Assembly (NCBI GenBank): GCA_921293015.1 | Contig: OV121088.1 | Span: 21,179,645-21,243,644 of the forward strand | Direction: 5' to 3' | DNA: 64,000 bases | Source of the DNA: Phorcus lineatus | Taxonomy: Eukaryota; Mollusca; Gastropoda; Trochida; Trochidae | Shown: piece after piece, positions 1 through 64,000 of the stretch | Numbering within the stretch: position 1 is the first letter of the stretch | Layout: every line of letters starts with the position of its first letter | Program-made: the position numbers and the translations under genes | Notes under the pieces: generated by a model | Told to the model about the DNA's origin: nothing | What the model saw: only the letters and a program-made list of their open reading frames with translations | Databases searched by the model: none

Positions 1-496
1 GAGTCACCACGCGGCACACAATGCTCAGGCAGCAGCGAGTCTCGTGCCCCGTTCAACAGTTTACTTACAGCCCCAGAGCTATTCAGTTCGTCCCCAGAGT
101 CCTCCCCCGACTTGCGTTTGATTTGGTACATCCTCAGACTATGGATTGGGGACTCTTGTGTTCGCCGTGATTCGGGGGAGGCACCGCGGTATTCCTGAGT
201 CTTGTGAGGGGACGACCCCTTCAGCGACATTGGTCTGTAAATACGGGAGTACTGACGCTGGACGTCCAGGGTTGACTGGCTCCTGCTCACATCTACCGAG
301 GACGACCGCTCACTTTTCTGCTGAAAGAGCCGTGGTCGTCGTCTGAACTGACACATTAATATACGCTTGAAGGCTCGCTTGAACTCGCGGCTGGAACACG
401 CGTAGATGATGGGGTTCATGAGGGAGTTGCAGTACCCTAGCCAGAAGATCACCTTAAAGAGCAGCTCCGGGATCTGACACGACGGACACATAGACG
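1..496 (-). CDS. Last exon (3' partial) of alpha-1-adrenergic-like amine GPCR: TM7 and C-tail
   Basis: This exon completes the receptor begun at 24199-23251. Read on the minus strand from 496, it follows a good acceptor (pyrimidine-rich run ending TTTGCAG) and continues in phase 1. It encodes a short extracellular loop ([12 protein letters not shown]), then TM7 with [12 protein letters not shown] and NPIIY, then helix 8 [14 protein letters not shown] and a tail cysteine (MCQF) suited to palmitoylation. In vertebrate alpha-1 receptors the matching segment reads [30 protein letters not shown], so the family match is strong. The tail is Ser/Arg-rich and still open at base 1, so the stop lies outside the window. 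The protein should sit in the plasma membrane and couple amine binding to G proteins, by analogy Gq. The exact ligand is not shown by sequence. Confidence 0.9.
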
Positions 497-864
497 CTGC
501 AAATATAAGAAAAAAACCACAATCAAATGTGCAGAAAGCTTATTCTCCTTTGGACCGTACATGTGAAAGGATAGAGCGTAAAGTTCAAAGGATGGATAAG
601 TTTCATGCTCGATGTTGATGAGGAATATTACTTTCGAAACATTTAAACCATTAAAAAACAACCTTGACGGCCATTGAAAGCTTTAATGAAATCTGTCTAT
701 GGTTGTCCAAAATAACTTGATAAATAAAACGTCAATCAAAATAAGCAGATTATGACGTTTTAACTCTGATGAAATAAAAAATACATAAAATTGAATAATT
801 TGAATAACAATTGACGATTGAAGTGTATAAATTTGAGAAATTGTTGATTATTCTTCTTCAAGCA

Positions 865-1343
865 TTAAAGAGCCAGTCCGTGATTTCCATAACATATTAT
901 TTACCTTTGATACGAACCTAAATGTCATATGTGGTGATATAAAATCAAAACATCTTAACTTTTCATGTCCAAAAGACATATTTATGTCAAATACTGGTTT
1001 TTCATCAAAATCTAAAAACAGCCTTATATAAATGCACAGAGGTGTTGATATCACGTCCAATATACATGGAAACTAGTTATATAACCTAACAAACACTATC
1101 AACTCCTAACTGCCTTCCTATCTGTTTAAGATAAGATTCCAAAATTACGTTTGACTATTTGACGCGCGCCACTGTCCGGTTTTCGATCATAGTTGCTACG
1201 TTCTACCTTCATATTGCCACTGTAAAAAAACAATAAGCTTTAAAATGTCTCTTTTTGGTAACAGTCGATATTTCGCGATCAAATGACACCATTGATTAAT
1301 TTTGGCATATATGACACCAACAACTCACGGAGTGGCTCTTTAA
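865..1343. mobile_element. MITE copy A, TTAA-flanked
   Basis: The element starts TTAA-AGAGCCAGTCCGTGA and ends TCACGGAGTGGCTCT-TTAA, giving about 15-bp terminal inverted repeats inside a TTAA duplication. That is the target preference of piggyBac-type elements. It carries no transposase. A second, highly similar copy in the same orientation is at 25264-25734. Short ORFs inside it are not credible. Confidence 0.85.
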
Positions 1344-1679
1344 TGGGATAATGCATGACAATGACTGCTATTCATTAAAAGCAGAATTTCTTTGAAGTTA
1401 TTTGCTTTCATTAAATACTTTCATGGCGTGAAAATAATTGTTTGCAGTTGCAAAGGTAAAAAGGGTCACCAGTTCACCAGTCAAAATATTCCTTCGAAGA
1501 TTGTATGAACTTACCGTTCGTCATAATAATTTCCAAAAGTTATTATATTGCGGTATACTGATTATTATTTTTCAAAAACAAAGCAAAAGTTTTAGAACTC
1601 TATTACATATTCCTAGTTTAAGAGTCATCATATTGTACTTGCTTATCGGCATAAACTGTTCTCTATTGGCTTATCATTA
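1344..1679. other. No feature seen (intron)
   Basis: AT-rich sequence between a MITE and a LINE tail. An 80-codon open frame here matches nothing I recognise. Confidence 0.4.
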
Positions 1680-1740
1680 GACTGACAGATAGATTTTATT
1701 CAGTCTGTAAGGCCTGTAGCCCATACAACATACATGTTTT
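1680..1740 (-). mobile_element. LINE 3' end with CTGT-type tail
   Basis: On the minus strand it reads GGGCTACAGGCCTTACA, then CTGAATAAAATCTATCTGTCAGTC-like sequence. This is the same terminus as the LINE ends at 3722 and 60148. Only the 3' UTR survives; no coding part was recognised upstream of it. Confidence 0.6.
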
Positions 1741-3244
1741 GATGAGATGAATTATTGCATGCTTAATACCTTTACATGTAACATTATCATTATAATATCA
1801 TATCATGCATTAATGTTACTGAATAAAAGAAAATCGTTTGAGAATGTTACTTTAGCTTGATAATTACGCGTTCCTTCTGATAATTAATTTAATATTTTAA
1901 TCCTAAATATAAACATTATCGACGAAAAGATTTTTAAACGTAAATAGACAGTAATCAAAATCAGTTGAGCTTGTTAAAGAAAACGTATCCACACGTTGAG
2001 GAAATAACATGATTCCAGATGCATAATTTCTCTCTTTTCTACTTTCAATTCTCTCCTGAGTACTTGTGCATATCAGCTGACTCGAAAAGCATCTTAATCG
2101 TCCTTGTACAAAAGAAAACTAAATATCAATTAAAAATGAAATGTGGTTATGAACTAGGTAGAGAGACAAATCAAATCAATCCAAAAGAGATGGTTATTTT
2201 CACATATCCACGCTCAATGCACGCTCTAAGCGTGCACATTTGAATCCTTGTAGTGTTGTGATAATTGCGATGGACACTTTTTTTCATAGGAAAGGAGTAG
2301 TACTTTGTATGATATTACTGAAACAATTATTATGCAACTTTCCTTCTCAATTGAAGCCGACCACTGTTCATAGCACACAGTCACCTTGTCTAAAACTAAT
2401 CGTCTTTCTTCCCTTAACAAACTGTTTTCATATGACTTTATTTCAACGTCGAAAGTTTCATGTATCAGTTTGACATCATACATCGCCGTGCACTATTCTT
2501 AGTCGATGCTGATGTGTTGAATGTAACAACAAATGTATCACGCTCAAGATATCGAAAGTCTTTCTATTTATTCACCACCATTTTTAGATGATTTTTATTG
2601 CAGCTGCAAAGATCTGTGTTGCATGATGTTTCCTGTCTACAAATAGTGCTATGATAACACGGATCATCTTTCCTGATAATACGCAGGTAGAGAGAGACTC
2701 ACCACCGCCTGCAGGGAGTGAAGCGCTCTACCGTATGCTGTATTTTAATATGCATCAACAAATGCAGTCTACCTTGCCGTTCACGCCGTCTCTGTATCAC
2801 ATGCAAGCGTAAACAATGCATTAACGGTAAATGTTTCGCTGTTATGTGAACTCTTTTGGATCAAGGAAACACCTGCAAGGCGATATATCACGATATGCTA
2901 GCGTTAACGTTACCGATTGGATCATACCAAACAAATTAACAAGCCTGAAAATCGTTGACCTTAGCTATACGTGATTCTTAAGAAATGCATTTCATAATGC
3001 GTTTTCTCAGTGAATTATAAAGGGTTTGAAAGGGGCATCAGTTTAATCATTTTTATCAGGTATGTCACTTATACAATATTTAATATAGAAAAACTTGGTC
3101 AGTAGGAAAAAAAGTGTAACAACGGAGAAAAACTTAACAAATACGAGACATAGAGGGACAATACGACTGAAAAACGAAGACACACACGTAGAGAAAAACC
3201 AAAACTGTTACAAGGAAACCATCAAATATCACTATCCCGTCTAA
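1741..3244. other. No feature seen (intron)
   Basis: AT-rich intronic sequence. Two overlapping open frames near 2226-2483 on opposite strands have no recognisable homology. Confidence 0.4.
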
Positions 3245-3604
3245 ACACTTATGTCTCTAACCCGACTCAACAGTTATGTCACTTACCTATCTCAAAAATT
3301 ATATGTCACTCACCTATCTCAACAGTTATGTCACGCACGTATCTCGACAGATATGTTACTCACCTATCTCAACAGTTATGTCACGCACCTATCTCAACAG
3401 TTATGTCACGCACCTATCTCAACAGTTGTGTCACGCACTTATCTCAACAGTTATGTCATTCCACTATCTCAACAGTTATGTCAGTCACCTATCTCAACAG
3501 ATATGTCAGTCACCTATCTTAACAGATATGTCACGCACCTATCTCAGCAGATATGTCACGCACCTATCTCAACAGATATGTTACGCACCTATCTGAACAT
3601 ATGA
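3245..3604. repeat. 25-bp minisatellite, well conserved block
   Basis: About 14 copies of a unit close to ATGTCACGCACCTATCTCA plus ACAGTT. Because 25 is not a multiple of three and the unit lacks stops, all three plus frames stay open here; those ORFs are artefacts of the repeat. Confidence 0.95.
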
Positions 3605-3722
3605 ACTCTAAACATAATAAAGTTAATGCATGCAATAGCTACTATCAATCGATTTCTATCCTGTATTTTGGGCCCCAGGTCTTATACTGTAATAAATCTG
3701 TCTGTCTGTCTGTCTGTCTGTC
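3605..3722 (+). mobile_element. LINE 3' end inserted in the 25-bp array
   Basis: A non-repeat segment ends in TACTGTAATAAAT and seven CTGT units. It interrupts the minisatellite, which resumes after it. The terminus (hairpin TGGGCCCCA, then AGGTCTTA, CTGTAATAAA and CTGT repeats) matches the LINE ends at 1680 and 60148. Confidence 0.7.
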
Positions 3723-4070
3723 AATAGTGTGGTCACTCAGTAACTAAACAGTTAGGTCACTCAGTACCTCAACGGTTATTTCATATACCTATCTCAACAG
3801 TTAAGTCACTTACCAATTTCAACAGATACGTCACCCACGTATCTCAAAAGTTAGGTTACTCGGTATCTAAATAGTTATGTCACTCATCTATCTCGACAGT
3901 TATTTCACTTACATATCTCAACAGTGATGTTACTCAGTATCTCAACAGTTGGGCCACCCTCTTATCTCAAAAGTTAGGTTATTCAGGATTTAAACAGTCA
4001 TACCACGCACCCTTCTCAACTGTTCGTTTCCAACTAGTTATTTCACTTAGCTATCTTAACATGTTATTAA
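3723..4070. repeat. 25-bp minisatellite, diverged block
   Basis: The 25-bp unit continues (GTCACTCAGTATCTCAACAG-like) but with many substitutions and length changes. It is more decayed than the block left of the LINE insertion. Confidence 0.8.
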
Positions 4071-4259
4071 AACGATTAAATGGCCCCATACTGTTTTCGC
4101 TGAATATGTGTTGCATGTGAATAATGAATAGACTTAAAGTGGTTGTGTTTTGATCTGGAATTGCAAGGGTAAACGTTCGGAAATTTTATTTTTGTGACGT
4201 GATTGGAAAAATCTATGATAATAATTTTCATCATTGAATAATTGTTCATAAGTACAAGA

Positions 4260-4960
4260 AAAATAATGCTGCCGTGGAAATTGGAGGAGACCAGGGCTTG
4301 AAAGCAATGTTTTGGTTGTTATCTAAAGCAAGAAATCTACATTTTTCTTCCAACGTTCTGTTTAAAGCATTTAATCATATGTTTATACAAGTATTATTAT
4401 ACAGTTGGTCTCAGGCCATAGTAACTTTGAAAAAATAGAGCTAGTCCAAAAATTGTTTATAAAAAGGTATTGTATTTACGTAAAAGTGCGCCGGCTTATA
4501 ATCTACACGGCGAAGCGACTACTCTTGAGTGTTAACACTAAAATGAGAGTTTTGTCTTTTTGGTCTATCTTTAATTTGTTTTAGAAATAATGATAAACTT
4601 TCATGTACATGTAAGGTGTATTCTAACTTAATGGCGGTTGAAAACAGTACTGAATATCAGCAACCTTGGCTACCTGCAAAACTATTTTAAATGATTGTGG
4701 TCTGTCATATACCGACTTGGCAACTCTGTTAAATTGAACACTTTTTTTACATATCACATTGGCAATACGAGTAGTCGTTAGCATCGAAAAGGAAAATATG
4801 TTATTCTATAAAAGCAGTGTTTCACAACTTATTTTGAAATTTAGAGCCAGTAATACTAAACCTCCTGTTGAAGTATGACGTTGGCATCATATTCTTTACA
4901 ATGATAGAAAGTGTTTGATGTGTATTTCTGTACGTTTAATCATCCACACCAAATGTATAT
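4260..4960 (+). mobile_element. LINE relic: RT thumb to C-terminal domain
   Basis: The translation from 4268 reads KAMFWLLSKARNLHF...AFNHMFIQVLLYSWSQAI. It corresponds to the region after the reverse-transcriptase palm, which in the neighbouring copy reads KCMYILLRKARNLDL...ILLYGAEIWGY. Further on, pieces such as TKMRVLSFWSIF and RKCLMC match the C-terminal zinc-binding part, in shifted frames. It is a separate, older, 5'-truncated copy placed just before the LINE at 5560-7682. Confidence 0.7.
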
Positions 4961-5240
4961 GAAAGTTTTCGATTGACTTGACAAAATTGAAGTAATGTAT
5001 GCGACTGATCTTATGCATACACCATTAGCTAATGAGGCACCAAGTTTTTGTAGCTTTGTGTAACTGCTGACAGCAAGTGGAAAATGCTGCAATGACGTTC
5101 ATCGATGTATGAGAGAACAGGTAACAATAGTCATCCTCAAGTCTTTTAAGAAATTTATTTCAAGATTTTAGATTACGCAGCAACAAGCAAGGAATACAAG
5201 CACGACGCCTCTGTAGTTAAATTGCATGAAACTACTTATA

Positions 5241-5241
5241 T

Positions 5242-5295
<54 letters not shown>

Positions 5296-5300
5296 CACAA
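5241..5300. repeat. (TAC)n microsatellite
   Basis: An uninterrupted trinucleotide run of about 19 units. Confidence 0.95.
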
Positions 5301-5559
5301 CTTCTACTACTAAGATAGATGAACGATGTTCAAATAGGTGATCTCAAGCAAACATTGTCCTCCCCAGTCTGTATGTACACGCACGCTTTGTACAGGGGGT
5401 TATTTTAAATGTCTTCCAAGGATGCTAGTCATACTTTGAAAGAAGATGACATAACGGTTCTTAGTGGTATACATTCATGAATGCAATAATTTTACATGTA
5501 TATAACGAAATGAGAAAAATAAAAGTGAATTAATTGGACTCAATTATATTGAAAAACAT

Positions 5560-7682
5560 GTTAAGTGGTCAGTCTGAGCGCCTACAGGATTCTGGCGCGC
5601 TCTTAATAATAAAAAGGGTACAGATACGATTAAGCAATCTCCAAGTCTCGATGAATTTTACTCATTTTATGAACACTTAAACTCCAATCGACATTCCGGC
5701 AATGTGGAGAATGATGTTTATGAACTTGAAGCTGACAACGATACCCTCAATAAAGACTTCACCCTTGATCAAAAAGCTAAAACGTAACAAAGCTGCGGGG
5801 TTAGATCAAATCGAAAATGATTTCATCATTGACTCCATACATACATTAGGCCCATGCCTAGTTAATCTTTTTAATTTGATAATTGCTACCGGCAATATTC
5901 CTAAAGAGTGGTTAGTGGGAGTTATTAGACCAATCTATAAAGGTAAGGGCGCTAAAACAGATACTAATTCGTATCGCCCTATAACAATTCTTAGCTGTCT
6001 TGGTAAATATTTTACAGGTATCTTGAATGATAGACTTACGAAATACTTGGAATCTAACACAATACTATCCAGATGTCAAGCAGGCTTTAGAGCCGGATAC
6101 TTAACTATTGATAGTATGTATATAATGACAATGTTATCTGATATACTAAAAAATAGTAAACAGAAACTTTACTGTGCATTTATAGATTTTTCTAAAGAAT
6201 TTGATAATGTATGGAGGGTTGCGCTTTGGTCTAAACTATATAGTAATGGAATCTCTGGTAGGTTCCTCACCCTAGTCAAAAGTATGTACCACACCATCAA
6301 ATCATGTATACAACTTAACGGTAATATATCAGACTTTTTTCCAAGTCACTCAGGAGTTAGACAAGGTGAGAACCTGTCGCCTTTATTATTTTGCATGTAT
6401 CTCAATGACATTGAACAGTGGATGAAATGTCATAATTGTGAAGGCGTGAATGTCTCTAGATTGAACGACGTTGTTTTTGTGTATATACAATTATTACTCT
6501 ATGCAGATGATACAGTTCTGTTTGCTACAAGTCCTAAATCTTTGCAACGTTCATTAAATTCTTTCAAAAAATACTGCGATAAATGGAAACTTGATATAAA
6601 TAAAACTAAAACTAAAATTGTTATATTCGGAAGTGGCAAACGAAGAGTAAACAAGTTATCATTCTTCATCGAGGAACACGAACTTGAGATAGTTGACAAC
6701 TATTGTTACCTTGGATTTGTATTCAACAAAAATAGAAAGTTTACTATTGGTTTGAAATCATTATCTGTGAATGCTACAAAATGTATGTACATTCTTTTAA
6801 GAAAAGCTCGTAATCTCGATCTACCGCTTGACTGCATTAACAAAGCCTTCGACACAATGATTCTCCCGATACTTCTATATGGAGCGGAAATCTGGGGTTA
6901 CTCAAATTTTTAATATCCTAGAAAAGGTACATCTGAAGTTCTTGAAGTTGGCAGCAGGACTTAAGATATGAACACAGAACTTTATGGTGTATGGGGAACT
7001 TGGTAGGAAACCACTTGACATTCTGATAGCTAAAAGAATGATAAACTTTTGGCATAAACAGATATCAGAAAACAATACATTATCGTGTGACATGTTAACC
7101 TTAATCACTTCAGATTTATCTTGCAACTATCAATCACCATGGGTTAATCATATTGAATCAATACTAAACAATTGTGGGCATAAATACCACAACAAGTGAA
7201 CTGCTTTTGAAAACTACCTTTATCTACCAAAACACATCGCTTATCCTATACTTAAATTCAGAACCACCAACCACAAATTACCTATTGAAAAAGGTCGCTG
7301 GAAAATACACCTAAAGAAAACAGAACTTGTAATTTATGTAATTCAACAGCTATTGCAGACGAATTTCACTATATTTTCCGTTGTACTGCGCTAGATATCC
7401 AAAGAAACCACCTTTTACCAAGTAAATATGTTAATAAACCAAATCTAAACTCGTACCGACTTCTTTTCTCCTCTAATAAAAGAAAGAAATTTTAATCACT
7501 TGCAGCATTTATAAACATGTTAACAAGAAAAGTCTCATAACCTAATATCCTCTTCTTTGAATGTCCATTCATTTAAAACTTGTTAGCAAAATAGTCATCT
7601 TGTCATATTATTTAATGTATTGTACACTGTACTATATTCTCATTTCACCATTGGTGGTCATGAATAATAAAGAATCTTGATG
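5560..7682 (+). mobile_element. 5'-truncated non-LTR retrotransposon (LINE), antisense to the GPCR
   Basis: The copy begins in the linker between endonuclease and reverse transcriptase (SPSLDEFYSFYEHL near 5640). It contains the RT frame at 5702-6913, and continues in other frames through VYGELGRKPLDILIAKRMINFW (about 6987) to the C-terminal domain (ADEFHYIFRC about 7350-7390). The 3' UTR has a CACC-ATT-GGTG hairpin at 7646-7656, then GAATAATAAAGAATCTTGA. The endonuclease is missing. Motif style fits a Jockey-superfamily clade; the clade is not certain. It lies inside the receptor intron. Confidence 0.88.
5702..6913 (+). pseudogene. LINE reverse transcriptase frame (403 codons)
   Basis: This is the RT of the enclosing LINE, which would copy LINE RNA at a nicked genomic site. 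RT blocks appear in order: AAGLDQI (31-37), NSYRPI (89-94), AFIDFSKEFD (159-168, catalytic D162), SGVRQGENLSPLLF (217-230) and the palm box LLLYADDTVLF (264-274, catalytic aspartates 269-270). A thumb region ends at ILLYGAEIWGY. Both catalytic blocks are intact. The frame lacks the endonuclease in front and breaks near 6908, after which the C-terminal part continues in another frame. It is therefore a long surviving piece, not a functional ORF. Confidence 0.9.
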
Positions 7683-7689
7683 GGAAGAA

Positions 7690-7960
7690 GTTAGGAAAGG
7701 GCTGGTGGTAATGTGGTCGCATAACCTAGGCACTCTATCGGCCAGTAATGGTGTGAGGGATGGGTTTGAACCATGCGGCAGTGGTCAGCCTGGCGGTTAA
7801 TGAGGTATGAGGGATGGGTGAAAGTGGTGGATTCCAGTGCGTCCCCAGTTCCTCGCTCAGTCTGGACACTATGTCCGTCAGTCAGGTTCGAGAGATTTGG
7901 AGTTTGATCTCATTATCCCGATGCCAAGAGATCAAACTTCATAATCGTTGAGAACATGGA
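7690..7960 (+). repeat. Possible degenerate tRNA-derived SINE
   Basis: A B-box-like GGGTTTGAACC (near 7770) and repeated GTGAGGGATGGG/TATGAGGGATGGG suggest an old SINE. A convincing A box, tail and target duplication were not found. Confidence 0.25.
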
Positions 7961-10100
7961 AGCGCTCTAGTGAATGTGTGTGGATGTCTAGGGAACACGA
8001 GAGGTCTCTTCGTCATAGAGGACCTGCAAGGAAGGGTGGTGCACTACATCCATAGTTTACCGGGACATCAGGGTCCACAATGCACAAAACATGTTACTAG
8101 TTTCTTAATCGTGTTTATATGTGACTCATTCTATCAGTTTCACAATTTATTTTACCTTAATACAAATTATAAGCAACGAAAATAACTCTTTATGCAAACT
8201 TTCAACTCGTAGGCTGTACGGTTCTTATACCCTGAAATAAAGGTATTGTGAGGAAGATGACCGCGTGACGCATGGTTTTCCTTCTTCATCTTGTGCTCTG
8301 AATATGTCGGGTTCTCCCACTGTTCCACGATAATGGGAAAACTAAGCCACAGCTAGCCCGAAAAAATTATACACGTACTGAAAACATCATGACAATCATC
8401 CAATAAATAGTGAGGGAACGCGTTCAATTGATTTAACGAACCCAGAAACAATTTAACACACTAGAAAGCCACTCATTCAGTGTCCGTTCCTGTATGAAAA
8501 ACTTTGGAACTACAGATTGCCGCCCAATTTTATATATCATAAAAATCCCAGTTGCTTCAATCGCCGTCTTTTAACAGACACATCAGACACGTTAGTTTGG
8601 AGACAGTTGCCTCAACCTTATGTTATCATTAAGTGATAAGAAGGTATAACAAATCTAAATCTGTGTCGAATACCGCAATAAAATTTTCACTTCAGGAAAA
8701 GCGAAATCAATAATGGTTCAATTGCGTCGAACATTCAGTATCTTTGCATGAGACATCTCTCTTCGCCATGGAATACCATGACAAATCCTTGAGCCAAGAA
8801 GATTACATACACTTTAGTTAACAGGCATGTTAAGGTGATAAAGAGTGTCTTCCCTCACGTCTTTGATAAGTTTCTCAATACTGTATGTGCTCATTTTAGT
8901 TCATTTAATCTCACCAAACATCAATATACATTCAGTAAATATATACTGTCGACACATAGTTCTCTGTGTGTCTTCTAGACAGGATAAAGCCGAGAAATTT
9001 CCAGCTCTGTTGACTCATCCACGTCCACGTCACGAAAGTGCCCATTGTCTGGTTTACTATCACTAAAAACTCAACAAAGAGATGATATACAGATTTAGAA
9101 ACAGTAATAGCTTCTTGATAAAATAACACCTGTTGTAATTTATAACACACTTGCCACCGACGACATGTAACCTCAATGTTTTTAAATAGATTTGTCAAAA
9201 ATTGCTAGGATACCGAGTTTTTGTCTTCTTCTCGAATATTAATACAAGACGGTATCTGCAAAATTGAATACTCCTTGAGCACACTTAGTAAGTTCTTTAG
9301 ATTTCCTCATTCGAGTTGTTCAGAATGAAAACAGTTTTGTTCGGGTGACATTGATTGATGAAAAACAAGGAAAAGTCTTAGTGGTCTCTATCAACTATGA
9401 TGGAGAGTATTTGGGAAGTTTTCCCCTTGTCTCTGTGCTAATACAGGCGATATGGGGGTTCCGTGAACGGATTAAAAAATATCTACTGACTGACTGGAAA
9501 CTTGGAACATGACACGCACAGGCGCTGCTATGATTTGAGGCTTGCAGTGGACTTTGGTAGGATTTACTGTGTACAGAGGGATTAGTTTTGTGACAGAAAT
9601 TTTCCGAACAGAATGACAGAATAACCAGACCTTCTCTTATTCTTAATGCAACTGAACGATGTACTTTAATTTGAATCTGTAAGCACGTAATTTAAGGAAA
9701 GAGTAAGTTCGATACCACGTACTTTTGTTCAGGCACTGGTGCGACACACAGGACGATATGGTACTGTGTGGAACAGTGAATAGACAGAGGCTTGGATTCT
9801 GAACAACACAAATGACACATGAATTCGGATACAGGTTCAGTTTAGAAACAGAAACAACGGGTCGGTAACTATACAAGGCAAACTAGATGAGCGTTTGCGG
9901 AACACCGCAAAAGCAGATCAGCACCGAAACTGAGGGTTTCCCTTGTTCCGCCTTATCCGTAGCAACAATAAAATGAGCATTTGTTTTCTAGACATACAAC
10001 TACAAAGACAAACGAACATAAGAGTTAAGAAATTGCACTTACAACTAGTAGCGTTATGACTATCGTTGGGGTGACTTCTTACAATTTTGATCAACATTTT
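7961..10100. other. No feature seen (intron)
   Basis: About 2.1 kb without recognisable genes or elements. Short ORFs of 71-88 codons on both strands have no family motif. Confidence 0.4.
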
Positions 10101-10120
10101 TTAGTGATTTCAGAAATTTG

Positions 10121-10525
10121 TGACCTTGAATGTGAACATATCAAAAGCGTCAAAAGGGGTATAAATAATAAATGGTTGATCAATACTTTCTTAATATATA
10201 TTACTTATTTTAAAATTTGATTAAAAGGTGAACAAGGTCAGTCCCAATATCTCGTGACCTTGATTGTTTGAATTCAAGGTCACACAATAAATGATCACTA
10301 TTAATTTAGTATAATAACCATGCTATGATTAAAAGTGGTAAAAGTTAAAACTAAACATTTTCGTAAAACAATTCTTGTTGTGACCTCGCTATTACTTTAA
10401 CTTTTGACCGATTGTAGCGAAAACCTTTCCCAAATAGTTGAATATACCTAATAACTATCCAACTTATCGGGTTTTGAAACTATGAATGTTATAACGTGCT
10501 TATAAAATTTTACATGTGACCTTGA
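10121..10525. promoter_or_regulatory. Cluster of TGACCTTGA nuclear-receptor-type half sites
   Basis: TGACCTTGA occurs at 10121, 10255 and 10517, its complement TCAAGGTCA at 10274, and ACAAGGTCA at 10232. The pair at 10254-10283 forms an inverted repeat with 10-bp arms. TCAAGGTCA is the extended half site bound by ERR/FTZ-F1-type receptors. Sites at 10121 and 10517 are each followed by GGGGTATAAATA, so the cluster may be copies of an old dispersed repeat rather than an enhancer. Confidence 0.45.
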
Positions 10526-10859
10526 TCTTAGAACTTAAATATATACATGTCGAAACCATTCACCAGGGGTATAAATAGTAAGTTAATTATGTTTAATGTA
10601 CTGACAACCTTAGTGGGAAAAGGTTTTAGCCAAATAAGACGTGCAGCGGCAGTGGTAAATGCACAAAACCTGATAGTAGCCTGACATTCGGGGCTGCTTG
10701 TGACACACAATTTCGGGTTCGAGAACGAGAATACAAAACAGTGACACGGAGTCGGGACACGACACGAGACAGGGGGTTCTGTAACCGGGACAGTATACGA
10801 AACAGAGACCAGGGTTCTGTAACCATTCCCCAAGAACAGTATAGCTCAATTAATCAAAT

Positions 10860-11335
10860 GATCCGTGCTACTTCTCAATAACGCAATTCCTTCTTAGAAA
10901 GCTCAATGATAAACTCATGTAGACGAGCAACGCCCCAGTGCACTTTCCAACATTAAGTCATCAAATACAAGTACAATAAGCATGTTTGGTATTTGATATT
11001 GATAAGCGAAGTGTATCATACGTTTGACTTGTTAACATATGGATCAGGTTTATTTACCAAGTTTATAGGCTACGTTATCATAGACGGTGTATCGGCCGGT
11101 ATTTGACCACACACACACATCACAGCATAAATTGTTCCCAAAGACAGCAAAGTCCCGGGTATCGCAAGGTGGTTTCAAATGTAAGTTTTATTTCAAACAT
11201 AAAATAAAACGAAGCTGGACGGACTCATGATATTATGAGTCAGATGTGACGGTTGCTCAGTAAAAGGTTACACTTTCCTACAATTTTCAAGAATAATCAT
11301 ACTTTCTCGTCTTCTGCTCAAATATGTGTTACGGT
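10860..11335. other. No feature seen (intron)
   Basis: Intronic sequence with a short CA run near 11107 and nothing else recognised. Confidence 0.4.
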
Positions 11336-11339
11336 CCTC

Positions 11340-12770
11340 ATCACTTTATATGATACTTTTTATGTTACTGTCCGTATCGTGTATCGTGTGATGTGTTTTA
11401 TGTTACTGTCCGTATCGTGTATCATGTGATGTGTTTTATGTTACTGTCCGTATCGTGTGATGTGTTTGCAATACAGCCCTCATCACGCGTCGTGTGATTT
11501 GTTTGTGTTACTATCCTCGTTTCATGTATGTATGTTGTAATGGGATTGGCGTAAATGTCTGTTCATGTTCATATGTGTGTACCGATTCGCGTAACTGTAT
11601 CATGTGGTGTGATTTTCGTAACTGTTACTCGATGTATCGTGTGATGTGATTTGCGTAACTGTCACTCGATGTATCGTGTGATGTGATTTGCATCGTTGTC
11701 ACTCGATGTATCGTGTGATGTGATTTGCGTAACTGTTACTCAATGTATCGTGGGATGTGATTTGCGTAACTGCACTCGATGTATCGTGTGATGTGATTTG
11801 CATAATTGTCACTCGATGTATCGTGTGATGTGATTTGCGTAACTGTTACTCAATGTATCGTGTGATGTGATCTGCGTAACTGTTACTCAATGTATCGTGT
11901 GATGTGATTTGCGTAACTGCACTCGATGTATCGTGTGATGTGATTTGCATAATTGTCACTCGATGTATCGTGTGATGTGATTTGCATAATTGTCACTTGA
12001 TGTATCGTGTGATGTGATTTGCGTAACTGTTACTCAATGTATCGTGGGATGTGATTTGCGTAACTGCACTCGATGTATCGTGTGATGTGATTTGCATAAT
12101 TGTCACTCGATGTATCGTGTGATGTGATTTGCATAATTGTCACTCGATGTATCGTGTGATGTGATTTGCGTAACTGTTACTCAATGTATCGTGGGATGTG
12201 ATTTGCGTAACTGCACTCGATGTATCGTGGGATATGATTTGCGTAACTGTTACTCAATGTATCGTGAGATGTGATCTGCGTAACTGTTACTCAATGTATC
12301 GTGGGATATGATTTGCGTAACTGTTACTCAATGTATCGTGGGATGTGATTTGCGTAACTGCACTCGATGTATCGTGTGATGTGATTTGCATAATTGTCAC
12401 TCGATGTATCGTGTGATGTGATTTGCGTAACTGTTACTCAATGTATCGTGTGATGTGATCTGCGGAACTGTTACTCAATGTATCGTGGGATGTGATTTGC
12501 GTAACTGCACTCGATGTATCGTGTGATGTGATTTGCATAATTGTCACTCCATGTATCGTGTGATGTGATTTGCGTAACTGTTACTCAATGTATCGTGGGA
12601 TGTGATTTGCGTAACTGTCACTCAATGTATCGTGGGATATGATTTGCGTTACTGTCACTCCATGTATCGTGTAATGCGATTTGCGTAACTGTCACTCAAT
12701 GTATCGTAGGATATGATTTGCGTTACTGTCACTCCATGTATCGTGTAATGTGATTTGTGTTTCTGACTTC
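11340..12770. repeat. 37-bp minisatellite with A-B-C higher-order structure
   Basis: About 31 units in the core (11590-12765), preceded by longer related units (11360-11470). Three variants recur: A (GTAACTGTTACTCAATG, 37 bp), B (GTAACTGCACTCGATG, 36 bp) and C (ATAATTGTCACTCGATG, 37 bp), all followed by TATCGTGTGATGTGATTTGC-like sequence. The order A-B-C or A-B-C-C repeats at least six times, giving a 110- or 147-bp higher-order unit. The right end decays into diverged copies to about 12860. Confidence 0.95.
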
Positions 12771-12860
12771 ATCATCTATTGTGTAATTATTTACATTACT
12801 ATCGTTTTCAAGTATCATGTGACTTGCATTACTGTTCCTATCATGTATTGTGTGATATCA

Positions 12861-13560
12861 CGACGTTCCTATCCTCATAATGCGTTGTCATCTATGAAGA
12901 TATGTAACATTTTGTAAAAAGTGCAATTTGAGAAATATGTAATTTGGTAGAATATCAGTTTTCAGTTCGGAAACAATCGCTGCCTAAACTTCTCGATCTT
13001 TACCAACTGTTGCGAAAATAAACGTGGTAAGGTTGTTGGCGCTAGGACGACACACGCTCTAGAGGTAATCCCGACATCTGTTCACCTTCTGTTGGCTAAT
13101 CTGCCAAGACCCGGGTGAAATAGTTTTATATCTAATCAAAGAAACGTTTGATAATGCAATTAAAGGAAATCGAAGCCAGTCAGATCGCTACAACATTAAA
13201 ACGTAATCACTTTATAGAACATTGGTTGCGAAACGGCACTGTGTGTTGACTGTGGATCAAGGTTTCTGTTGTCAACAAGGTTAATTGCATCTGCATTGTA
13301 CGAGCAATGCTTGAATAAAGACAACCCGCGTTTGCGGCAATCTTACAGAAAGAAATCACTTTAAGTTTGATTAATCAAACCTGATACATATAATACGATT
13401 TGATCTAAAATCATTCATAACATAAATATGAAAGGACAATAATGGTTGATGTGTTTTTGATCTGTTATAGACAATGCAGATAGTTGATAGATCTTACATA
13501 ATACAGCTAGGCAAAGGTTTCTTTGAGTCTTCATTTAAAAATTGAAATCGTGTAAAATAA
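12861..13560. other. No feature seen (intron)
   Basis: About 0.7 kb of AT-rich intronic sequence without recognised structure. Confidence 0.4.
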
Positions 13561-13564
13561 AGTA

Positions 13565-13790
13565 GTTTTAAATTAATTTTATCAATGGTCTAATTCGCCG
13601 CATCTCCGGTGTGGAGGCAGGCTAGACATGGCTAGTTCATGCAAGTACATTTTAAACGTTACGAATTTAAATTCATTTATTCTCAAAAACGCCACCGACG
13701 GTGGTACATGAGCATAGAAAAATATAACAAAGAAATATACATAGTTTCCAAGATGAACAGATGAAATTTTCATTTAACGAGTAACAAGAG
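13565..13790 (-). mobile_element. LINE 3' end with CCACCGTCGGTGG hairpin
   Basis: On the minus strand the 3' UTR carries CCACCGTCGGTGG (13704-13692), then TTTTGAGAATAAAT and an AT-rich tail. The same hairpin occurs in the LINE at 14150-15120 on the opposite strand, and TTTTGAGAATAAAT recurs at 20351. Little coding sequence remains. Confidence 0.65.
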
Positions 13791-13886
13791 ACTGAAGATA
13801 GGTATAAGCATTGAATAAAAGATTCATGGTACGGAAGTATCTATCAACTGTAGCATAAGAGAATAGGTAGAAGTAGAGAGGTAAAA

Positions 13887-13925
13887 AGAGAGAGAAAGAG
13901 AGAGAAAGAGAGAGAAAGAGAGAGA
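13887..13925. repeat. (AGAGAGAAAG)n microsatellite
   Basis: Four near-perfect purine 10-mers. Confidence 0.9.
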
Positions 13926-14149
13926 TTTTTTCGTTTGGGAGATATTATATACCTTTACAAAACTATGATTGTGATCTATATTATATCAGTCTCGTTTTAG
14001 ATGAGCTATCTTTATGATTATGATTACATGTATGACATGATTATGCTAGATGTAATGTATCGATAAGCTATTAAGAATAAATGAAACTAAACAGTCTTAC
14101 AATTCAATGCCACATTGTAAATAAAACATCAAGAACAGATTTTTAACGC

Positions 14150-15120
14150 TTTGTGTTATATTTTTCTAAAATCAACTTTTATTAGAAACAACATCAACCC
14201 ACTTGTCACTTATAATTGGAAATATATGAAGAATTTGAATATGTTTATATGTAATGAAAGATTGGGAAAAGATAAACATGAGGGCAAAACAAATAAGTCT
14301 GTTGCCGACTATGTAATATCATCGCCGATGTGTTTACCGCTATTTGGAAACTTTGAAATACTCGACTTCTCACCTTTATACTCCGATGTTCATTTCCCAC
14401 TCCATTCCACGCAGTCGTTTGCAGTTAGTAATCCAGTAATGAATGAACACACCCACTATGCTTCAGAACATCCAAAAAAGATACAACATCTTTTAGACCA
14501 AATCGTAATGATTCTTACAAATCGGAATTTTTTTGTAACAACAGACGTTAACAAACTTTTCTCAATCAACAGGCTCAATCTGATCATGCTAGCTCTGATG
14601 AAATCAACGACCTTGCTTCAGGTATCGCACAAATGCTTGTGCAGGCTGCTCGTGATACATTCCAAGTACAAAGTCGTCGTGATTTTAAACCAAAACAAAA
14701 GAAGCAGAATAAACCATGGTTTAATAATGGGTGTAGAATTATGAGAGAAAAATTCCATAAACCGAAGAAGAAATACAACAAATATAACAACAATAACAAC
14801 ACCTACAAACCGTGTAACCTGCAATTGATATCAAAATCTTATAAGAAATGTTTGGATAGACACATGAAATTACATGAAAGGAATATGAAAGTGAAGTTAA
14901 GGGAAACATAAGATATTCAACCAAAGAGTACTGGAAGTTGTTGAATAAAAATAACAAATCATCGCGTATATACCCTGACCTAGATACGTTCTACACGTTC
15001 TTTAAAATCTGCATACCTTAAAAGCCATATTGGTGCATGTCTATTTATATGTGTTTATGTACACTATCCTCATGTACCACCGTCGGTGGGTATTGAGAGA
15101 TGAAAACCTTGAACCTTACT
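14150..15120 (+). mobile_element. LINE relic: endonuclease end plus linker, then 3' UTR
   Basis: The frame from about 14250 reads NERLGKDKHEGKTNKSVADYV, then FEILDFSPLYSDVHFPL, the C-terminal part of a LINE AP-endonuclease (SDVH block). After a shift, PWFNNGC and a Lys/Asn-rich linker (14700-14910) lead to YWKLLNKNNKSS and LDTFYTFF near 14990. The same linker-to-RT junction is seen at 5640 in the other copy. Sequence then jumps to a 3' UTR with hairpin CCACCGTCGGTGG (15077-15089) and TTGAACCTT, so the RT has been lost by internal deletion. Confidence 0.75.
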
Positions 15121-15710
15121 CCATGTAAAATAAACGTTATTTTCTATTGGATTTCACGAAAACGTTAGGCTACCGAACAGCTTCGACGTTGTACACTTGA
15201 TTTAAGGTCGAGTTCATTTTCATTCCTTAAATAATGTTTCAGTGCCTCTAATGTGGACCATGCAATTCAGATATTCAGATCTTTTAAGAGAAAATCTAGT
15301 TTCAAATATGTTGTTTGTTGTCAACTTTCAGAAAAATAAATATAATAATCTCGAAAGAAGTTCAATAAAAGGACACCAAGTGCTGCAAAAGATGCCAATT
15401 AACATATCATTGGTTATTGGTTCAAACCGCGCAGGAAACAGGAAATAACAAAGAATCGATCTAGTGTATGAAGAATGAAAAGCAAACAAATAAGACTGAG
15501 TGAAGGTGGCTACCATAGTCCTAAACAAACAACAGTTCTGTGTTGGTTACGTCACTTTTTGACTGCAGGACTACAGTTGTGCTGGAAATAAAGTAAAAAG
15601 GCATTCTTTCACTTTTTTAGTTTTGAAACCTTATTTGGAATACATTTTTAAAACAGTGATTTATGCCTGCGATGTTTTTTTAAAATAGAGGTTATTCGAG
15701 TTTAGGGATC
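15121..15710. other. No feature seen (intron)
   Basis: AT-rich sequence; a 68-codon plus-strand frame near 15242 has no recognisable motif. Confidence 0.4.
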
Positions 15711-15716
15711 TCAACT

Positions 15717-16632
15717 GAACACCAAAAGAAATATGACACCGCTCTAAATTGGAATATTATAAAAAAAAACCACGTGCATAGAAAACTCATGAGTTTGATG
15801 ACATACTGTCTTTGATTAGTATCTGGTATGCCCGCCGTTGGCATTCAAACAGACTTTAACTCTTCTCATAAAAGAAAACGTCAGTCGTCTGATGAAAGCA
15901 GGTGGTATCTGTCTCCATTCGTCCATCAATGTAACAATACGTTGTTGACGTGTATGTTGCTGCTGCTGTCCTTACCGGATCCTTCGGTCAATATTATCCT
16001 GTCATGTCACATGACATTCTTCTGCTGTTAATTTCGGCATTGCAATCGAATAATGGTATAAAATGATGAATACAGAGGCATTTTATACCCGTTTCAAACT
16101 ATTTCATGCGAGGTAAAATTCCGGTTCCAATGGCTACCTTTTGGGAACATGATTCATCAGATGAAAACACAAATGTGTAACATTTTCATTAGTTAGTAAG
16201 ATTAAGAAAAATAAAGCCGGTTAACATATGTCAAAGCTTCCTTAAACAGTCGAAATTCATTTGGACGTAAACCTTTATCTTAGAATTGTTGAATTGTGCT
16301 TAGATGCGAAAAGATACAAATAAAAGTATTTGGTCATTGTTTAAAGGAAATAACGAATGAATCCGAACCCAAACATTACTGATTTCATTTTGAACAACTT
16401 TGCACGCAAAATAAAAAAAGACAAGAACATTTTCGCTCAATTTTCTACCTTTTTTACAATTTCCCCTTTCATTTTTCTATGATCTAAAATAGGACAACTG
16501 ACCTCAGCAATGAAACTATCGGTAAATTCTCAAGTCTGTTATTTTTGCACAGAAGACTAAACCAAGTTCCTCTGAATGCATAACATTTTTGATATTTAAC
16601 TGTAAAGAGGTGTAACATTTCTTTTGGTGTTC
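15717..16632 (-). mobile_element. Tc1-like transposon, internally deleted
   Basis: 24-bp terminal inverted repeats begin GAACACCAAAAGAAAT (15717) and end as its complement (16609-16632), with 22 of 24 positions matching. On the minus strand at about 15960-15826 the C-terminus of a Tc1 transposase is readable: LMDEWRQIPPAFIRRL, then MRRVKVCLNANGGHTRY and a stop. Tc1 proteins typically end in an R-ARGGHT-Y motif. The catalytic core is gone, so this is a non-autonomous deletion product. Confidence 0.8.
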
Positions 16633-17390
16633 TTTTGGTACTTTATGTTCATATTTTATAAACCATTTTGATTTGAAATTCTAATTGGGTACATAAGTTA
16701 TATATTAATTGTGAGCACTCGATTCATTGTTTGAAACGAAAAAAGGATGTTTTTAATAATTAAAAAAAATCTTTTCGAAAGGTAAATGTTTTTTTTCCGA
16801 AAAAAGAATGTTTATTAAATAAGATGAACTGTTACTCTTCCACCACCTCGCATAAGATACTTACTTGCCTGTTAAATCATTCAAACAGTTATACGAGCGA
16901 TGGCAGCGTCAAACATCGGTTGAACCTAGTTCGATTTAAAAATCACTCAAGGCACAAGTGACAAGGTAAAGCTTGATTTATATAGACAGAACACTTATTG
17001 AGCAAAAGACAAGTCGATATTGGGAACATTAATCACATTATCAAGTAATTGGATAAGCAGCGTCGCTAAACGCTTGACACTATGTTTAGCTCAATAAACA
17101 TTTTCTTGAAATAAAAAAACTTCTTAATTATAAACATCGGTTTTGTATAAAACCCTTTGTAAAAACGGCATTATGATCGTTTTTAAACGGACGGTATTGC
17201 TAAAGGCCTCCTGACCGAAGACGTCAAAAGTTATCTAATTACTTTATTTCAAATGGTCATTGAATATTAAAATAGTTGCCTTAGCACTGTGCTGGCAGGT
17301 CTGATTAGTTGGGTTTTTTCATTGAGACATAAAATGTTCTCGGTGAACATGGTTTATTCATTCATTTTTTGGTGCATACAACCGTTGAGA
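16633..17390. other. No feature seen (intron)
   Basis: AT-rich, with A/T-run hairpins near 16740-16810. No element recognised. Confidence 0.4.
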
Positions 17391-17393
17391 ACG

Positions 17394-17860
17394 CACGTGC
17401 ACCCAGCACACATTACAGCATGGTTGCTGTTGCACGTGAAGTCAGCTCACATTACAGCATGGTTACTGTTGCACGTGAAGTCAGCTCACATCACTGCATG
17501 GTGTCTGTTGCACGTGCAATCAAAACGCATTACAGCATGGTTACTGTTGCACGTGCAGTCAAACACATACTAGCATCGTTACTTTTGCACGTGCAGTCAG
17601 CACACTTTACAGTATTTCTACTGTACAGCATATACAGTATGGCTACTGTCGCACGTGAAATCAAATCAAATTACAGAATGGTTATTGTTTCACGTGCAGA
17701 CAGGAAATATCCAGTCAGCACACATTATAGCAGGTTTACTTACGCGTGTGCAGTATGCACATATTAATGCATTGTTATTGTTGCTCGTGCACCCAGCAAC
17801 CATAACAGTATGGCAACTGTTGTACGTGCAGTTAGAACACATGACAGCATGGTTACTGCT
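17394..17860. repeat. 39-bp minisatellite carrying CACGTG E-boxes
   Basis: The unit is close to CATGGTTACTGTTGCACGTG plus AAGTCAGCTCACATTACAG. CACGTG occurs eight times, at 17394, 17433, 17472, 17511, 17550, 17588, 17652 and 17691, mostly 39 bp apart. Later units decay the E-box. The open frame through the array exists because 39 is a multiple of three. Confidence 0.93.
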
Positions 17861-17865
17861 GAAAG

Positions 17866-18262
17866 GACACGAATTACAGCATTGTCAGTGTTACATGTGC
17901 TGGGAGGACACTCACTGCAGCATTGTCAGTGTTACATGTGCTGGGAGGACACTCATTACAGCATTGTCAGTGTTACAGTTGCTTGGAGGACACTCACTGC
18001 AGCATTGTCAGTGTTACATGTGGTGGGAGGACACTCATTACAACATTGTCAGTGTTACAGTTGCTTGGAGGACACTCACTGCAGCATTGTCAGTGTTACA
18101 TGTGCTTGGAGGACACTAACTACAGCATTGTCAGTGTTACATGTGGTGGGAGGACACTCACTGCAGCATTGTCAGTGTTACAGTTGCTTGGAGGACACTC
18201 ATTACAACATTGTCAGTGTTACATGTGCTGGCAGGACACTCATTACAGCATTGTCAGTGTAA
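17866..18262. repeat. 41-bp minisatellite derived from the 39-bp family
   Basis: About nine to ten copies of a 41-bp unit with ACTCATTACAGCATTGTCAG, TGTTACATGTGCTGGGAGG. The core CATTACAGCAT-GT-A-TGTT--A--TG is shared with the adjacent 39-bp array, so one arose from the other. Its ORFs in several frames are repeat artefacts. Confidence 0.93.
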
Positions 18263-19734
18263 CGTATTAGGGCATTTCTTTTGTGGCCTCTGACATGTGT
18301 CAATAAATTTATAATGTATGATTTGTTTTTATCTATGTGAGAACAACCCCCAACTTACGCGCTCGTACTTGAAGGAGAGTTTAGACCAAATTTACACACA
18401 CTTCAGCCTTCATGATCTTACAAATATGTTTTTAATATTTGACTTGACCTTCCTTTACCAATTGGATTTGGAGAATACGTCGTTTAAAGCTTCAACGAGC
18501 GAGTACTGTCAGCTTTCTGTCCGCTATTTTTAAAGCATGACGTGTAAACAAAGCAGCTGTACCTCTATCAATTTTTCAATGGAATGAGGATAAACTATAT
18601 TGATACATTATCTTCAATGTAGACAAAGTTATAATGAAAATTATTTGTTATGCCTTACCACACCCAGGCCTTTCACATTCATACAGCGGACCATTGCAAT
18701 GCTTTTTTTAGGTGAGTTCGCCATTCCTTCACAAATTTCACTCAATAACATATTTAATAGTGTTCCTCCCCAATTTCGTTTCCACAAAAATTACTCCGAC
18801 ATCACTTTCGTTTTAAGGGTACAACAACTACCGCGCCATATCTGGGGGAGAACGGGTAGAAGGGATTGAGGGATGGGGGAAGAGGATGTGGGCACTACCC
18901 GGGACAAAAAGTACACATGTTGATGTACATTGAGGTACCTCCTTCAAACTTTCAGCTTTGGAGATGCAGAAGTTTCTTCACAGAAGTCGAAAATGTATAA
19001 AATTAACGGAAGACAGACATACGACAGACAATGCTTAATATCATATTATCATGTTAGGACTGGTAAAATATACTTTAAGTCGAACATTTAATGAGGAATA
19101 GATAAAATGACGAGGTCACTTGATGATTAAGTCACTCGCAATTACTGGCGGTCGACTGTGAGCTGTTATGACTCTTTCCTGTCGTTCTCAATAAAGATTA
19201 TGCCCCACTTTACAGCCTCCTTAGAACTTTCTGATATAGACTGACATTTATGATCACAGCTATTGATGTTCAGTGTAGTTTTGATAAAGTGCACCGACAC
19301 TTTGACATAAAATGACATTGATTCGAAATGTGATTCATGACATAAACCCGTATGAGTGATTGGCTTGTGTAGGTTTTCTCTGCTGTAGCTTGGCATATGT
19401 TGTATATCCATGTACCTACTTGGGCGAGCTCCGGATTAAACCGGACAAGGTTCGCTAATCCCAGGCTTGACTGTGAGCAAGTGTTGAATCTCCCATTGGG
19501 ATTCCATTTGTTAGGACTGATCACCATCTACTTGGGAATACCTCTGGTTAGACTGGGAGTCAGCGCTGAAACTCTTTGGGACAACCTCGACTTAGAGTTT
19601 AAAATGTTGCTGTATCTGTTTTGGGTGGCTGCGATTGAGTCCGGGAGGTGGGAAGTTTGCAGTGGTGGCTGATTGTGAGTTATAGCTCATTCTCAATCAG
19701 TGTCCACTGCAGCTGCTACGCTCCCCCTCATAAT
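18263..19734. other. No firm feature (intron)
   Basis: A plus-strand frame at 19397-19672 (LTIYLGIPLVRLG-like text) directly before a LINE tail might be more LINE, but no diagnostic block is present. The rest shows nothing recognisable. Confidence 0.35.
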
Positions 19735-20392
19735 TCAAGGTTTAATGCAAAATTCCCGCTGATAACAGAAATTAAATCTATTCTAAAAAGTACAGGTTAT
19801 AGTTACATTTGGCAAAAGCAAGAATTTCAAAGTACGAATTGGCTTGTTAATAGTGTTAAAACTGTACTCCTTGACCAATTTATACAAAATTGGAGAGAGA
19901 AAAAATCTCAATTTTCTAAAGGTTATTATTATGATAAGTTTAAGGATAATTTATGTATTGAAAACTATTTATTGCAACTTCCTTTGAATTTACGTATATA
20001 TATCACAAAACTTAGAACTTGTAACCACAGACTCCCAGTTGAAACTGGTAGATGGTATAAAATTGATAGAGAACATAGATCATGTCCATCATGTAAGCAT
20101 AAGATAGGAGATCAATTTCACTTTATGTTAGAGTGTAATCTTTTAAATGAATTACGAAATAAATATCTTCCTGCATATTATTGTAAACATTCATCAATTG
20201 AAAAATATATTTCCTTTATGTCCATCACATACAAACCGATTCTTGTTAAAATGGCTCTTTATATAAAAAATGGTCTGCGTATGCTCCATTGATATGTATG
20301 TTATTTTATATTCATGTATGTTTTGTTCACTCTATGTCATTATTTATGACTTTTGAGAATAAATTTGACTTGACTTGACTTGACTTGTGACG
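19735..20392 (+). mobile_element. LINE C-terminal domain and 3' end with TTGAC tail
   Basis: The frame to 20292 covers the region after the RT: NWLVNSVKTVLLDQFIQNW, then KLRTCNHRLPVETGRWYKI, then the zinc-binding block CPSCKHKIGDQFHFMLEC and a Lys-rich end. This is the usual C-terminus of the LINE family seen at 5560-7682. The 3' UTR has hairpin GTCAT-TATTT-ATGAC (20336-20350), TTTTGAGAATAAAT and about four TTGAC repeats. It is a heavily 5'-truncated but otherwise open copy, so among the youngest here. Confidence 0.85.
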
Positions 20393-21000
20393 CCCCTTCA
20401 TCGTGCAGGTTGGCCTCGTAAAGACACTCCAGCCAACACAGGCCTGTGTTAACAGCAATTACGACACTATATGTTCATAAAGCCGTGAGATGCAGTTTCA
20501 AGACAAAAATCTGATACTGATCTTTGCTGTGTCATCTGATCGCCTTTCAAGAACTCAAGTTTTTACCTTTTCTGATGGGGAACATAATCTAAACATGTGT
20601 TTACATGTAGTATATAAACAATAGTTTTATGCCAAACTGGATATACATTGTAAACTAAATTCATCAACGCAATTTGCATTATCATTATTTTCACTTGTTT
20701 ATCATCCTGTATTTATCATGAATCCCATGTAACTGACCTCCCTTTAAATGGTTGGAAGTTTTATTCCTATTATGTAAGTGGAGAAAGAATGGTTAAGAGA
20801 CTACATAACATCGATCTCCTTACATCGTTTGTCTTCTATGGTGAATATGTGCGAAAAAAAGGGTATAGAATTGTTAACGAAACTAACATATAGAGACTTA
20901 TCAATTTCAGTTAAATGCCAATTGAAAAAAAACACAACTGGGAGATGAATAACTAAATTTGGCCCAATGTAGGCCCGATGTAGGGCATCGTTAGTGTTCA
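20393..21000. other. No feature seen (intron)
   Basis: Intronic sequence without recognised structure. Confidence 0.4.
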
Positions 21001-21009
21001 TAGTGTAGC

Positions 21010-21310
21010 TATTCTTACAGCTCGGTGGTTGATTCGTCAGTTTTCTGTAGAAAGCCATATAGCTCGGTGGTTGATTCGTCAGTGCTCAGTTGATAATCCT
21101 ATAGATCAATTGTTGTTTCGTCAGTGTTCAGTAGAAATTCATATCCCTCGATTGTTGATCCGTCAGTTTTCAGCAGAACTTCATATAGCTCGATCGTGAT
21201 TTGTCAGGGTTCAGTAGAAATTTATATAGCACGGTTGTTGATTCATCAGTGTTCTGTAGAAATTCTTATAGCTCGGTTTAATTTTTGATTGGTCGGTGTT
21301 TCCTATAACC
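21010..21310. repeat. 42-bp degenerate minisatellite
   Basis: About seven copies of TATAGCTCGGTTGTTGATTC, GTCAGTGTTCAGTAGAAATTCA with many differences between copies. An old array. Confidence 0.85.
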
Positions 21311-21642
21311 ATCAATTGCCTTATTGAGTGACAGGTAAGTGTTAGTGTATGAATGATCTCAGCCAGTTGATTATAGAAGTTACGTTAGACACACCGAGCA
21401 CAGTCAGAGCCTAGTGTCCTTTCTAGACATGTGCAATGTTATGAAGCGCAGAAGAGCGCGTGAAAGCAATTATCATTTGGGCCTAAATAAAGCCCTAAAT
21501 AATGCAAGTAATGGTTTCGCGAAATTCTATCATTGTTTGGATAAAGCTCAAAGGCGCCGCCCGCCCTTTATTCCGCATTAAAGTGCAGTTATTGAGTGAC
21601 AACACGAAACAATGGTTCATGACGTATACAACAGTAGTGTTA

Positions 21643-21696
21643 TGACGTCACTAGCACAACCCTGATCGAGAATTTTCTTTTCAATTCAAGGCCGAT

Positions 21697-21759
<63 letters not shown>

Positions 21760-22000
21760 CATACATAGTTTGAAAACATATTGAGTAGCCTTAACGGCCA
21801 TGTGTTTTGCAAAAGTATCGTTTTGCCACATTAACATCAAACCAATCAGCCTTCGGCCTCGTTCTTAAACTACATCATATCCAGGGCAGAACTGTATTTG
21901 AACACAAATTGTTAAGGCTTCTCTATAACTTAGATGTTAAACTATTTTATTATCGCTGCAGGTATATATGACGCCACAGAAATGTGTAGTAGTGACGTCA
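21643..22000. promoter_or_regulatory. CRE motifs and (TA)n tract in the intron
   Basis: Full TGACGTCA sites lie at 21643-21650 and 21993-22000, with a half site TGACGTA at 21620. A (TA)n run at 21696-21758 separates them. They are 1.3-1.6 kb inside the intron from the donor. Function is inferred only from motif identity. Confidence 0.35.
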
Positions 22001-23240
22001 CAATGTTAACACATCCACAATTTAAATGAACTCGTATTTTCGCGAGAACACAGGATACTAAACAAATACAATAAAATGTTAAAATCGTTAATGATATTGT
22101 GTCAAAATCAGTGCGATCGTTTTAAGCTTATTTAATAACTTTGTATTTAAAAATATTGTCAAATTACAAGTCGTTTAATATCCTCTATGTAGCACGTCCT
22201 ATCAGTGCGTATGGAAGGTGGGTGCAGCCTCTAATAATTCGACACAGCGGAGCGATGTGAAAACCAAAAGTATGTACGTACAAACGTACTTGAAGTGAGC
22301 TACAGTCGATAACCACTTGAGCATCAGGTAAACGGTCTTTCCAATACCTTGTCATACATTTAGAAGCTCTCTCCTCACAGCCGCCAGCAATGACCATGCA
22401 GATGAAAGGACCTATCCCTTGTGACTATCAGAAGAACCATTACCCCTCAGAGCTCGCATGATTAGGAGCAAAGCTTTAGTGTCTTATTTACACTCAAGCA
22501 ATAACATTCTTCTGAGAATCTGACGATTAATATTACGGAGTTATAAACCTTCATATTTCAGTTTAATAAAAGAAATAATATAGCTTATATACATTTTAAT
22601 TATCTATTTAAATTGTTTGGTGATTAATGTCATTTAGGTTTTTGAAAAGGTCTATGATAATATCTTTGAAAAAAAAAAGTTCAGACAAATTCCGAAAACA
22701 AAACGCCAAAAGCACATGGTTTCATGCTATACGGATTTGAAACTACCATAGAGATTCATAACTGGCGACTCCTGTCTGTAAGGTCGGAGCTTGTACTGAG
22801 ATTAGCCATTCTTGCCTTTTCTCAACTGATAGCGCCAGAGTATGCTTAACGGTGTCTTGGATGCCTCCCCTCACGATGTTACATACTCCACATGATTGAA
22901 TGAAAATATTCCCGCTACATATGAGACTGTCAACGCGCGGGAAGCGTTCGGTAGAAACTGTATCATATTCATTTTACCATTTCATTTCCATAATTGTATA
23001 TTAGTTTTGAAAAGCCTATTGCGGTTATGATATCACGACAAAAAGGAACCGATGATAACATAGGGTTTTGTAAAGTGGAATATATAAACGCTGTGTAATT
23101 GCAAGCCAGCGAAAAAGCAAATCTATTGCAATATCTATTTTGTTAAGAGTTAATTTCTGTAATTATCATCACTTCCAATAAAAATGCAATTTTTACATAC
23201 GTGATAACGGTTATGTATCATTAAAGTTAACTGCTTTTCT
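22001..23240. other. No feature seen (intron, next to the donor)
   Basis: AT-rich intronic sequence; nothing recognised besides the extension of the receptor frame past the splice donor to a stop at 23150. Confidence 0.4.
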
Positions 23241-23250
23241 GTATACTCAC

Positions 23251-24199
23251 CCAAAGGTAGAATGAAGAAGAAAGGAAACCAACATAGTATGTACACTCCA
23301 ACAACGATTCCTAATGTTTTTGCGGCTTTCTTTTCCCTCTTAAACTTAGCGACTTTACCGGCAAGAGTTAGTCTGGACACGCCCTTGCGGCCTGATCCCT
23401 CCGAGTGTTCACTGGAGCTGCTGCTTTGGTAAAGGGGGGACGGGGTTGACGGACTCTTGCCCGTGTGGATGCGTAATGTTACCCCCTCACACTCGTCTAT
23501 CTTAGACGTCTTCACTCCAGTGGACAGGAACTTGGAGTGTTTGACAGCCTCCCGGTATATCCGTATGTACACGACTACGATGATGAAGGTTGGAATATAG
23601 AAAGAACCTGACACTGAGAACAACACATAACCAAGCTGTGTAGTCACATTACAAACTCGGGGGTCGGGGTGGGGAGGTTCTTTCCACCCGATTAGCGGCG
23701 CTATAGAAATGATAATAGATAATATCCAAACCAGAATAATGATATAAACCGCACGTTTCTCTGTCAAGACAGTTGAGTGTTGGAGGGGTCTAGTCACTCC
23801 GATGTATCTATCTATGCTGATTACACAGAGACTCATGATGGAGGCAGTGCAGCAGAGCACGTCGATGGCAGCCCAAATATCACAGAGCACCTGCCCAAAG
23901 AGCCAGTATTTGAGCACTTCCAAGCTTGCGGATAGGGGCAGCACGGTGGTACCTAGCAGCAGATCGGCTATAGCCAGATTCACGATGAAGTAATTAGTCG
24001 TGCTCCTCAGGTGCGAGTTGACGAACACTGCCAGAAGAACTAATACATTGCCACACACAGTCATCAGATCTATGATGCCAAGAAGTATTCCTACTGGTAT
24101 TGCCTCCCTGAGATCTAGTGCCGCATGGCTGAAAGACGTAGTGTTAAGGGTAGAGTTATCCAGGTAGACAGGTGTAGAGGTGTCCAAGAGCTCTTCCAT
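23251..24199 (-). CDS. First coding exon of alpha-1-adrenergic-like amine GPCR (TM1-TM6)
   Basis: The 316 complete codons encode a rhodopsin-family amine receptor. The N-terminus carries NxT/S sites (N15, N19). TM1 has GN (50-51); TM2 has NLAIADLLL with D79. TM3 has C106, the amine-binding D113 and DRY (130-132). TM4 has W158. The second loop has GWKEP and C183. TM5 has FSVSGSFYIP with serines 195 and 199 at the catechol-contact positions 5.42 and 5.46 and P203. The third loop contains the alpha-1-like signature LTLRIH (here VTLRIH, 240-245). TM6 has REKKAAKTLGIVVG then CWFPFF (306-311). Together these favour alpha-1 adrenergic-like over other amine classes, with octopamine-alpha the main alternative. 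Reading past GTGAGT only adds an intron-encoded tail. The start chosen is the first ATG giving a full N-terminus; two uORFs lie before it. Confidence 0.93.
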
Positions 24200-24237
24200 T
24201 ACACGTACACATACGTTCTTGACACATGAAAGAGCAT
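24199..24237 (-). promoter_or_regulatory. uORF 2 overlapping the GPCR start (TAATG)
   Basis: An ATG at 24237 opens 12 codons (MLFHVSRTYVYV) and stops at TAA 24201-24199, whose last base A is the first base of the receptor ATG. This TAATG stop-start overlap is an arrangement in which reinitiation or leaky scanning would set receptor output. The effect is inferred; only the geometry is seen. Confidence 0.6.
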
Positions 24238-24345
24238 GGTTGTAATGCGCACCGTGCCTTCCTCGTTACTCGTTACGAATCACATATCGCTTTCTCTGAA
24301 CACGTCACAGCCATCTCGTAATCTTCCATAATGTCACTTTGCAGT
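24200..24345 (-). other. 5' UTR part of the coding exon, with upstream splice acceptor
   Basis: On the minus strand a textbook acceptor (CTGTTTTTCCTATTTACAG, ending at 24346) precedes ACTGCAAAG at 24345. This suggests the coding exon starts at 24345 and that at least one non-coding 5' exon lies further right. That exon was not located with confidence; the GC-richer stretch at 24540-24740 is the nearest candidate. The leader contains two short ORFs. Confidence 0.6.
24273..24329 (-). promoter_or_regulatory. uORF 1 in GPCR leader
   Basis: An ATG at 24329 opens 18 codons (MEDYEMAVTCSEKAICDS) ending at TAA 24275-24273. It lies wholly within the leader, 16 bases after the splice acceptor and 73 bases before the receptor ATG. 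Upstream ORFs generally lower translation of the main frame; that role is inferred here. Confidence 0.5.
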
Positions 24346-24539
24346 CTGTAAATAGGAAAAACAGATATTAACACATCAAAGTAAAAGAACAACGATATGT
24401 TTCACAACCAGAACACTTAAAAACACATTATCGCGATGTAGATTTTATTGACTGTTTGATTTATCAACGTGACCTTTTCTTACTCCTTTCGGAAACTGAT
24501 TACTTTTTAAAAGCGTTTAGAAGAGTTGACTGCACATTT

Positions 24540-24740
24540 CCCTGACGCCAGCCTCTCGAGGAGCGCGGTGTTGTGACTGTCGGTGATGGAGTTGTCAATG
24601 GAAGCGAGGACCAATGAGAGATGCACGTGGGCTGGCAGATTGGCGGAGCATCGGGGAGAGCGAGGCGTGGACAGATCAATGGCTGAGAAAGGATCGATAC
24701 TCGGACTGGATCACTGCAGCTCTACTGACCATCTACACGT
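24540..24740 (-). promoter_or_regulatory. Candidate GPCR promoter or 5' exon region
   Basis: This stretch is noticeably richer in G+C and CpG than its surroundings. It holds CCAAT motifs in both orientations (ACCAATGAG near 24611; GCCAAT on the minus strand near 24640) and a CACGTG. It lies 200-400 bp upstream of the receptor exon in its direction of transcription. An open frame on the plus strand (24614-24922) is probably a by-product of the composition. No TATA was seen. Confidence 0.3.
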
Positions 24741-24883
24741 ATCAATCTGACCCCAATCAGGTGAGCTGGATTAGCCCACTTCACCTCCCCTCCCCTTACG
24801 GCCTGTCCTACCTTGGCACTAGCACTGACCCCACTAATTCCATTCGTCACCTTCTGACGCTTCTTCTTAGGATGGATGGATAT

Positions 24884-24905
24884 GGGAGGGGGAGGGGGAG
24901 GGGAG
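24884..24905 (+). promoter_or_regulatory. G-run tract able to form a G-quadruplex
   Basis: Four runs of three or more Gs are separated by single A residues. It sits about 700 bp upstream of the receptor start. A GAA repeat (about 24941-24959) and a 16-C run (25102-25117) follow within 220 bp. Confidence 0.5.
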
Positions 24906-25263
24906 AGCATACGGGGGTATAGGGGTTAGATGGTTACAGAAGAAGAAGAAGAAGAAGAATAGTTTGCATACACACACAAAAGGTTGTGAAACGAGCAGTC
25001 TTTAGATACATTGTTACATTCATGTACATGTACTTCCAGAATATTTGTATTAGAGTTATATATTCTGAATCGTTGGCTCTACATATGATCACAGTAAAAG
25101 ACCCCCCCCCCCCCCCCTTTTTCTTAAAAGTCACCATTCTATAGCATATGTATAAATAAACTTTTATCGTAGAACGACATTCTGAGTCTTAACAAACCTA
25201 TAAGCCTATCTCCAGATTTCACTATGCATTATGAGGCCCTGCTTTGATTGTAATAACCACTAC

Positions 25264-25734
25264 TTAAAGAGCCACTCCGTGATTTTCAAACCATATTATT
25301 TACCTTTGATACGAACCTAAATGTCATATGTGGTGATATAAAATCAAAACATCTTAACTTTTCATGCCAAAAGACATATGACAAATACTTGTTTTTCATG
25401 AAAGTCTAAAAACAGCCAGAGGTGCTCAGAGGTGTAGATATCACGTCCACTATACATAATACTAGTTATATAACCTGACAAACACGATCAACTCCTAACT
25501 AACCTCCTGGCTGTTTTAGATAAAATTCCAAAATTACGTTTGACTATTTGACGGGCGCCACTGTCCGGTTTTCGATTATAATTGCGACGTTCTACCTTCA
25601 TATTGTCACTGTAAAAAAACCAATAAGCTTTAAAATGTGTCTTTTTGGTAAAAGTCGATACTTCGCGATCAAATGACAACCTTGATTAAGTTTGGCATAA
25701 ATGACTCCAACAACTCACGGAGTGACTCTTTTAA
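25264..25734. mobile_element. MITE copy B, TTAA-flanked
   Basis: This is the second copy of the 865-1343 family. The left end is TTAA-AGAGCCACTCCGTGA. The right end is TCACGGAGTGACTCT followed by TTTTAA, with one or two extra Ts before the TTAA. The interior aligns with copy A throughout, with scattered substitutions and small indels, so the two diverged moderately after insertion. It lies about 0.9 kb upstream of the receptor exon, while copy A is inside its intron. Confidence 0.85.
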
Positions 25735-26120
25735 GGTTTTAAGGTGTGAGTGAAACAATCTATCTCCAACTTTCTTTCACTACATACTTTTTAAGATCTC
25801 TTATGCTACAGTAACTCCTTCTTTAAAATATTTAACGTTGAGTTTTTCGATGTTATTAGTATCGAACCTGAAACCTTTCACACTGTAATTAGAATACACT
25901 ACCAGGCCACATATCATGTATTGATCGATCTGAAGTTTAAATTGTCTCGAAATAAGTGAAAGTTTTTTTCATGACTGAGAGACAATGTAATATATTGTTT
26001 GATATTTACTGTAGTGGCATTTGTATCATTTGTATTATATTTTCTTTCACTTCACTTTCATGACACTTTATTACTTACGTGGTTTATTCGTTTGTAATTA
26101 ACTGACATATATTGTTGTCT
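25735..26120. other. No feature seen
   Basis: AT-rich sequence between a MITE and a mariner relic. Confidence 0.4.
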
Positions 26121-26124
26121 AATT

Positions 26125-27412
26125 CGAGGGTTGTCCCAAAAGTTTCCGGCCTGAATATGAAAACGTGCATGAAACGAAACCATACTGTGCGTGCATGAAG
26201 AACCTTCATTGACGTGTACATGGCATGAAAATCATGCATACTCTTCAATTGCATATAATAGCCTGTCATTCAAAGGTACCCTCACATCTCTCGAAATGGA
26301 GAAAAGTGAATGTAGGGCTGTTATCAAATATCTGAGTTTAAAAAATACACTTCAAAGGAAATTCATGGGGATATGTTACAAACATTAGGTGACTCTGCTC
26401 CTTTATATAGCACCATTAAACATTGGTGTGCTGAATTTAAAGGGGGTAGAGTAAGCGCTAAAGACGAGCCCCGTCCTGGTCATCCATCTAATGTCACCAC
26501 AGGTGAAAACATTGAGGCTGTTCTTGACACAATAATGCAAGACCGGCGAGTGACTATCAGATACTTAGCTGATACTCACCACATCAGTAAAACATCAGTT
26601 GAACGAATTATACATCAACATTTACATATGAATAAGTTGTCAGCACGCTGGATCCCCAGAATGTTATCTGAGGACCAAAAGCGAAAACGTGTCATGGTCA
26701 GTCAGAAACCTGGGTTCATCATTTTAATCCTGAGACAAAAAGCCAAAGCATGCAATTGACACACAGCACATCACCCATCCCTAAAAAGTTCAAATCTTGT
26801 TCCTCCAGTCGGAAGGTCATGGCATCCGTTTTCTGGGTGACCACTGGACTCAATACCTTAACGTGGTGTGGTGGTTTGCGTGCTTCAGTGACCCCGAGAG
26901 CTATGCCAGCAGGAGCGTTCATGCTCCTGGTAGGGACACCCAAGCTGGAAAGGTCGACGGGTAGAAGCCAGACCAAATTTGAGTCCTTCTAAAACCTGCT
27001 TTCTATCTCTCACTATGCCTTTCTTTCCGTCTTTTCCCTCATCCTTTCGATCCCTTTCTCCCTTATCTGTCCACTCTCTTTTGGATGCTTGTCATCCACG
27101 TGTTTAATAACTGAAATAATGTTCAAAGCACGTTAAACCCCAAATCACTCACTCACTCACCGTTTTCTGGGACTCTCAGGGTGTAATAATGATTGATTAT
27201 TTAAAGAAAGGTTCTACCATCAAAGGCACTTATTACGCAAATGAATTACGACAATTACGATAAAAAATCAAAGAGAAACAAAGAGGTAAACTGCGCAAAG
27301 GTGTGTTGCTGTTGCAGGAGAATGCTCCCGTTCACACCGCCCAAATTGCAGTCAGTACAGCACGGGACTTTGGGTTCAGGATTCTCCCCCACCCTGCCTA
27401 TTCTCCAGACCT
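26125..27412 (+). mobile_element. Mariner transposon relic, split by a retroposon and 3'-truncated
   Basis: The left terminus CGAGGGTTGTCCCAAAAGTT is typical of mariner. The transposase starts at ATG 26296 (MEKSECRAVIKYL). It continues after a shift as LGDSAPLYSTIKHW, DEPRPGHPSNVTT and the helix-turn-helix part to LSARWIPRMLSEDQKRKR. About 60 codons including the first catalytic Asp are deleted before ETWVHHFNPE. The frame runs to KVMASVFW, is interrupted by the retroposon at 26838-27159, and resumes KKGSTIKGTYYANELR to LLLQENAPVH and HPAYSPDL. The second catalytic Asp is Glu (27318). The right terminus is lost at about 27412. Transposase of the DD34D type; inactive. Confidence 0.88.
26838..27159 (+). 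mobile_element. SINE-like retroposon inside the mariner, with 12-bp target duplication
   Basis: CCGTTTTCTGGG occurs immediately before (26826-26837) and after (27160-27171) the insert, exactly where the mariner reading frame is interrupted. The 322-bp insert has no clear tRNA promoter boxes. It contains a pyrimidine-rich middle and ends CACGTTAAACCCCAAATCACT with ACTC repeats. That 3' end resembles the SINE at 49023-49338, so the same LINE machinery may move both. Confidence 0.9.
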
Positions 27413-28190
27413 AGGGAACACATAATGGCCACCTGTTTGTCATAAAAAATAAGACTAGTTAAACCAGTCTGCTTGTTGTGACATAGTGCGCATAGAATCG
27501 TATCAAAGCACTGTCTTTCGCTTGGAACATAACAAATAACTAAAGATATATTAAATATCAATTTTCGAAGGTTGGAGTTGTTTGGATGACTTTGATTATG
27601 TTGAAACAGTTGTTAAAACAGTGAGATTTGCTGTTCTTTTTTCACTATGGAGGTTATAGGGGCGACTACTACCACGTCACGCGGCAGGAAACGCTTCAGT
27701 AACCACAGGCCAGTTCTGTTCACTGGTGCTAATTAGCGGGTGTTTCGAAAAAGCTGTATTAAATTTGTTTATCGGCCGATTTCGAAAATTTAAATTCAAG
27801 TCACTGGCAAATTGGAGTACATTTTAATGAATCACAAAATTGCCATTTCAGTCGATCTTTCATATACTAATACTAATACTTCCTTTCCAGCAAAAACATT
27901 TCTTTTGCTATTTGTTCTATGTTTAACCATAAATTGACTGGACTAATACAGGTATTCACCGCATATACACAAGTAATGTTAGACTTCGCAACCGAATCTC
28001 CTCACAAATGAAATGTCAAAGAGTTTTGAAAAAGGAATTCATAGGATTTATTTTGTGCATGCAGCCAAAGTTCGATTCATGAACGCGTTACACACTCGCC
28101 TATTGGAAATTTACCTTAATTCAGTCTGTATCAAATATATATCATTGACATAAATTCCAAGACTAATCAAAGCGCGTATCTATCTCCGTG
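27413..28190. other. No feature seen
   Basis: AT-rich sequence after the mariner truncation point; no motif recognised. Confidence 0.4.
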
Positions 28191-29307
28191 TAGGGGAGAC
28201 CGGGGCAATTTGGGACATGGGGTAGATATAAGGACACAATAGGCATCTATTGATTTCAAAGAAAGAAACGGTCAATAGCACATGAAGTGACATCATACAC
28301 CATGTGACAAATGATGCTGATGGCTGAAAATGTGGTGTAGTTCAATCACTGGAACGTAAAATTCGTAAATTTCTATAGTCTGAGTAAATTTCAGCATCTT
28401 AGTAATTATGATCTGATGTAAGGATAATTAACGGAACCTAGTTGATACCTATTGTTCTGGAGCATTCTGTCATTGTGCTAAGTTCTAACAATGAATTACT
28501 TGACATGATATTTCAATTAGTTAATATGGAGACATGTGACCCTTTTATTGGTCATCGGGGCAGTTGGGGACAGTATTAACGGGGTAGATTGGGACAGGGT
28601 CTCAATGTGCACAGGTACAGTTTTACAACATCCCGATGGTCTAATCGTTATAAATCTATCTATAGCCTACACTCTTTGTTTTGTCTATATGAAATACTAG
28701 AGATCATAATAAGTAATAAACAAAAATAATAAATAATGATTATTAACATCTTCAAGTGTGCCTTTCAAAGATCTAATGCTAACTTGGGGCTCCAGGGGAA
28801 CTGACCACTTTACTGGATTATTGACCACAACAGTTTTCATTAAGTAGCTTGACCACTTTGTTAACCACACAAACTATAGTGTTGAAAATATGGTGCTGCT
28901 TCTGCTCGACAACAACCAGAGCCATGTATCCCATTGCAGCCAAAAACTAAAGCCTCGTGTATAAATTTACCTGATACTTCAACAAGCAACATTCCATTGT
29001 TTTTGTCACTGTGATGATATTTATTGGAAGTGATGTATCTTTAATCATTATTTTCAACAGACATGTATATTGTGCCCTGGTTCGTGCCCCAATGTTCCTA
29101 AGGGTGGGGCAGTTTGGGACAGCATTGTTCACTTTTTTATTTCTTATCTATACAAAATTTTTGTTGATATATTGCATTGTCTCTTGTTTTCCTATTTTAA
29201 CAATACAGGTTGCTTTAAACCTGCAAAGTTTCATGTTGTTTTACTTCATAGATTAAGAAGAAACAGGAAAATAATGTTTTTGTCCCAGTGTGACAAGGTC
29301 TCCCCTA
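28191..29307. mobile_element. Candidate TIR element with GGGGCAxTTxGGGACA repeats
   Basis: The left end TAGGGGAGACC (28191) is mirrored by GGTCTCCCCTA (29297-29307). About 19 of the first 27 positions match in inverted orientation. GGGGCARTTKGGGACA-like 16-mers occur at 28202, 28557, 28581 (GGGGTAGATTGGGACA) and 29106. No transposase or clear target duplication was found. Possibly a non-autonomous DNA transposon. Confidence 0.45.
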
Positions 29308-29554
29308 TTTGTGGTGGATTCTGTTTATCTGTACTAGTGAAATATAATCAAATTTATTCGTCAAAAATAGTTTTCCTATTTTAACAATACAGGTTGCTTT
29401 AAACCTGCAAAGTTTCATGTTGTTTTACTTCATAGATTAAGAAGAAACAGGAAAATAATGTTTTTGTCCCAGTGTGACAAGGTCTCCCCTATTTGTGGTG
29501 GATTCTGTTTATCTGTACTAGTGAAATATAATCAAATTTATTCGTCAAAAATAG
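29185..29554. repeat. 185-bp perfect tandem duplication
   Basis: 29185-29369 and 29370-29554 read identically by eye, from GTTTTCCTATTTTAAC to TTCGTCAAAAATA. The right terminus of the candidate TIR element is therefore present twice. Either a very recent duplication or an assembly artefact. Confidence 0.93.
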
Positions 29555-32500
29555 AGCATTGTTCAGAACTTGGGCAAAAATATAAGACTGGTCAGTAATA
29601 AGGTTTAGAATCGATAAAGCTGTCAGTTATGAAAGATGAAGTGATTTTAACGCAATAAGGACTTTGGACGCGGGTTGTGACATTTCAGCTTCCCCTGGCT
29701 GGAAGTTAAAGATAGGGATCAAGGCAAGAGTAGCAGGTTTCTATATGTCATTGCATACAGTAGCCCTTAAGGAAGAACACTGTCAACATCGCCCCCATCA
29801 AAGTTGGTTGAAAGAATGTTGGAAAAATAACATTGAAAACATGTGGAATTTGCCTACTCACTTACGTGATATAATCATACTCAAATAGGCAACTGTTACT
29901 CCTAAGCTTGTCTTCTATTCAAATCTTTATTGTAGAAATTTCACAAATTCGCTTCGAGCATTTAATTACAGGAGGCAAATTCTAAAATGTCATTGTTCCT
30001 TACAAGTTAAAACGTCATCAAAGAAAACAAGCATTTTTGAATTCTGGTTAAAGAAATATGTGTAAGGGGAATTCAAATTACAGTTGTAGCGTTTCCTTAT
30101 TGAAGTACAAACTCTTGGCAGGCAATAAGAGGGTAACAAGGGACGGGGCGCACCGTACACTTCCCCTCCTCGTCTAGGGCACCTAACACTAGCGGCAACA
30201 CCGCCTGGCCGAAGACACGGCAGGAAATCGAAGAACTTCGGTTCTCACATAAAACTCAGGCACCGTAGGGGACTAAATTGCAAATCGAATTGAAATGTCA
30301 GTGAAAACATATTGACGTTCAACGATGGTTGGACGTTTACAGCGTTCGATCGTGTTAATCTAAACTGGGCGATTATTGCCTTGCATGTAGTACGGTCTTG
30401 CCACACGCCGAACAGAAAGCGAATTAATCTCTCTTCATAAGACGGCGGTATTCAAGGGAGCGTGTACATTCGCTTATGTATATTGGAGTATCCACGGTAT
30501 AACCCCACAATCTCCTTAACCTACTGGAAATGCCTCCGATGAGCTGATGGGTTCCCTTGGCAGATAAATAAACAACACCTAGACTAACTTAATCGCATTT
30601 ACGATTGACCGTCGGCTGTCTGTTTCCGTTAATCCCATGAAGGTGATGGAACTGTACCTCAAGCAATCGATCACCTCGCAGCGCAACTCCTCCTTCTCTA
30701 CAATACTCACAGCGTGTAAGTGTGTAAACGAACGTTACAAGCTGGATTTCCTTCACAGATACTATGCACGTAATTTAAGACAACGTGTTAAGATTTCACT
30801 GACCGATGTGCTCGAGTAAGTGAACGCGTTGACAGATATCGCCTAATCTACAGCTACTTACTGTGGTATTAGATTCCATTCTCTAATATCACCATATAGA
30901 TCTAGTCAGATCTAACCCCACAGTTCTAACCTGAGTATATATGTCAATAGTTGGGTCTCACCCCACACATACAAGTATACATGTGAAGCCTATTTGAGAA
31001 CAGTAGTCATGCCACACAGGTAAATCATCAACGACAGCGCCCAAACGACCATGATATTTCTTGCATGCCCTGCCAATTGGGATCAGACTTGCAGATGCAT
31101 TGTAACATGTATTTATTAAGAATTTTCTCGGTATCAGATCTTGATGAATACCACCCTTCCAGGACAGTCAAAATGGAATCGCTGCATGTAGGGACGTTTT
31201 TTGAGGTATCTCCATGTACATGTAGGTAGCCTACATGCCACAGCAGGTGTATGATGATATGTCCCGGATATTAGATACATCTGTCCCTTCCTAATCAGTA
31301 CAGTTAGACAGTTGTAAGGCGAAATTGTAGAAAAAAGCATAGAGAGCAGGCAACGTGTGTACCGTTCTGGAAGACTTTGTGAGGCTATCACATAGACAAG
31401 TATATCATGTCCGTTTTTCAGTACTGTAGGATTTCAGAAAAATAGCTATTATTAAACGATTTTGATAGAACAACAATTTAAAGGATTATCAATGAACATG
31501 AACAACATATGAACAAGGTGTCGGTCTAATGGCTGCCATGAATATTTTCTGAGAAACAAAATCAACGAAAAGTCAGCTACTGTAAAAGGAATATTGCTCT
31601 TCTCCAGACAACTTTTGGCCATATTTTGCAACGACAAAACCTTGCTGCTTCCAATGGGAAGGTTTTGGGGTCAGTATGTGGGGATAAAGATCTGATATTC
31701 CTGATTGACGGTGCGGTTTCTGAATCCTTCCACATACGTCATACTCTCCTAAATTACTCTCCGTAAACTTCTTCATTTTCTCTCGACTCCCAACTTTTGG
31801 ACACAGATAAAATTACTTCATTGTCTGTGTTTAGGACTGTTGGCAAAAATGGTTTTATAGTGTCTTGCGCATGTGAAACAGCGTTGTACCAAATATGTTA
31901 AAGACAGTTGGAATTACGTTGAGAAATGAATTGAAATCTATTTATGGGACACCCATCCTATTCGTTAAATATGAAATACGCTTTCATTTACGACTATGAC
32001 CCCACGTGTTCATCCAAGCGCTCGCGACGCTCACACATCCATCACGCGTGAAATAGAATTACTTGTATCGTCAGGGGAATCTGCTTATTAGCTGGCTAAC
32101 TGAATGTCGTTTGCAGAAGTAGTCCATCACTTCCAATCTTCTTCATTTTCTCGTGTGACTTTTGTCACTTGACATGTATGGTAAGGGTGCTGTAATTAAC
32201 TGCTATTATCTTTGTATACATTCAAAACACTTACACATTTTTCTCCCTTGTGTTCTTAGAAACGGATGATTCATTATAACGTATCAATTATAATACCTTG
32301 TTACAGGTAGCATCGGTACATGTGCAAGCTTTGGGAAGTTGTGCTACAGGATTTCCATAGCGATTTGAAATATGACAAACATTGGTATTCAATTTAGTGT
32401 AGTTTTCAAGCAATACTAATTAATTGAACGTCTCCTATGTTCTATGATAGTACTGTATACTACAAAGATCCTTCGGGCATATGAGCAGATATATCATGTC

Positions 32501-32880
32501 TGATATTAATATACACTTTCTGATGTTCACAGATGAGGGCGTTGACAAGCAAACTTTGTTGATGAACTGTAAAGAGGACTACATGACGATAGTTGTCGAA
32601 GGATAATTGACACACATCTAGAAGAAAGTATCTACTAATGATCAATTTGTATGGACTTACACTATTATCAGAGACGTGGTGAGCTGGTAGTTTGATCTGA
32701 TGAGTGTGAGCTGACTGGCGTTGTGGTGTCAGGGCAGATGGCGGGGCAGTTCGGAGTCTATCGTTGATGCCGACTTGTGTCAGTGTTGTTCTATCTGAGG
32801 AGGACTGATAATCCCGGGCTGATCCCATACACTATGATACGGCATGTCGGACACCTGCCGGTGTTGGATCAAATATCACT
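29555..32880. other. No feature recognised (3.3 kb)
   Basis: Open frames at 29664-29888 (plus), 30637-30819 (plus) and 32460-32828 (minus) were examined; none carries a recognisable motif or convincing splice context. A slightly GC-richer patch lies at 30140-30210. Confidence 0.35.
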
Positions 32881-32889
32881 AAGACTTTG

Positions 32890-33215
32890 GTTGGCGATGA
32901 AAACGTTCAGGTGCGTGTATACATACTACTACGGAATGGATTAAATGTAACATTGGTTTAGTGAGGAACAAGTGTAAGTGCATGTATACTAGGGACTGGG
33001 GACTCATTCTATAGAAAACCCGGTTGAGAAGGAACTGGTGCGTGTATATACATGTAACTAATACTAGGGTCTCAAACTACAGATTATCCGGTTGGTGCGT
33101 GCATTCATATGGATACAGACTAGTACAGGAACTTCGGTTGGGCGTGGGACCGACGCGTGCATACAAACTGATACGGGCTTGTACAGGAACTTCGCTGGGG
33201 TTGGGAAACACTGAA
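32890..33215. repeat. About 58-60 bp degenerate minisatellite
   Basis: GTACAGGAACTTCG recurs at 33123 and 33181. Related units with GGAACTGGTGCGTGTATACAT extend left to about 32890. Strongly diverged. Confidence 0.6.
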
Positions 33216-33734
33216 CATTATAATTGTGCGGGTCCTTATATTACACAAAACATCTACTTACAAAGGAAAGCAGTTGCTCTGGTGTAAGTCACACCTTTCT
33301 TCTCAACTACCTTGAAGTTGCAACCTAGCAACTAAGTAAGATCTTGAAAACCTATCTGTCACATTATCTTCTGTTTAAACCATGGTACCCAACTCAACTG
33401 CTGGGTAATCAATGGTACGATGTGGCCATGTTAAGACAACAGATTTATCAACTCTTGTCTCTGCTTTGCAAAAGAACAGTAAGGTTAAACCACGAAAACC
33501 TTCAAACTCTTCGATTACCCCCGCCATGGAGCGGGTCCCTATTTCAAGAGCCCCGCACTCCTAGCTCATACCACATAAGTTAGGTCAAGAGAGCTACCTT
33601 CAAACACAGAATTAGGTAACTTATTTATAGATAATGTACATGTGTCTATGGTGATTTATAATAATAATAATAATTAAAAATAACAACGGATAAGTAATAT
33701 CTTAAGAAGGAGAGAAGAAGAATATGAGTTTATT
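33216..33734. other. No feature seen apart from a short (AAT)n
   Basis: Holds a short AAT run near 33658-33675; otherwise nothing recognised. Confidence 0.4.
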
Positions 33735-34190
33735 ACAGATGTGTCACAGTATTCGATTATTGCAGCCATCTATGGGACAACTGTACTAAACAACAGGCAG
33801 ATATACTTGAAAAACTCAACATGTGTGCGGTGCCGTCCGTGGTACTAGCCATAATAAGATTTATGCCGAAACTAACTGTCAACCGTTATGTCGAAGAATA
33901 TACGTTCATAAAATAACTGTTTTATAAAATGGTCAATAACGTTACGCCTAGCTATTTAAGCGAGCTTGAACCGCCTAGATTATCAGATGTAAGTGATTAT
34001 AATCTACGTAACGCGGACTCAAATCTCCGGGGCCTTGCACTGTAAATCGAAATAATACGCGAGGTCATTTCTTCCAGATGCTATAGAATTTATTACCAGT
34101 TGAACAGAGAGAAATGCCTTCTGTTTCCAGATTCAAAACTGCCGTCCTAAACAGTGATACAAATATCTACGGTCACTTTGATTTAAACAA
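33735..34190 (+). mobile_element. LINE C-terminal relic (CR1/L2/Rex-like), plus strand
   Basis: Conceptual translation in shifting frames gives FDYCSHLWDNCTKQQADILEKL (about 33754), PSYLSELEPPRLSD then YNLRNADS (about 33946-34020), and LPVEQREMPSVSRFKTAVL (about 34095-34145). This is the familiar DYCS-VW / YNLR / WNSLP / FK order of LINE C-termini. It abuts the minus-strand L2 relic tail to tail. Confidence 0.7.
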
Positions 34191-35785
34191 AGGTAACAAT
34201 AATACATTGCCCTTTATGGGAGGGAGTTCCATATGACAGGGTCAGCAACTGAGAAGGCACGACGCCAAGTTTGGTTGAGGTTGATGGGACACGCAATTGG
34301 AGTTGTTGAGAAGATCGTAGAGATCGGCAGGGTTGATACATGGAGAGTAGTTCTTTCAAGTACAGAGGAGCCGAGGGGACACGGAGAGCACAGAAGGTCA
34401 ACACAAGAATTTTGAAGGTGATCCTATGTTTGATGGGAAGCCAGTATAGTTGCTGAAGAAATGGAGTGATGTGAACATCTGGTCGTGTTCGGGAAACCAA
34501 GCGTGCTGCCTTGTTCTGAATGCGCTGCAAATGTGAAATTGGGCCACATCCGGAAATAAGAGAATTGCAAAAGTCAAGCCTAGATGTGACATAAGAGTGG
34601 ACAAGAGTTTAGCAGGAATCATTGTCAATGTACTTCCGGATTTTACCTATGTTGGATATGTGGAAATTAGTAGATTTTGCTGTATTTAAAACATGTTGTT
34701 TACATGACATTGTTCTGTTCATCGTAAGTCCGAGATTTCTGATATTTGTGGATGGAGTCATACAAACTTTGTCAACTGTAAGTTTAACACCAGTTATTTT
34801 GTCAAGCTGCTTTTGAGTGCCAATTACCATGAATTCAGTTTTGTCACCATTAAGTTTTAAAAAGTTTGCAGCCATCACGGTACTCACATTCTCTGCAGTT
34901 TTCAATCTGATTTATGGCAGGAGCCACAGAAGATGGTTTTACTGCAATGTACAATTGCTGCTCATCAGCGTAGCCATGGAAATCAAGACTGTGATTCCTG
35001 ATAAGGCGACCCAGGGGCTGGATGTAGCAGGTGAATAGAACTGGTCCCAACACCGATCCTTGTGGAACCCCATGCTTAAGATTTTTTGCAGCTGAAGCAA
35101 TACCATCAACAAGTACCCGCATTGACCTGTCTGAAAGGTATGACCTGATCCAAGAGAGAACAGAGCCAGAAATGCCAAAGGTATGATGCAGCCTCGATAG
35201 TAGGATGCCGTGACTGATCGAATCGAATGCTGCAGAAAAGCACTAGTAGGACCACTTCCTGTCTGTCCATGGATAATAAGATGTCATTTTGGACTCTGTT
35301 TAAGGCGGTTTCTGTGCTGTGAGATCGTTTGTAGGCAGATTGGAATGGTTCTGAAAGACTGTGATCCTGGATGTGGAACTGAAGCTGAGTGAGTACAACT
35401 TTCTCCATAACTTTGGAGAGGAAACTGAGATTAGACACAGGTCTTAAGTTACTGGAATTACTAGGATCGAGAGATGGTTTCTTGAGGATTGGGGTCACAA
35501 TAGCTTCCTTGAAACACTGTGGGAAGACTCCAGCTACCAAGGACGAGTTGATGAATCTACAAGCAGCTGGCACAATAGAGGGGAGACAACCCTCGAGCAA
35601 CCAAGTAGGGACAGGATCATTGGAACAAGTCTTATTAGGTGCTGCCTGCAACATTGTGAAAAGAGATGGTTCAGTAACTGGTTCAAAACTCAACAAAAGG
35701 GTGCCTTTGAATGCTTCATCATATTCAAGGGGGTCACAACCAGAGGACACTGAGGAAATGTCATGCTATTGTTATCGTGACGTCA
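34190..35785 (-). mobile_element. L2-type LINE relic, minus strand
   Basis: Pieces appear in order down the minus strand. The RT start has CSNDPVPTWLL, NLRPVSNLSFLSKVMEKVV and PFQSAYKRSHSTETALNRV (35750-35106). HGVPQGSVLGPVLF and a decayed YADD box (GYADEQQLY) follow (about 35080-34950). Then come LKLNGDKTEFMVIG and NIRNLGLTM (34870-34720), and IQNKAARLVSRTRPD...LYWLPIKHRITFK (34530-34400). These are diagnostic of the L2/CR1 group. At least four frame changes separate the pieces, and the palm Asp is changed to Glu, so it is long dead. Confidence 0.88.
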
Positions 35786-36491
35786 TTTGACCGTCTTGTT
35801 GAACAATTGATCCAAGTTGCTGTTCATGACTGTAGGTTTTTCTTTTCTTTTCGTTTTTAGTTTGAAACATATTAAAACAATTATGGACTGGTGAATTCGG
35901 TCAATACCTGTTTTATGGACCCGAGGAAAGCAATATTGACTGAGGACGATATGAAACCTATTGATAAGCTGTACACCTGCGATGACATAGTGTTGGATTA
36001 AATATTATTACTGTTTACCCGTGGTTGTCTTTTGTAAATTTGATAAAACAATTATAGACTATTGTAGAGTTCAATATCGGTTTTAATTGACCTGAGTAAA
36101 ACTATATGGAACAAAGTTAAAGAATGGATACAGCTAGGTACGAATGCCAACATTAACTTTTCAAAAAGAAACATTTGCCTTGGGTATCCCGAATACAGAA
36201 ATAGAGTACTCAACATGATAATCATTATTGTTAAATATAACACCTTTAAAACAAAGCAAAATGGAATGGAACCAAATTTTACATATATTAACAATGATGA
36301 AAAAAAACAATATTGACAAATTCAATGATTATTCAACTTGCAACTACTCGAAATTTATGACCCTTTGGTCAACCTGCCACTTACTTTTTAAAGACTAACC
36401 AAGACTAATATTGTAGTAATAAAGGTTTGTTCAAGTGTATTTGGAAAATTCCTAAATTGAAACTAAAAGTCACGCTTTTAATTGGATGAAT
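35786..36491. other. No firm feature; weak 168-bp-spaced direct repeat
   Basis: The texts around 35875-35945 and 36043-36110 (AAAACAATTATRGACT then a TCAATA block) resemble each other and may be an old duplication. Nothing else recognised. Confidence 0.3.
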
Positions 36492-36497
36492 TATATA

Positions 36498-38832
36498 TGT
36501 TAAAGTCAATATGTCAAATAAGTCAATTTGCCAAATGCCTGAACGATTTAGTCATTTGATCAAATGACAATGACCACCAGGCATTTTACAAAATGACTAA
36601 TTTTTTCAGTCATTTAATCTATATATGAGGAAAGAGATTTATTGATGAATTGATGTTTTTATTTCAGAGCATCAAGACATAGTTGTAGAACAGTTAACTC
36701 TCAAACATAATTACACAGTTGTAGCATACATGTACATGCATATGCCCATGATATGGCTCTCATTGAATTCTATTAATTGCAACAGTGAACTCTCGAATGA
36801 CACCTACTATTGCATAGAATATTGTGTTTTCTACATTTACATCTTTTGGTAGCACATTTGTACCGACCTCCACAGTTACATTTCATAAAGCCCTGTTCAC
36901 CTGTCGTCGATTCTGATTTGACAGCCTCACGCAGTGATGCCAATTTAGATTTTTCAATTTCTTCAAAATTTAAGAGTTTCTCTGGGCAAAGATCAAACTG
37001 GTTTCTTGAAAATTTTCCTTTTAATATACCAGATGGACACCCAATTGTGTACTGACCATCTTGAATCGACACAATCACACCTAAAATATTTCTTGGATCT
37101 CCCCTACCTCGATCTACTGATGGAATCGGTATGGCAACATTGTCACCTTCAGTACCAGGAGCCATGACAATTTTGCTTCTTTTGACTATCCTTTCCGCTT
37201 GTTGAAACTGGGCGGCGGCTGCTAACTTCCGCTTAAGGGATATATTGTCGGTCAATTCCTGAACTGCAGACACTTCTGTAACTTCTGTATCTTCTTCAGT
37301 ATCATCAGTCTGACTTTCCTCTGTGTTAGTAGAATACACTTCTTCTTGTGACTGACTGTCAGTGTCAGACTCTGGCATTCGTGGTACAGATAGAGCAGAT
37401 AGAAGGTCATCCTCAGACTGAAGGCGTTCAAGTAGTTCATGAGGCAGTGAGGAAGATATTAATCCAACCTTAGCCTCCGTACCAAACATGACAGAGTAGG
37501 GCGACTGTTTAATACCAGCATTGAAGCTTGTATTCTTGGAAAATTGGACAAACTTGATATGATGTCTTGTTATCGCTCATCCACGCAATCAACATGTCCT
37601 TAATATCACAGTTAGCGCGTTCCACAGATCCTTGACTCTGTGGATGCCTTGGTTTTACATGAACTATTATCAAGTTATCAATTTGCTTCAGTTCGTTTAT
37701 GACAGCTGCAGTAAATTCTGAACCATTATCACTTTGTAGAACATGTGGTGCTCCAAATAAAAGGAAAATATCCATAAGTTGGTATGCCACTTCTGTAGCA
37801 CGCCTTGAGGTCAGAGCCTTCAAAACACAAAATTTTGTCAAATGATCCTGATAAACCATTATCCACTTGAAACTACCTTGTGGAAGTGACTGCATATCGA
37901 TTAGATCCACTTGTCCACGTGATGCATATTCCTTTGTAAGGATTGGCCTAACAACTACACCTTTCGTTCTTGGCCGCTTTTTCTTCTTCTGACAGTCAAT
38001 GCATAATAATTTGAAAAGTTCAATCGATTCACGTGTTACATTAGCATATTTCTTTGCTAGTTCCTTTAGCATCCTGTCTCTTCCACCATGACCAGTTGAT
38101 AAGTCTGCTCGGCGTATGACATCATATGTTTATTCAATAGTGACGAAATACAACACCATCGAGTCACCTTATTCCCGCTTTTTTATCAGTTTTTCAATTC
38201 CGCCACATTCAAATACTTCATATTTGTTCAAAATATAATAGTCACTATTTGTCTTCTTGTCAGCTTTCATGTTCTTCAGCCTGTCAATAATTGAAAAGTA
38301 CTCTTCTATTGAAATTAAAACCTTCTTCATTGCATCATAAATTTTTTGTAATTCAATTTTGAATCTCTCTTCATGATTGCTACTGGCATCCATTATGTTG
38401 CTCTGACAATAACAACTGACACATTGGAGCAACAGAATCAGAATTATACACTGCAAGTGAAGTTGAAAAGCTAACCATTTTATCACAGTACAAGCCAATG
38501 TATGCGACACCATTTATCAGTGAACTCAAGCTCACATACTTATCAAAACATCAGCCAACTATGTGAGCTCCAACTCACCACTTTGTCCAAGTACAAGTAA
38601 AGTAGACCAGATCTATTTAGATATAAACTTACAAACTTGCAACTTTTTAGTGACACGTTATAATTGACATATTGCCTAAACATTAACAGTCAAATTGTCA
38701 AAAACACAGGGTACAATTTCAGTCATTTAGTTAAATGCCTAGGAAAATTAGTCATTTAATCAAATGACTGACCGTCGCCTGATACATTTAGGCATTTGAC
38801 GAAATGACTGATTTGACATATTGACTGTAACA
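36498..38832 (-). mobile_element. Integrase-type cut-and-paste DNA transposon with TGT...ACA ends (KRBA2-like; Ginger/IS3EU-type)
   Basis: The ends TGTTAAAGTCAATATGTCAA and the complement of TGACATATTGACTGTAACA form imperfect inverted repeats. The similarity continues for about 100 bp through blocks such as GTCATTTGATCAAATGAC, an 18-bp perfect palindrome at 36551-36568 with a near copy at 38751-38768. Flanks give a TATA (4-6 bp) duplication at 36494-36497 and 38833-38836. The interior holds one minus-strand gene for a KRBA2-like integrase. TGT/ACA ends plus a gypsy-like integrase without gag or RT indicate a Ginger/IS3EU-type DNA transposon. The exact superfamily is inferred. It is broken in a few places. 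Confidence 0.75.
36773..38395 (-). pseudogene. KRBA2-like DDE integrase/transposase
   Basis: Recognised from N- to C-terminus on the minus strand. An N-terminal helical part ends in YYILNKYEVFECGGIEKLIKK. The HxxC-like zinc part has TGHGGRDRML and CIDCQKKKKRPRTKGVVVRP. The DDE core has VDLIDMQSLPQGSFKWIMVY, SDNGSEF and PRHPQSQGSVERAN; the last Asp and the Glu are 35 residues apart, as in integrases. A FGTEAKVGLISSSLP segment leads to an acidic Ser/Thr stretch. A Cys-rich C-terminus has CNCGGRYKC, CKC, CNSRCH. Host KRBA2 proteins are thought to descend from such elements. Here the inverted repeats show a transposon copy. It appears inactive with a few breaks. Confidence 0.8.
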
Positions 38833-40009
38833 TATATATGTTATACAAAACGCTTTGATAAGTACCGCTGATAGTGTTATTATAGATGAAGTCAAGCTGC
38901 AAAGAACATATATAAAGCACGTGTTGTACAGATACTTTATTTTGATTGTGCTTTATAATGTCATAGTTTGTGTCTAGTTCTTGTGTATTTATTTATCTGA
39001 TGTATGTGCTGGTGACGCATTAACATAAGCAGAGTTTTGCTTGTTTGCCGAACCAGATTCTTTCTTGAATAAAAATATGTTTAAACCATGTTATACATTT
39101 TGAATAACGTGATGTTTTCAATTTCTGCCAAATGCGTATAGTGTTGTTCTTGTATACGATGTCTTTTTATATATGTAATTGTAATGTCAATGTACCACAA
39201 AAAGTAATAATAATAAAAAAATATTTGGTAATCAAAACTGCACTTCAGTTGAAAATACTGATCTGTTAAATTCAGTCCACATGTTTATAAATTTAACACA
39301 CAGATTTCTTTTTAAATAAAGTCCATATGACATAGTCATAATATTTAACTAATATTGATGTTGTTAGTCTTTGTTGTTGTTTTTCTTTTTCTTTGATTTA
39401 GCAGATTACATATTAACATACTCATGATATTTACTGATACCGTTGTTGTCTTACGAAAGTACTTGACAAGGCACAATTTTCTTGTATACATTTTCCCTCC
39501 TGTATATTCATCATGTCATATGTCTATGTTTTGTATAAAGCATAGTGAAAATTATCAAGTGTTGTTGGGTATGCCTAGTCATTGAGTTAAATGCTGCTTA
39601 TGAATATCAACGTTAATTAAATTCAAAATAATTTTTAGTGATTGAGTAAATCAAGGAAATCGTTTACCTTTGTTGATGTAGAGAATTAAGGATGTTACTG
39701 TTCGTTTAGTAGCTCAAATTGCCACTTCCGTATAAAACTGTCGTTGCATCATATCCATAAATATATAAAGACGTATTTGTTCTTAAATGTTAATTCCGAC
39801 AATTTAAGAGATAATGAATCATTTACGTATCCGATATATGTCTATTATATGTGTGTGTGCATTTAAATAGCTACAACCAAGCTTGAGGCGACAATGGATC
39901 ATTTGACAAAATCTAGACCCTGAATATTAATTGAAATAACTTTACGTTCCTGTCGGACCTATCATACTTTGAATCAATTCAACAGTTACATTACCTTATT
40001 TCTTAATGT
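38833..40009. other. No feature recognised
   Basis: AT-rich sequence with many short A/T runs; nothing identified. Confidence 0.4.
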
Positions 40010-40480
40010 ACATGCTTTAAAAATATATTTACCAAAATTACATAACTGCTTAACACTTTTTATGCTCAATAACTGGACAAATTAACAGGTGAATTATTAC
40101 AATAGTATGGCTTTATAAATTATTTTCGGAACTCGAGATACATTGGACACTTCAGAATAAAATGCAATTCATCTTCAATTTCGTTTTTTAACAATTTCTT
40201 TTTCTATCGTCAACATTAACATTTTGATATCCACCAGTTTCTATTGACAAATTATGAGAGTTAAGTCTAAACTTAGTTGTATACCTCTTATACAGTGCTG
40301 GGATAGGGTTTTGTAGGTAATACTGTTGCACATGAGTAGTAAGAACATTTATAATAATTCACATTCCCATTTTCAGCTTCATCAAATAAATACTAATAAC
40401 AGCCATGCAACATATAATTTTCAGTAACCAGTAGTTTACACCAATATTTAACAATAATAAACTGCCTCTTGCAACTCAAT
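40010..40480 (-). mobile_element. LINE C-terminal relic, minus strand
   Basis: The minus-strand translation from about 40455 gives YWCKLLVTENYMLHGCY, then NGNVNYY, then KFRLNSHNLSIETGGYQN (about 40270) and EIEDELHFILKCPMYLEFRK with EDELHF---C spacing. This is the post-RT region and zinc-binding block of the same broad LINE group as 19735-20392, in a more decayed, frame-broken form. Confidence 0.7.
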
Positions 40481-41441
40481 GGATAACGGCCATTTCAGAA
40501 TATACAATTGCATTATGTGTATGTGTGTATGTATATAAACTAAGCTGCTGAGAATGTGCAACATCATTACCATCATGGTTAAGGCACCGATAGGTCAAAA
40601 CTTTCTTCCTATTTGTGTATGGGTGGATATTTGTATATGATAAGCAATAGGAAAACGCGTTGTTGAGTTTCATGGAAATGGCAAAACTCTGATTGTGTTT
40701 CGACAGTTACTACGACCGATGACCTTATTTCGAAGCTACCATCAGCACACAAATATGAAACTACTGTAATGAAAATACTGGTTAGTATATTGAATTTATA
40801 AGTATTTGGAGAAGATCATTAGCAAGGCTCATACAAACATTTTGAAATTGTGCGATTTCTTCAGGATGAACCAAAACTTAACAAACAACGAATTATAGAT
40901 ACAGAGCAGGCAAGAAACTCCCACCAAAGAAGGCGCTGGTTCAGAACATTAGCACTCGTTCGGCACCATTCCGCTGATGGAATATGTCGAGGCAGCATCC
41001 AAATGCATTGTCTATTACAACTGCTGTGTTAATGTGTATTGTATTGCTGGATATTGTCCCTTACAGTTGATATATGTATTGTATGTACTCGTATATATCA
41101 TTGAAGTGCTAATCTTGTCCATCACAGTGGTATGCTTGTTATATTATATGTATGGATATAAATCATTTTAGTACTGATGCTTTTCATTACAGTAGCATAC
41201 ATGTGTGTGTTGGTGTGAGTATCTCATCTAAATCATGAATTTATGCTGTACACAGTCTAACTGAAAATATAATTGAGTGTTGATTTCTATTTTCGTTTTT
41301 TCGTCGTTTCTGATTTCAGTTCAACTCTGCGATTGTAACAAAATGTTAACCCTATGACGACCTTCCTTGTATTTTTGTAATAATAAAATATTTATCATTA
41401 ATAAATAGAATGCATCCTGACCAATCCACTTTCATACTACA
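40481..41441. other. No feature recognised
   Basis: AT-rich, with short plus-strand frames at 40850-41171 that show no motif. Confidence 0.4.
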
Positions 41442-41591
<150 letters not shown>

Positions 41592-41595
41592 TTAT

Positions 41596-44160
41596 TCCTG
41601 TATTGAAGGCCGCATATGGCACAAAGTACAATATTTGTTGTTACATTTCACAATAATAAATATGCAATTAAACAGTTGTGTGAAGCAAATTATTTGTACA
41701 TATTCCTTTCCAAATATATTGCAAGGTACCTGGGTGGAGGCATCCACGTACATCTGAGACGTCGATGGGGGCTGCCTGAGGGGCACTACCACCAACACGT
41801 TGGTCTCCTGCTGCCACCAGGAGAGGTGATGTTTCAACTCGGCCGGTATCGGGAAGAGGTGACGGCACGCCTTCTCCCTGACGTGTGTGTTTACGAATAT
41901 CTGCAAGGGTCTGAGCTGTAACCTTCCCCTTCGGGTGAAGTGTTGGGTTGAGCTCAGGAACCTCAGGAACAGCCTCTGCCACTTGCGGAACGACAGGGGC
42001 TCCTGGAGCGCTAATTCCAGAAGATCTTTGTACCAACCCATCCGTTCTGAGGTAACAAAGGCCTTATAAACCACGGTGGCGCCCAGAAACACCAGTGACG
42101 TCGATGGCTGAAGGTCTGACTTGTCTAGGTTGACCAGCCATCCAAAACGCCTGAACAACGTTATCACAAAATCTCGTTGAACTCCTTCCTATCGTGGATC
42201 AGCCGCCACTTCTTCGGATCTCGCTTCGGTCGAACGAAGACCGGAGAATAGAGCCCTCGGGTGAGGTTTTGGAGCGAGAGTTCCTCCACCGCCCGTTTGG
42301 AGATGAGCATCTCCACCTGTTCCAACGTCAACGCGAGCCGTTGGGCTCTAACGGGTGCTCTGTTGGAGAACAGGTTAGCAGGGGGCGGTGTGTCACGGAA
42401 ATACGAAACCCTCGCTTCAATACCTTGCAAACGAAATGGTCCAGATCCAACTGTTCCCAGTTGGGCGCAAAACGAGATAGGCGCCCTCCCACTGGTCCGT
42501 CCCAGGCCGGGACCACCTGTGGAGGTAATTCCGGAGGTACCCACAAGTCATTGCTTCCTTGGGGTGCCTCCGTAACTGCGTTCCTTAACACGCTGGTTCC
42601 CCTTGTTGGGTTTGTGCTTGAGAGATGGGCCGGCATTGGCGCCACGGCTTCTGTCCTGTCCCCCGCCAGCGGTAAGCCTGTTGGTCAACTCCTGCTGTTG
42701 ACTTTCTTGCCGCTGACGAGGGGCCCGAACGATCTGGCCCTCGAAGAGGCAGGAAGACGTCGCGGATGCGGCTCGCAAGTGGTTCCTGAGCTCCACCAGA
42801 AGGTTGGTCCGTGCTAGGAACCCATCACGCCTGAGATTCGTGACCCCCACAGAAATGTGGGAGGCACACAGCATCATCTGCACAATGTTCCCAGCCACAG
42901 AGCCGAAACCGCGGTAGAGGGCCTTCGCTCCCGTCTCCATCCCCGCGTCCTTTGCGAAGGTCGCCATTGCCTGGCAAGCATGAGCGACGTGGTTGGCCAA
43001 CCCCAAAATGCTCCTTGCCTCCTTGTCGAGGTGCGCCAAGTGGGCATCCGACACCTGGTGCGGCACGGAGGAGGCGGCCACTTGCCAGATGTCATCATCC
43101 AGTGGGGGGCAAGAGACGACCTGGCGTTGTGGCAGCGACGTTGACGTCAAAGTCCTTGCCTGCCGACTGAAGAAGCCTGTGAGGGGAAATTAACACTACC
43201 CTTCTCATCTTTGGGGTAGAAGGCGCCACAGGGGAGGGCGGAGGCGACGCAGCCTCCTCCTCTACCCTAGTCTGCCTCGGCAGTCTAGCGTCCAACTTGG
43301 AGAGGAGAGGACGCGACATCAGGGGAGGACCTCCTGGTCGGAGACCCTTCAACCCCGCTTGCCTGGGAAGAGGCATTGGTGTCTCTAACAGGCGAAGCCT
43401 CCTGGTCTGAGACCACTCCTGGTTCTGGCAAGTCAAACTCCACCGCGTCCTCTGAAATCACCAGGTCTGAGGACGGCGACCTGTGATTGGAAGCGGCGGT
43501 GGTAGCGGTAGCGGACGCGGAGGGGCGCCTGGAAGCCCTAAGCTTCTGCTGGGACTCACTCTTTTTGACAGAGTTGCGATAATCGCGGTGCTCCGCCGTA
43601 GAGAGTCCTTCACACTCGCGACATCTGTCCGCCTCCGGACAGAGATTGCGGCAAAGCCGACAAAGAGAGTGAGGGTCGAAGCGCGCGGACTTCCTGAAGC
43701 CGCATGCCTCACCCCCTCAGTCAAATCCTATGCCGCTGGAGGCGGCTAGTGGCACACGCTATAGGGGGGAGGCGCCAACACTAGCGCCCTATGCCGCTTG
43801 AAGCGCAAGTGGCACTCGCTATAACAGGGGGGCGCGATGCCCTCACCCAGGCGCTTAGCGTGACATGCTTCAAGCGACAGACGCCAAGCGCAAGCCCAAG
43901 CGACAAGCGCTATAGTGGGGAGGTGGTATGCCTCCAACTCACCCGCTGAGACCTATACCGCTGGAGACCAAGCGACAAGCGGCCGACCGATCGTCACGGA
44001 TTGCACGTGCAGAGCGAGCACGTGCAAAATCGACAACAACTGTTGACACAACCCCAAAGCCTAGAAAAATGCCCAGAAGATACAACTACCTCGCAAGAAG
44101 TAGCCGACCCACATGGACAGAACCCTAAGACCGGAAACCCCAAAAGGTAAGCAAAAAGTC
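41596..44160 (-). mobile_element. DIRS-type retrotransposon relic (fossil)
   Basis: A GC-rich minus-strand block. Parts in order down the minus strand: a leader with recurrent CGCTATAG and AAGCG motifs (44130-43730), a gag-like region (about 43720-42548), an RT beginning (VFVRPKRDPKKWRLIHDRKEFN, about 42220), and an RT/RNase H part (GWLVNLDKSDL, FLGA, then MYVDAST). The tyrosine recombinase end and right terminus are missing, the copy stopping at a GA repeat. Broken in several places. Moderate age, judged from the long readable stretches. Boundaries approximate. Confidence 0.78.
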
Positions 44161-44229
44161 GCAAAAAAACCAACAACACAATGGAGAGCTATCAAATCGC
44201 GTGTCGATTCAATGGCCGACAGAAAAGCA

Positions 44230-45440
44230 ATGACCATATAGGGTAGGTCACCTGGTGGGGGCACTGCGTGCAGCTCACTTGAGCGATAACTGTCTTTACT
44301 CTGTGTAAGGATTGTCGGAATAAGACAGATTAGGATAATATTGTTAACTATCACGGAGAGTATATTAAATAATGGATATTGGTAATAATTATTAGGTTTA
44401 AGTTGTTTTCTACTTTCTAGAAAGAAAGGACATAAAAGGAGAAAATGAAATTCATCTTCCAACGCATCTAATCTACATTTATCAAAGGTTAAATAAGATG
44501 CATTGTACATTAGTGTTATAGCGCTTCATTTGCACTGTAAGATTGACATCTGAACTTAGCCAGGGCTTGTAGTAGATCAGACTCATTAATTATAGTCAAA
44601 AACAATTCTTTTTCAAATACAGTCCTATACGATACATATGACCCTAAAAAAGTTGAATCGTTTACTTTCTTATATCAAGCTTGTATATCTATATCGATAA
44701 AACTTTGACAAAAACGTTTGTACATTTCCACAGTCTTGGAATATCGAGACATAAGTAAAACCTGTTTGAAACAATAGCATTCTTACATGAGAATCCCAAT
44801 TCATTCTACCATTTTCATCTTGTATTTTTTGCATCTTATGGCAGGCATGGACTTGTCTTTTTGCATTCATATGAATTAAACGACACCAATATCGCAAAAA
44901 TCGGTAAAGGTATGTAACAGATGGATGATATTTAGCTGCCATAAGATGCATTTGGTGTTAATTTACTATCAAATATTGAAATAAAACTTTAGTCGTAAGA
45001 TGCGGATACAATTTCATAAGCTGATTAATTGGAAAACAAGCTTTTGATGCATTAACAGCTAATGTTTCACGTGCTTTAAACCAACACAGCCTCGAAGAGA
45101 AAACAATTCCTAAATATTTATAGTAAGTTACTGTCATCTTTCGTTTCCCTTTGTACATGTACAACCATTTCTCAGCAGTTTCTAATACTCCTCCATTGCG
45201 GAAAACAATGATATTTGATTTCTCTAAATTTACCTCAAGCCCCCAATTGTTACAAAATACTTCTAACACATTTAGTATTTTTGCAAATCATTTACTGAAT
45301 CTGATTGAATAATAAATGCAAGTATAGAGTAAACTGGGGAGAATATTTAAGGCATTCTGCTGACAACCCGTCAATACCTGAGGATTTATTAACTTTAAAA
45401 AAATCGAAAAATACTACAGTAAATCTCATGCATTTCCATT
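44230..45440 (-). mobile_element. LINE relic, minus strand, RT core deleted
   Basis: From the right: NKSSGIDGLSAECLKYSP (about 45395, start of RT), then the text jumps to NNWGLEVNLEKSNIIVFRNGG...YYKYLGIVFSSRLCWF (45269-45100, after the palm). ACFPINQLMKLYPHL, KYHPSVTYLYRFLRYWCRL (about 44930) and DALEDEFHFLLLCPFFLESRK (about 44460-44400) follow. The RT palm with YADD is deleted. The left end meets the DIRS relic at about 44160-44230. Confidence 0.82.
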
Positions 45441-48265
45441 CAGTGTCACAAACAAAGAATTCCCTTGCACACCACTTTCCATAACAAACAATCAGTAGAT
45501 AACCACTCCCACACTTCTGAAAGCGCAGCATGCTAGCATCTTCCTACATGTGGTTTGGACTTGCCATCGGAACACACCCTGTCTACTACTTCATCTATCC
45601 ACCAACAAACATTAAAAACAAAACATAAAAAAATATATAAAAAAAAAAAAAAAAAATTCAGGATGCTGTAATTTAGTGACGAATGAATGTCTCAGCGGAA
45701 TGTTTGAACAGATCTTAAACAAGTTTTCACGAACGGTTGCATTTTGATCAACGTCGCATTTTCATCAACTTAGCGTAACCTGTAGATAAAGCGGTTCAGC
45801 TGACTGACGAAACACTTGCCATCTTTACCAAACAATCTGAAAACATTCTAGCCCAATCGGACCAGAACTGTTGGCCGAGGTTGTGATTCATGCAATCTTC
45901 ATGCAAGTTGTTATTCCACAAGAAGGTGACTCACTTTGAATCAATAATGAGTGTCCATGTCCTAAATGTGTTGTGTGAACATTGGTACTCTTCTGCAGTG
46001 TGAGCACATACATTCTCATGTTCCGAATTCGTTTTAAAAAGAAAAACATTCGTTGTTATAGAAATCATAAAATATTATTTCAACGCATTTTAGAAAACGT
46101 TGGGGTCAAAATACACAACACGTGTTAATATTATTATATATATTTTACAAAACATATTTTGAAATTACAATGTTATAAGATAATCTAGTAATTTGAGTTT
46201 TTGCATTTTGAACGCCAGTGTTGCATAAATCTCCTTCAGTACGATGAATGTAATATTCAAGTATGACATAGGAATCTCGGGGTCTGTTTTAACATCCTGT
46301 CATAAACGTTATTTTTGGATGAATGATGCTTGTAAAAGTCAACCTGAACTTAACACCAATTTACATGATATTTTCATAAGATTGAAAGTAATAAAAGAAA
46401 CTTTTGTTATGCAGCTGTATTACAACGTTATTTTAAAAAATCGCATTGGAACATATTGCAAATGTTCATAATCGTCGCAATATCAGCTTAACACTTTGTA
46501 CTTAACATGCTTCTGAGAGGCGACGTTTCTTATGCCGTTCAGTATAAGTATCCCATATAGTTATTTACCACATCACTCCTGAGTAAGCACGAAATAACGA
46601 TTTTCACAATAAAAAAGTTGTTATCCAGAAAAGTTTACTTTTCTTATGTATGTCACTTTTACATTCCCTTTAAAGACCTCTTCAAGAAACGAAACGCAAA
46701 AATAATTTGAGAATTTTGGATATGAATACAACTATAATATTTATTTCCAAAACGTCACTGTTGTGTTGTTGTTTACAGCTTAAACGCAAAAACGGGACAA
46801 GTGAGACTGCCTTCTATGCCGACTTATGAAAACAAATACACCACAACAAATAATGTTGTGTTGGATTATTCTATGTCTAGAGACATGTGAATTATTACCT
46901 TCTTACCATTAAATTCTCTGATATTTTTGCTCCAAATGTAAAGCAATATATTCTTGAAAAAAAGGCTTATGCGTTTCTTTAGTTGAAGAGTATACATTGT
47001 ACATGTCATGACACAGAATAGACCCTTAATTTGACTTTGCACATGCATTATTTACACTGTAAATTCAAAATCATATTATGATCATTATGCCTGCATATCA
47101 ATATCACCTCAGAACAAACGAGAAACTCTTTTTCGCCCTAATTTACCACCGATACGCTTAAGAAATTTAGTAAAGTATTATTTCTAACGGGTTTTCGGTA
47201 AAAAAAAACCCATCAATATATATTACAGTAATTTATTTCAAAGTAAAAATTGAAGCAGCAATAGCAGTGAAAATGAATAAGAGTCTTTCTATCGATTTAT
47301 TATGAAAAGGTAGCCATTTGCATATTCTCATTATCAACTACATCCCAAGACACGAAAACAACTTGAAGAAAATGTTAATCGTTCAAAATTACAATGAGTA
47401 TTTGTATTGCTCCCTTCTCACATTCGTGTTGCTCCACAATTATGATTACAATACATCCATGTTTACATTTGTCTCGTCTTCGATTCGAGCAATATACATT
47501 GTACATGTCTGTGACATCAACCCGGTATCAACACACGAACACGGGGAAGCACATATTCTTCAAACCATGTCCACACCTTCATGTAGTTAAACAGTACACA
47601 AGCAGTAAAATGAACATAGAGAAGAGTTTGCTTTGAATAACATCCCAACGAAATATTGTTCTCTTTTCGAAAGAACTTGGCGACAAACAGAGTCGTGAAA
47701 TTTCAGCTGACAACAACAACAAAGCTGCTAAGTTTTGTAAAGGGAGCTCCCCTTAATTACAAACGTACATACCTTAAAAATAATTCCGCTTGAAAGAAAC
47801 TGAATCTCAAAAAGTAAAACATTTCTTCATTATGTTATTTTCATAATATAGTACGTCAACATGCCATACTTTCAGAGTTCCTTCAGCGTCCTGACGTCAA
47901 TGCAACATAACTTTGCTATTATCTATTGTATATGTAGTGATGTAGTGAATTATTCATTCTTACGTGAAATGGATATCATATTTTCAACCGTGCAATATGT
48001 TTATTGATTTGATGTAATGGTAATGATGAATATAACCTTTCGTATAGAGATATTGTGATTGCATGAAACACATTACTTAGCAGTATTTCAAGTGTCACGC
48101 ATATCAAGCATTCATAATAATGTGGCAACCCGGGTCTACAGGATTGGTAAGTGCTGACATTGTGACCCTCTGACCATATAGTAGAACTTACAATCAAGAA
48201 TGAAGATAGCGAAGAAGGACTGCGGCATCATTATAATGCATGAGTAGCCAGCTAGTAATAGGGAT
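45441..48265. other. No feature recognised (2.8 kb)
   Basis: AT-rich, with an A-rich run at 45627-45656. Short ORFs on both strands show no family motif. Confidence 0.4.
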
Positions 48266-48269
48266 TTCA

Positions 48270-48625
48270 TAACATTTTCAGTTCAAGGTGTTTGATTTGC
48301 CTTGATGTTGTCTTGTGAAATGTGAAATGGTGTCGCCCCTAAACATAAACATATCACTGTAATGTCAAATGATGTGACACCTGACTCTCATATCATGTTT
48401 CTAGAATATCAAATAGTTTGGGTCATGGCATCTATCATGTTCCTGGATTTCAGTTTGTATACTACCAAACACTCATGTAATGTTCTGGGATTGTAACAAA
48501 GGTTTGGATCTAGCACTGATAACTAACTTTGAAGTCTCGTCACCTAACACTTTTCATGTCCTGGAATGTGACAAGGTGTACAACCTGACATGTATCAAGT
48601 TTGGGGATGTCACATGGACACTGTT
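48270..48625. repeat. About 42-bp degenerate minisatellite
   Basis: Recurrent TCATGTTCCTGGAATGTCAC-like text followed by AAGGTTTGG and CACT; about seven weak units. Confidence 0.5.
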
Positions 48626-48649
48626 CCTGTAAAGAGCTGATTCTTTAAA

Positions 48650-48810
48650 ATAACCTGTCCTCAGAAACGGACCTGTTTTTAAAGATAAACTGAAAACACA
48701 TATTTTAGGATGAAATTATATAATCAACCTAATCTGGTTTTTGTCATTTGTTAATTTTACTAGTATGAACATAAAGCAGGATACGGGGGAGTCTGAAGTG
48801 AGGTGGTAAA
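48650..48810 (+). mobile_element. Possible short LINE C-terminal fragment
   Basis: PVFKDKLKTHILG (about 48673-48711) resembles the FKxKLKTHLF end of L2/CR1-type LINEs. Too short to be sure. Confidence 0.35.
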
Positions 48811-49010
48811 TTATTTGCCTTAGGTCTTAATATTACTGATCGAACTCCTGGAATAATCACTTTCGTCCTTTAAAACCCCATGAAGGGTAAAATTTTAAAC
48901 TTCTACAGGTCCTCGATAAAAATCTATATAGAGTTCAAATGTTAACATCAAACAGACCACACCCTTCAATAATGTTTCCTTGCATCTATGCACGTTTTAG
49001 ATAATAGTTT

Positions 49011-49350
49011 CCAAACGGGTGAGGGGGCGGGATAGCTCAGTGGTTAGCGCGTTCGGCTTCGGATCAGGAGGTACGTGGTTCGAATCCCGCCAGGGGCTCG
49101 GTAACTTTGTCTGCAGTAGAGAACTGTTCTACACGCAGTCAGGTTTGGGTGCAATGCTACACTGAAATTCAGCGCAGTACCACCCATGGTTCGCTAGTTT
49201 CAGCCGATGCTCGCAGGTTTCACCGCAATGCATAGCCACTATAGTGTTGCGGGCTTTCTCCCTGCAATAATACTAGCAGCCGCGATATAAGTGAAATAAT
49301 CTTGAAAGCGGCGTTAAACACCAACTCACCTCACCTCACCAAACGGGTGA
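49011..49350 (+). mobile_element. tRNA-derived SINE with 12-bp target duplication
   Basis: The SINE body is 49023-49338. Pol III boxes are clear: A box TAGCTCAGTGG (49033-49043) and B box GGTTCGAATCC (49077-49087). The anticodon-arm text GGCTTCGGATC recalls tRNA-Arg(TCG). A non-tRNA body follows, ending GGCGTTAAACACCAACTCACC with CTCACC repeats. CCAAACGGGTGA flanks both sides (49011-49022 and 49339-49350) without mismatch, so insertion was recent. It is not a working tRNA gene, because the acceptor and T stems do not pair properly. Confidence 0.93.
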
Positions 49351-50050
49351 CCTTGACATTTGCATCGATAGAAAATATGCTATTGTTTATGATAAAAATC
49401 GTCGCCTTGATCCCAAGCTGTCTGCAACGTTCTGGTATAAATGGTTTTCACTATTGTGGCTCTTTTTATACACGGAAGTCTTACCCAACGCTTTCTTGAA
49501 ATTGACTCATTTTCAAAATAATTCTTAACGTATGCTGCTAGGATCATAGTTGTATTGTCGTACATTAAAAACAAAAACATGTTTAAGTATACATATACTA
49601 TTATCACTGAAATTAATGAGACTTTGAGTGGGACATTTGGTATTGAATTATGTGACAATTATTGACTTAATACATTTGGAATAAAAAAGCTTTTGTGATA
49701 ATAATGTTATAATAAAGAACGTAAAAGAACGGTAAATTGCATAGAAGCTTCATGTAACACGACGATAAAATCTTCTCTAATCTAAAGAGGAGCGGAACTC
49801 TCTCACAGACACTTCCAACACCTACCTGGCACATTGTCCCATTTCAGTCGGCTACAATAATCTTCAGCTCGAGCCACAGGCAGCAATGTTTCCGTTTGGT
49901 CCAAAGCACGAGCTTGCACTTTACATTACACATCATTCAAACTCAACACCATCTTAATTTTGTCAAATATGCTGATGTATAGCGTTTCAAACAGACACTT
50001 GAATCAAAGCGTTCAGTGGAATGTCTTAGACTTCCGTGTGTGAGCGAACT
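49351..50050. other. No feature recognised
   Basis: AT-rich sequence between a SINE and the candidate promoter. Confidence 0.4.
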
Positions 50051-50061
50051 GAAACTGTTTG

Positions 50062-50190
50062 AGGGGGCGGAGTTGAGGCGCACGAAGAGAGCAAGCGAGA
50101 GAGAACTAGAGAAGTAGAGACTCAAGTCACATATAAAACACGTGAACAACTCGCTCAGTTCACTCTGTTACAAAGAATACAATCCTGATG
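50062..50190 (+). promoter_or_regulatory. Candidate core promoter (GC box, TATA, initiator)
   Basis: GGGGGCGGAG (about 50063-50072) resembles an Sp1 box. TATAAAA lies at 50132-50138, overlapped closely by CACGTG. TCAGTTC at 50155-50161 fits the TCAKTY initiator, with the A (+1) at 50157, 25 bp from the TATA start. An ATG follows at +32. The spacing is right for a pol II core promoter. Confidence 0.45.
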
Positions 50191-50460
50191 GACCAATTTC
50201 GAGAATATAGTATGTCAGTTATGATACACAGCTGTTATGAAGAAAACTTGGTTGGTGCTGGCGTCGATAAGCAAAGTGGACATCGATACGGAAAAATTAA
50301 TGGTTTCTACATTTGCTTTAATATTTTAACGTTTCCTTTTAGCAATCTTGTTATTTGTTTTGTTTTTATGAACGAGGGTAGGATTTGTTTCTTTACAGAA
50401 CTAAAACATTATAGCAGTGGAATATGTAACTCATCCAAAATGTTCATACATTATTATTAG
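50188..50460 (+). CDS. Unrecognised 90-codon ORF or first exon downstream of the candidate promoter
   Basis: The frame starts MDQFREYSMSVMIHSCYEEN 31 bases after the predicted start site. It has a hydrophilic beginning, then a hydrophobic stretch (ICFNILTFPFSNLVICFVF, about residues 44-62) and a short tail. A possible donor (GG|GTAGGA, near 50374) would end a first exon after the hydrophobic part. I do not recognise the product. Its only support is the promoter geometry; it may be chance. Host gene, retroelement leader or no gene are all possible. Confidence 0.25.
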   Translation: MDQFREYSMSVMIHSCYEENLVGAGVDKQSGHRYGKINGFYICFNILTFPFSNLVICFVFMNEGRICFFTELKHYSSGICNSSKMFIHYY

Positions 50461-51890
50461 ACTTGGGCCACAGTTTAACCAAACTTACAATTGATATCCC
50501 TCATTGGCTACGATTTTTCCTTCTGAAGAAGAATATGTGACCTTAAATAGGGACTACGGAGTCATCACATCTACGAATTATGATCTTAATTCGTTAAACG
50601 GTAAGTTCACAACATTTCAGTTTTCTAGGCCTTTGCATTGTAGAAAATAAGATAAATTAGGTTTTCAGGGCGGGTTACCTTTGTTGATTTTGGTAAGGAG
50701 CCACAGATACAATTTATAATTTCGATTGCCAAAGGGATATATACACAAGATTTCAATTATTTGAAGCTTTTTGAGAAGAAGGCGAAAATATTACGAACGG
50801 ATTGACGCTGGACGCCATGCAATGTAATAAGCCCATCAGGCCAAATGAACTAAATTGTTTATCAATATATTTCCATGAAACTTTACACGTATCAAGTAAA
50901 GGGGAGAAATGTGTCTTTTTCCTTTAAGGATTTGAAAATGATGTTTATTTGAATGTTCATTGACATGTTTGGTCAAGGCAAGGTGTTCCACGTCAGAGAC
51001 ATTGCCTTTTGCTATAGACTAAGGCAAAGGATATTAAACTTTAAATTTCTTAATATCTCTTTCAAGCATATAGTTCTGTTTATCAGGACTATTTCTCTGC
51101 ATAACACCCGTATACACTCCGTATATCTCCACAATCTCAGCCATGGCCAAAACGATACAAGACTCGACGCAGAGAAATATAAGTAAATTGATAAAAAGAC
51201 CAGCTGATGTGACACTGCACGTTACCGGGTCTGATATCTTCGATCTGTGCTCACGTCAGTTCATATGATCTCGATTATTTCTAACGGCGTCAAGCTGACG
51301 TTAAAAAATAAACATCATACATGTTTTATATTACAAAACCTTAATCTTTGTATCAAATTTGACATATGCTCAGCCACTCATTCCACGGTTGTAACAAAAC
51401 ATTATAATGGACGTTGTATAAGAAAAGGGGAAAAGAGATGAAGAGTCTGTTCTGCAAACACAACAGCTTGTCGTCACTGTTAGAAAGGAACTCATCAAAC
51501 ACTCTCTTTTCTCCACCTATTCCAAGCCCTCGTCGTAAAGCCACAACGTGCAGTATAATGTAGAAGAATATGGGTATTAATGAGTTTTGTGACGCTGATC
51601 GAGAGTAACTTATCTATCCAAGAAAGCGATACATTTTTCATTTTCAATAACCTGTACAGCCGTATCTGTAATGCTGGGGATAAAGCAAGTGAGCAGTGCT
51701 CCGTGCCAATTGGGTTAAACGATCGACTCTTGAAGCAGCCACAGTCTGCTACTAAGCCTGACTGTCAGTATCAGTGCACTTCACTTTGTGCGGGAATATG
51801 TCGGCTGTAGACAATGATAATTCATACGCCATCTAAAGGTTGTGGATATGCTGTCTTTAGTTTGTAAAAGTTTGCATTCAGGCAGTGGGT
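50461..51890. other. No feature recognised
   Basis: AT-rich. Frames at 50953-51186 and 51580-51810 were checked; the second ends in a small Cys cluster, but nothing supports a gene. Confidence 0.35.
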
Positions 51891-51894
51891 CTGT

Positions 51895-52015
51895 CGTCTG
51901 TATTCTAACGTTAGTTCGTCTGTATTCTAACGTTAGTTCGTCTGTATTCTAACGTTAGTTCGTCTGTATTCTAACGTTAGTTCGTCTGTATTCTAACGTT
52001 AGTTCGTCTGTATTC
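51895..52015. repeat. 22-bp tandem repeat carrying CTAACGTTAG
   Basis: Five perfect copies and partial ends of GTCTGTATTCTAACGTTAGT+TC. CTAACGTTAG, a palindrome with Myb-like AACGTT, recurs at 51905, 51927, 51949, 51971 and 51993. Confidence 0.97.
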
Positions 52016-52480
52016 GGTCGTGAATAGGCCGTCTGACAGCAGTGAATAGGCCGTATTAAGGCCGACATTAATAGAGCTGTTTCAATCTTTTAATTTCACT
52101 CTTAATATCTTTCAACCTTCGGGTTCTGTTATATCATAATCTCGATCTCGATTTTCTTTGAGCTCCTATATTGCTACCATCAAAAACCAGCAATAAACAT
52201 ACAACAATGTTATGGTCTCACAGGTGTCAGTTCTCAAGATATCATAAACAATACAAGCAACGATGTCTTAACACATTTATCTTGTAAGTTTTAAAATGGG
52301 TGTGCCCTTCATAAGAAAACCCATCAAAATCTTAATCTTGCAATCCAAATTTTTTATTATTAATTGTGATTTTAAATTATGTCACATATCTACGAATTTG
52401 TTGTAACTGGCATAGCAGTAAGGAGTACCAGTGTACAAGAGTTAATTATCGTGTTATACTGAAGTTTACATGTAAACTGA
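52016..52480. other. No feature seen
   Basis: AT-rich spacer. Confidence 0.4.
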
Positions 52481-52489
52481 GCAAAAATG

Positions 52490-53395
52490 AAAAATTGACA
52501 CCCGGGCTTTTTGTGACTAGATTTTTGATATTATGTTTAAGACATTTTTTGGGGTTATGCTATGGACAGAAATCCTTGACATCAACAGTAAACAAGAGTA
52601 CGTCTCCCCAATCTCTATTACATTGTGTATTGTGAAGTGTTCATTAACGGTTGTGGCCTCCTCTAGCGTCTCGTACCGCCATACAAAGTCTCCTACCCGA
52701 GTAGCCATTACTCAACAAGAGCACGTTGAAGATCTTACTTAAGTCTGTGGTTGACGAACACATCGACCCAGCTCGTCACAGTTGTGCTCGATAGGAATGA
52801 GGTCGGGGGCACGCCACGGCCAGTCCAGGAGTTGGACACCGGCATTTCTTAAGAAATTAAGAACTACCGTGTGGGGTCGAGCGTTGTCTTGCTTAACGTC
52901 TCTGCATAAACGAAAGCAGAACAGATTTCAAAACCTTATACCTGAACTGGACAGCACAGTTCCCTTGAACAACAACAAGAGAAAAACGTACATTAGCGCA
53001 AAACGAAACCAAAACCATGACGCTGCCACCACCAAATCCGTCAACTTCACGGACGTGGACTTGAGCATGACGTTCACCTCTTTTGCGTTACACTTGGGCC
53101 CTGCCGTCGGCAAATCTTTAGGTGAATCGAGGTTTGTCACTGAAGACAACCCAATTCTAGTTTTTTGTTTTTGTTTTTGTTCCAGTGCCAACACAATTCG
53201 GCTACGACAATGAAGAGTCAAAATTGGTTCATTGGAGTCTCCGGGCGCGAAGTCCAGCAGCTTGTAAGCGATTTCTGACAGTTCGTGCAGATACCCTTCC
53301 ACCAAACATCTCTGTACTTGTGGAGGTTGCAGTGACAAATCTGTTTCTAAGTTTATGTAATGTGATAGTTAACATTTATGTTAAGTGTTGAAGCC
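52490..53395 (-). mobile_element. Tc1-like transposon relic, minus strand
   Basis: The minus-strand text gives SARTVRNRLQAAGLRAR (about 53290-53240), VVFSD (about 53150) and GGGSVMV (near 53030). QDNARPHTVVLNFLRNAGVQ and APDLIPIEHNCDELGR follow (52897-52760), then RRLCMAVRDARGGHN (about 52690-52650). These are the middle and end of a Tc1 transposase. The last Asp and Glu are 32 residues apart where Tc1 has 34, suggesting a two-codon loss. The N-terminus and matching right inverted repeat were not found. Several frame changes; inactive. Confidence 0.85.
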
Positions 53396-53399
53396 CAAT

Positions 53400-54610
53400 A
53401 TAGGAATATTTGAAATGCACTCTGAAATTCCAATTCCGTTTCTTTAAAACAGCATAATTACTACTCCGAATAAATACTTTACTTGGTATATGTGACGAAT
53501 TTTAGGTTATATAAACGTCTTAAAAACTACCAATATTTCGCCATTGATTAACAATTGGAGGACACCAACCCATATCACTTATTACAGCACTGTTTGGTGC
53601 CAGTTCACGCAGTCCAAGAAAAAAACGGTTTTGTAGAGCTTCTATACATAAAGTTTTTTATGTGAACCAAACGGATATGCCGTAGATAATGGTAGACCGA
53701 ACCATCAGCTAAAATAACTTGGAAAATGCATGACATGCTCTGTCAGCAGTAAACCTAGATAATCATAACAATCAGTGATTTCCAGTTTTATATCACTACA
53801 TCGAAATAAGACTACTTCTTTGGATTGAAGGACCTGAGAAATGAACAACTTTGGATTTGGTATTACTAATATAACAGTAATCATATTTGATACACAACCA
53901 ATTATGTAAACAATCTAACATAATGTTTAAATCATTCGCATTCTCAGCAATTAAAACAATATCATCCGTATAAGCTTAAACTCGAATGTTGATACAGACG
54001 ACAACTTTAACAACTAAATATAAATTATTGAGTACCCGAATTTTGGATGGGCGTGATCACTACCTTAAACCAACTTGATGGCAAGCATCCAGTTACAAAG
54101 GAGGTGGAAAACAGTTATGTAGATATAAGACGCACTTCTCGTTGATCAATATATCGACGGGGATGTTATCGAAATCATAGGACTTTCCTGCTTCTTCAAC
54201 CACTCTCCTAACTTCGTCAACAGATATGGTCACATTAAAGACTTTTCTTGTTGTCCATTTGTTCGTAATTATCAGAGGAGTTACAGTTCAGAAGGTCGCT
54301 GTATGCCTTACAACAAGACTCGAACCCAACAATGACGTCATTACTAAGACGTCCGTCCTTACAACTTACTTCCATCGGAATGTTCTTCCATTTTTCACTT
54401 CCGACAATCTGTCCAATTTTCCTCCAGAACTCTCCGCTGCTGGAGCTACGAGTTCTTCTAATTCTTGTATATTACGACGAGTGTAATCACGTTTTGCTTT
54501 CTGTACTTGCTGATCAAAATATGTTCTTTTAGAAACATGAATACTTTTAAAAACACATTTTCTAGGCCCGTGATACCTACTCCACTGTTTCTCACCACTG
54601 CACAATTCAT
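53400..54610 (-). mobile_element. LINE relic, minus strand (RTE/Ingi-like style)
   Basis: From the right: VQKAKRDYTRRNIQELEE (about 54500), then in another frame FWRKIGQIVGSEKWKNIPMEV (about 54420) and FESCCKAYSDLL (about 54310). The palm box survives as AYTDDIVLIAENANDLN (about 53972-53920), with T in place of A. Toward the left, RSTIIYG and ELAPNSAVISDMGW (about 53590) resemble LINE C-termini with a DMGW motif. Many frame changes; old. Clade assignment is tentative. Confidence 0.75.
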
Positions 54611-55485
54611 TCCACAGGGCAGGTAAACTATCACACCACCATTATGTTGCCCGATTACGTTGTTATTTCTGTATTTCTGCAAGATGTTACAGTGTAACGA
54701 AATCTAACCTTAGATGAGACCCGTTTTTCCGACAGAAAGATACAACAGTATGATAATCAAGCCAACGAAAGCAAGAGAGTTGTAGACAATAAATAAACAG
54801 CTAATAACAATTAACTATACCCGTAAATAAACAATCAACAATCATTCTAGCGTAATGCCAACTCAGACCTTGAAATAACAGGACAAGGCTAATTGTCGTC
54901 TTAACTAGTGTACATCGATCAGAACAGATCAACACTAACGTGACGTAACAGGGGGCTAGCGGGGCGGGTGGACTGATAGGAAATAAATAGAGATGAATAA
55001 ACACGGTAGAGGAAGAATAAGTTCTTATAGATATAGATACTAACACCGTTATCAAGCAAGTGATTCATATACACCGAAACGTCGCATTTCGTGCCTACCC
55101 AGTTGAACGTGTTCTTCTTCATCAGTCGAGTGTTTTCGATAGTTAAAAAAAGAAAGCTCCAGGAATATGGGAAACTTTCTATGTACATGGTACGGGCTTG
55201 TATCCCCTCTACTAGGCGCGATGGGCCTACCTACAATAGACATTGCCAGCACTAATAGATAGCCTGTGATCTGGATGTCTCTCACCTTAAGCTTATCGGC
55301 GAACCCGACCGTCATATCATTAACTCACTACTGAAAACGATTCCAAAACTGAAATCTACACTTAAAATAACATATATTACAACAGTTTCAAATCCCTACT
55401 AAATTATGTTCGGGATGGAGAGTGAGTTGATGACCAGGGACATACAGAAATATAAAAAACACTAGTTATAAGATTTTTGAACTGT
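54611..55485. other. No feature recognised
   Basis: Overlapping minus-strand short ORFs show no motif. Confidence 0.4.
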
Positions 55486-55489
55486 CTAT

Positions 55490-55925
55490 ACCAGTGTAGC
55501 TGTGTTGTATGGAGTCCCTCCGTCTATACCACAAGACTTGTTGTATGGGGTTGTTACTGTCTATGCCACTGGAGGTGTGTTGTATTGGGTTCCTACTGTC
55601 TATGCCACTGGAGGTTTGTTGTAAGAGGTTCCTAATGTCTATACCACTGGAAGTGTGTCGTATGGGATTCCTACTGTCTTTACCACAGGACTTGTTGTAT
55701 TGGGTTCCTACTGTCTATACCACTGGAGGTGTGATGTACTTGGTTCCTACCGTCTATACCACTGTAGTTTATTGGGCCCCTATTGTCTACACCACTGGAT
55801 GTGTGTTGTATTGAGTTCCTATTATTAAAACACTGGAGGTGTGTTGTAAAGGGTTCCAACTGTCTATACCACTGCAGTTGCGTTGTATGGGGGATTTAAC
55901 CAGGGAGGTGTGCTTTCTTGGGTTC
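55490..55925. repeat. 39-bp minisatellite
   Basis: About ten copies of GGGTTCCTACTGTCTATACC, ACTGGAGGTGTGTTGTATT with substitutions; the plus-strand frame through it is a repeat artefact. Confidence 0.92.

Positions 55926-55981
<56 letters not shown>
55926..55981. repeat. (ACT)n microsatellite
   Basis: Uninterrupted trinucleotide run growing out of the CCTACT of the adjacent minisatellite. Confidence 0.97.
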
Positions 55982-55982
<1 letters not shown>

Positions 55983-58900
55983 TCCTACTGAAAGTGTATT
56001 GTATAAGGCTCCTACTTTTCACTTCAGATATCTTTGATGGTCACTTTGGTCTTTCAAATGAATACTAAATTCCATTAAATTGTTATTTTGGCATAACACT
56101 TATTCGTCATACCCGTCTCATCTCATTCATCTCAAACAGCAAGGAAGGAATTCCTTCGCATGAATATTCTTGTCTACAAGTTCATTCAGTGCTCACCTAC
56201 TCTACTTGTTGTGCACTATATAAATAATGCTCATCGCAAACCTATGATAGAAGTATGATATTAGATTTCTGCTATGTAGATATGGCAAATATGTGAAACC
56301 ACAAACTACTTCTTTCATAAACAACTTCGATTTATGAAACAAAATACAAAATGATATATCCGACAACCAATTTAGTTAAAGGTCTTGTCAGGGATTGAAA
56401 AAAACTGAATACGTGGCACACTCTCAATGATAAAAAAACAACGTCTCGGGTATTTCTCAAAGCCAGCTTTTATCGGTGAACAGAAATGGAAAAAATTATT
56501 AGTCTTTTAAAATTGACATCAATCCAGGAACATTTTTGTAGACGATGTATGTAAACAAAGTTAATTAGGTTATAGCTCATCATCTAATCCAGGATAAATG
56601 CGTCTTAATAAAACCATGTGATTACACCATGCCATAGTTTCTACCGAGTGAACAGATTTCACTGGATAAAAAGAGCCAGGTGGAAATATTTCTTAATCAA
56701 AAGCAATTGCTTGTAGGTATCACACAGAGGCTTGTTTATGGAATACAAAACTTCGTCTTGATTACCAACTGGCGGCGTTAAAGCAGTAGATTATGAAATT
56801 TTTTATTCTAATTATCTTAAATGTTTGCAATACTAGAGATTGCCCGCATCAAAGAACGATCGCATTATCATCCATTTTGCTCTGCATTTCTAAAGTTATT
56901 GATTACTCATTTTCTCAATGATCAAAAACTTAAAATATCAAGAATTAGTTTACAAATGATATGCAAAATCAGGGATCACCTCAGGCATTATTTCGAATAC
57001 CACACACATTAAGTTCTGCTGATATGTCTAATGTGGGTTTTTGAAAGCCACCCCGGAAATTTTCCTGGATTTAGCGTTCAATCTACACGTTTCTGATATG
57101 CATTTAATTATTAAATTTTCAAGTCATGTGCTATTTTCATCACTAATGGTAATGATCCACAAATCATAAGTTTCTCTGTGTTTACATTGCTGAAAAGCAA
57201 TTATGATTATCCGGCTCGACAATGTACAAATTCGTCACTACACTTTTGCGCGTAATACACCTGGTAGAGAATTCAGGGAAACACTTATTCACTAAAACAC
57301 TGTAGTAACATGAAGTATCAACTTAGCGGTTACTTCAATCTTTGCAATTGTTCTAATGGTCTGAGTTGTCAGTGCTCCACATCTTAAACACCTCTTCTGC
57401 AGTTTATGTGGAGTCACAGACGAGCTGAAGAGACACAGCTGAGGAGAGTCATGTTAAAATCAACATAACTGGTCTGTCAAACTGACCTAGGTACCGGTGG
57501 TTCTACGAAATGCGACGGACTCCGCGACTGCGATTAAGATGAGGAGCATTGATCATTTTAAGGCATTCGATCCAGAGGTTTCAATGTAATGCAATGTTGA
57601 AATGATTGGTTACAAATAACAAACATTTTTTCCTGAAGTTAGAAAGTCATATGTAGACAGACTAATAACCTATTGTTAGGTCTCGATGACATAACGGGAA
57701 TCTAAAGGGCGGCGTGTCACATGGACAAATGAAAAAACACACTGCTCCAATGTTGAAAGATAAAATCCTGAAACAATGCCTTGTGCACATATGCAACTTC
57801 CTATTTAAAGCATTTCGGACTACGTCGTCTGTGTTCGGTTCAAACCGCGAGGGCCATTGTGGGTAGTATCCGCCGGGCATTGTCAATACATTGTCACATG
57901 GTCCTTACATAACTTGGCCCACAGTCGGTGTTCATTCTCGGCTTCCTGTATGGAAGAAGTGCATGTCCGAACTAGAAGAAATCTATATTAAAAACTACTG
58001 CGTCTCAAGTTGTAAGTGTATTGCAGTTGGCGGTAAAAACTGGAAGTGAGAAAAACTAGCCTTCATTCGCAAGGGAAACAAAGGTAGCACAATATTCAGC
58101 TAGAGACAGAACGTGCTGCAAGCCTGACAGCCTTGATAGGAATATTGGTTAAATCCCAGCATTATAGATCGAAAAGATTTGTAATTATAATTCTATAATA
58201 AACACTGTTGTTTATAAAGGAAAGTTTAAATTCTCACTGTTCATGCGATCAGCAGTACTTTAATAACAACATGCAGAAGAATCTGCTCCAGTTGCCCCGC
58301 GTCTAGTCATCGATTGAATGAAGGTACGTTCCACAGACGGGAGATATTTACATTGAGTTGTTCAGCAGGAAGTCAGTTAAAATTCTTAACAGGGAATATC
58401 GGTCATAAAACTTAAGCGAGTGTGTCTGAAAGCCTCGATCTGTTGAGCAGAGGAAGGTGATCAGGATGTTCTCTAAGGCCGGATCTGGGGCACCTCAATC
58501 TGTGAGAGAACCGCAAGGAACATGGATATACTCACACTCACAGCCCCCACACCTTGTACACATTGGTGCTGCTGGCTGCATGCGGACATCCAGATACTCT
58601 CTTAATTTGAACACTTTCTCCACATCCTCCAGACACGTCAAGCATGTGAAGTGTGTATACATAAAACTGAACTGACTCTACTAACGTAACTCATCTGTTA
58701 TTCTTGTTGAGACAAAAAGTAACGATTTAAATTACTATTTATACTCTCTATCAAAGGATGCCTTACACAACCTTTAGTGTTGAGACCACTATCCATTTCT
58801 TTACATATTACATCATTTCGAGTTAAGTAAAATCTAGGGGTAGATTATAAAAGGTAAAAGTAAAAATGTCGAGATATGCTCTTTTTGTAGCAATTTTCAA

Positions 58901-58990
58901 TACTAATACATTTCTATTAGAGATTTTAATCTTGATGAAGAAACGCGACATTTCTTTCAGATCAATGTTCGTCTTACCACGTATATTATC
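55982..58990. other. No feature recognised (3 kb)
   Basis: AT-rich; short frames (e.g. 56821-57012, 57662-57886, 58457-58675) have no motif or splice support. Confidence 0.4.
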
Positions 58991-58995
58991 CCTCG

Positions 58996-59172
58996 TAATA
59001 AATAGAGGATATTTGACATTTCTCGTCGAATACCATGAATATCTCATCGAGTGAAGTAGAAATCTATATTTTCACGAGTGGCGTAGCCACGAGTTTAAAT
59101 ATATGATTTTCTACTTCACGAGAGGAGATATTCATGGTATTCGACGAGAAATGTCAAATGTTCTATTTATTA
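58996..59172. repeat. 177-bp foldback (near-perfect inverted repeat)
   Basis: Arms of about 75 bp: 58996 onward TAATAAATAGAGGATATTTG, mirrored by the complement ending at 59172, with only a few mismatches. The spacer (about 59073-59093) itself contains GTGGC-GTA-GCCAC. A transcript would form one long hairpin. May be a foldback transposon remnant. Confidence 0.9.
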
Positions 59173-59249
59173 TGTTTCCCAAAAACCCGTAAATGACCCT
59201 AACTATATGAACGGAGAAGCTAAAACGCTTCGCCAGCGCGGCCTTTGCA

Positions 59250-59278
59250 TGACGTCATTAAATTGTTTCATGACGTCA
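59250..59278. promoter_or_regulatory. Two CRE palindromes 21 bp apart
   Basis: TGACGTCA at 59250-59257 and 59271-59278, each preceded by CA. The 21-bp spacing equals two helical turns. They lie 80 bp right of the foldback and may belong to the same element. Confidence 0.45.
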
Positions 59279-60145
59279 TATGATTGTTGCATCATTTCAC
59301 TGAGTAGAATACCAGTTTTATTTCACTCCGTGAAAATACGGGTTTTATTTTCACCGATAAATGGCATATTTTACCATTCGAAATAACATAATGGGTTGAA
59401 TTCATCTGCATTGTGTTCTCAACTCTATATACAAAAGATCGATACCTGTAATTTTTGTCTCAACGTCAATAGTTACGTTTGCTTTTTTACATATTTATAG
59501 AAAATCTATATGCTGGATACGCGTCAGGGTTAAATATACCATATATGTATTTCCTAAATACATGTAATGTCATTTGACTTTAAGCTGCAGCCAACCTGAG
59601 GCATCTCAAACAACATTGTAACAATTTCTTATACCCACTGACTGATTTGAGTACAAAGATAGTGTTTTCATAAGTTATAGTTTAGTGTAATTCGATTTAG
59701 AAAGCTTACTAAATAGCGATTAAAATTTCCCTTTGCACCCCATAAAACAGTGATATGTTTAATGCGAGCTCGTAAAAGGTATTTGTCATAACCTGTTGTG
59801 GGGTTAAGAAATTCAGTATCAGTAAAAAATTCCGCACTACACTCTGACATCTATTCTATTATGAATCTATCTTACATGAATAGTCTCTCTAGATCTAAAG
59901 TAAAAACACAATCTGGGCGAAAATTAGTGTCTTATATATGACGTTACTATAGTGCTGTGTTGGTTTTCATGATAAACCTGCACATAAAGGTGAGGATGTT
60001 CTTTTACTATACATATACACAACTTTTTTTTCGATCAATGACAATCTTTATGAGCTTTACAATCACTTTAAAGCTTATATGTTGAATTGATAACCATATG
60101 GTAAATAACTTTAGTCTTGTTCTTTGTGGCTTGTCATATCTTTAT
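59279..60145. other. No feature recognised
   Basis: AT-rich; a 60-codon minus frame near 59668 has no motif. Confidence 0.4.
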
Positions 60146-60147
60146 AT

Positions 60148-60660
60148 CAGACAGACAGACAGAAGCTTTATTCAGTAATGTAAGGCCATATGACCTATAG
60201 TACAGTAGTGGATTACATTGAAATATTAGAGTCACGCGAAAAAAACATTAATGGAATTATTTCCATCGTAGTTCAAAAATCTTTTTTAGGAACATTGAAA
60301 TAGATAATGTTGTATTAATATTTCTTGAATTCAGCATATTAATCATTATTTGCTCATCTTTAAACACAGTTGCAACCATAGGTAGGTATCTATCTCTCAG
60401 AGTTTGGTAATGTTTACAAATAAGAAGTACATGAAATTCATTTTCAACATAGCGTTCATTACATTTATGACATAAACTTTTTTTATCTTGCACATTTTTC
60501 TTTCTAAGAACATTTACATTAAAGTCGTGTAATGATATTCGTAATTTACAAAAAATATCTTTATTTCTATCTGTATGGTTGGAAAAAAAATGCCATTAGA
60601 AATTCTAGAGCTATGGGTTATTATTTTTCTCCCGGTACAGTCTTTGTGAATTTTCAGGTT
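60148..60660 (-). mobile_element. LINE C-terminal domain and 3' end with CTGT tail
   Basis: The minus-strand text has FCKLRISLHDFNVN (about 60550, partly out of frame), then the zinc-binding block CHKCNERYVENEFHVLLICKH (60464-60402) and a stop at about 60257. The 3' UTR carries a near-palindrome AGGTCATATGGCCT (60196-60183), CTGAATAAAGCTT and four CTGT units (to 60148). Same terminus as 1680-1740 and 3605-3722. Confidence 0.82.
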
Positions 60661-62812
60661 ACTCACCTTTTTTATAGGTTGTAAATTTTAGTAGTTCGTT
60701 TTCCCTATGTAGGTGAAGGCCATAATATATTATGAACAGTTATTTGCCCTCTGCATCATGTGACTTTGTAAAAGGTCACACAGAGTTTACCCACTTTGAA
60801 TAGGTATTAAAATGTCAACATTCATAGAATGAATTAATAGAAAAATGGATGAAAAGCGAAAAAATAGGTTACGACCAATATCAAAATTTGACTGATATGC
60901 TTTACATTGAAGTACAAACTTCCCTCCGGTGAATTTTTGGAAGTGCGTTTATCATGTCCATCAATTGCACGTAACATTAGATCGTGTTTTCACTACGGTA
61001 TCTCCAAACTTTGATATGCAAAGAAAAGAAGTCGCTTCAAAGAAATGCCAATTTTGAAATAAAATCAAAACACGAATATTTAGTTTAATAACTGCAAACC
61101 TCTAGTAATTGTCCAATACTTATAATGACCCTTCTCTTACAAAAAATCCAAAACAAGCTCGCAGAGAGTGGGATTCGCTTACCGTCAAGTGGACAAATGT
61201 ACGTGCACATGTAAGCCTTGTTACTAGAAACGCTATCTGGATACAAATGCACACCAGATGGTCTTAAATCAGTATCATCAAAATCAATTTGGTTGTATGA
61301 ACTGTTATGAAGCCACAACAGCTCATCATCACTGACAGTTTTCTTTCATGTCTTATCACTTCATTTATAACAGCGCGAAGTCTTTTCATATAATAAATCT
61401 AAGCTTACATGTAGACAATCGATGTTAAATAAACCTTATCACTACTACTTTATGGAGGCATCGACCAGCCCGTCAGATATCTCATCAATCATCACGATCA
61501 TCTTTTAACTGAATAGGAAGCGAAAACATTGGTTTTATACAAACAGAAGTAAATTGAAAACAAGAAAGAAAGACCGTGTTCGGTGTAACCCAAATGAGCA
61601 CACAATTAAGGTTGACGCAAAACTTGCTGAACTGTCTGCAAGGCCGAGTGTTGCATTCCGTTTTGGTATTACATATATTGTAAGAGTTATTGACATAATT
61701 GGGAAACCTTCTTGTTTTCACATTGTTGCAGAAAATAAGAAGAATTAAAAAAGGTGTTACAATACTTACTTCCTCGTGTATAATTGAATGAACTTCCGTC
61801 ATGGAGTGCATGAAGGGTTTAGATTTAATGTGTAAGCAAATTAAAGCTGTACGTCGATCTGAACAATAAAGTTAAATTCTATGAAAGAAGCGATAAAACA
61901 ACAATAGTGACTCGTTCGCCTGTTTATAGCTAGCTAGATTTGTTTATGAGATCAATAGAATATCGAATCATCTGAAAGACTATGTATACTTAATACTGAC
62001 GCTTGATGCATGTAGTTGAGATGTCAACACATCTACTCATACACATATATAAGAACGACGCATTTAAGATTAAGGCAACACATTTATGTCGAGGCGAGAT
62101 AAGGTGAGATAGTTAACTGCTTGTAGGTCAGTGCTGTCGCTTTTGCCATACGTTGTGGGCGTGTGTCCAATTCCGCAAGTAGGGCTCGGCCCGGAAAAGT
62201 GTCAGAATTTGTACTCTGGCCGATATAGTGATCTCAGATATAACAGTGTTACATGTATCTACTATCAAAATGACAAGTTTCTCTAGTAGGAGCCTGTTTC
62301 CTTCTCCTCGACTATCTTACCACTAGTGCAAAGTTATCGAGTGTGAGAGAGACTGACTGTTCCGTAACAAGAATGTAACGATGCGTTGTATACATCAACT
62401 AATCCTTGACATTACATTTGTTAAAAGGTTACCAGAAGGAAAGATTTAAAGTCCCTGGAAACAAACATTGCTATAAGTATTGCATTGTGCATGAATATCT
62501 CCGTTTACCATTCCTCCAGACAAAGTAAAGAACTAGTGTGTGATTTCATCACAAGCAGTTGTCAGTGGCCCATACATTATATTAGCTGCCAAACAGTCGG
62601 TATCAGTCTAAGGTGTTGGACTGTAGGTCATTGGAACATGCTAACTACGGTGAGATATGAGGCTCGGCCTGGCTCAGTGCTATGAGCTGTATCATTATCA
62701 TCTGGAAAAGTTTAAACAGTTTACACAACATTCACACATCTTTAACTATTTGTTGGTCAGTCTTCAACGTTTAATCATATAAATGTCATCATATACTATC
62801 GTTATCCTTGCA
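60661..62812. other. No feature recognised (2.1 kb)
   Basis: AT-rich. GGCTCGGCC occurs at about 62185 and again, with a change, at 62663, perhaps an old duplicated repeat. No genes seen. Confidence 0.4.
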
Positions 62813-62814
62813 AA

Positions 62815-63440
62815 ATATAGTACTTTAACCAATTAGTAATTTAACCAATTAGTCGTGAAACCATCTGGTAGTGTAACCAATTGTGTAACCATCTAGTTGT
62901 GTAACCACCACGTATTCTAACATGTAGTTGTGTAACATCTAGTAATGCAACCATCTAATTGTGTAAGCCATTGAACAGTGTAACCCTCTAGTAGTGTAAC
63001 CATATAGTTGTGTAACCATCTAGCAGTGTCACCATCTAGTAATGCAACCATCTAGTTATGTAACCATTGAACAGTGTAACTATCTAGTAGCGTAACCATA
63101 TGGTTGTGTAACCATCTACTAGTGTCACCAGCTAGTTGTGTAACCAACTAGTAGTATTACCATCTAGTTTTGTAACCATTGAGCAGTGTAACTATCTAAT
63201 AGTGTAAACAAATGGTTATGTAACCATCTACCAGTGTCACCAGCTAGTTGTGTAACCAACTAGTAGTATAACCATCTAGTTTTGTAACCACCTACCATCA
63301 GTTTAAGATGGTAATAATCTAGTCTATAACTGTAACAATCGAGTGGTTTAACCACCTAGTAATTAACAATCTAGTTGAATGTAACCCTTTTGCAGTGCAA
63401 TCCTTTTGTATTGCAACCATCTTGTTGTGTAACAACCTTG
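62815..63440. repeat. 16-bp minisatellite
   Basis: About 35 units of CTAGTTGTGTAACCAT with frequent AGTAGTGTAACCATCT variants; edges decay gradually. Confidence 0.93.
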
Positions 63441-64000
63441 ACTTATAACCATTAGTATACCGTGTATGATACGTTATCCATATTTTGGTGTAAAGCTGTG
63501 TGTGAATCTCAATCCAGAAAACTGTTTTGAAGGGTACTCGTGGAAGTTGATATGAAAAAGATATATGTTGAGACAGATTTGTTGAGTAAAGAGTTCAACG
63601 ATAACGATTCAAACAAAGCTCAGTGTGAATATCACAACGGAATAGCCTGTGATTCGCCAGAGGGAGCCACCTCGCTATGAAGATACATGACAAGTTATGA
63701 CAAGCTGTACATGTGGGGATATACATCAGGTGAAGCTAGGTTGAGACGATGAAAACTATCCAATGTGTACGCTTAGGCGATATGTATGGCACTGAATGAA
63801 TGATCATCTATAGTAATTGGTTCCGCTTTAAAATCAAAATATGTTAAATGTTTACTTCATTGAATTCCAGAGACACAATTTCGAAAGCCAAATGTTACGA
63901 TATGAAAGGAATAACTGACAGAAATTGATGTTGTAATATATTTCGAGATGATTAACTTCTTATATATTATCCAGGAGAACAAATATTCAGAAACTCCGTG
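63441..64000. other. No feature seen
   Basis: Spacer to the window edge; nothing recognised. Confidence 0.4.

Follow-up and report, generated by a model that had tools for sequence, protein, structure and literature searches.

Among described elements, the Ginger2/Tdd transposons come closest to the one studied here. According to the consulted sections of PMC2836005, they have TGTNR tips, inverted ends (about 45-297 bp for Ginger2 in the published table), a 4-bp target duplication at RTATAY and a transposase with H2C2 and DDE domains, and they are without GPY/F and YPYY; TDD-4 and TDD-5 duplicate 5 bp. A Ginger2 family of Littorina saxatilis, a sea snail, is also listed there, and a survey of mollusc genomes, those of bivalves among them, gives counts of Ginger elements (sections of PMC10294476). 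Two further groups have to be considered. Ginger1 uses a CCGG or CCGT target and has both GPY/F and YPYY (PMC2836005, same sections), and in IS3EU elements, according to the consulted part of PMC10045372, the tips are TA..TA, the duplications usually measure 6 bp and an HHCC motif is missing.

We analyzed a stretch of 64,000 nucleotides from the gastropod Phorcus lineatus, hereafter the window. Positions 36498-38832 of the window are a DNA transposon with terminal inverted repeats (TIRs), whose transposase is integrase-like (D-D35-E) and ends in a Cys-rich tail (Table 1). Its family shares with Ginger2/Tdd the TGTNR tips, the 4-bp RTATAY duplication, the long TIRs and a single transposase with H2C2 and DDE domains that shows neither GPY/F nor YPYY. 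The difference is that the copy in the window is broken. We therefore regard it as very likely an inactivated transposon of the Ginger2/Tdd type, assigned by published marks, with palindromes in its ends that are putative sites of a transposase dimer.

Table 1. Features of the element, in window positions, and loci of the related families found in the same genome.
Feature	Position or loci	Strand	Remark
Whole element	36498..38832	- (transposase strand)	2335 bp; only full-length copy seen of family W
Target duplication, left copy TATA	36494..36497	.	
Left inverted end	36498..36598	.	half-site-like stretch from base 6 of tip
Palindromic unit 1, left end	36520..36541	.	7/11 pairs
Palindromic unit 2, left end	36549..36570	.	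10/11 pairs
Palindromic unit 3, left end	36578..36599	.	8/11 pairs
Transposase C-terminal piece, including stop codon	36773..37576	-	
Cys-rich tail, CXC-like	36779..36880	-	no Pfam match in window copy
Frameshift zone between integrase and C-terminal pieces	37512..37576	-	
Integrase piece of transposase	38129-37512	-	
Catalytic core, first D to E	37620..37907	-	D1 37905-37907, D2 37728-37730, E 37620-37622
H2C2 zinc-binding domain	37992..38105	-	first His is Asp in window copy
Stretch with stop codon(s) between N-terminal and integrase pieces	38130..38171	-	
Transposase N-terminal piece	38172..38393	-	start codon set by eye from starts of relatives
Right inverted end	38721..38832	.	extra stretch of ~11 bp relative to left end
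Palindromic unit 3, right end	38720..38741	.	8/11 pairs
Palindromic unit 2, right end	38749..38770	.	9/11 pairs, shifted by 11 bp
Palindromic unit 1, right end	38789..38810	.	7/11 pairs
Target duplication, right copy TATA	38833..38836	.	
Family A	L029, L031-L033		
Family B	L034		
Family C	L036, L046-L050, L052		
Family D	L035, L037, L045, L053		
Family E	L030		
Family F	L051, L056		core 56%

The element, its copies and related families

The element starts with TGTTA at 36498 and ends with TAACA at 38832, with TATA flanking it on each side. Its ends form two imperfect inverted arms, 36482-36543 with 38787-38848 at 84% identity and 36550-36598 with 38721-38769 at 78%. The inverted ends are thus ~100-112 bp long, as expected from the lengths published for Ginger2/Tdd. 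An initial annotation, made from the letters of the window, had described a structurally complete integrase transposon with TGT/ACA ends, long imperfect TIRs and a TATA duplication. The tips, the arms, the matches to the ends across the genome and the order of the domains all agree with that description. The gene does not: it lies in three pieces, interrupted by a stop codon region and a frameshift.

All three catalytic acidic residues are present in the window copy, with spacings of 58 and 35 residues, which is the D-D35-E arrangement that had been proposed; the D2-E spacing is one residue shorter than in six aligned relatives. The integrase piece matches the Pfam profiles rve (3.5e-7) and H2C2 (1.4e-3) below their cut-offs, and the N-terminal and C-terminal pieces have only weak Pfam matches, all below cut-off. 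The rve match is below the cut-off in all six proteins scanned (the window copy and five relatives). H2C2 is above it in L048 and L051, below it in the window copy, L045 and L030, and without a match in L029. The integrase of PFV in the PDB is matched at 6.4e-13 by the integrase piece and at 1.8e-18 by a seven-sequence profile. Hence, H2C2 and DDE domains occur in one transposase, as in Ginger2/Tdd, with the first His lost in the window copy. The Cys-rich C-terminus is also where it had been annotated; in the relative L048 this tail gives a weak match to TCR (E 0.21, below the Pfam cut-off). The AlphaFold model of the C-terminal piece has a mean pLDDT of 36.9.

Neither GPY/F nor YPYY was seen by eye in the transposase pieces of the window, and a simple motif search found neither in the frames of 11/11 relatives, although several of these frames stop short of the C-terminus. 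Pfam scans of the three coding pieces gave neither gag nor reverse transcriptase, in line with the initial annotation; the nearest reverse transcriptase fragments found, at 34850-35750, lie outside the element. The viral and prokaryote contig collections that were searched yielded no relatives of the transposase. Because of the stop codon region, the frameshift, the lost first His and the missing residue between D2 and E, the gene of the window copy is not competent, although its domains are still recognisable.

We searched the assembly of the window itself (957.8 Mb, 74 contigs). The element matched at least 99 stretches at the DNA level, and its left 120 bases gave 52 matches, which we grouped by eye into ~25 loci, some of them recognised by the right end. 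For the comparison of copies, 36 regions of the genome were fetched. The family of the window element, which we call W, has nine two-ended copies including that of the window; the other eight are internally deleted and measure 331 to 1410 bp. No intact W transposase was found among the 150 of 1217 candidates that were scored, where the best other proteins, 71-72% identical, belong to other families. All copies of family W that were seen are fossils or have internal deletions.

The flanks of 19 two-ended copies from families W, A-C, E and F were compared over at most 400 bases per side. Similarity was found in 2 of the 703 pairs, in both cases at least 179 bases away from the element. Since the sequences adjoining the elements are unrelated, the borders at 36498 and 38832 are exact, and the homology beyond them that would have contradicted the initial annotation is absent from these 19 copies. 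Target duplications were tallied in 20 two-ended copies (9 W, 4 A, 3 C, and one each of B, D, E and F), leaving out L035, L036, L037, L045, L046, L048 and L050, which have one end lost or not located; L056 and L059 are outside this tally. Identical 4-bp flanks were found in 18/20 copies (17 TATA and 1 TAGA), the exceptions being L014 and L015. Agreement extends to 5 bp in 0/20 and to 6 bp in 8/20, the latter owing to TA repeats. TATA by itself is weak evidence, because many TATA sites sit in TA-rich DNA. However, in L017, L027, L033, L034, L049 and L052 the agreement holds at 4 bp and is lost at 6 bp, and L031 is flanked on either side by TAGA, which is not a palindrome. The target reads RTATAY in 16 of the 18 duplications, and GTATAG in L027 and ATAGAT in L031.

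The joined flanks of the window element led to a candidate empty site, L054 (C5:28858244-28858403). There the left flank (88%, 252 bases) continues without a gap through the join, where a single TGTA replaces TATA, and then into the right flank from 39088 (91%, 124 bases). This is a paralogous empty site for two insertions, the transposon and a neighbouring repeat, and it fits a duplication of 4 bp, not of 2 or 6. The search for paired TIRs and empty TATA sites that had been suggested as a check thus gave the ~25 loci matched by the ends and this one site. The repeat, at ~38845-39088, is a SINE-like dispersed sequence of ~244 bp that is missing from L054. It is bordered on each side by ATGTTATACA (38838 and 39088) and is matched by 37 of the 40 places listed in the search with the joined flanks.

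The genome carries several related families, whose cores are 64-72% identical (lower in F, Table 1). Self-comparison shows TIRs of 144-234 bp at 86-99% identity in L029, L031, L032, L034, L036 and L037, shorter ones in L030 (51 bp) and L033 (44 bp), and none in L035 or L045. The tips are TGTTA in families W and A-E and TGTCG in F, with a degenerate AGTTA in L027. Uninterrupted frames reach 542 aa in L029, 544 aa in L030, 502 aa in L032 and ~500 aa or more in others; the frame of L030 ends before the Cys-rich tail, and L029 is without part of H2C2. Within family A, most stretches are 95-100% identical to L029 and two are at 92%, which marks this family as young and recently mobile. In a tree of 13 cores, all from families of this genome, the copies of A group together, as do those of C, and W stands beside B with modest support (86/85). 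For Ginger2 in a mollusc, the element contributes a fossil family, and with it come several related families, some of them young.

Among five further, more distant loci, L056 is family F again, L059 has ends like those of family C, and L057, L058 and L060 show no inverted ends. L057:1024-2091 (minus strand) holds an open frame of 356 aa related to the transposase, in which the second catalytic Asp is Gly; it is either a decayed copy or a host gene. Ten of the matches scored follow each other in exact steps of 2393 bp at G000 C9:13846869-13868756; in this array, a two-tipped element of family D (L053:1274-2971) is now inside a tandem repeat unit. The two units in L053 have identical 365-aa frames, and their ungapped overall agreement is only 2168/2608 bases. 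In L050, left tips of W and C share a strand, with that of W 907 bp upstream, which may reflect a nested insertion.

Palindromic arrays in the ends

In families A-E, a shared tip, TGTTACAGT, is followed by units made of a 22-bp palindrome and a 7-bp spacer. Arrays of such palindromes at a pitch of ~29 bp are found in seven families, and in six of them the first palindrome begins 23 bp from the tip. In 12 ends from six families (A-E and W), the register 23+29k from the tip gives a mean of 7.97/11 pairs, against 2.2-4.1 at the 28 other offsets. The first two units are in register, each with at least 7/11 pairs, in 23/26 ends. Those off register are the 5' end of L030, the 3' end of L033 and the right end of the window copy (by an 11-bp shift), and the 3' end of L049 leaves it after unit 2. 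The 3' end of L029 holds five stretches with at least 9 pairs, whereas 200 dinucleotide shuffles have 0.16 on average and never more than 2; there are none in the 5' end of L030 and the 3' end of L033. The ends of the window copy have one such stretch each, a number also reached by shuffles. As these ends do not exceed the shuffles, the pattern is carried by the relatives.

Covariation was studied in an alignment of 25 distinct units from six families that we selected ourselves, comprising units in register and the shifted units of the window copy. In register, 86.9% of cells are paired; column shuffles give 73.9%, and sliding the register by 1-3 leaves 28.8-38.0%. The covariation score is 0.436 against 0.200 in column shuffles, a value that none of 500 shuffles reaches. 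Counting the pairs in which both sides change shows no such excess (6 versus 5.6 in column shuffles, with 297/500 as high). Pair 5/18 is formed in all 25 units, with all four base pairs occurring, and pair 9/14 in 23/25, again with four base pairs. The commonest letter at position 5 separates family A (T), B (A) and C (G) from D, E and W (all with C); at position 9, families A-C mostly have A, D has C or G, E has G and W has T. Since units within one family are related, the independent evidence for covariation amounts to a handful of differences between families. Family F, which we inspected after having seen the pattern in the others, has TATA-flanked TGTCG tips and palindromes resembling TGTACAAGTTATAACTTGTACA at a pitch of 29-30 bp and in a different register.

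A single half-site is placed best at base 6 of the tip in 6/6 families (15 offsets tried), with a slight lead in family A (6.0 versus 5.9 at another offset). A family-specific half-site is not supported, as the family's own profile scores best in only 1/6 families. This lone half-site makes the transposase the simplest reader of the palindromes, which are probably two-fold transposase sites with family-specific letters. A literature search, including word searches in the consulted parts of PMC2836005, PMC10871703 and PMC10294476, returned no report of palindromic arrays in Ginger ends. The stems palindrom, subterminal, tandem repeat and binding site are absent from the main text of PMC2836005. 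As far as the literature was looked at, the palindromic layout of the ends seems to be new.

Following the chemistry of DDE integrases, the transposase would bring both ends together, cut at the TGTTA tips and join the 3' ends to the target with a 4-bp offset between its strands, favouring RTATAY. The covariation suggests that the two-fold palindromes at the 29-bp pitch would serve as internal sites of a transposase dimer, with the single half-site adjoining the cleaved tip. The letters that differ between families at two palindrome positions would let each family mark its own ends. A tentative extension of this idea, to which we give slightly less than even chances, is that Ginger2 families carry a private address code (22-bp sites in a fixed 29-bp phase, with two switchable pairs per half-site) that is read by their own transposase and keeps related families separate. 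Domesticated descendants, KRBA2 for one, might then be expected to recognise similar palindromes.

The arrays could instead be sites of a host DNA-binding protein, or products of template-switch correction, without a role in transposition. We consider this rather unlikely. Template switching perfects palindromes without selection, and the correction of near-palindromes is the main rival to transposase sites; moreover, the ends of the window copy taken singly do not exceed shuffles, and transposase binding is read from sequence. Template switching would, however, not be expected to produce a fixed distance from the tip, a 29-bp pitch across families or the lone half-site at the tip in 6/6 families. 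A single host factor is also an unlikely reader: within this one genome, two palindrome positions vary between families and F differs wholly, changes that one factor would not need. If the palindromes are bound by the transposase, they offer a concrete hypothesis for recognition by Ginger2 transposases and their domesticated relatives, and natural matched variants of protein and site in one genome. The element itself is a dead addition to known Ginger2; the palindromic architecture of the ends seems to be the part worth following.

Proposed assignment to Ginger2/Tdd and the link to KRBA2

By the marks described in the consulted sections of PMC2836005, the assignment to Ginger2/Tdd rather than to Ginger1 or IS3EU is supported. 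Ginger1/GIN elements resemble the element in their Gypsy-like integrase, TGTNR tips and 4-bp duplication, but the CCGG/CCGT target and the GPY/F and YPYY motifs are theirs and neither was seen here. Ginger1 was thus rejected: the 18 duplications are 17 TATA and 1 TAGA, with no CCGG or CCGT. IS3EU/GingerRoot and IS481EU are likewise eukaryotic DNA transposons with an integrase-like DDE core. IS3EU differs in its tips, in its usual duplication length and in having no HHCC, and IS3EU/GingerRoot was rejected since the TA..TA tips and the usual 6-bp duplication are not found here.

KRBA2 and ZBED9/SCAND3 are domesticated genes of the host that bear fused KRAB or SCAN domains. Llorens et al. are said to have proposed in 2012 that SCAND3 and KRBA2 originate from transposons, KRBA2 from GINGER2. 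The label KRBA2-like, which the initial annotation gave to the element, is taken here as an assumption. The initial annotation saw in a TIR-bearing molluscan copy a bearing on the origin of the vertebrate genes. The TIR-bearing integrase transposon is there, but its weight for that question is small, as the descent of KRBA2 from GINGER2 is already stated in print (consulted part of PMC13359818), which largely answers the reason for high interest. The likeness of these genes to the element lies in this published tracing of KRBA2 to GINGER2 (PMC13359818, same part); they differ in being domesticated host genes, and it is through the literature that they are likened to the element.

The element might also belong to a separate integrase-like superfamily, a KRBA2 group with Ginger2-like tips and target and the same mechanism, standing outside Ginger2. 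A Cys-rich or CXC tail is indeed unmentioned for Ginger2 in the consulted sections of PMC2836005. Yet all of the published Ginger2 marks tested are found here and KRBA2 is itself linked to GINGER2 in print (part of PMC13359818 consulted), so we hold a separate superfamily to be improbable. A decayed Gypsy retrotransposon fragment or a host integrase gene with chance inverted repeats has a negligible probability: the core does resemble retroviral and Ty3 integrases, but the ends are common to ~25 loci, the flanks are unrelated in 19 copies, a target duplication and the empty site L054 are present, and the Gypsy elements of this genome presumably account for its next-best matches (among the 150 of 1217 candidates scored), which have 26-29% identity and for the most part sit in longer frames (up to 1855 aa). 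An LTR retrotransposon or Gypsy fragment was accordingly rejected on the empty site, the target, the tips and the motifs. This leaves the inactivated Ginger2/Tdd-type transposon as the best explanation.

Other features of the window and the assembly

A reading frame of a rhodopsin-family GPCR (7tm_1, 3.6e-66) lies at 23150-24199 of the window on the minus strand. Reverse transcriptase frames (RVT_1), LINE-like by eye, are found at 5702-6913 (plus strand) and 34850-35750 (minus strand). The latter is split into two parts, with ~750 bp between it and the transposon. Positions 29186-29554 are a perfect tandem duplication with a unit of 184 bp.

The assembly includes a mitochondrial contig (G000 C74, 19,115 bases). 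Read with table 5, it has what we take to be COX3-ND3-ND2-COX1-COX2-ATP6 on one strand, the genes being named by eye. This order looks gastropod-like and makes a mollusc host plausible. Beside COX3, nearly 3 kb (L062:6172-9204) consist of a TA-rich microsatellite that translates as Met-Tyr repeats in several frames. The mitochondrial COX1 contains 13 TGA codons, read as Trp.
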